From the IMG/VR virus record IMGVR_UViG_3300031746_003562, positions 1-26,522 of that record: DNA of 26,522 bases. One strand, 5' to 3'. A program made the position numbers and the translations under genes. Origin of the DNA: a virus. Positions 1 to 26,522 of the stretch are shown here, in pieces; position 1 is the first letter of the stretch, and each line of letters starts with the position of its first letter. The notes beneath the pieces are model-generated. The model had not been told where the DNA came from. It did no database searches and worked only from the letters and a program-made list of their open reading frames with translations.

Positions 1-235
1 ACGTGCTGGGGACGGGGTCGGATCCTGGAACGAGCGGCTTGGTTTTCGGCTTGATGAGCCCTGCGCCCGTGAACGTCATGCTGTCGCCGACCTGGCCTGC
101 CCACAACTCGGCAGTCGCCTCGCCGCGGAATAACAATCGAGGGAAAAGCGCATCGTGGAAGGCACGCTCAAGGGTGTTCTCCTGAACGATTGCTCGGATT
201 TCTGGCGATTGAACAATAATTGAAAAATCAGTCAT
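1..235 (-). CDS. Putative major capsid protein, N-terminal part (cut by window edge)
   Basis: The frame opens at an ATG at 235 and runs to the window edge, giving 78 codons of the N-terminus. The start reads MTDFSIIVQSPEIRAIVQEN, followed by a segment rich in FxDALFPRLLFRGEA-type residues. This resembles the N-terminal arm of phage coat proteins, and the position directly after a scaffold-like gene is where a major capsid gene is expected. The ribosome site (GAGGACG) lies inside a 13-bp mRNA stem (see regulatory entry). The C-terminal bulk is missing, so the fold cannot be checked. The call rests mainly on gene order. Another virion protein remains possible. Confidence 0.6.
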   Translation of the reverse strand, partial: MTDFSIIVQSPEIRAIVQENTLERAFHDALFPRLLFRGEATAELWAGQVGDSMTFTGAGLIKPKTKPLVPGSDPVPST

Positions 236-239
236 GACT

Positions 240-323
240 CGTCCTCGTCTTGTGGTTTGTTAGACTTCCCCGTTTGCCGTCATCGTTCCGGCGAACCCTT
301 GTGTGACCCGCAAGACGAAGACG
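240..323 (-). promoter_or_regulatory. Long-range inverted repeat covering the capsid ribosome-binding site
   Basis: CGTCTTCGTCTTG (323 to 311 on the minus strand) can pair with CAAGACGAGGACG (252 to 240). All 13 positions pair if one G-U wobble is allowed in the minus-strand mRNA. The second arm contains the GAGGACG ribosome site and ends 5 nt before the ATG at 235. The arms enclose about 58 nt. It could limit capsid translation until opened by ribosomes or a protein. That function is inference. Confidence 0.5.
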
Positions 324-328
324 TGCTC

Positions 329-1186
329 TCAAATATTAAGCTTCAATCCCTGAGAAAGAAGATGCTCTCGATATTCTTGTGGGTTCATTTTTCGAGCATC
401 TTTTTTCCCTAGTACCGCTGCGGTTTGTGTCAGCGTTCCAGGCTTGGGCGCATTGACATTGCTGCTCCCATTTCCCGTTGTCGCCGGCCGAACCACTTCG
501 CTAAACAAAACTGGGTGTGACTCTCTCAGACTCGAGAAGTATTTCCGTTCATCGAATTTCGCTTGGTCTTGTTCGCTCAAACTCTCGACGTGTTTGGTCA
601 GCATCCGAATCGCGACTTCGACCGAGACATCGTCTCTGATACCAGCCGTGAACGCCGCCGCCATCAAGGCCATCTCAGCGTCTTTTGCCTCGAGGCGTTG
701 CTCGAGATCTTTTCGAGCTCGTGACTCTTGGCTCAATCTTTGATTCTGTGACTCATAGGTTTTCTGCCACTTGCTGCGCTCTTTGAAGAGTTGACTCGCC
801 TCTTTGTTGCTCTCGGGTTTGCTCTTATCCGAATCCACTTTCTGAACTTCTTGTCGTGGCGGTTGCGCTTTGACTTTGCCGCTCTTGACGCCTTGAATCA
901 GCCCCTTGAATTCATCGACGCTCGATAAGCCGAGCTCTTTTACAATTGAATCGATTGCCTCTTTGCGGCCCTTTTCGCGTGCGTCATCTTTTGCTTTTTT
1001 GAATGCGTGTTGCGGAACGATAAAATTCTTTCCGTTCCCGGTCGTCGAGAATTCCGACTGTTGCCCGTTCCCATTTTGCTTTTCCGATTGCTCGGTCGGC
1101 ATCGGTGGCTGAATAGGATCGATTGATACTGGTGCGCCGAGCGGTGGTGAACCGCTTGTCTGAACCTCTTGCGTCCCATCTAGCAT
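329..1186 (-). CDS. Probable capsid scaffolding protein
   Basis: This 285-residue protein has the composition of phage scaffolds: a Pro/Gln/Asn-rich N-terminus, then a very charged helical middle. Residues about 125-180 are rich in Lys, Glu, Arg and Gln and look like a coiled coil (ERSKWQKTYESQNQRLSQES). A small C-terminal domain ends KMNPQEYREHLLSQGLKLNI, like the C-terminal capsid-binding helices of scaffolds. It lies just before the probable capsid gene. AAGGACACGAC precedes the ATG. Scaffolds assemble the procapsid and leave or are cleaved before maturation. No protease motif is seen in it. Confidence 0.75.
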   Translation of the reverse strand: MLDGTQEVQTSGSPPLGAPVSIDPIQPPMPTEQSEKQNGNGQQSEFSTTGNGKNFIVPQHAFKKAKDDAREKGRKEAIDSIVKELGLSSVDEFKGLIQGVKSGKVKAQPPRQEVQKVDSDKSKPESNKEASQLFKERSKWQKTYESQNQRLSQESRARKDLEQRLEAKDAEMALMAAAFTAGIRDDVSVEVAIRMLTKHVESLSEQDQAKFDERKYFSSLRESHPVLFSEVVRPATTGNGSSNVNAPKPGTLTQTAAVLGKKDARKMNPQEYREHLLSQGLKLNI

Positions 1187-1312
1187 GTCGTGTCCTTGTC
1201 TTGGGGTATCCCGTCTGTATTCACCGACTGTTCACCGCCGTCGTCACGTATCTGCAACGACAGAATGACCGCCGACTATTTCAGAGCGCGATTCCGCCTT
1301 TTGGGGTGATTC

Positions 1313-1334
1313 GGCTCTCGATAGTTTGAGAGCC
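1313..1334 (-). terminator. Hairpin in the gap before the scaffold gene
   Basis: GGCTCTC (1313-1319) and GAGAGCC (1328-1334) form a perfect 7-bp stem with an 8-nt loop. No run of T follows on either strand, so an intrinsic terminator is uncertain. It could be an mRNA processing or stability element between the structural genes. Confidence 0.3.
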
Positions 1335-1349
1335 TACGGTTAAACAACT

Positions 1350-1380
1350 TTATACAAACTTAAACAAACGCATTGTATAA
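1350..1380 (-). promoter_or_regulatory. AT-rich inverted repeat, possible late promoter/operator for scaffold and capsid
   Basis: TTATACA (1350-1356) and TGTATAA (1374-1380) are perfect inverted repeats 17 nt apart. They lie inside an AT-rich patch in the 215-bp gap between two structural genes. GTTTAA occurs twice on the minus strand. TATAAA could serve as a -10 box, but no good -35 box is seen at 16-18 bp. A DNA-binding site or phage-specific promoter is plausible. Confidence 0.3.
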
Positions 1381-1401
1381 GTGTGGATAAGCGAGCAACT
1401 C

Positions 1402-1821
1402 TTATACGCTGGCGAATTTTTCGGTCAGTGCAACGACAGTGTTGGGCACGTAGCGAATGACTGCGCGGGTGACTGTATTCGGGAAGGTAATCGTCTTGCC
1501 GTCGACTGAGAGAGCCGCGATTCCAACTGCCGTCGAGGCGCCGCCGGGAGGAAGAAGAGGAGTCACAGCGGAGTCGCCCGCGAGATAGGTTCCGACGCTG
1601 GCGCCGGTTCCCGAGGTGACAACACGAGCACTCTGAACAAGCAGGGCGCCGTTGCCTGGAATCGTCACGCCTGCAACGCCTGTGATCGTGCCCGTGTCAT
1701 ATTCGACGGCCGTGAACATCGTGCCGAGGTCGATCTTGGCGAGCGCGTCAGAGATCTTGTTGGGGTTGGCTTCGTTCAGAACATTCTTTAGGGTCTCGAC
1801 AACGGTGGTTGTAGTTGGCAT
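1402..1821 (-). CDS. Small phage structural protein (head decoration or head completion candidate)
   Basis: The 139-residue product begins MPTTTTVVETLKNVLNEANP, then forms a beta-rich Gly/Ser/Thr domain ending with TITFPNTVTRAVIRYVP and LTEKFA. Proteins with this N-terminal helix and C-terminal pattern recur beside scaffold and capsid genes of tailed phages and are usually annotated as hypothetical or structural. It follows 20 bp after the preceding gene, with AAGGAGCAAAA before the ATG at 1821. Its exact role is not known to me. A capsid decoration role is inferred from position. Confidence 0.55.
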   Translation of the reverse strand: MPTTTTVVETLKNVLNEANPNKISDALAKIDLGTMFTAVEYDTGTITGVAGVTIPGNGALLVQSARVVTSGTGASVGTYLAGDSAVTPLLPPGGASTAVGIAALSVDGKTITFPNTVTRAVIRYVPNTVVALTEKFASV

Positions 1822-1841
1822 TTTTGCTCCTTAAGGATTGG

Positions 1842-2219
1842 TTACGCTTTCTCGCCCAGAAAAACTTTTACGGTTGTTGCGGTCGCCAAAACACGAGTGA
1901 GATCGATTGCCGTGATCGGAACCGTTTGCGACATCAGAATCAAAAATGAGTCGAATGGAATTGCCTGCGTCGTGCCATCCGCGCTTGTCAAACGCGCTTT
2001 AACTTTGCCGCCGAGCGCTTTCAAAATTACCACATGCGCATTGACAAGCGTTCCGAATGGAACCGCAACCGGCGTATCGACCGAGAGTGTTATGTCCGAG
2101 GGTTGTTTGCTCTTCAACGCAAGCGGCTCATCAATCGGCGTCGCCAACGAAGGGTCGAGCGACGTCAACGAGAGCGGCGTGACGGTATAGCTGCCGGATA
2201 AAACGAATTGGTCGGCCAT
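1842..2219 (-). CDS. Small phage structural protein, unknown role
   Basis: A 125-residue, beta-rich protein without cysteines. It starts MADQFVLSGSYTVTPLSLTS and has a C-terminal stretch PFDSFLILMSQTVPITAIDL. Similar beta-sandwich-like proteins are common next to capsid genes. Location between small morphogenesis genes and the scaffold suggests a virion component. The ribosome site is weak (GTTGAG before ATG). No catalytic motif is visible. It might be a paralogue-type partner of the next protein, but sequence similarity between the two is not evident by eye. Confidence 0.5.
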   Translation of the reverse strand: MADQFVLSGSYTVTPLSLTSLDPSLATPIDEPLALKSKQPSDITLSVDTPVAVPFGTLVNAHVVILKALGGKVKARLTSADGTTQAIPFDSFLILMSQTVPITAIDLTRVLATATTVKVFLGEKA

Positions 2220-2248
2220 CTCAACTCACGAAAAAAGGTTCACAGCAA

Positions 2249-2446
2249 TCAGCCCGGGCCAATCTTAAAAGGCGAGGGGTCGGGGGCCTTCGGCAACGAA
2301 GCCTGTGGAAGTTTTGATTCGGTGTCTTTGTTGTCGGCAACTTCGTCTTTGTATTTCCCATAGCGCTCGTCGAAAAGCTCGGCTGCGCTTTTCTGAGAGG
2401 CGGCACCAGCGTTTGCGAATTCGACCCAGAGGGGTTGGTCAGGCAT
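2249..2446 (-). CDS. Small hypothetical protein in head module
   Basis: A 65-residue acidic, helical N-terminal region (AAELFDERYGKYKDEVADNK) is followed by a Pro-rich tail (LPKAPDPSPFKIGPG). AGGAG lies 6 nt before the ATG at 2446, which supports translation. The Pro-rich tail resembles that of the neighbouring 55-residue protein. No family is recognised. A small virion or assembly factor is a guess from context only. Confidence 0.55.
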   Translation of the reverse strand: MPDQPLWVEFANAGAASQKSAAELFDERYGKYKDEVADNKDTESKLPQASLPKAPDPSPFKIGPG

Positions 2447-2481
2447 TGGCGTTCTCCTATTGGTGTTTCGTGCGCTCGCTA

Positions 2482-2649
2482 TTACTTTGTCGCGCCGAAC
2501 GGTGAAGGCGGACTCGGCAAGGCTGGCGTTGTAGGGGGTGGTGGAGTTTTTACTTCCGAGTATGATCCCATCGCGGAATCGTAAACGTTGACGACTGATT
2601 TCTGACTCGACTGCTCGGCCTGTTTTGCAAGCTCAATTGCACAAGGCAT
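2482..2649 (-). CDS. Small proline-rich hypothetical protein (55 aa)
   Basis: This short frame starts at an ATG at 2649 behind a strong GGGAGGG site 4 nt upstream and ends with TAA. The protein begins MPCAIELAKQAEQSSQKSVV and ends in a Pro-rich tail (KTPPPPTTPALPSPPSPFG). It fills an otherwise empty gap in the operon. The size and tail match the next gene's product, so the two may be related small structural or linker proteins. No known domain is seen. Confidence 0.5.
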   Translation of the reverse strand: MPCAIELAKQAEQSSQKSVVNVYDSAMGSYSEVKTPPPPTTPALPSPPSPFGATK

Positions 2650-2669
2650 GCGTCCCTCCCCCGCTCAAA

Positions 2670-2888
2670 CTAAAAAGGCTTCTTCTGAAAACTGTTTTGC
2701 TTGTCGACCATCGGCGGAATGTTTTCGGCATAGTGACCGTGCGGCGCTTGCGCCATTCCCGTCGTCAGCATCTCGCCGCATTGCGAACAAATGGGCGCGT
2801 CCTGACCGAAGCCTTCTTTGGCCGTTCCGAGTTCGAGTGCTCGTGTTCGCGGTGTCCTAATCGTTTTCACGCCGGGATGAATCGCCAT
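2670..2888 (-). CDS. Small hypothetical protein with CxxC pair
   Basis: The 72-residue product has a basic N-terminus (MAIHPGVKTIRTPRTRALEL) and a single CSQCGE motif near residue 34, followed by two histidines (HGHY) that could complete a metal site. AGAGGACGCA precedes the ATG. It is one of several small genes between the second HNH gene and the structural genes. Its function is unknown. Confidence 0.5.
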   Translation of the reverse strand: MAIHPGVKTIRTPRTRALELGTAKEGFGQDAPICSQCGEMLTTGMAQAPHGHYAENIPPMVDKQNSFQKKPF

Positions 2889-2896
2889 TGCGTCCT

Positions 2897-3157
2897 CTAT
2901 TTCTTGATCTCAAACGGCAGGTTACTGTGTGTCAGCGGTCGAGATTCAAAATCTTTCCACACGATCATTCCAGGTTCACCGGGGGCGAGTTCTTTCGATG
3001 GTTGCGATACGGGGTCTTTTAACGCCGGTCGCATTTGCGCATCAAAAGGAGATTCGACAGAAACTTTTTTTGAATCTCCCGCCCCTTTGAAATTGAATTC
3101 AATTCCCATATCGCTGACTCTATCCACAAATACAACCAGAGCGCAAGTACTCGTCAC
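2897..3157 (-). CDS. Small hypothetical protein, GTG start overlapping upstream gene
   Basis: The frame begins with GTG at 3157, overlapping the TGA of the upstream gene, which suggests coupled translation. The first 16 residues (MTSTCALVVFVDRVSDM) look unlike the rest, so an internal ATG at 3109 (MGIEFNFKGAGD) is an alternative start giving 70 residues. The product is hydrophilic with no recognisable domain. It sits in the run of small proteins before the structural genes. Confidence 0.45.
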   Translation of the reverse strand: MTSTCALVVFVDRVSDMGIEFNFKGAGDSKKVSVESPFDAQMRPALKDPVSQPSKELAPGEPGMIVWKDFESRPLTHSNLPFEIKK

Positions 3158-3576
3158 GCCACTTTGCCGCCGATACGTTTGTACACGTGTGCGATCAATA
3201 GATAAGGGTCATTGTGTTTCATGCCTTCACCCTCTGGATCGACCGCGTCTTTAGCGTCGTTCCACTTGTCTTGATCTTCTTGTTCGGTAACCCATTCGGG
3301 GAAATCGTCGAGCGCGAAATCAAATCCCTGCATCTTCTCGACGAGCTCTTCGTCGGGATTTCCATCATCGATTTTCTTTGCTTCCTCTTCGACGATGGCC
3401 GAATAATCTTTCTCTTCTTCCTGCTCGCCCTCTTCTTTTTCCTCGGGCTCCTCGACCTTGGGATTCTCTTTCGCGTCCTCGTCGGCCTCAAACTTTTGTT
3501 TCGCCTTCATGGGGAATGGCGGCTTCTTTTTATTCTGCTGAATGAACGCGTTCATTTTCTTTGCAGGAATTGGCAT
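3154..3576 (-). CDS. Acidic hypothetical protein
   Basis: This 140-residue protein has a basic head (MPIPAKKMNAFIQQNKKKPP), a long Glu/Lys-rich stretch (about residues 28-70) and a C-terminal domain containing FDFALDDFPEWVTEQEDQ and HNDPYLLIAHVYKRIGG. The acidic region may be disordered or a coiled coil. AAGGGG lies 8 nt before the ATG. Its position after the gp7-like gene suggests a morphogenesis or scaffold-accessory role, but no family is recognised. Confidence 0.55.
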   Translation of the reverse strand: MPIPAKKMNAFIQQNKKKPPFPMKAKQKFEADEDAKENPKVEEPEEKEEGEQEEEKDYSAIVEEEAKKIDDGNPDEELVEKMQGFDFALDDFPEWVTEQEDQDKWNDAKDAVDPEGEGMKHNDPYLLIAHVYKRIGGKVA

Positions 3577-3652
3577 TTGTTTTTCCCCTTTAACGGTCGG
3601 TCAAAAGATAACAGCGAAACGGTACACCAAAACAATCTGTCGAGACAAGAAG

Positions 3653-3994
3653 TCATACGGCGATCTTCTTTTTGAATCTGCCGAGCACATCGATTTGTCG
3701 CTCTCGATAGTGCTCTTTCAAATGTTGCGAGTGAGTCGTGACAATCAAATTCTCGAGACGGTTATCCCAACACCTGCCATTCTTATGATGCACGTCTTCT
3801 TCGGTTTTCAATTTGCGTCCGAGATGACACTCCATCATGAAACGATGCTCCAAAATATATCCGCGTCGGCCAACCAAAACCTCGACGTACCCATCGTCCC
3901 GAATTTTGTATTTCCGTTTCGGGTGCCGTTGTCGAATTGCGTGCCGCAAAACTTTTAGAAATGACGGCCCCAATTTCGCCGGGCGTTTCCTCAT
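3653..3994 (-). CDS. HNH endonuclease, free-standing homing-type
   Basis: The 113-residue protein carries a basic N-terminus, then DGYVEVLVGRRGYILEHRFM with an EH core. HH at residues 69-70 follows, then KNGRCWDNRLENL and a terminal H-x(2-3)-H. This order fits the HNH_3 type of phage homing nucleases, where the histidines bind a metal and activate water. ATG at 3994 overlaps the upstream TGA (ATGA). A longer frame to 4105 exists but lacks a ribosome site. Its insertion inside the head operon is typical of mobile HNH genes, although it could instead act in packaging. Confidence 0.8.
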   Translation of the reverse strand: MRKRPAKLGPSFLKVLRHAIRQRHPKRKYKIRDDGYVEVLVGRRGYILEHRFMMECHLGRKLKTEEDVHHKNGRCWDNRLENLIVTTHSQHLKEHYRERQIDVLGRFKKKIAV

Positions 3995-4929
3995 AGCGCG
4001 GTTGCACGCTTTCCGTTTCGCCAAACCCAACCAGGAATTCCCCAGTCTCGTTTCCATGGCGACACAACCGCGCGGTCGTTCGGTCGATTGGGCGGGAATG
4101 CCCACTCTTGACCTTGCAATGATTCGGGTATCGCTTCGCCTTTCGGTGTCGCGGGCGGCATGAAAAACATTTCTCCGACGCCCGCGACCTGCCCGTGCAT
4201 TGCGAGTGAATCGATTGCCACTCTATCGTCATACGGGTTCCCGTCCTCGTCGACCATTTCCTCCCACTGCATTTTCATTCCGGGAACTTCACGCGCTGTG
4301 TCTTCAATAGCGTCTCGGTGCGAAGCATTGTATGCCCACGCTGTTTCTGTACGGACTATTCTTTCAGCCTGCCACCACTCGCCCTCGATGGCGGGGAGCA
4401 CACGCCCGATTGCTTGGTCTTGATTCTCTCCCGTGAGCAGTGACATGGCGAGCTCTCGCTCAACCGCCTTCACGGTCTGTGCGCCATGTTTTGCCATGCT
4501 GCTCTGGTGCATGCGAAGCAAAGAGGTCTTTCTTTTGTCGATGATTCCATAGAACCTCGACGCTTCTTCGAGGGGCAATTCAATCGTGGCGCCCGTGAAC
4601 TTCTTCTCGAGTCGCCCAACGTCCTTCAAGAGCCCGCTCACCGCTTCTTTCTGCGCCTCTCGCGTGACCGACCCGAGCTCGGCCGCCATCTTCGCCGATA
4701 GCGTTGCTTGCCCGTCTGTGATTTGAGCGAGTGCGAACCGCATTTGATGCGTGGTGAAAGTGTCCGCGCCGCGACCTAGTTGAGCTCTGAGCTTCGCCTC
4801 TTGCTCTATCGCGGCCTCGTGATACATGCGACTGAGAGGGAATACGCCTCGGCGCATAGAGAGACGGAGGAGTCGTTGCCGATGCTCCTCCATCACTTGC
4901 TGATAGTACTTTTTTTTCGCCGATGCCAC
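3991..4929 (-). CDS. Head morphogenesis protein, SPP1 gp7 / Mu gpF family
   Basis: This 312-residue protein is mainly helical up to about residue 190, then shows RTETAWAYNASHRDAI (193-208), the hallmark region of the SPP1 gp7/Mu F family. It ends in a domain containing MHGQVAGVGEMFFMPP and FPPNRPNDRAVVSPWKRDWG. Members bind portal or DNA and act as minor head proteins, sometimes ejected. The start is GTG at 4929, with GAGGGG four bases upstream. It lies 9 bp after the fibre-like gene, further from the portal than is usual in this family because five or more genes separate them. Confidence 0.85.
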   Translation of the reverse strand: MASAKKKYYQQVMEEHRQRLLRLSMRRGVFPLSRMYHEAAIEQEAKLRAQLGRGADTFTTHQMRFALAQITDGQATLSAKMAAELGSVTREAQKEAVSGLLKDVGRLEKKFTGATIELPLEEASRFYGIIDKRKTSLLRMHQSSMAKHGAQTVKAVERELAMSLLTGENQDQAIGRVLPAIEGEWWQAERIVRTETAWAYNASHRDAIEDTAREVPGMKMQWEEMVDEDGNPYDDRVAIDSLAMHGQVAGVGEMFFMPPATPKGEAIPESLQGQEWAFPPNRPNDRAVVSPWKRDWGIPGWVWRNGKRATAL

Positions 4930-4938
4930 GTGCCCCTC

Positions 4939-6804
4939 TTACTCTGAGAAAAGACGATGGAAGAAGTTTGCATCGACCGCGAGTTTACCGGGAAGCAATC
5001 GCAATGCGGCGAGTGTCAAAGCTGCGCTTCCATCAATTGAGAAATCACCGAGTGTGTTAGTACCGGCAGTGAATGTTGACGAAACGTGAACCTGATTGAA
5101 CGCGCTATCGCCCATTCCCGCGCCAACCATATTGACTCCCCATCCGGCGTTTCCGCTCATATCTGTGGTGCCTAACATAGAGATATGGTTATGCGGCGTA
5201 GAGATACGAATTGCGTCGGCGAGATTGTTAATAAGCTTTGAAGCACCTGCAACAGTAATTTTGTTTGCGCCTTTGCAACTAGAGCTTGTAATGTTGACGA
5301 AATAAGCCATATCAATTGCCGCCTGAACGCAAGCGGATATTTCAGAATCAACTAACCCTATACTATTAAACGCTTGATAAAGGGCAATTCCATAACGGCA
5401 ATCTCTAATTATAATTCCAGAACTACCTGCAATTCCCCCCGTGACTATTGCGTTCTCGCAATAGACGCCACATCCTTGAACGCCTGTCGACGATTTCCAC
5501 CCCTCAAGTATCGTATTCGTATGCGCTATTAAAGTTGCACCTTTTGTAATTTCAACTGCACGCACGCCCGTTAAAGATCCCGGCCATATAAAACAGCCAG
5601 CTAAAGTTAAATTACCCGTTCCCCTCAATTGAATTCCGTATGTTCCAGTAGCAGGTGCAACCGCGTCGACAACACACGAGGTGAAACTAGCGGCTCCGCT
5701 TATTGTCAATTGAATAACGTTCGAGTTGGTAGTTTTGCCGCGAAATAAACAACTGGTAGAAACAACCGCCAACAATCCTGTGCTATTTAACGCGCCAAAA
5801 CTTCCAGTGTTGCTGGCAACAAACTTTAGATTTGTAAGAATGACCGCGCCGCCATTTGATGCCGCTCTTGATTCTGGAACACGAATTGTAATCGGCGTTC
5901 CGGGGGATGGCTCAATGCTGACGGCCTGCGTGCAAAGCTCAAATGTCTGTCCATTAAATGCCGTGACAGTTGTATTTGAAGCGGTGATCTCCAAAGTGTC
6001 TATTGTGTTTGACGCAATCGGAAAATATTTTCCTGACTGCGCGCCGCTTGTGACTTTGACGAATTTCCCCTTTAGGTCGTTCACCGTCCAGCCGGCGGCG
6101 GCCATTGTTATGAAGCGCGTGCTAACGCTTGTGAACGTTCCAGATTGCACACCCGTTGCCGGGGTAATCAAACTCCAATCAAGACCGATGAGGCTCAACA
6201 AAACACCGGGGGCCTGAATATGCGTTGTGATCTTGATTTCCTCAACATAGGTGCCCGCTTTGATATTGATTGTGAAATTGTGACTGAGCACGTGAGGTAT
6301 GAGAGCGATCGCCGCGGCGATTGTTTTAAATGGCGCTAGAACCGTTCCTGCATTCGCATCGTTTCCGAGAACCGTATCGACCCAATATGTTGCGTCCGCC
6401 TGCGACGCTATCTGTGAAGTGGTGAGAATCCCAGAAAGCTGTGTCGTCGGAAGTTGCCCCGAGACTCTCGACGTCGGAAGGTTACCATCTGTCTGTGAAA
6501 TCGGTAATTGTCCCGAGACTCGTGTCGTCGGTAGATTGCCCGACGTTTGCGTCAATGGAAGATTGCCCGATATCTGCGAGACGTTCACGGGTGGATTCTG
6601 TTGCGTCGAGATCGGATTGATTCCAACACCGGGAACGGCAGTGATTTTCAAAATGCTATCGACGACCTGCGCGCCGCCGAGATTGGCAACGATATTTGCT
6701 TCGGTATCCTCGAATACAATTCCTTGTCCTGGGCGTAAAATTCCATAGTAGGGGTAGGGAAGCGATATCGCGGCGCCGGAAATGTTCGTGATCATCATTG
6801 CCAT
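4939..6804 (-). CDS. Beta-helix fibre-like virion protein with nonapeptide repeats
   Basis: The 621-residue product has three parts. Residues 1-75 are a small beta domain that may anchor it. Residues 77-130 hold six tandem 9-residue units such as QTSGNLPTT and RVSGQLPTT, a repeat style seen in phage fibre stalks. From about 138 (YWVDTVLGNDANAGTVLAPFKTI) on, it reads like a right-handed parallel beta-helix of the pectin-lyase type (repeating short beta strands, Asn ladders, SGIIIRDCRYGIALYQ). Such folds occur in tailspikes and depolymerases. AGGAG precedes the ATG at 6804. It lies between the methylase and the gp7-like gene, which is unusual for a tail fibre and suggests a head fibre or an adsorption protein. 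Catalytic residues cannot be assigned. Confidence 0.75.
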   Translation of the reverse strand: MAMMITNISGAAISLPYPYYGILRPGQGIVFEDTEANIVANLGGAQVVDSILKITAVPGVGINPISTQQNPPVNVSQISGNLPLTQTSGNLPTTRVSGQLPISQTDGNLPTSRVSGQLPTTQLSGILTTSQIASQADATYWVDTVLGNDANAGTVLAPFKTIAAAIALIPHVLSHNFTINIKAGTYVEEIKITTHIQAPGVLLSLIGLDWSLITPATGVQSGTFTSVSTRFITMAAAGWTVNDLKGKFVKVTSGAQSGKYFPIASNTIDTLEITASNTTVTAFNGQTFELCTQAVSIEPSPGTPITIRVPESRAASNGGAVILTNLKFVASNTGSFGALNSTGLLAVVSTSCLFRGKTTNSNVIQLTISGAASFTSCVVDAVAPATGTYGIQLRGTGNLTLAGCFIWPGSLTGVRAVEITKGATLIAHTNTILEGWKSSTGVQGCGVYCENAIVTGGIAGSSGIIIRDCRYGIALYQAFNSIGLVDSEISACVQAAIDMAYFVNITSSSCKGANKITVAGASKLINNLADAIRISTPHNHISMLGTTDMSGNAGWGVNMVGAGMGDSAFNQVHVSSTFTAGTNTLGDFSIDGSAALTLAALRLLPGKLAVDANFFHRLFSE

Positions 6805-6826
6805 TTGCGTGTCTCCTATCGTGAGT

Positions 6827-7627
6827 TTATGGAAGTGCGCCTATCCTGTTCTCAGCCATCGCTCGTTTTTTGCGCATGCGTTCAACCAATAACGGGTTCA
6901 AATTCCAACAGCGCACGCTGGTTTTTAAATCGCGATTCCATCGTGGGAGTTGATCTTCTCGAAGCCAAAGACGCTCGGACAAATATGTGCCATCTCGATT
7001 TTTAAATCCTCTATTTTTTACTTTATACCAAACCTTCACCCATCCTGCGGGAGCACTACGCTCCGTTACCGCGATGAGCGATTCTTGTTTGCTCGCCCAC
7101 TCCCAGAATTGTGCATGATTGAAATCGCTTTTACACCCGACGCTGTATGTGTCTTTGTACGGCGGGTCGCAGTAGATTAAATCTGCGCTTATACCGGCAG
7201 TTAAATAATCAGAGAACTTGAAAATCACATCTCGAATCTTTGGCGCCAACTTGATTAACGTATTGCGCGCGTACAACGCGAAGTTTTGTTTAGCTGATTT
7301 GTATGTATATCCACACCATGCACTGCCTCTAAAACTACAACCAAATTTTGCAACCGCCGTGCATGGGTCGAGTGGATCATTTTTCTCTCGTAATTGACAC
7401 CGCATTCGCTCTGTCACAAGAGGTGGCTTCCAACCTGTTTGAACTGCCTGTAATAAAATGATCATCGACTGCTCAAGATCTGACCCGTAGCGTATCCATG
7501 ACGGCGGCATCTCTGCAATTACCGATGCCGCCCCGACAAATGGCTCCCAATAACTCCTCGTCGTTTGCGCGGCAAAGAATCTCGCAATCGGTTTTGCCAC
7601 TGTCGCTTTGCCGCCAAGGTACATCAT
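6827..7627 (-). CDS. DNA adenine methyltransferase, D12 (Dam-like) class
   Basis: The 266-residue protein shows the class order: YLGGK (3-7), the SAM-binding EPFVGAAS loop (28-35) in place of FxGxG, and the catalytic DPPY (154-157). The family transfers a methyl group from S-adenosylmethionine to N6 of adenine. No restriction partner is seen, so it is probably an orphan enzyme that protects phage DNA or marks packaging or replication sites. The start overlaps the TGA of the HNH gene (ATGATG; 7627 or 7624). Recognition sequence cannot be read from the protein. Confidence 0.9.
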   Translation of the reverse strand: MMYLGGKATVAKPIARFFAAQTTRSYWEPFVGAASVIAEMPPSWIRYGSDLEQSMIILLQAVQTGWKPPLVTERMRCQLREKNDPLDPCTAVAKFGCSFRGSAWCGYTYKSAKQNFALYARNTLIKLAPKIRDVIFKFSDYLTAGISADLIYCDPPYKDTYSVGCKSDFNHAQFWEWASKQESLIAVTERSAPAGWVKVWYKVKNRGFKNRDGTYLSERLWLREDQLPRWNRDLKTSVRCWNLNPLLVERMRKKRAMAENRIGALP

Positions 7628-8007
7628 TTATCGCCCTCGGGCGTGACCTGCGAAGAGTCGACGCCTTCCTCTCTCGCCTCTTCGTGAACGTTGTCATGAC
7701 AGCTTGCACAGATAGTGACAAGGTTCTCGGGCGTGCTCTTGTGCCCCATCTGGCTGAGCCATTTCGATTTGACGATGCCGCCCTTATGGTGCACGCCGAT
7801 GTTTTCTTTTCCGCCGCAAACCTTGCACGTGTATTTGTCGCGTCGCATCACTCCCAGTACTAGCGACGAGGAGAGCCCGCCTTCGCCGTCCGACTCGAGA
7901 GTCGTTCCCGCTTTGGCTGCTTCTTTGCGAATGCTGGCGAGCGCCTTCTCTTCTTCGGGCGACGTTTTCTTTTTGCTCTTCACATACTGTGCAAGTTCTT
8001 TGCTCAT
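7624..8007 (-). CDS. HNH endonuclease with zinc-binding cysteines
   Basis: This 127-residue protein has a Lys/Glu-rich helical N-terminus, then CKVCGG (61-64), VHHKGG (HH 73-74), an Asn at 95 and ICASCHDNVH (100-108). That is the ββα-metal HNH core framed by a four-cysteine zinc site. Such nucleases often sit near terminase and portal genes and can be needed for DNA packaging. A defensive or mobile role is the alternative. It overlaps the upstream gene by ATGA and the downstream methylase in the same way, so the three are translated together. Confidence 0.9.
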   Translation of the reverse strand: MSKELAQYVKSKKKTSPEEEKALASIRKEAAKAGTTLESDGEGGLSSSLVLGVMRRDKYTCKVCGGKENIGVHHKGGIVKSKWLSQMGHKSTPENLVTICASCHDNVHEEAREEGVDSSQVTPEGDK

Positions 8008-8420
8008 GCGCCCTCGCTCAATTGTGTCGCGACCTGTTCGGTAATAGTTTCCTTCGGTCCTTTGTCGATCTCAACTAAACACCACGATGGCGCTTTCGCC
8101 GCTTCGACTTCGAGCTCTTTCTCGCAACTCTTGCACGCGTAGGCGCGCCCCATCGCAACGAATTTGCCATAGGTGAAATCGACCATCGGCACTTGCCCAT
8201 CATTCTCGCGGGCGAGTTGCAATAGGAATTGTGGCGAGCGGCGAGAGACCTCTTTGATATCGCCGAACGTTCGCACGCAAACCTCAGCGGGCGCCCCACA
8301 TTTATCGCAGGCGCGACCACCGAAAGCGTATTTGATATGCGCTTCCTTCGGCGTCATCTGCCCGCCCATAAAAGTTTTGAGGTGATACGTCTTGCCCTGC
8401 CTCTGTCGTTTGACTGCCAT
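8004..8420 (-). CDS. Zinc-ribbon hypothetical protein
   Basis: The chosen start is ATG at 8420, behind GGGAG at 9-nt spacing, giving 138 residues. An open extension to 8738 is a shadow of the phosphatase gene. The protein contains CDKCGA and, further on, CKSCEKE, which together make a probable four-cysteine zinc site. The N-terminus is basic (MAVKRQRQGKTYHLKTFMGG). It overlaps the HNH gene by ATGA. It may be a DNA- or protein-binding accessory, but no family is recognised. Confidence 0.65.
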   Translation of the reverse strand: MAVKRQRQGKTYHLKTFMGGQMTPKEAHIKYAFGGRACDKCGAPAEVCVRTFGDIKEVSRRSPQFLLQLARENDGQVPMVDFTYGKFVAMGRAYACKSCEKELEVEAAKAPSWCLVEIDKGPKETITEQVATQLSEGA

Positions 8421-8448
8421 GATTTTTTTCTCCCTTACGACTGGTGCA

Positions 8449-8898
8449 CTACTCTCTCTCCCCGTACACATGACCGATATAATCCCACGCCACCGAGAAT
8501 GGACCAACCCCAAATCGAATCGCTCTGTCATCGATGAAGAGGTCGACGCTCGGCTTCCCGCCCGCGCCATCATCGATTGCGTCAAACACTCCTGGTAAAT
8601 ATCTCGAGATGAAGTCGAGCATTTGTTTCGCGCGCGCTTGATGAATCGGCAGACTGCTATTGCGCCACCACTCGAAGTTGACTTTCTTTTTGCCGGCCTT
8701 GACGAGCGGGTCGAGCGAAGGGTCGACGAGCAACGCACTGCTCAACCGACCCGACCACAAAATCAAAAGATGCCCCGCCGCTTTGAGCTCGAGCAATGCC
8801 TCTCGCGCGCCGGGATTGAATTGCAACGGCGACTCGAAATCGTCGTACGCGCGATCCTGATTGACGATGACGCCATCGAAGTCGACCGCAATGATCAT
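8449..8898 (-). CDS. HAD-superfamily phosphatase-like protein
   Basis: The 149-residue product shows HAD motif I DFDGV (6-10) with both aspartates, the motif II-like LWSGR (47-51) and FIDDRA (121-126) as motif III/IV. It is small and has little cap, like phage HAD proteins related to nucleotidases or phosphatases. The substrate is unknown. AGGAG sits 5 nt before the ATG at 8898, which shares one base with the TGA of the RyR gene. A GTG at 8901 is an alternative start. It may act on nucleotides or on a modified nucleotide or protein. Confidence 0.8.
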   Translation of the reverse strand: MIIAVDFDGVIVNQDRAYDDFESPLQFNPGAREALLELKAAGHLLILWSGRLSSALLVDPSLDPLVKAGKKKVNFEWWRNSSLPIHQARAKQMLDFISRYLPGVFDAIDDGAGGKPSVDLFIDDRAIRFGVGPFSVAWDYIGHVYGERE

Positions 8899-9296
8899 CA
8901 CATCTCCTGAACGACTGGGATCTCAATCGATGATGGAATTCTAAAACTCTGAGGAACGCACGCGTGAACGACCGCGATGAATAGCGCATCTTTTCGTCGG
9001 TCGTTCTCAGTCAACATCGAGTACGGGAGAATCGACGGATGCTCTTTCTTTGCGGCGTTGCTGACGATGCCGTATTTCCAACCGTCCTTTTCTTTTCGAT
9101 GCAGCCAATTCTCATGCGCGCGCTCGGCAAGGGAAACACCGGGATTCTCGAGCAAGAAGATGACGCCTTCGATTGTCGCTTGTCTCAACCAATCGGGAGC
9201 GTCCTCCCATCTCGGTAAGGTTGTCTCGCCGATCACCTCTCGATAGGCGCGATTCGTCTCGTGACAAATCTTTGCGATATGCTCGACGTTCATCAT
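8898..9296 (-). CDS. RyR-domain protein
   Basis: The 132-residue protein follows the RyR repeat pattern: IAKICHETNRAYREVIGE, PDWLRQATIEGVIFLLENP, AERAHENWLHRKEKDGWKYG, then HPSILPYSMLTENDRRKDAL and LFIAVV. RyR domains occur in ryanodine receptors and also as short single-domain proteins in bacteria and phages, where they are thought to bind a ligand, possibly a nucleotide. It overlaps the portal stop (ATGA) and is followed by the HAD gene, so the two may act on the same small molecule. That link is inference. Confidence 0.85.
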   Translation of the reverse strand: MMNVEHIAKICHETNRAYREVIGETTLPRWEDAPDWLRQATIEGVIFLLENPGVSLAERAHENWLHRKEKDGWKYGIVSNAAKKEHPSILPYSMLTENDRRKDALFIAVVHACVPQSFRIPSSIEIPVVQEM

Positions 9297-11236
9297 GACA
9301 TGTCTCCCGGCGGCGGCTCTTGTAGCTCTGAGGGTCGAATATCAATCGCGTTAATGATCTCACTGGCGGTGCTTTCTGAGAACGACATTGGGAACGCCCC
9401 GGTAATGACGGAGACAGCGGCTTCTCTCGAGAGCAATCCTGATTGAACGGACATGAGAATCTGCAAGAGACTGGCGATCTGCGCGCCGTTGAGAGCGGTC
9501 GATTGAATGTCCTTCTCGATCTCCGCTTCGTGTGTCTCTGGTTTTTGCGTTGACAATTCCTGAGTTCTCATGTTAGGCATTCTGCCTAACATCATGTTCT
9601 CGAGTTCGGCGTCTTTCTCGAACCGCTCCGACTTCAACTTCTTCAACATTCCCTGCGCATCTTCGATATGGAAATACTCGGCGACGAATTTCGTCGCGTG
9701 CTCATCGTCGATAAGCCCACTCATTTTTGCATTGCCCGCTGCACTCGTCGCCGCTGTGACGTCTGTGAGAGTCGGGTCGAAGTACTGTGGCCATTGCAAT
9801 TTGAGAGAGTAATTCGGACCGGCACCGAGCACGCGCGGCTTCTGAATCGAGACACCGTTCTCGTTTTTCGTCACGCTCGGCGGGAGATTGATGGTCTGTT
9901 TTAGGACCGACCCGTCCTCTTGCACGCTCCCCGCGCCGAGTTTCTGAATCGCTTTGATCATGTCGAGGATGAGAGGCTTCACGCCACGTTCTCCGTACTG
10001 CTCACGCATGACGTCGGCCTTGGCGAGCATGCTCGAGAACGCTCTCTCGATCTCTGTCGCCGTGCGCTGTGACTGCTCGGGGTGCTCTAGCACGCACTGT
10101 GCGACCTCGAGAGCGTGCTTGCGAAGCATTTCGATCTTGCTCATTGCGATCTCGATGCCCTGCCCTGTGATCTCGAGGTACTTCGCATCGCCGTTCGGAA
10201 TGTGAAGCGCGTTATCGCTTCCCTTGATGATCTCGTCCATGCGAGCGACCGAGGTAATCACGAGGGTAGGATCGCAATTCGCCTGCGTGCCTTTTAATCC
10301 GCTCGACATGAGCGCATCGATTGCCTCGATGAGCGGATAGACGCCCTGACAATCGGGGTCGCCATCGATATCGTCTTGCACGGGCAAGTTCTGCACCCAT
10401 CGCACCGGGCAGAAACCGAAACCGTGAACGACTTCTTTTCGCGCGAGGTTCTCCCAATCGGGCTCCTCGCCATCGTCGACGGGCACGGGCTCCCAGAGCA
10501 CGTCCGATGTTTTCGTGATGACGCGCCGATACCAGAAATCAATTGGCTGCCTGATTCCCGTTCTCGGGTCGAGAATCTCTTTCGTGAACATGTGTCGCTT
10601 CTCGATCGATTTGAGCACGAGCTCGAGCTCGTCTTCAAAGTCCGGGATCATCCAACGCGGGTCGTGAATCTCGATTCGAGGAAGCCCATCGATAAATTGA
10701 AACCCGATGACGACCGTCCCCATCGCGCCCCCGTACTCGCGGGCGAGCATCATGAGCGGCCAAAGGCGCGCCTCTTCGACCAATGCGCCGACGAAGTCCT
10801 CGGTGAGCGGATCGCCCTCGATACGAATTTGAGGGTGATGACGCTCTGAGAAAAGCAATCCCGAGAATCTATCGACGATGACTTTTGGGAGAGCGTAGGG
10901 CGCGGTTGGCTTTCTGAACTTGTTCGGCATCGCGCTTGTCGACATCGATTGAAAGCCGGGCGGGAGAAATCCTTTTGTCGCTATCGCCTCGATCTCGATC
11001 GGGTCGATGACCTCGTTGCCGTTCCAGTCGCATTTCCTCGTATCGTAATGCTGGCATCGATACCAGGCCCACAACCAATTCAATTCTTGCTGACGCGGCG
11101 TCAGACCGAGTCTCGCGATTCTCTGATTGGTGACTGCCTGCGCGGCGCGATCGCCGAGTCGCCCGCCGAGTTTTTGCGCGATCGCTCCCACTAGTCTGCT
11201 CACTCGGCCCATATCGACGCGGGTTGCGCTGCTCAT
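9293..11236 (-). CDS. Portal protein
   Basis: At 647 residues this fits the SPP1 gp6-like portal class and stands after the terminase genes. Features include a helical N-terminus, a middle domain with IHDPRWMIPDFEDELELVLKS and WYRRVITKTSDVLWEPV, a VHGFGFCPVRWVQNLP segment, and long helices near residues 350-410. The C-terminus is acidic and Gln-rich. The portal forms the ring at one head vertex through which terminase drives DNA. The ATG overlaps the deformylase TGA. The gene contains a perfect 10-bp inverted repeat near its 3' end. Confidence 0.9.
   Translation of the reverse strand: MSSATRVDMGRVSRLVGAIAQKLGGRLGDRAAQAVTNQRIARLGLTPRQQELNWLWAWYRCQHYDTRKCDWNGNEVIDPIEIEAIATKGFLPPGFQSMSTSAMPNKFRKPTAPYALPKVIVDRFSGLLFSERHHPQIRIEGDPLTEDFVGALVEEARLWPLMMLAREYGGAMGTVVIGFQFIDGLPRIEIHDPRWMIPDFEDELELVLKSIEKRHMFTKEILDPRTGIRQPIDFWYRRVITKTSDVLWEPVPVDDGEEPDWENLARKEVVHGFGFCPVRWVQNLPVQDDIDGDPDCQGVYPLIEAIDALMSSGLKGTQANCDPTLVITSVARMDEIIKGSDNALHIPNGDAKYLEITGQGIEIAMSKIEMLRKHALEVAQCVLEHPEQSQRTATEIERAFSSMLAKADVMREQYGERGVKPLILDMIKAIQKLGAGSVQEDGSVLKQTINLPPSVTKNENGVSIQKPRVLGAGPNYSLKLQWPQYFDPTLTDVTAATSAAGNAKMSGLIDDEHATKFVAEYFHIEDAQGMLKKLKSERFEKDAELENMMLGRMPNMRTQELSTQKPETHEAEIEKDIQSTALNGAQIASLLQILMSVQSGLLSREAAVSVITGAFPMSFSESTASEIINAIDIRPSELQEPPPGDMS
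9570..9592 (-). repeat. Perfect 10-bp inverted repeat inside the portal gene
   Basis: ATGTTAGGCA (9570-9579) and TGCCTAACAT (9583-9592) form a stem with a 3-nt loop within codons for MLGRMPNM. There is no T tract. It could be an mRNA stability element or a protein-binding site, or arise from codon constraint. Confidence 0.4.
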
Positions 11237-11817
11237 GTCGGTTGCCTTTCTGTGGGCACTCGATACCGCAGGCCCTTGATTTTCAATTTCGCGAGTTTGA
11301 CTCGAATGAGATCGCGTTTGAGTTGCGATTCGTAGTCCGTGAGCACGGTGCCTGAGAGATGATCCATTTCGTGCTGGATCGAGATCGCCAACGCCCCATC
11401 GCCCCCGATCTCAATTGCGTGACCGTCTAGACCAACGCCGGATAACGCTACAACGCTCGCCCTTTTGATTTTTACGGCGTGCTTGGGGAAAGATAAGCAC
11501 CGCTCCTCTGAAATCAACTGAGCCCCGTTTAGGAGCTTGAGCGAGGGGTTGACGATTGGAATGATTTCCTCGACGTCCGCCTTGCCTTCTGGCTGGCTGT
11601 GCTTGACTCGGATCGCGATGACGTTCACGAGCTCGCCGAATTGCGGCGCCGACAATCCCGAGCCGCCGAAACAAGCGAGCGTCTCGACGAGATCGGCCAT
11701 GAGCGCGCGCAACCAGCAAACGTTTCCCTTGCGCAATAGGTCGAGGTGAATCTCGTCGACGGGCTCGCACCTCGACTCGAGTTTAGTCGTCGGCCAAATG
11801 AGCACGGGTCGAATCAT
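11233..11817 (-). CDS. def: Peptide deformylase
   Basis: All three deformylase motifs are present in the 194-residue product: GLSAPQ (54-59), ERCLS (105-109, metal ligand Cys107) and QHEMDH (148-153, ligands His149 and His153 with catalytic Glu150). The enzyme removes formyl groups from the N-terminal methionine of new proteins. Phage-encoded deformylases are known, for example in marine phages, but usually lie among auxiliary metabolic genes. Here the gene overlaps its neighbours by ATGA on both sides, between a zinc-ribbon protein and the portal. It would therefore be made with the head proteins. Confidence 0.92.
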   Translation of the reverse strand: MIRPVLIWPTTKLESRCEPVDEIHLDLLRKGNVCWLRALMADLVETLACFGGSGLSAPQFGELVNVIAIRVKHSQPEGKADVEEIIPIVNPSLKLLNGAQLISEERCLSFPKHAVKIKRASVVALSGVGLDGHAIEIGGDGALAISIQHEMDHLSGTVLTDYESQLKRDLIRVKLAKLKIKGLRYRVPTERQPT

Positions 11818-12224
11818 TCGCCTCTCGCGATTATTCTGTCGGCCACGAGGTCGAGTTTCTGCACGAGCTCGACGATGCGATCAACTTCGTTGAGCGTTGC
11901 GAGTCGCCCGCCGACGTCTGATTTTGCCTGCGTATCGTACGCCTTCATCGAGATCGCTTGTGCGTGTCCGAGCAAGAGAATCGAGAGTTGACGCGCCGAG
12001 CATTTCATATCGAGCGCGAGCGGGTCGGGATGAAGTGCTTGACTCGAACGAGCGCGAGTGGCATTCAAGAGCTTATTCGCCATCGATATCACGGCGCTCG
12101 GCACAGGCGGAATGAGATCCATGGTTTTCAAGACGCAATTGAGACAGCGAATCTCGCCGAGCTTTTCGCAATATTGCCCCTCTTTGACGGGCGCTTCGCA
12201 GTCTATACAAACTTTTTCTGACAT
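11814..12224 (-). CDS. Zinc-ribbon hypothetical protein between terminase and deformylase
   Basis: The N-terminal 30 residues hold CIDC (6-9), C19 and CLNC (27-30), which suits a treble-clef or ribbon zinc site. The remaining 100 residues are helical (RQLSILLLGHAQAISMK and VDRIVELVQKLDLVADRI). GGAGGGGG precedes the ATG strongly. It lies 19 bp after the large terminase gene and overlaps the deformylase gene. A role in packaging or in head protein expression is possible. No named family is recognised. Confidence 0.65.
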   Translation of the reverse strand: MSEKVCIDCEAPVKEGQYCEKLGEIRCLNCVLKTMDLIPPVPSAVISMANKLLNATRARSSQALHPDPLALDMKCSARQLSILLLGHAQAISMKAYDTQAKSDVGGRLATLNEVDRIVELVQKLDLVADRIIARGE

Positions 12225-12243
12225 TGATTCCCCCTCCTGAAAA

Positions 12244-13740
12244 TCATCGCGACATCAAATCGATATAGCCTGATTTTACCTTCACGTCACCAATGCGAAC
12301 GCCCTCGCGTGCGAACCACATCGCCATCAGACAATCGCCAGTATGAGCGACTGGATCGTAATTGCATATTTCGTTGATGAGCGGTTCGAGTGAGGCGTGC
12401 ACTCGGCCGTTGTCGCTCGGTATCGACCACTTGCCCATCGCCATTTCAGTTGAGAGAGACTCGACACCAAAATCGGGATGAACTTTATTGTTACCCGTGG
12501 TGAAAGGGATGATTGGAATAACTCCCAATTGAGCCTGACCGAATTGTCCCATCTCGTGGGCGAATTGCACAATGTAATCTTGCGCCGCGTTGTTCTCGAC
12601 GACACAGATTGATTGATAGCGCCGCTGAACATCGAACAAGCGTTTGAGAATATCAATGCCCTTCCACTTCCCTCTCTCGACGTTGATGATTTCCCGGCAC
12701 CCGTTTTGATAAACGAGAATCGTCACCATCGCGGTGAAGTCGTTCGCATCGCCTCTCTTAACGGCGAGGTCGACGCCCGTATAGACGCGGCATCCGTACG
12801 GGATGATGTCGAGTTGGAACGTGAGCGCTCTTCCTTCGCCATTCTTGAGCGCGATATCGAGCCACTCTTTTTTGAACCTCGCCTCGGAATCGTCGCGCGC
12901 TATGCAGTCGAGTTTTCGCGGCGCTTGAATCGGGCCGAGCTCTTGACGCTTGAGTGCGATGCGCTCCTCGGACCATTGGTCGGGCCACCGAGGTTTCCCA
13001 GTCTCATCTGTGATTGGATATCGAAATGCTTTCCATGCCGGCGTCTTTGCCAAGCGGTGCATGAAATCATCGGGATGCCAGGCGGTGCCGACACAAATCA
13101 CGCGCGCATTTTCTGTGAGGCGGTCGACGAGAGTTGACTCGTACCAATCCCAGAGATCGTCGCGCGCGCGTTTCGTTCTCGTGTTCTCGAAGTCGAGTAG
13201 GTCGTCGAGAATGAGGAGATCGATTCTCGCGCCCGTGATGTTTCCGTGAATGCCGCACGCGAAGACCGTCGGATCCTTTGAAAATACTTTGCGCTTCACC
13301 TGCATTTCAGTGTTGTTCCACGGCTCGTCGGGCAAGAGATCGGGAAAGATCTCGTGAAGCGTTTCCGACTTCTCGATGTATTGCTGGATCGCATAACCGA
13401 TTTTCACTGCCTGCGCCGAAGTGTTGCTGACGATTGCTACGCGCAACGCGGGATCGCTACCGATAGCGAAGAGCGTTCGCCCTATCGAGAGTTGGTTTGT
13501 CTTGCCGCTCTCAACGTGACTCCAGATGAGCAATCGATTGTGGCGATTGGCGAGCGAGTGCCAATGATTCTGAGGGATGCTCTGTTGGATACGCTGACCC
13601 GTGCGCTCGTTGCGCAACACGGCCTGATTGAAGACGGCGGGAACCGTTCGGGCGAGCTCAAGCTCTAATTGTCTTGCCGCCCTCGTTGCTCCCTTGAATA
13701 GGTCCGACCGCGAGTCAGTGAACTGGGTTGCCGGCGCCAT
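12244..13740 (-). CDS. terL: Terminase large subunit
   Basis: The 498-residue protein shows a Walker A-like SHVESGKT (74-81), Walker B LLILDD (175-180), the coupling motif VGTAWHPDD (217-225) and an RNase H-like nuclease domain with TGVDLA (Asp324), VENN (Glu382) and HTGDCLMAMWFA near the C-terminus. It packs DNA into the prohead by ATP hydrolysis and cuts the concatemer. The Walker A loop is divergent (HVESGKT), as in several phage groups. Start 13740 follows GGGGGG by 5 nt and overlaps the small-subunit gene by 26 bp. A longer frame to 13791 has its ribosome site too close. Confidence 0.93.
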   Translation of the reverse strand: MAPATQFTDSRSDLFKGATRAARQLELELARTVPAVFNQAVLRNERTGQRIQQSIPQNHWHSLANRHNRLLIWSHVESGKTNQLSIGRTLFAIGSDPALRVAIVSNTSAQAVKIGYAIQQYIEKSETLHEIFPDLLPDEPWNNTEMQVKRKVFSKDPTVFACGIHGNITGARIDLLILDDLLDFENTRTKRARDDLWDWYESTLVDRLTENARVICVGTAWHPDDFMHRLAKTPAWKAFRYPITDETGKPRWPDQWSEERIALKRQELGPIQAPRKLDCIARDDSEARFKKEWLDIALKNGEGRALTFQLDIIPYGCRVYTGVDLAVKRGDANDFTAMVTILVYQNGCREIINVERGKWKGIDILKRLFDVQRRYQSICVVENNAAQDYIVQFAHEMGQFGQAQLGVIPIIPFTTGNNKVHPDFGVESLSTEMAMGKWSIPSDNGRVHASLEPLINEICNYDPVAHTGDCLMAMWFAREGVRIGDVKVKSGYIDLMSR

Positions 13741-14470
13741 TGCGGCCCCCCGTTGATTCGATGATGACCGCGTCCGCACTTGATTCGGCATTCACCTCTG
13801 AACTTGACTCGGTGAGCGCGGGATTCCAAACGGCATCGGCGCCCATGCTTTTCGCCATCTCGATCGTGGCGAGCGCGCGTCGACATTCTGACTCTGCTTC
13901 CTCGACGGTGATATTCGTCAGCCCAATGATCTCGGTCGGCGCTCCGACGAGTAGACGCTCTAACACGAGCGAGAGTTTGGCGCTCTCGTTGCCGTCCTTG
14001 ATGAGCTTGCCGATTGTCGCAACGACTGCGAGGCCATCCTTTACGCCTAGCTGCTCTGTCTTGAGTTGCTCGCCGAGCTTCGCCGCGAGTTGAAAGGCGC
14101 CGCCTAGAAGCTTCTGAGAGCAGGCCATGAGCGCGATGCAATTCTCTCGCGCTCCTCTGACCATCTTCGTCTCGTGGGTGCGGATCTCTATCGCGTCTTG
14201 TCGAACGACCTCTGACTTGATGCTCGCTGTCTCGAGGTTGCGCTTCGCCTTCTCGGACGCCACTCTTGATCTCGCCTCGAGTTGCTCTTGCTCGACGACG
14301 TCTTTCGCGGGGTCGAAGTACTTTGATTCCCAGCCGACCTTCCAGCACTTTGTGGCGGTGCGATACTCAACATTGCATTTTTGCGCCACGTAACTAATAT
14401 TGCCGGGCTCTTCTCGAAACGCCTCTAGCATCTGCTCGTAGAGTTCACGACTGATCGCTTTTCTGCTCAC
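13715..14470 (-). CDS. terS: Terminase small subunit (probable)
   Basis: The protein of 251 residues begins with a helix-turn-helix-like segment (ELYEQMLEAFREEPGNISYVAQKCNVEYRTATKCW), as in small terminases that recognise DNA. Long helices then suit ring assembly, and the tail is low-complexity. It directly precedes and overlaps the large subunit. The start codon is GTG at 14470 with GGGGGG 8-9 nt upstream. A possible promoter lies in the gap upstream. No direct residue-level family signature is known to me, so the call rests on the HTH and gene order. Confidence 0.75.
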   Translation of the reverse strand: MSRKAISRELYEQMLEAFREEPGNISYVAQKCNVEYRTATKCWKVGWESKYFDPAKDVVEQEQLEARSRVASEKAKRNLETASIKSEVVRQDAIEIRTHETKMVRGARENCIALMACSQKLLGGAFQLAAKLGEQLKTEQLGVKDGLAVVATIGKLIKDGNESAKLSLVLERLLVGAPTEIIGLTNITVEEAESECRRALATIEMAKSMGADAVWNPALTESSSEVNAESSADAVIIESTGGRNGAGNPVH

Positions 14471-14585
14471 TCAAATTCCCCCCGCACTAGCAGTGATAAA
14501 ATCAGGCTTATCCAATAAGACGATATCTTAGACCTAATTTATCCGGCAGTGCAACCGCTGTTATTCTGGGGGGATTTGAGAGTCG
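14471..14585 (-). promoter_or_regulatory. Intergenic region with possible promoter for the packaging operon
   Basis: This 115-bp gap is the break between the small-gene run and the terminase operon. On the minus strand it contains TTGCAC, 18 bp and TAAGAT, and GGATAA twice. The match to a standard promoter is partial. A phage-specific late promoter could also reside here. Confidence 0.3.
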
Positions 14586-14870
14586 TCAAATCGATTGGGG
14601 TTGATACAACCTGCAATTGCGCATCAAAGTCTTTCGCGTTACGTAGCGAGACTCTATTCCTTGCTCTGCCATACACGCCGGTTTTAAAACAGGCGCAAGA
14701 CAGACCACCCAATCATCCGGCGTCGACCGGGGGATTCGTCCGTATACAATTCCCCCGACATCGCCACCAAAAATATCTTTGGCTTCTTTTATCGTCTTGC
14801 AATGCGCGCATTCGCCGCAACGCGGGGCGCCCACTTCATTTCTTTTTCTCGTCTCGAGTAGGATTCCCAT
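14586..14870 (-). CDS. Cysteine-rich hypothetical protein
   Basis: The start at 14870 (MGILLETRKR) has AAGGGGA at good spacing. An ATG at 14876, overlapping the stop of the tiny upstream gene, is the alternative. The 94-residue product has CGECAHCK near residue 18, then three more cysteines spaced along the C-terminal half, suggesting bound metal. It is the last gene of the small-gene run before the terminase operon. No family is recognised. Confidence 0.6.
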   Translation of the reverse strand: MGILLETRKRNEVGAPRCGECAHCKTIKEAKDIFGGDVGGIVYGRIPRSTPDDWVVCLAPVLKPACMAEQGIESRYVTRKTLMRNCRLYQPQSI

Positions 14871-14872
14871 TG

Positions 14873-14974
14873 TCATTCCCCTTCACCAACGATGGCCTTC
14901 TCAAGCCCGGCGTGTTCTAGATAGGTGGCCGCCCATAGAAACAAGAACGGCGAGACACGCTTGTCTTGAATCAA
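14873..14974 (-). CDS. Very small protein (33 aa), TTG start
   Basis: This frame starts at TTG (14974) with GAGGG 6 nt upstream and ends in a TGA that overlaps the next ATG (ATGA). The predicted peptide contains SPFLFLWAATYLEHAGLEKA, a plausible short amphipathic or membrane-associated helix. It is also in frame with the preceding gene, whose TGA lies three codons before the TTG, so readthrough could fuse the two. It fills a gap of over 100 bp in an otherwise gapless operon. Whether it is translated is unknown. Confidence 0.4.
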   Translation of the reverse strand: MIQDKRVSPFLFLWAATYLEHAGLEKAIVGEGE

Positions 14975-14983
14975 TTCATTCCC

Positions 14984-15169
14984 TCATCGCAGTCGCCCGG
15001 CCTGGACGCCGAGCAAATATGCGGATCGAAGTGCTTCTCGGATTGTTTCTATACTTTCCTCTTGCTGGTCTTCTTTAATCGACGGCATCTCCTCCACCAC
15101 ACTCTTTGCGAGCGAAGTCATCGTCTCATCGTCCGCCATCGATCTCGCTAGAATTTCTTGTTGATTCAT
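14984..15169 (-). CDS. Small hypothetical protein with ALRSAYLxGxQAG tail
   Basis: A 61-residue helical protein starting MNQQEILARSM at an ATGA overlap. Its C-terminus, ESIETIREALRSAYLLGVQAG, matches the tails of the products ending near 15375 and 21412. The 19-nt start region (GGAAGGGATGAAATGAATC) is identical to that of the upstream gene, which indicates duplication of gene starts. Function unknown. Confidence 0.6.
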   Translation of the reverse strand: MNQQEILARSMADDETMTSLAKSVVEEMPSIKEDQQEESIETIREALRSAYLLGVQAGRLR

Positions 15170-15378
15170 TTCATCCCTTCCACTCCGCAAATACTGCAGA
15201 CAAAGATGGTCACCGAAGATCCTTCGACTTGTTTGGAATGTTCTGCGGCACGAAAATTATGTGTGCACCCATCTCGGAGCGTACCTAATTTTCTACGTTG
15301 GAGTTGAAGTCGATTCTGAAGTTTATCAATGTCTCGAGTCAGTTGTCGGCATTTAAATCTTCTGTCTTGAAGATTCAT
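15166..15378 (-). CDS. Small coiled-coil, zinc-type hypothetical protein
   Basis: The 70-residue protein has a helical, basic N-terminal half (RQLTRDIDKLQNRLQLQRRK), likely a short coiled coil. It is followed by CTHNFRAAEH and CSICG, which together could bind zinc. It starts at an ATGA overlap with the gene before and ends with EGMK and a second ATGA overlap, the same junction as its upstream neighbour. Function unknown. Confidence 0.55.
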   Translation of the reverse strand: MNLQDRRFKCRQLTRDIDKLQNRLQLQRRKLGTLRDGCTHNFRAAEHSKQVEGSSVTIFVCSICGVEGMK

Positions 15379-15677
15379 TTCATCCCTTCCCTTTGTTTGA
15401 GAGGTAGGTTCCAACCGACGTCAACGCCGAACCGATAGGCGACTCGCATCGCTGATAGGATCAATTCTATACTTTCCTCGCGATGATTGAGTTCATCGGT
15501 CGATAACATCGACACCATCGATTCCACACTCTTTGCGTGTTCGCGCATCGATATTTCATACTCTTGCCGAATTTCGTACCGCTGCTTTATTGCCATTGCG
15601 GCGGCTTCCTTCATGTCGCTTTCATCGACTAAAGCCTTGGCTTCATCGATCGTGCTCTGTGAAATCGTGATTCCCAT
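15375..15677 (-). CDS. Small hypothetical protein, MGITIS start and AMRVAYRFG tail
   Basis: AGGAGG lies just upstream of ATG 15677, so 100 residues are preferred over a longer frame. The N-terminus MGITISQSTIDEAKALV resembles those of the genes starting at 15877 and 16751. The C-terminus ESIELILSAMRVAYRFGVDVG is paralogous to the tails of the products ending near 14984 and 21412. The product is mainly helical. Function unknown. Confidence 0.6.
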   Translation of the reverse strand: MGITISQSTIDEAKALVDESDMKEAAAMAIKQRYEIRQEYEISMREHAKSVESMVSMLSTDELNHREESIELILSAMRVAYRFGVDVGWNLPLKQREGMK

Positions 15678-15685
15678 TTTACCTC

Positions 15686-15877
15686 CTAGCATCTCTTCCA
15701 ATTTAACCTGAATACAATAATTTCCTCGAGGAGTTGTTTACGTTCACTGTTTGAGTAACAGGAAGGATTGATGATATATCCTTGAACTCTATCTAACAAA
15801 CTCAAGATCGCTTTACATTCCGCTTCTTTTCTTTCAAGTCCTTCATCGGTCGTGCCCAATGAAATAGTGACACTCAT
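15686..15877 (-). CDS. Small hypothetical protein (63 aa)
   Basis: CGGAG precedes the ATG at 15877 by 5 nt. The protein begins MSVTISLGTTDEGLERKEAE, similar to the start of its downstream neighbour (MGITISQSTIDEAK), so the pair may have arisen by duplication followed by divergence. The rest is a helical segment ending FRLNWKRC. No domain is recognised. Confidence 0.55.
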   Translation of the reverse strand: MSVTISLGTTDEGLERKEAECKAILSLLDRVQGYIINPSCYSNSERKQLLEEIIVFRLNWKRC

Positions 15878-15890
15878 TTTTTCTCCGTTT

Positions 15891-16322
15891 CTATTGGTCA
15901 AAATCAAACACTATCCGCAACTCGTCCGTGGCTCTTCCCCCAAGCATAGCCTCCAAACTCGCTAAAATATAAAACCACGAAGGGTCGAGGACATTCAAAA
16001 GAGTCGTCTCGGAGTTTACTCGAAGATCCGTGAAGGTCTGCCCATAGTTCACAGCCAGCAACTCTTTCAAAGTTAAATAAGATGCGTTGTATCCCGCGTG
16101 GTTGTGCCAGGGACGACGTCTGTTTCGGGGTGACGCTTCATCTGTTGGATAACCTCGTGGCGTTGGGAGTAATGCTGGGACACCTGCCTCGTTCATAACT
16201 TCACCACCCGTTAAGAAGGCGAAGCGAGCGTAGTTGCGATCCGATAACGGTTCGGGCGCGTTTAAACTAGCCCATTTCCCATCGGTTTTGACCTCGACGT
16301 ACGGATTGATATCACAGCCCAT
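15891..16322 (-). CDS. Conserved phage hypothetical of the MGCDI type
   Basis: The 143-residue protein begins MGCDINPYVEVKTDGKWASL, with RNYARFAFLTG further on. This pattern of MGCDI, a short aromatic strand and RNY..FA is shared by a family found in many phages and bacteria with no known function. The later part is rich in Trp, His and Tyr (RPWHNHAGYNASYLTLKELL). AAGGAG lies 8 nt before the ATG. Confidence 0.75.
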   Translation of the reverse strand: MGCDINPYVEVKTDGKWASLNAPEPLSDRNYARFAFLTGGEVMNEAGVPALLPTPRGYPTDEASPRNRRRPWHNHAGYNASYLTLKELLAVNYGQTFTDLRVNSETTLLNVLDPSWFYILASLEAMLGGRATDELRIVFDFDQ

Positions 16323-16352
16323 TTGTGTTTCTCCTTGTCATTTATTCCTTCG

Positions 16353-16751
16353 TCAGCGCACTACGAGGTTTCGATGTTCGCCATGAACCACGAGCTCGGC
16401 GTCGATGATTAAAAAATGACAATGAGCTCTGAATGCCATGACCTGGCCCGACGACAAATTCACCGCGCATTCATCCAGAACATCGACCTCTTGCTCAAAA
16501 TTAACCTTCGCTTTATCCCAGTCGCCCTCGGGCAACCCATTGACCACCACTTGAGGAATATCTATCTTCGGCACGAGAAACTTTCCCAACTTCAGCCATA
16601 TCGTGGTCGGCAAACCATCGTCGATCTTGAAGAGCGTTCCCGGCGGCATATGTTCAATGTGCCCCTTCCAATAGCGCGGCTGTTGCGGGTCGTATGCGAA
16701 CTCGCCATTGATGTCGTGCGCGCGCGGCGTGTCTCTTATCGTGATTCCCAT
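16353..16751 (-). CDS. Hypothetical protein, MGITI start
   Basis: ATG 16751 is chosen because AAGGATGAGAG lies directly upstream. A longer frame to 16838 overlaps the preceding gene. The 132 residues start MGITIRDTPRAHDINGEF, and the DNA around this start matches that of the gene at 15677 (shared TCGTGATTCCCAT on the plus strand). The protein looks beta-rich (TLFKIDDGLPTTIWLKLGKF) with a C-terminal HCHFLIIDAELVVHGEH. Function unknown. Confidence 0.55.
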   Translation of the reverse strand: MGITIRDTPRAHDINGEFAYDPQQPRYWKGHIEHMPPGTLFKIDDGLPTTIWLKLGKFLVPKIDIPQVVVNGLPEGDWDKAKVNFEQEVDVLDECAVNLSSGQVMAFRAHCHFLIIDAELVVHGEHRNLVVR

Positions 16752-16762
16752 TCTCTCATCCT

Positions 16763-17290
16763 TCAAGGCTCGAAGCCCGGTTTGTAGTTTGTAATCTCCC
16801 TCTCTAACTCTTTCGCGACACGCTCTCTGATAATGCAATCGTCAGCGTGATTGGCGACCGCGGGCACTACTTCGAGCACTCCTTTGATCATCTTGATGGC
16901 AGTGATAATCGATTCGGCATCATCGTCGCGGTAATCTTTATCCAATGTCACTACCAAACCTTTATATTTGTCGGTCATGTTTTCTTCCTTTATCCTCTCA
17001 AGCTTTTCCCCAAGCCACGCAGCGTATTTCATGTTTTCTTCCTTTATCCTCTCAAGCTTTTCCCCAAGCCACGCAGCGTATTTGATGTCATCGGCATGAC
17101 AACGCGCGCAAACATCTTCGCTGTAGAATTCGACTTGGCCTTTATGATTATCGCATCCGTGGTACCTGCACTTCGTGTTGTCAATTTTAGTTATCCGAAA
17201 TGGCCCAAGCTTTTCCTCAAGCCACGCAGCGTATTGATCGCGATCTTCTTCTGGATCATCTTGATTGATCCAATCGGCCATTTCACCCAT
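16763..17290 (-). CDS. Repeat-containing hypothetical protein, probably a gene fusion
   Basis: The 175-residue frame has three parts. First comes a YAAWLEEKLG segment with a Cys/His cluster (CRYHGCDNH, CARCHAD). Then two perfect copies of KYAAWLGEKLERIKEENM follow, encoded by a 54-bp tandem repeat. Last is MTDKYKGLVVTLDKDYRDDD and a helical domain (IITAIKMIKGVLEVVPAVAN). The last part resembles a free-standing phage protein of about 70 residues. An internal ATG at 16978 has its own AGGAAG site, so 71 residues may also be made alone. The 54-bp duplication seems to have joined two genes in frame. Confidence 0.6.
   Translation of the reverse strand: MGEMADWINQDDPEEDRDQYAAWLEEKLGPFRITKIDNTKCRYHGCDNHKGQVEFYSEDVCARCHADDIKYAAWLGEKLERIKEENMKYAAWLGEKLERIKEENMTDKYKGLVVTLDKDYRDDDAESIITAIKMIKGVLEVVPAVANHADDCIIRERVAKELEREITNYKPGFEP
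16977..17084 (-). repeat. 54-bp tandem repeat, two copies
   Basis: Copies at 16977-17030 and 17031-17084 differ at one base. A diverged partial third copy (AAGCTTTTCC-CAAGCCACGCAGCGTATT type) lies at about 17209-17241. Each unit encodes a YAAWLGEKLERIKEENM unit and carries the AGGAAG ribosome site of the downstream frame. Confidence 0.9.
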
Positions 17291-17354
17291 GGTTCACCCG
17301 CCGAAAAGAAATCGTAGTAAGTTCGCCACTTGTTAACTTCTTCGCAAAACTCAT
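17283..17354 (-). pseudogene. Orphan 5' gene fragment (23 codons) matching the upstream gene start
   Basis: A frame from ATG 17354, behind GGGAG, gives MSFAKKLTSGELTTISFRRV and three more residues before a stop. It matches the start of the gene just upstream (MSFSKKLASGELTAATHRQT), then diverges. It looks like the remnant of a duplicated gene whose body was deleted. It could still be translated as a short peptide coupled to the next gene. Confidence 0.55.
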
Positions 17355-17366
17355 TTTATTCTCCCT

Positions 17367-17786
17367 CTATTTATATCCTTCTAAAGCATTAAGGTAATGC
17401 GCCATGACGTAAGCCTCTTTACAAGAGCCTACTAAAAACGGTCCCTTACGAACGTAGTGATTATGGACTAACCATTTCCCGTAATAGAACCGAGTGTAAA
17501 ATTCATTCAACTCCCCAACTTGAGGTCTTAGTCCCCACGGTCCTCGCATTCGCCAATGCAAATCTCGTTCAGCATCGACTACGGATTCTGGTATTGGTCG
17601 CCCGCGAGACCACTCGATTTGATCAGATAACTCGATAGCGAGTTTGTAATAAACACTCTCACCGTCAAATACGGCATTTAGAAAATCGCAAATATCTTTG
17701 TTCATTCTCATACTCTCTGTCGATAGGGTTTGCCGATGGGTCGCCGCCGTGAGTTCGCCACTTGCTAGCTTCTTAGAAAAACTCAT
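17367..17786 (-). CDS. Hypothetical protein, aromatic-rich
   Basis: The 139-residue product starts MSFSKKLASGELTAATHRQT, with GAGAGGGG just before the ATG. It has an aromatic, Trp-rich middle (HWRMRGPWGLRPQVGELNEF) and the C-terminal segment SCKEAYVMAHYLNALEGYK. No known domain is visible. A fragment of its 5' end is repeated directly downstream. Confidence 0.55.
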   Translation of the reverse strand: MSFSKKLASGELTAATHRQTLSTESMRMNKDICDFLNAVFDGESVYYKLAIELSDQIEWSRGRPIPESVVDAERDLHWRMRGPWGLRPQVGELNEFYTRFYYGKWLVHNHYVRKGPFLVGSCKEAYVMAHYLNALEGYK

Positions 17787-17787
17787 T

Positions 17788-18159
17788 TCACCCCTCTCTT
17801 ATTCTCTTGCCGTCGGCACTGAATAGATAACGCTCACTGTCAACGTTGACGACGGTGTTCAAGCGCTTGGCGATGCCCATCCCATGATTCTTTTCCAGCC
17901 CGAGACTGACCGCCGCGTCGAGGTGCTCGTGAATCTCCTTTTCTATCTCCTGCAATAATCTCTGAAACCCACCCTTTTTGATCGCGTCGATGAACTCCAA
18001 CTTTTCCGTCGCCGCTCTCAACTCCGAGATGGCCAACGTCGCACGCGCCGCGCGATACTTTTGATCATCTGTGAAACCCTCGAATGCCTCCTTGAACAGC
18101 GGGCAATTATTCGATGCAGCCTTCACCATTTCGGTTGTATATTTCACTGTGTGTGCCAT
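17788..18159 (-). CDS. Hypothetical helical protein
   Basis: 123 residues, mostly helical (KYRAARATLAISELRAATEK and RLLQEIEKEIHEHLDAAVSL), ending in a small beta hairpin-like tail (VDSERYLFSADGKRIREG). GGGAG lies 8 nt before the ATG. Only one cysteine is present and no motif is recognised. It stands between two other small genes in the same direction with a 1-bp gap downstream. Confidence 0.55.
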   Translation of the reverse strand: MAHTVKYTTEMVKAASNNCPLFKEAFEGFTDDQKYRAARATLAISELRAATEKLEFIDAIKKGGFQRLLQEIEKEIHEHLDAAVSLGLEKNHGMGIAKRLNTVVNVDSERYLFSADGKRIREG

Positions 18160-18205
18160 GTGTTTTTCTCCCTATTTCATATCAGAATTAGCAAGCCTTA
18201 TCGCT

Positions 18206-18367
18206 CTAGTCTTCAGATATTTTTATTTCCCATCTAGTCAAAGAAGCGCGCAGGATTTTCCGACACTTCGCACAGATTGTATAACGCACAGTCTTAGTGC
18301 AACACATACAGCGGCACTGGCTTATGACCTCGTCACATTCGGAACACTTCGCAATGAAATGGCTCAT
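18206..18367 (-). CDS. Small zinc-ribbon protein (53 aa)
   Basis: The start at 18367 overlaps the upstream TGA (ATGA) and has GGGAG 4 nt upstream. The protein packs cysteines as CSEC, CRCMCC and CAKC, which suits one or two zinc sites, then a basic tail (LRASLTRWEIKISED). Small ribbon proteins of this size in phages may bind nucleic acid or inhibit host enzymes. No specific family is recognised. Confidence 0.6.
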   Translation of the reverse strand: MSHFIAKCSECDEVISQCRCMCCTKTVRYTICAKCRKILRASLTRWEIKISED

Positions 18368-18681
18368 GGTTCTCCCTTTACCTTCATCGTCGACTTGTAC
18401 GCCCTCTTCCTTCTCAGCAAATGCCCACGCACGGCTTCCTTTTCCGTCGCGTAGCGCACGCATTCGCCATCATCCGGTCCGCCAAAAACCATCGTCTCAA
18501 AAATAAGTGGCGCACCTTTGTCATTCTGACCGTGACTACTTCCAAGCCAAACGGTCGACACACGAATCTTGCCGCCCGTCAAACCAATTACACGGTAAGT
18601 GTTATCGTTCAACAACTCGATCCACTTCTCAAAACTGATTGACTCTCCATGTTTGTCGCGCCAGTCGATTTCGGTTTTCAT
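18364..18681 (-). CDS. Conserved phage hypothetical protein (VSTVWLG type)
   Basis: ATG 18681 overlaps the upstream TGA and has AAGGAG 8 nt before it. The 105-residue protein has the pattern IDWRDKHGESISFEKWIELL, VSTVWLGSSHGQN, PLIFETMVFGGPDDGECVRY and ATEKEAVRGH, which recurs in small proteins of many phages with no known role. It is likely a single compact alpha/beta domain. It forms a translationally coupled trio with the lipoprotein gene before it and the small zinc protein after it. Confidence 0.65.
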   Translation of the reverse strand: MKTEIDWRDKHGESISFEKWIELLNDNTYRVIGLTGGKIRVSTVWLGSSHGQNDKGAPLIFETMVFGGPDDGECVRYATEKEAVRGHLLRRKRAYKSTMKVKGEP

Positions 18682-18950
18682 CGTCCGCACTCCTTCAGGC
18701 ACTTGTAAAAATAACAGGACGCTTCGGCGTTCTTGATCCCGATGAGTCGCCTCTCAATATCGGGCGCTTCGCCGGCGTCATCTATCCAAACATTTCCGTT
18801 CGCCGCCTTCGCCACCTGCTCGTCTTGCTCTATGACGAGACCTCCATCGCTCGAGATCTTGCACTCAAAACAGAGCGCGTCCTCGCGGCATATGACCGCC
18901 TCGATTCCACAGCCCGTGAATATGAGCATCGCCAACGCTAGGCTTTTCAT
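18678..18950 (-). CDS. Small predicted lipoprotein, cysteine-rich
   Basis: The 90-residue product starts MKSLALAMLIFTGCGIEAVI, a short signal peptide ending in a lipobox-like FTGC with Cys14 as the acylation site. Five further cysteines (CREDALCFEC, CYFYKC and a final C) may form disulfides outside the cell membrane. Phage lipoproteins include superinfection-exclusion factors and Rz1-type spanins. Neither signature is clear here. It is the first gene after the long gap that holds the CRISPR mini-array, and the gap probably carries its promoter. The ribosome site is modest (GGGGG). Confidence 0.6.
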   Translation of the reverse strand: MKSLALAMLIFTGCGIEAVICREDALCFECKISSDGGLVIEQDEQVAKAANGNVWIDDAGEAPDIERRLIGIKNAEASCYFYKCLKECGR

Positions 18951-19141
18951 GATTGCTACCCCCGAATTGCGTAGTTTTACCTCTAACTATTTTAACAGCA
19001 ACCTGCCGATTTCTAACGATTTTTGTAGGAACCTAAACATTTCAATTGCGTCGCAGCTTGCGTACGATTGCGTTGTTACGTATTCTTGAGTCCTCCGAAT
19101 TGCGTGCCGCTCGATCTTTTCTGAGGAGGTCGGGCGGCATT
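18951..19141 (-). promoter_or_regulatory. Gene-free region with clustered ATTGCGT repeats
   Basis: ATTGCGT (plus strand) occurs at 18966, 19045, 19067 and 19099. Two of these lie in the longer CCGAATTGCGT (18962-18972 and 19095-19105). The minus strand also carries TTGAAA and AT-rich TAAAAT boxes, but at poor spacing. The cluster may be an operator upstream of the lipoprotein gene. The 19096-19110 part also matches 15 nt of the HNH gene at 3933-3947. The rest of the 311-bp gap holds the CRISPR mini-array and a short spacer. Confidence 0.4.
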
Positions 19142-19231
19142 TTCTTTTGCCCCGCGCGTGCGGGGAACATGAAGAAATGCTCGTCGAAATTCTTGAACAC
19201 CCCGGTTCAGCCCCGCGTGTGCGGGGAAACA
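19142..19231 (-). CRISPR. Type I-E-like mini-CRISPR array: two repeats, one spacer
   Basis: Two 29-nt repeats (19142-19170 and 19203-19231) flank one 32-nt spacer (19171-19202), giving the exact 61-nt period of type I-E arrays. Both keep the CCCCGC-N4-GCGGGG stem while the loop varies (GCGT or GTGT). Read on the minus strand, the first repeat ends CTGAACCG, which matches the 8-nt crRNA handle of type I-E. The last repeat is degenerate at its 3' end, as terminal repeats usually are. 20 of 29 repeat positions agree. No cas gene or clear leader is present, so processing would rely on host Cas proteins and transcription on phage readthrough. Confidence 0.8.
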
Positions 19232-19261
19232 AATGAGGGAGCCAGGCGGGGATTTGCGGGT

Positions 19262-19915
19262 TCATGGGTGCTGCCTTTGGCACGGGCCGCTGTTCTTTGG
19301 GTGGCCGCAGACCGAGCAGACACCGGCCAGCCTCACCGCTTCGGCCGTTGCCATCTCGGCCAAGTGACCGCATGACCCCAGATCCCACCGCACCGCGTTT
19401 GGCGGTGCCAGGTAGACGCCGGACTCGTCGAGCCGATAGGTCGGGCACGCATCGTCCGAATCCATTCGCTCGATCTGAAACACGCGACCTTCAATCGGTG
19501 CGCGTTCTCGGTGCTTCAGCAAGACGCGAAACGTCGCGGCGCTCATCTCGTACCAGTACATCGCGTGGCGCTCGACGCACCACACGTTCATGCGAACACG
19601 GCAGGCTGGTGTCACGCCGTTGTGGGATTGGTCCTTCCGGTTGTACGGCACCCACCCGTCGTCCTCGCTCCATATCGCGTCGTACGGGAACGGTTCCCCG
19701 ACGAACACAACACGGGCCTTGTCGCCCATCTCTCCGAGAATCATCTCGTTGGGGCGCCTGATCGCGCCGAGGTGGCTACGGGCCTCGTACGTGGCATCTC
19801 GCATCGTCTTGATTTCCAGGCACAAAAGCTCCGTCTGTCCGGGCACCCGATCGAGCCCCTCGCTCTCTCGCTGGGCGACGCATGCCCGCAGGATGCGTTC
19901 TACGTCCGGTCTCAT
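19262..19915 (-). CDS. Hypothetical protein with C-terminal zinc-knuckle
   Basis: The start at 19915 overlaps the upstream TGA (ATGA) and has GGAGG 5 nt before it. The 217-residue protein runs from MRPDVERILRACVAQRESEG through a Trp/Tyr-rich middle (VWCVERHAMYWYEMSAATFR) to CSVCGHPKNSGPCQ, a likely metal site. Its base composition looks more GC-rich than its neighbours by eye. It lies directly upstream of the CRISPR repeats, so it occupies the place where an array leader would be. Function unknown. A link with the array is unproven. Confidence 0.6.
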   Translation of the reverse strand: MRPDVERILRACVAQRESEGLDRVPGQTELLCLEIKTMRDATYEARSHLGAIRRPNEMILGEMGDKARVVFVGEPFPYDAIWSEDDGWVPYNRKDQSHNGVTPACRVRMNVWCVERHAMYWYEMSAATFRVLLKHRERAPIEGRVFQIERMDSDDACPTYRLDESGVYLAPPNAVRWDLGSCGHLAEMATAEAVRLAGVCSVCGHPKNSGPCQRQHP

Positions 19916-20538
19916 ACAGCCTCCGTACACTCGATGTCGTTCAAAATTTTTCCGCCTCTCACCATCATCGTGGGAGCCCATCCATGCTCGACGAAATTCA
20001 ACGCCGCCTCTCTCGAGTAACCTTGCGTGACGAGATAGTCGACAAACGTTTCCTTCGTCGGAAATACCGGCGAGATGGGCGAGCCTTCGCTTACCGTTTC
20101 CCAGAGCTGATACCCCTCACCCTCGGGCGGTAACTCTTCCTCCCACGCTTCGTACTTTGCTTTGACCGCGGCATCGATGCCTGTACTATCACAGATAGTG
20201 CACCTTCCCCAACCGGGGAGACCTGCTATCTCGAGGAGTTTTTGTTTGAGACTGAACGTCTGTCCCCATTCTAGAAGCACCACTCCTTTGGGCTCGCCCG
20301 ATAACGCGACGAATAACTCATGGAGTTCTTTTGCGCGTGCGTTTCTATTGGCATCCGTGGGGTTGGTCGCCGATATCTGAAACTCTTCCAACCACTTATT
20401 GAACCAGCGGTCGCCCGGCGTTGCGCCTGTGCCGCCACAATGCGCGCATTGCTTCCAGTACGGATTCAGAAAGCCTTGCCACACTTTGCGCAAAGGCCAA
20501 TTGAAATCAAGAGGCACCCGATAGATTTCTCTTCCCAT
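19912..20538 (-). CDS. Conserved hypothetical with DnaJ-like zinc motifs
   Basis: The 208 residues include CAHCGGTG (31-38) and CTICDSTG (113-120), which together resemble the CxxCxGxG zinc repeats of DnaJ. The C-terminal block reads PPEGEGYQLWETVSEGSPIS, PVFPTKETFVDYLVTQGYSR and NFVEHGWAPTMM. I recognise this block from a family of phage and bacterial hypothetical proteins. No J-domain is present, so chaperone activity is not implied. A hairpin and GGGAG precede the ATG. Confidence 0.7.
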   Translation of the reverse strand: MGREIYRVPLDFNWPLRKVWQGFLNPYWKQCAHCGGTGATPGDRWFNKWLEEFQISATNPTDANRNARAKELHELFVALSGEPKGVVLLEWGQTFSLKQKLLEIAGLPGWGRCTICDSTGIDAAVKAKYEAWEEELPPEGEGYQLWETVSEGSPISPVFPTKETFVDYLVTQGYSREAALNFVEHGWAPTMMVRGGKILNDIECTEAV

Positions 20539-20553
20539 AATTTTTCTCCCTTG

Positions 20554-20566
20554 AGCGCCATGCGCT
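20554..20566 (-). promoter_or_regulatory. Hairpin 5' of ribosome site (cassette 1)
   Basis: AGCGC-ATG-GCGCT on the minus strand is followed directly by CAAGGGAG and the ATG at 20538. TTTCACAGGTAGT lies upstream, after the previous stop. It is one member of a nine-copy series. Confidence 0.65.
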
Positions 20567-20580
20567 AACTACCTGTGAAA

Positions 20581-21099
20581 CTATCGCTTTGAGAACTTTT
20601 TCTTTCCATACTGCTCTGAAATTGGCTCTCCCTGTCGGCAGAGTTTATTCGATATTTTCGAGATCGTCACCTCATAATGGTAGACCTCGATGCCGATTCT
20701 CATTCCTATCGTACACGTGACGATTCGTCGACGGGCACCGCATCGCTGGCACCTTCCGACGTGCGCGCGAAGAGTCGCCGACCAACCCTCAGGGAGTTTC
20801 TCTTTGATCTCCTCGTAGATCTCGAATTGCTCGGGCGTGCACGAGATGTTGCCATGCTCGCTAGCGAACTTGACGTCCTTGTCCTCGCAGTATTCGCTAT
20901 CGCAAACGTCGACGGGGCGCATTGAGCACCACCTCGGATACGTGTCGAGACCGTACCGCGCAAGCATGATCTTCTTGAGCTCGGCGAGCGCCTGCTCGTG
21001 ACCGAGGTGTCCTTCTCGCCATTGACGCAAGAGCGCTTCTTCCTTTTGCGCGTCGGCGTGTGAAATCAAATTCTCAATCCGTTCGTTCTCTCTGCTCAT
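20581..21099 (-). CDS. Zinc-ribbon hypothetical protein
   Basis: The 172-residue protein has a charged helical N-terminus (RENERIENLISHADAQKEEA), a cysteine cluster (CSMRPVDVCDSEYC), then CQRCGARRRIVTC and a basic C-terminus ending KKFSKR. It may bind one zinc through the later cysteines. AGAGG precedes the ATG. It overlaps the upstream gene by 26 bp. No family is recognised. Confidence 0.6.
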   Translation of the reverse strand: MSRENERIENLISHADAQKEEALLRQWREGHLGHEQALAELKKIMLARYGLDTYPRWCSMRPVDVCDSEYCEDKDVKFASEHGNISCTPEQFEIYEEIKEKLPEGWSATLRAHVGRCQRCGARRRIVTCTIGMRIGIEVYHYEVTISKISNKLCRQGEPISEQYGKKKFSKR

Positions 21100-21286
21100 C
21101 TTTCACCTCTTGCAAGGTCACCCGCGAGAGCGACCTGCGATAAATTTCTGCTAGTACTCTGACCTCCTTCACGTGTTGTGAAATGATAGCGCACTCGTCT
21201 TCAAGGTCTTGCACGGCCTTTCTCACGAGCGCAAACTGTTGTTCGAGTACACCCGTCGCCGCGCTGAAATCCGTTGCGGTATCCAT
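21074..21286 (-). CDS. Small coiled-coil hypothetical protein (70 aa)
   Basis: GGGAGGG 7 nt upstream supports ATG 21286. The frame remains open further upstream, but that part is a shadow. The protein is a long charged helix (VLEQQFALVRKAVQDLEDEC, ISQHVKEVRVLAEIYRRSLS), probably a coiled coil. Function unknown. Confidence 0.55.
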   Translation of the reverse strand: MDTATDFSAATGVLEQQFALVRKAVQDLEDECAIISQHVKEVRVLAEIYRRSLSRVTLQEVKDEQRERTD

Positions 21287-21411
21287 GATGAGCCCTCCCC
21301 GCATCCTCGATATCACCCCTCTTCGAAATTCCGTATAGAAATAATTCGAGGCCTTGAATTTCGAGGCTCTCTCGTATTTCATGCTAAAAAATTCCAGCGT
21401 TGCCAAAATTA

Positions 21412-21699
21412 CTACTTTCTTCCTTCCCCCGGCAAAGACCCGCCGGGTACGTACCACTTTGGTTTTGGCTCTTCTTTCACGCAAAGCAAAGGGTCACGGA
21501 AAACCGTTTCCGGCGGGTTTTCTGCGACCAATCCGCTCGCAGCCTGGAAGCCATGCAAGTATGCGGAGCGAAGCGCTAGACGAATATCAACCGCTAGCAC
21601 CACGTGTGAATCTAGCTGGTCCTGCAAGTAACTTTCCATGTTATGCGCGCGCAAATATTTTTCAACTAAACCTGCCAATGCTTTGTCTAGGTCGTCCAT
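21412..21699 (-). CDS. Small hypothetical protein with ALRSAYLHGFQAA segment
   Basis: ATG 21699 with CGGAG 6 nt upstream gives 95 residues (MDDLDKALAGLVEKYLRAHN at the start). The segment VDIRLALRSAYLHGFQAASG is shared with two small proteins encoded near 15.0 and 15.4 kb, so these are paralogues over this helix. The C-terminal third is Pro-rich. A strong hairpin precedes its ribosome site. Confidence 0.55.
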   Translation of the reverse strand: MDDLDKALAGLVEKYLRAHNMESYLQDQLDSHVVLAVDIRLALRSAYLHGFQAASGLVAENPPETVFRDPLLCVKEEPKPKWYVPGGSLPGEGRK

Positions 21700-21716
21700 G
21701 TTTATCTCCGAAAGAA

Positions 21717-21741
21717 ACGCCCGGCAAGATGCACCGGGCGT
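21717..21741 (-). terminator. Strong GC hairpin between two small genes
   Basis: ACGCCCGG and CCGGGCGT form a perfect 8-bp stem around a 9-nt loop, followed on the minus strand by TTCTTT and then the CGGAG of the next gene. It resembles a terminator with a poor T tract, placed 10 bp after the upstream stop. It may attenuate transcription or protect an mRNA end. Confidence 0.5.
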
Positions 21742-21751
21742 GAAAGTTATT

Positions 21752-22783
21752 TTATTGCTGTGTCGAGAAGGGGTCATACTCTCGGCTGATGGTCAGTCCT
21801 TCCCAATTAATAGAAACAAGAACGGCGTATTTCGGGAAAACTTCACCCTCGCAATTCTCGCACGTGACCTGATGATAGCGCAAAGTACACCTAGCCTGCA
21901 AAAGCAACTCACGCACTTTCGCGACGAAGGCGGTATGTATGGGATACAAATCTACTGGGAGTGACTCTGCATTCTCCGCGTAAAAGCTAACCGAACGCTG
22001 ATAGCAAGAATCCGTACACTCGGGGCACTCATCTTTTTCAAGCGATTTGTAGCGCGCAAACTCCTCCATCGGTGCGAAAAAAATAATTCGCGCATACTTG
22101 CGCAAATCATCTTCGGCGAGAAGGCCATCGCGAAATTGATTGGCGATCTCATTTGCGCCCTCTTCTTCCAATAACCCCTCGCGAAGGAATTTTTCGATGC
22201 GCTGCTTTTTCTCTCTATACTCGGACCCAAGCTCAGCGATCTCTTTTTCCCGTTTTTCTGTTTCTGCTATCGATGCCGCAAGCCTAGCCGCGCAATTGGT
22301 CTGATATATCTCAGTCATTCGCGTCACTAGCGAAGGCATGATAACGCGCATTTCCTCCGCGCGACTGATAGTATCAGGGTCGATAGGCACATATCCAGGG
22401 CGACAAATACTAAGCACTCGCTCAAAATCAATAATCTCAGACTGAATCTCACGCGCCTCCGAAAAATCCCGCGAGTACGCCACGAGCTTTTCAAACTCCT
22501 CGAGAGACATCTCGACCTCGGGCGAAACCGCCTCGCCCTTGGCGAACAAATGCCAGAGCGTATACAGCGTTTGATGATTCGTGTTATCGACGACCTCACC
22601 CGTCGTGAGATCGATGCGCCCGTAGGCACTCAATTGGGTCGCGGTCCCTTTAACCGTAACGAATATTTTTTGAGGGGGCACACCGAATTTGTCGGCATAT
22701 GCAGCGAGATCGGGCGTCGCCCAATTGAGGAAAAAATGGTTAACTTCTACTTCGTGGCATCGCACTACCATTTTCGTTTCCAT
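21752..22783 (-). CDS. Large hypothetical protein with coiled coil and zinc sites
   Basis: This is the largest protein of the early region (343 residues). ATG 22783 has GGGAG 5 nt upstream. The N-terminal domain includes VEVNHFFLNWATPDLAAYAD and a beta-rich stretch to residue 65. A helical region with a likely coiled coil follows (about 165-200). The C-terminal part holds CPECTDSC (253-260) and CENC (308-311), which may form a shared zinc site. The upstream frame remains open for 42 codons back to a TGA that ends a 12-codon mini-frame. Function unknown. Confidence 0.65.
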   Translation of the reverse strand: METKMVVRCHEVEVNHFFLNWATPDLAAYADKFGVPPQKIFVTVKGTATQLSAYGRIDLTTGEVVDNTNHQTLYTLWHLFAKGEAVSPEVEMSLEEFEKLVAYSRDFSEAREIQSEIIDFERVLSICRPGYVPIDPDTISRAEEMRVIMPSLVTRMTEIYQTNCAARLAASIAETEKREKEIAELGSEYREKKQRIEKFLREGLLEEEGANEIANQFRDGLLAEDDLRKYARIIFFAPMEEFARYKSLEKDECPECTDSCYQRSVSFYAENAESLPVDLYPIHTAFVAKVRELLLQARCTLRYHQVTCENCEGEVFPKYAVLVSINWEGLTISREYDPFSTQQ

Positions 22784-22909
22784 TTGTGCTCCCATACCCA
22801 GACAATTCCGGGCGCCCTGCAATATCGAGCGAGACAATTCTCGCCCGAGTGCTTCACCAGCAGTGCTACGCTCTCTTCCTCTCAGAGGGCGTGAGTGCCC
22901 TCCCCTCAA

Positions 22910-22948
22910 TCATCGATGACTTTCCATGTCAAATTCAGCGGTCGTCAT
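22910..22948 (-). other. Possible 12-codon mini-ORF in frame with the downstream gene
   Basis: ATG at 22948 overlaps the upstream stop (ATGA) and reads MTTAEFDMESHR, then TGA. The same frame continues open into the 343-residue protein. The gap also holds two small stems: GAGGGC-N6-GCCCTC and GCGAGA-ATTG-TCTCGC. This could be a leader peptide with attenuation, a decayed N-terminus, or chance. Confidence 0.3.
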
Positions 22949-23280
22949 TTTTGTTCTCCAACTTCTAAAAACTCGTACAATTCGTCTTCACACTGAGAGC
23001 CGGCTTGCATAAGATAAGACGAATCCAAACCGACGACACGTGCACGCCGCATAACTTCCGCAAGGGCTTTGTATGGACCTTCACTGCGCGCAACAACTTT
23101 TTTCCTATCATGCTCTTCATCATCTCCCTGGCAAGAGCCTCGAGTCTCAAGCGCCACTGCCCGATAAGAAGCTCCGCGCCTTCCCACCTCGACCTTAACA
23201 TCGTGATACTGGTGCCCCGGAACATGCCCATAAGGTTCACCCACAGTAACAGATGCGATAGTTTTAAAACCGTTTTTCAT
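22945..23280 (-). CDS. Hypothetical protein (111 aa)
   Basis: AAAGGAG 7 nt before ATG 23280 and a hairpin upstream support the start. The protein starts MKNGFKTIASVTVGEPYGHV and seems alpha/beta, with a Lys/Asp/Glu-rich middle (QGDDEEHDRKKVVARSEGPY) and an acidic tail. No motif is recognised. The stop overlaps a 12-codon mini-frame. Confidence 0.6.
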   Translation of the reverse strand: MKNGFKTIASVTVGEPYGHVPGHQYHDVKVEVGRRGASYRAVALETRGSCQGDDEEHDRKKVVARSEGPYKALAEVMRRARVVGLDSSYLMQAGSQCEDELYEFLEVGEQK

Positions 23281-23293
23281 TTTAATTCTCCTT

Positions 23294-23310
23294 TGGCGTC
23301 ATGCGCGCCA
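23294..23310 (-). promoter_or_regulatory. Hairpin 5' of ribosome site (cassette 2)
   Basis: TGGCG-N7-CGCCA on the minus strand leads directly into AAAGGAG and the ATG at 23280. It starts right after the previous stop codon. Confidence 0.6.
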
Positions 23311-23311
23311 T

Positions 23312-23494
23312 TTAGCGAGCCTTTACTATTGTCAATTGAAACTCATCGTCGCCTATTCGTACGACCAATCCGCGATTACTCGTGAGCAGTCCCTCGGCGG
23401 AGAAAGTCGAAACTGTAATCGCTTTCTTCTCATCGATCTCATCAGATTCCTCGATAACGTTCATCAACAAAGTCTCAAAGACACTCTCTCGCAT
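23312..23494 (-). CDS. Small hypothetical protein (60 aa)
   Basis: The protein starts MRESVFETLLMNVIEESDEI and ends in a beta-rich half (LLTSNRGLVVRIGDDEFQLT). AAGGAG lies 8 nt before the ATG. It looks like a compact helix plus beta-hairpin domain. Unknown function. Confidence 0.6.
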   Translation of the reverse strand: MRESVFETLLMNVIEESDEIDEKKAITVSTFSAEGLLTSNRGLVVRIGDDEFQLTIVKAR

Positions 23495-23509
23495 TTTATT
23501 TTCTCCTTG

Positions 23510-23522
23510 AGCGTCATACGCT
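23510..23522 (-). promoter_or_regulatory. Hairpin 5' of ribosome site (cassette 3)
   Basis: AGCGT-ATG-ACGCT on the minus strand precedes CAAGGAG and the ATG at 23494. TTCACTGGTAGT lies between it and the preceding stop. Confidence 0.65.
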
Positions 23523-23539
23523 GATTGACTACCAGTGAA

Positions 23540-24124
23540 TTACCACTTGAAATACTCGCCAAATTTTTCGGCGTGAAGCTCGCAATAGCGACCAAGAAAT
23601 TCAGCCGCCGAGTCATTTCCCCCTTCGCTACGCACTTTCTCGCGGAGTTCGGCGTTCATGAGCTCAACGACCTCGGGAGGCATCTCACTGCGTTGCCCCT
23701 GAAGAACAGCTGCACTGCTAGTATACGCGCCCGGGAAATCAATCGTGACAATGACGTCGCCATCCTCGCAAACAGCGACGCCGCCAGCCGCCTGGCCGTT
23801 GTCGTCCATCTCAACCGCCGCTTGAATTGCCTCTCGGATGCCTCCCGAGATTTCGATCTCTTCTTTGCAACTCGAGATCGTGTACCTATTCACGATCTCA
23901 AGATCATCGATTCCCTCGCCGATGAGAAGTGACTCTTCATCCCACGACCACACGGCGCTCGTGAATTCGGGGGTCACCCCCCCGAAAATGGGAAGATCGG
24001 TCATATCAATTTGTTCAGCGAGGTGCGTCTCATGTCTGCGATCGTAGTTGTGAATGGATTTGATGCGGTCGAACAGATCCTCGAGACTGCTAGCCTCATT
24101 GACTTCGACATTCGGGGTTTCCAT
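23540..24124 (-). CDS. Hypothetical protein (194 aa) with a duplicated 5' end upstream
   Basis: The true start is ATG 24124 (METPNVEVNEASSLEDLFDR). An in-frame ATG at 24145 falls inside the hairpin before the ribosome site. The product is acidic, with a beta-rich middle (AVCEDGDVIVTIDFPGAY) and a helical C-terminus. Its first 20 codons are repeated as an orphan fragment at 25035-25097. Function unknown. Confidence 0.6.
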   Translation of the reverse strand: METPNVEVNEASSLEDLFDRIKSIHNYDRRHETHLAEQIDMTDLPIFGGVTPEFTSAVWSWDEESLLIGEGIDDLEIVNRYTISSCKEEIEISGGIREAIQAAVEMDDNGQAAGGVAVCEDGDVIVTIDFPGAYTSSAAVLQGQRSEMPPEVVELMNAELREKVRSEGGNDSAAEFLGRYCELHAEKFGEYFKW

Positions 24125-24136
24125 TTTGATCTCCTT

Positions 24137-24151
24137 TGGCGCCATGCGCCA
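24137..24151 (-). promoter_or_regulatory. Hairpin 5' of ribosome site (cassette 4)
   Basis: TGGCGC-ATG-GCGCCA is a perfect 6-bp stem, followed by AAGGAG and the ATG at 24124. AAACTGGCAGTG lies just upstream. Confidence 0.7.
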
Positions 24152-24165
24152 GGTTCACTGCCAGT

Positions 24166-24636
24166 TTACTTGGATATTTTCGCCAGAGCGGCGGCGAAGG
24201 CCGCGTTAAAGGGCGGCGCGACGACTACTGGTACCGGCGCGACCGCCGGCTGAACTATGCCCGCGTCGAGCAAAAATGCGGGGGAGACCTCGAGAGTCGT
24301 GCCGTTAACGACCTGTCGATACTCGGCAGACCGGCGCTTGTATTCATATTTCTTATAAATTCCACCTTCTTGCACCGCGAGTACGGTGCAAAAGGCGTTG
24401 CCTTGAAGGTCTTCTCGTGCCACTTGAGACGACCCCGCGCCTTCGACTGGCGCGATATCTTCACCTACGACTACCCAGTCATTTCCGGCTTCGAGCCGGT
24501 AACACGAAATACCGGCCGACCGGCCGAGGGGAACAAGCGTCCCCTTAAAAATTTTCCGCCCCTGCAGCTCTTCCGACCCGATTATCTCGAGGCCGGTACG
24601 CCCATTGATGCTGTGGTGTTTAATCAATGTTTCCAT
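24166..24636 (-). CDS. Hypothetical protein (156 aa)
   Basis: ATG 24636 (METLIKHHSINGRTGLEIIG) is set by GGGAG and the upstream hairpin. The N-terminal 75 residues look beta-rich (KIFKGTLVPLGRSAGISCYR). The C-terminus is a Pro/Val/Ala-rich tail (AVAPVPVVVAPPFNAAFAAA) that may be flexible. No family is recognised. Confidence 0.6.
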   Translation of the reverse strand: METLIKHHSINGRTGLEIIGSEELQGRKIFKGTLVPLGRSAGISCYRLEAGNDWVVVGEDIAPVEGAGSSQVAREDLQGNAFCTVLAVQEGGIYKKYEYKRRSAEYRQVVNGTTLEVSPAFLLDAGIVQPAVAPVPVVVAPPFNAAFAAALAKISK

Positions 24637-24650
24637 TTTCGTTCTCCCTT

Positions 24651-24665
24651 TGGCGTCATGCGCCA
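24651..24665 (-). promoter_or_regulatory. Hairpin 5' of ribosome site (cassette 5)
   Basis: TGGCG-CATGA-CGCCA on the minus strand precedes AAGGGAG and the ATG at 24636. TTCACTGGCAGT lies just upstream. Confidence 0.65.
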
Positions 24666-24701
24666 TTAACTGCCAGTGAATTACCAATCTCTACTCGTTA
24701 G

Positions 24702-24998
24702 TCAAATCTGGTCATCGTGTCGACGCAAAAACGACACGAAACGGTTAATGTAAGCTAATGCGTTTCCGCAGTAGTCGTCCCAGGCCTCTTCCTTCTCATC
24801 GACCTCCTCCTTCTCATCCGCTTTATCCCAGTCTTTAACCCTCCCCAGCGCGATAGCGATGGGGATATCGTGCTCTGTGCTTGTTTCGCCAAATTCCGTC
24901 GTACTAACTGTACAAAAACCCTCACGGGTTTCTGTAATTTCTCTCCACCTGCAAACTTCATCTCCACTTGAGTCGACTTCGTGGTTGGTGAATTTCAT
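24702..24998 (-). CDS. Acidic hypothetical protein (98 aa)
   Basis: The protein starts MKFTNHEVDSSGDEVCRWRE, with an acidic internal duplication (DEKEEVDEKEEAW) and a helical end. The ribosome site is poor, unlike that of its neighbours. Upstream lies the orphan METPNVEVN fragment, so this gene may have lost its own cassette when the duplication formed and could depend on readthrough translation. Function unknown. Confidence 0.55.
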   Translation of the reverse strand: MKFTNHEVDSSGDEVCRWREITETREGFCTVSTTEFGETSTEHDIPIAIALGRVKDWDKADEKEEVDEKEEAWDDYCGNALAYINRFVSFLRRHDDQI

Positions 24999-25034
24999 GG
25001 TTTAGCTCGCTTTGTTAGGTTGTTTACGCTGATC

Positions 25035-25097
25035 TCATCGGTCGAACAGATCGACAAGACTGCTGGCATCATTGACTTCAACATTCGGGGTTTCCAT
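25035..25097 (-). pseudogene. Orphan 5' fragment of the 194-aa gene (20 codons)
   Basis: ATG 25097 opens METPNVEVNDASSLVDLFDR, then TGA. Eighteen of 20 residues match the start of the gene at 24124 and the DNA match extends upstream to the ribosome site (AAGAAG instead of AAGGAG). The rest of the copy is missing. It is a remnant of a duplication, though a 20-residue peptide could still be made. Confidence 0.75.
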
Positions 25098-25108
25098 TTT
25101 GATTCTTC

Positions 25109-25127
25109 TTGAGCGTCACACGCTCAA
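25109..25127 (-). promoter_or_regulatory. Hairpin 5' of ribosome site (cassette 6)
   Basis: TTGAGCGT-GTG-ACGCTCAA is a perfect 8-bp stem, the longest of the series. It precedes the weak AAGAAG site of the orphan fragment and begins right after the previous stop. Confidence 0.7.
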
Positions 25128-25433
25128 CTATTTAATTTTCGCAGGGAGATTTCCTAAGCGAGTTGCCGTCGAATTCGACAATCTCAAAGCTTGAATCCGC
25201 TTCATGTCTTGAATCTGATATTCCTCTATCAGCAACCGTTGCGCGTTCGCCAGTTTCACAAGGTTTTTTATCTGACGCGCTGTCAAGTAATGGTGAAGCG
25301 TGTAGGTATCGCTAATTGGATCAAGGGCGCGAACAATCACGTCGCCACCGGCGAAACATTCGACCTTGAATTCTGTGCAGGTCCGACCGTCGCTCCAAGT
25401 TTTAACCGGCTTAACGATAATTTTGCTTTCCAT
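25128..25433 (-). CDS. Hypothetical protein (101 aa)
   Basis: ATG 25433 has AAGGAG 5 nt upstream, just after a hairpin. An open extension to 25526 runs through the promoter and is not credible. The protein starts MESKIIVKPVKTWSDGRTCT, with a beta-rich first half and a helical second half (LTARQIKNLVKLANAQRLLI). Function unknown. Confidence 0.6.
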   Translation of the reverse strand: MESKIIVKPVKTWSDGRTCTEFKVECFAGGDVIVRALDPISDTYTLHHYLTARQIKNLVKLANAQRLLIEEYQIQDMKRIQALRLSNSTATRLGNLPAKIK

Positions 25434-25444
25434 CTTATCTCCTT

Positions 25445-25459
25445 GAGCGTCACACGCTC
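25445..25459 (-). promoter_or_regulatory. Hairpin 5' of ribosome site (cassette 7)
   Basis: GAGCGT-GTG-ACGCTC is followed by AAGGAG and the ATG at 25433. Confidence 0.65.
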
Positions 25460-25484
25460 TCTTGTTTCTCAACCTTATATAACT

Positions 25485-25513
25485 AGTATAAGCGAAGTGA
25501 GCGAGATATGCAA
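25485..25513 (-). promoter_or_regulatory. Sigma70-type promoter, early copy 1
   Basis: TTGCAT (25513-25508 on the minus strand), a 17-bp spacer and TATACT (25490-25485) form a good match to the housekeeping consensus. GAGCGA and TCGCTT elements surround it. It would drive the 101-aa gene and everything to its left. Confidence 0.75.
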
Positions 25514-25548
25514 GCGCTTCGCTCAACTATTTTTTTCGCTTAGCAATT

Positions 25549-25839
25549 TCAATCACTTATCTTCCACGGCACCCGGACTCTTCGAGCGAAATGGTTAGCT
25601 CTTACGTCCGCCCAGGTTTTCATTTCACGAACTTGCGCCCTCTGCATTAGCACGCTGACGGCAGAGCGAATCGGCTCTACCAGGTACTCCAGCAAGTGCT
25701 CGGCATTCTCGCCAACGATCTCGTTGAATGCTTCTTTCTGAGAGATGCCGTAATGTCGCGCGATTGATTCGAGAATCTCTCGCCTGGTTGCGTCATCGGC
25801 TCTCGCTAAAAACTCTTGATTGACTTGTGAATTTTTCAT
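25549..25839 (-). CDS. Hypothetical helical protein (96 aa)
   Basis: The protein starts MKNSQVNQEFLARADDATRR with CAAGGA before the ATG, after a hairpin. It is helical, with ILESIARHYGISQKEAFNEI and ENAEHLLEYLVEPIRSAVSV, and a basic tail (HFARRVRVPWKISD). The pattern resembles small helical proteins found in plasmids and phages, but I cannot name a family. DNA binding is possible because of the basic tail. Its 3' end touches promoter copy 1. Confidence 0.6.
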   Translation of the reverse strand: MKNSQVNQEFLARADDATRREILESIARHYGISQKEAFNEIVGENAEHLLEYLVEPIRSAVSVLMQRAQVREMKTWADVRANHFARRVRVPWKISD

Positions 25840-25852
25840 CTTGTTTATCCTT

Positions 25853-25867
25853 GAGCGTCACACGCTC
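25853..25867 (-). promoter_or_regulatory. Hairpin 5' of ribosome site (cassette 8)
   Basis: GAGCGT-GTG-ACGCTC is followed by AAGGATAAACAAG and the ATG at 25839. Confidence 0.65.
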
Positions 25868-25874
25868 TGTGGAT

Positions 25875-26090
25875 TCAAAAACTCCGAATTTTTCGCGTAA
25901 TTTCAGAGCCCCAAATAACATCGAGAGATTCAGTCTCGGTTAACCGCAGCGGAGGATCTGCTCGATAAAAACCCTCCGAGTCTTTCACGAGTCGACGATC
26001 AGCAGAATTCCAAATCTCGACTTCTTCAAGAGTCGCCAAACGTTTATGCAATCCGGTTTTCGCATCAAGAATTATAAAAACTGGTTTCAT
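25875..26090 (-). CDS. Small hypothetical protein (71 aa)
   Basis: The protein starts MKPVFIILDAKTGLHKRLAT, with AAAGGGG 6 nt before the ATG. It seems to be a small alpha/beta domain (IILDAKTGL, LEEVEIWNSADRRLVKDSEG). It is the first gene after promoter copy 2 and is therefore likely transcribed early and strongly. Function unknown. Confidence 0.6.
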   Translation of the reverse strand: MKPVFIILDAKTGLHKRLATLEEVEIWNSADRRLVKDSEGFYRADPPLRLTETESLDVIWGSEITRKIRSF

Positions 26091-26103
26091 CTTAAACCCC
26101 TTT

Positions 26104-26118
26104 GAGCGTCACACGCTC
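26104..26118 (-). promoter_or_regulatory. Hairpin 5' of ribosome site (cassette 9)
   Basis: GAGCGT-GTG-ACGCTC is followed by AAAGGGG and the ATG at 26090. Confidence 0.65.
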
Positions 26119-26142
26119 TCTGTTTCTCAACCTTATGTAACT

Positions 26143-26202
26143 AGTATAAGCGAGTTAAGCGAACTATGCAAGCGCTTCGCTTAACTATTTTTTTCGCTTA
26201 AC
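26143..26202 (-). promoter_or_regulatory. Sigma70-type promoter with inverted-repeat operator, early copy 2
   Basis: TTGCAT (26171-26166), 17 bp and TATACT (26148-26143) form the promoter on the minus strand. GTTAAGCGAA (26154-26163) and TTCGCTTAAC (26176-26185) are perfect 10-bp inverted repeats spanning the -35 box and the spacer. A third TTCGCTTAAC lies at 26193-26202. A repressor bound here would block RNA polymerase, as in phage early operators. The repressor itself is not in the window. Confidence 0.75.
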
Positions 26203-26489
26203 AATTTCAATCGCTTAGCCTCTTTTTCGAGTAAGAGTCGCTTTGACAATATCTCGCTCGTCCTCGCCATAATCGCGGCAATCTCTGCCTCGCAGGTGTC
26301 GCACCCGTGGGCTCCTCTATCGCCCGCGAGATGCGCTTTTGCGGTCGCGCAAAGATCGTGGGGTGGATATCGCGGGCATTTCACTGGTTGTGTACGCTGA
26401 AGATTATCACCGCAATTAAAATCGTCGCAGTTATGGCACGCTTGAACGTGCGTTTCGCGACACACCTCGGATGGCGTCTTCTTATTCAC
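26181..26489 (-). CDS. Cysteine-rich zinc-binding hypothetical protein
   Basis: The 102-residue protein starts at GTG 26489 with AGGAG 11 nt upstream, a rather long spacing. It has CRETHVQACHNCDDFNCGDN, then CPRYPPHDLC and CDTC, eight cysteines plus histidines that could hold two zinc ions. The C-terminal 40 residues form a charged helix (EILSKRLLLEKEAKRLKLLS). Its stop lies inside the operator of promoter copy 2. Function unknown. Confidence 0.6.
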   Translation of the reverse strand: MNKKTPSEVCRETHVQACHNCDDFNCGDNLQRTQPVKCPRYPPHDLCATAKAHLAGDRGAHGCDTCEAEIAAIMARTSEILSKRLLLEKEAKRLKLLSEKNS

Positions 26490-26522
26490 TGGTTGTGTGA
26501 CTCCTGATTCTCACTGGCAGTG

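Follow-up and report, generated by a model that had tools for sequence, protein, structure and literature searches.

Does a pair of GC-rich hairpins in a tailed-phage contig constitute a CRISPR array and, if it does, whose Cas proteins would it use and against which target? The window analysed here (the whole stretch of DNA examined, 26,522 bases in length) is an IMG/VR virus contig with matches to large terminase, portal, head-morphogenesis and tail genes, in agreement with an earlier reading made from the letters alone (the first-pass annotation), which had described a tailed phage. Among the minus-strand open reading frames (ORFs) scanned, those with phage-family matches lie on the strand on which the array is read. 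The array is carried by the virus rather than by a host flank, as the adjoining ORFs also flank it in relatives.

Two repeats and one spacer fill positions 19142–19231 exactly, the interval that the first-pass annotation had assigned to a type I-E-like mini-array (Table 1). Perfect CCCCGC-N4-GCGGGG hairpins begin at 19150 and 19211, exactly 61 nt apart, and their loops differ (GCGT and GTGT on the plus strand); the shared stem, varying loop and 29 + 32-nt geometry of type I-E were therefore correctly read. Outside the perfect hairpins the two repeats are unlike each other, with 3′ ends CTGAACCG in repeat 1 and CAAAAGAA in repeat 2. With independent bases, 0.0024 such hairpins would be expected per window. 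An 18-nt pattern (hairpin plus AA, up to 3 mismatches) has 8 matches in the window compared with 2.6 expected, and none of 100 shuffles reached 8. The observation of a two-repeat, one-spacer array in the window is thus confirmed.

Table 1 Features of the mini-array and its surroundings in the window
Feature	Position	Strand	Description
Repeat 1	19203–19231 (read 19231–19203)	−	Complete 29-nt type I-E-type repeat: hairpin CCCCGC-ACAC-GCGGGG, then 8-nt 5′ handle CTGAACCG
Spacer (guide), 32 nt	19171–19202 (read 19202–19171)	−	Wholly different in sister phages with near-identical right flanks
Repeat 2	19142–19170 (read 19170–19142)	−	Intact hairpin CCCCGC-ACGC-GCGGGG; degenerate 3′ end CAAAAGAA instead of CTGAACCG
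Variable segment	19168–19202	−	Spacer plus first 3 nt of repeat 2; from sister-phage comparison
Predicted mature crRNA, 61 nt	19150–19210	−	8-nt handle, 32-nt spacer and 21-nt 3′ hairpin segment; inferred from E. coli processing
Conserved gene upstream of array, 208 aa	19912–20538	−	Function not assigned; TGA stop of homologue abuts repeat 1 in L108 and L140
239-aa ORF	19262–19981	−	Mostly inside window-specific insert between conserved gene and repeat 1
90-aa ORF downstream of array	18678–18950	−	Without family match

Hairpins of other kinds, such as terminators or other palindromes, could fall 61 nt apart by accident, and a terminator-like hairpin on the plus strand (19104–19140) does adjoin repeat 2. 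Set against this, only about 2e-10 pairs at exactly 61 nt are expected by chance, 26 nt of the repeat are identical to bacterial array repeats, found in genomes that mostly also have Cas6e, and the hairpin pair is kept in four phage variants. We judge an accidental pairing to be exceedingly improbable and consider the non-CRISPR reading refuted for practical purposes.

In a collection of 84,980 bacterial and archaeal species genomes, exact copies of the last 26 nt of repeat 1 were found at 15 loci, belonging to 12 genomes; a 30-nt version of the repeat pattern had no match in the same collection. At least 3 hairpin copies are present in 11 of the 15 loci, where the period is mostly near 61. 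When 10 genome loci were examined, two of them on one contig, 7 had a commonest repeat that matches the phage repeat throughout these 26 nt. The first 3 nt of the repeat vary among the host arrays. One of the 12 genomes is a metagenome-assembled genome (MAG) titled ‘Sigynarchaeota’, whose match, on contig L140, is in fact the phage. Alphaproteobacteria make up most of the remaining 11: four Hyphomicrobium, one Hyphomicrobiaceae, and one each of Rhodospirillales, Rhizobium, Hankyongella, an unspecified alphaproteobacterium, Devosia and Acidobacteriota. Cas6e (PF08798) was matched in 10 of the 12 genomes, or in 9 of 11 once the bin holding L140 is set aside; the nine include a Hankyongella copy interrupted by stops, and the misses are the Hyphomicrobiaceae MAG and Devosia. 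In the family of one Hyphomicrobium MAG (G013), 7 of 103 genomes have the 26-mer, all seven already among the 12. The comparison with host genomes that the first-pass annotation had proposed thus yields exact 26-nt matches in native type I-E arrays, together with Cas6e in most of the non-phage genomes, and the one-spacer, type I-E-like mini-array is genuine.

On the repeat alone, the host would be a Hyphomicrobium-like alphaproteobacterium, an assignment that is unproven. The phage contig L140 was binned in the MAG of the Asgard archaeon Candidatus Sigynarchaeota archaeon SQRJ_79 (about 7.8 Mb), where it is probably mis-binned; as a single 6.4-kb contig in a bin of that size, it does not support an archaeal host. 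The bin has two Cas6e genes, one on a contig with an array of a different repeat. The repeat of its type I-E-type array (L182) differs from that of the phage, so the bin does not identify the host. Twelve spacers of a type I-E-type array in this bin score at best 22/32 against the phage. From 10 genome loci we collected 222 distinct host spacers (230 before collapsing, of which a single MAG contig supplied 158) and scored the 219 of 28–36 nt against the phage stretches. None matches the phage fully: the best scores are 25/36 and 24/32, compared with best values of 22–24 in each of 12 shuffled sets and 22 in a reversed set. The 25/36 score was discounted as a phage match, being one above the best shuffled value and from a 36-nt spacer. 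The same 26-nt repeat also occurs in short arrays with other spacers in two viral contigs (L123, 3707–3732, and L057, 628–653), the examined stretches of which have no broader similarity to the window; the second hairpin of L123 has CACGCGC and a GCA prefix, as does L004, one of the relatives described below.

Three cas families, Cas6e, Cas1 and Cas7e, were sought by six-frame search in six viral records, and no record had a match; four of the records are from this phage group and all six may be fragments. Cas6e, Cas1 and Cas7e were detected in 2, 9 and 2 of 14 control genomes, respectively; in the E. coli control Cas1 was detected and Cas6e and Cas7e were not, so the searches for the latter two may be less sensitive than that for Cas1. 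PADLOC matched no cas model among 20 window proteins, and its matches there were to methyltransferases, weakly to HNH-type proteins and, in two marginal cases, to candidate-defence proteins. The earlier statement that the phage has no cas genes is therefore borne out in this record for Cas1, Cas6e and Cas7e.

Relatives of the phage were found by a terminase search of IMG/VR (L003, 3300032516_002767, and L004, 3300031873_000012), by the repeat pattern (L108, 3300032516_005935, from the same sample as L003) and in the genome collection (L140); they may be under-counted, because the scans may omit records near the window’s own. A right-flank pattern in IMG/VR returned no further variant and none with a single hairpin. 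The same two repeats occupy the same genomic place in all four phage variants, and both hairpins are kept, at a spacing of 61 nt in L003/L108 and in L140 and of 60 nt in L004. Relatives with one hairpin, or without the 61-nt period, had been named in the first-pass annotation as evidence against an array; all four variants have both hairpins, 60–61 nt apart. It had also suggested looking for spacer turnover in related phages, and three different spacers stand at this locus: that of the window (W), one shared by L003, L108 and L140 (L3), and one of 31 nt in L004 (L4).

The spacers differ completely beside a flank that barely differs. Counted from the conserved part of repeat 2, the right flank of the window is identical to that of L003 at 300 of 300 positions and to that of L004 at 298 of 300, and over longer stretches the identity is 98.6% (501 nt) and 97.4% (1052 nt), respectively. 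The spacers agree at 8/35 (W–L3), 8/34 (W–L4) and 6/34 (L3–L4) positions, and 802, 713 and 46 of 1000 shuffles, respectively, aligned as well as the real sequences. The right flank of L140 is more divergent (295/302 compared with L003), yet L140 carries spacer L3, so the histories of spacer and flank differ. Across five aligned sequences from the four variants, repeat 1 is the same at each of its 29 columns, unlike the sequence to either side, with L003, which starts at the first base of repeat 1, uninformative on the left. The hairpin of repeat 2 and the next 45 nt are likewise identical in all five. The first 3 nt of repeat 2 change with the spacer (ATG in the window, GTA and GCA in the sisters), and downstream of this variable segment the sequences are alike from TTCCCCGC onward.

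The end of L108 and the start of L003, two contigs from one metagenome, share an exact overlap of 127 nt that covers the array. A contig start at repeat 1 is how de Bruijn assemblers behave at branching paths, and other array variants therefore probably coexist in that sample. We also compared 84 short arrays of 2–3 hairpins, taken from the IMG/VR hairpin pairs listed and from genome loci, with this phage group included and five duplicate loci excluded. In at least 8 other groups whose flanks both reach 92% identity, the spacer that the members share is unchanged or almost so, several of these groups being possible duplicate contigs. One further pair (L043 and L067) differs between its hairpins and was set aside: its flanks are 77–82% identical and its hairpins are without type I-E repeat features. 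Two related viral contigs, L005 and L081, have one and two spacers, respectively, between perfect hairpins, with one spacer nearly identical in both, a difference that could represent spacer gain or loss.

These patterns bear on whether the locus is a relic, that is, a fragment of a host array caught by recombination and now non-functional. The degenerate second repeat, the lack of a leader and of a promoter match, and the failure to find targets would all suit a relic. In a decaying array, however, the repeats would be expected to degrade while the spacer is kept, whereas here repeat 1 is invariant over 29 nt, each of the 4 variants has two perfect hairpins and the spacer has been replaced as a whole; we give this explanation little credence.

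We consider it probable that the locus is a virus-borne, cas-less mini-CRISPR array of subtype I-E type, whose CRISPR RNA (crRNA) borrows the host Cascade against a rival element, and we infer its transcription, processing, use of host Cascade and competitive role as follows. In E. coli type I-E systems, Cas6e cuts 3′ of each hairpin, and an 8-nt handle, the spacer and a 21-nt hairpin segment remain. A minus-strand transcript of the phage array would be cut in the same way by the host Cas6e and would yield a single crRNA of 61 nt, in which a 32-nt guide stands between a 5′ handle and a 3′ hairpin that are both intact. Repeat 1 would provide the cut and the handle, and repeat 2 only its hairpin, so the degenerate 3′ end of repeat 2 would cost nothing. 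Loaded into host Cascade, this crRNA would direct Cas3 to DNA that matches the guide, most likely that of another mobile element competing for the cell.

The same components could serve in another way. RNA anti-CRISPRs (Racrs) are repeat-like RNAs that titrate host Cas proteins and block immunity, with the sequence of the spacer irrelevant. A phage-borne type I-E-type repeat without cas genes is what Racr loci have, inhibition was reported for tested candidates, subtype I-E among them, in the passages cited of PMC10651486, and no target was found for the spacers in IMG/VR, INPHARED, PLSDB, 385 genomes or the collected loci. Those passages describe Racrs as solitary repeat units, whereas this locus has two hairpins 60–61 nt apart in four variants, and the right-flank pattern in IMG/VR found no single-hairpin variant. 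They also attribute the RacrIF1 subcomplex without Cas5f and Cas8f to an RNA without a 5′ handle (PMC10651486), whereas the handle CTGAACCG is intact and invariant here and is followed by a guide-length segment bounded by the second hairpin. A neutral spacer would moreover be expected to drift, rather than be replaced entirely beside a flank identical at 300/300 positions. The conserved parts are those that a crRNA needs and the varying part is the guide, which argues for a guide RNA used with host Cascade and not for a Racr of the RacrIF1 type; a Racr is, in our estimation, unlikely.

Whichever element the guide is aimed at, it was not found in the sequences searched. For none of the three spacers was a protospacer identified in IMG/VR, INPHARED, PLSDB, the collected loci or 385 genomes from G013’s class. 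The IMG/VR patterns used 19–21 fixed bases, with any base allowed at about every sixth position. For L3 and L4 they matched solely the arrays themselves; for W, two candidates with a common matching stretch (L124 and L125) match the 19 fixed bases plus one other base but no further, and were judged to be chance. In INPHARED, W matched 254 records, and the 20 listed, all 87.5% identical over query positions 3–33 with E = 1, were also judged to be chance. These 20 fall mostly in SbcD-like or endonuclease genes of Escherichia and Shigella phages, which we take to be T4-type. L3 had no match in INPHARED and L4 had one exact match of 17 nt (E = 4). In PLSDB, W matched 50 records (best E = 1), L3 matched 6 (E = 4) and L4 none. 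In the collected loci, the best scores (W 22/32, L3 21/32, L4 21/31) equal those of shuffles (20–22). A 15/16 match of W in the phage’s own neighbouring gene (19984–19999) extends to 20/32 in L140 and was dismissed as chance. According to the portion of a review cited here, 67% of viral mini-array spacers have a potential target (PMC8616872). Of the first-pass proposal that the array acts in superinfection exclusion, the genuine cas-less type I-E array and the spacer turnover stand, whereas the databases searched gave no protospacer for any of the three spacers; the role is plausible but unproven.

A guide aimed not at competing viruses but at the host itself, whether its chromosome or a defence or satellite element resident in it, would use identical machinery, and some larger orphan viral arrays have spacers that match host genes, as stated in the cited part of PMC8616872. 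We regard this as improbable: with up to 3 mismatches allowed, each of the three spacers had 0 matches in the 385 genomes of G013’s class, a set that may not include the host.

The preferred reading, a crRNA working with host Cascade, calls for a transcript. A scan for sigma-70-like promoters found 0, compared with 0.7 expected, and transcription could come by read-through from upstream genes. The minimum-energy fold of the unprocessed array region pairs the repeats with each other rather than forming two local hairpins, with a stability that is not unusual (z = −1.24); the hairpin does form when either repeat is folded by itself, and in all three predicted mature crRNAs. We found no host-like leader: the 120 nt upstream of repeat 1 in the window, L004 and L140 are unlike those of 9 genome loci (longest common word, 9 nt), taken as the 120 nt before the first matched repeat and hence not in all 9 cases true leaders. 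Four of the nine loci (L133, L134, L143 and L145) have in common a CTTTGACAT stretch that is likely to be the host leader. The leader-type CTTTGACA stretch of these four is absent from the 300 nt upstream of the array in the window, L004, L140 and L108. A host-like leader is not required for interference.

How, then, is the spacer exchanged? When Cas1–Cas2 insert a spacer, the repeat nearest the leader is duplicated and the previous spacer stays in the array. Two differing, fixed repeats, a lone spacer that has been replaced and 3 changed nucleotides in repeat 2 fit recombination better, and the exchange has probably occurred by recombination at the hairpins rather than by addition at a leader. 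A crossover in the repeat-2 hairpin would replace the spacer; the donor could be a host array, in which the same 3 nt vary, or another virus. More tentatively, and with somewhat less than even confidence, we suggest that the locus is a leaderless cassette with a single guide slot, in which fixed, non-identical repeats serve as the anchor and the guide is swapped by hairpin recombination instead of by Cas1–Cas2 at a leader.

Viral mini-arrays as such are established. The cited parts of PMC8616872, PMC11656645, PMC7099407 and PMC13232261 describe examples without cas genes in which one spacer is flanked by a complete repeat and a truncated one, both of host type, so the anatomy of the array in the window fits a known kind; viruses of Bathyarchaeia also carry mini-arrays (PMC10848311, in the part cited). 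The closest parallel is with the mini-arrays of the archaeal Sulfolobales viruses SPV1 and SPV2 (Medvedeva et al. 2019, PMC6858448), which, in the sections cited, have 1–2 spacers, host-type repeats and no cas genes, host-like leaders, and spacer turnover at a fixed position, with different spacers at an equal genomic position in close relatives. The present array differs in belonging to a bacterial tailed phage, in its subtype I-E-type repeat, single spacer and lack of a host-like leader, in its two non-identical repeats and in having no target in the databases searched. Mini-arrays of bacterial viruses and proviruses (Faure et al. 2019, as relayed in the cited parts of PMC8616872 and PMC11656645) mostly have targets in related viruses, with putative promoters for most; neither was found here. 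As in Racrs (Camara-Wilpert et al. 2023, PMC10651486, in the passages cited), a phage carries a copy of a repeat of host type but no cas genes; the paired hairpins, intact 5′ handle and variable guide set the present locus apart.

The new element is the exchange of the spacer without a leader. In the literature found, turnover at a fixed position had been described for archaeal viruses, and our literature search saw no report of this phage group, which does not prove that there is none. The locus provides a compact natural case in a bacterial tailed phage, in which the guide is wholly different between close relatives while the repeats and right flank are unchanged or nearly so, perhaps a guide exchange directed against rival genetic elements. 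Two questions become testable with it: whether phages of this kind turn the type I-E Cascade of a host on their rivals, and how a leaderless one-spacer array changes its guide.

The TGA stops that abut repeat 1 in L108 and L140 (Table 1) were read by eye from the sequences. Between the conserved upstream gene and repeat 1, extra sequence amounts to about 225 nt in L004 and about 690 nt in the window, and there is none in L108 and L140. The stretch in the window includes most of the 239-aa ORF, which lies on one side of the array, with the 90-aa ORF on the other. The 239-aa ORF is missing at the corresponding place in L004, L108 and L140, and had no match in PHROGs, Pfam, NCBIfam or PADLOC. Immediately upstream of the L004 array, two T-arm-like segments were seen by eye (4296–4372 of that contig); the adjoining tRNA-Sec match is below threshold (20.7 bits compared with the Rfam cut-off of 47). 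An Rfam scan of window positions 18500–20500 gave no match, and ARAGORN, applied to the window and to four loci, predicted no tRNA.

Several smaller features were noted. The terminator-like hairpin that adjoins repeat 2 has 17 pairs and a T-rich tail and opposes the matched phage genes. On the minus strand, a 134-nt stretch immediately downstream of the array has three copies of ACGCAATT (18972–19105; at 19105, 19051 and 18972), half of the six minus-strand copies in the window; the sequence is possibly a regulatory or replication motif. A unit of about 54–60 nt stands in two tandem copies at 16975–17088, within a 175-aa ORF (16763–17290), and encodes a repeated KYAAWLGEKLERIKEENM peptide. Elsewhere in the window, phage-borne genes encode a peptide deformylase (11233–11817), a D12-class DNA methyltransferase (6827–7627) and two HNH endonucleases (3653–4105 and 7624–8007).
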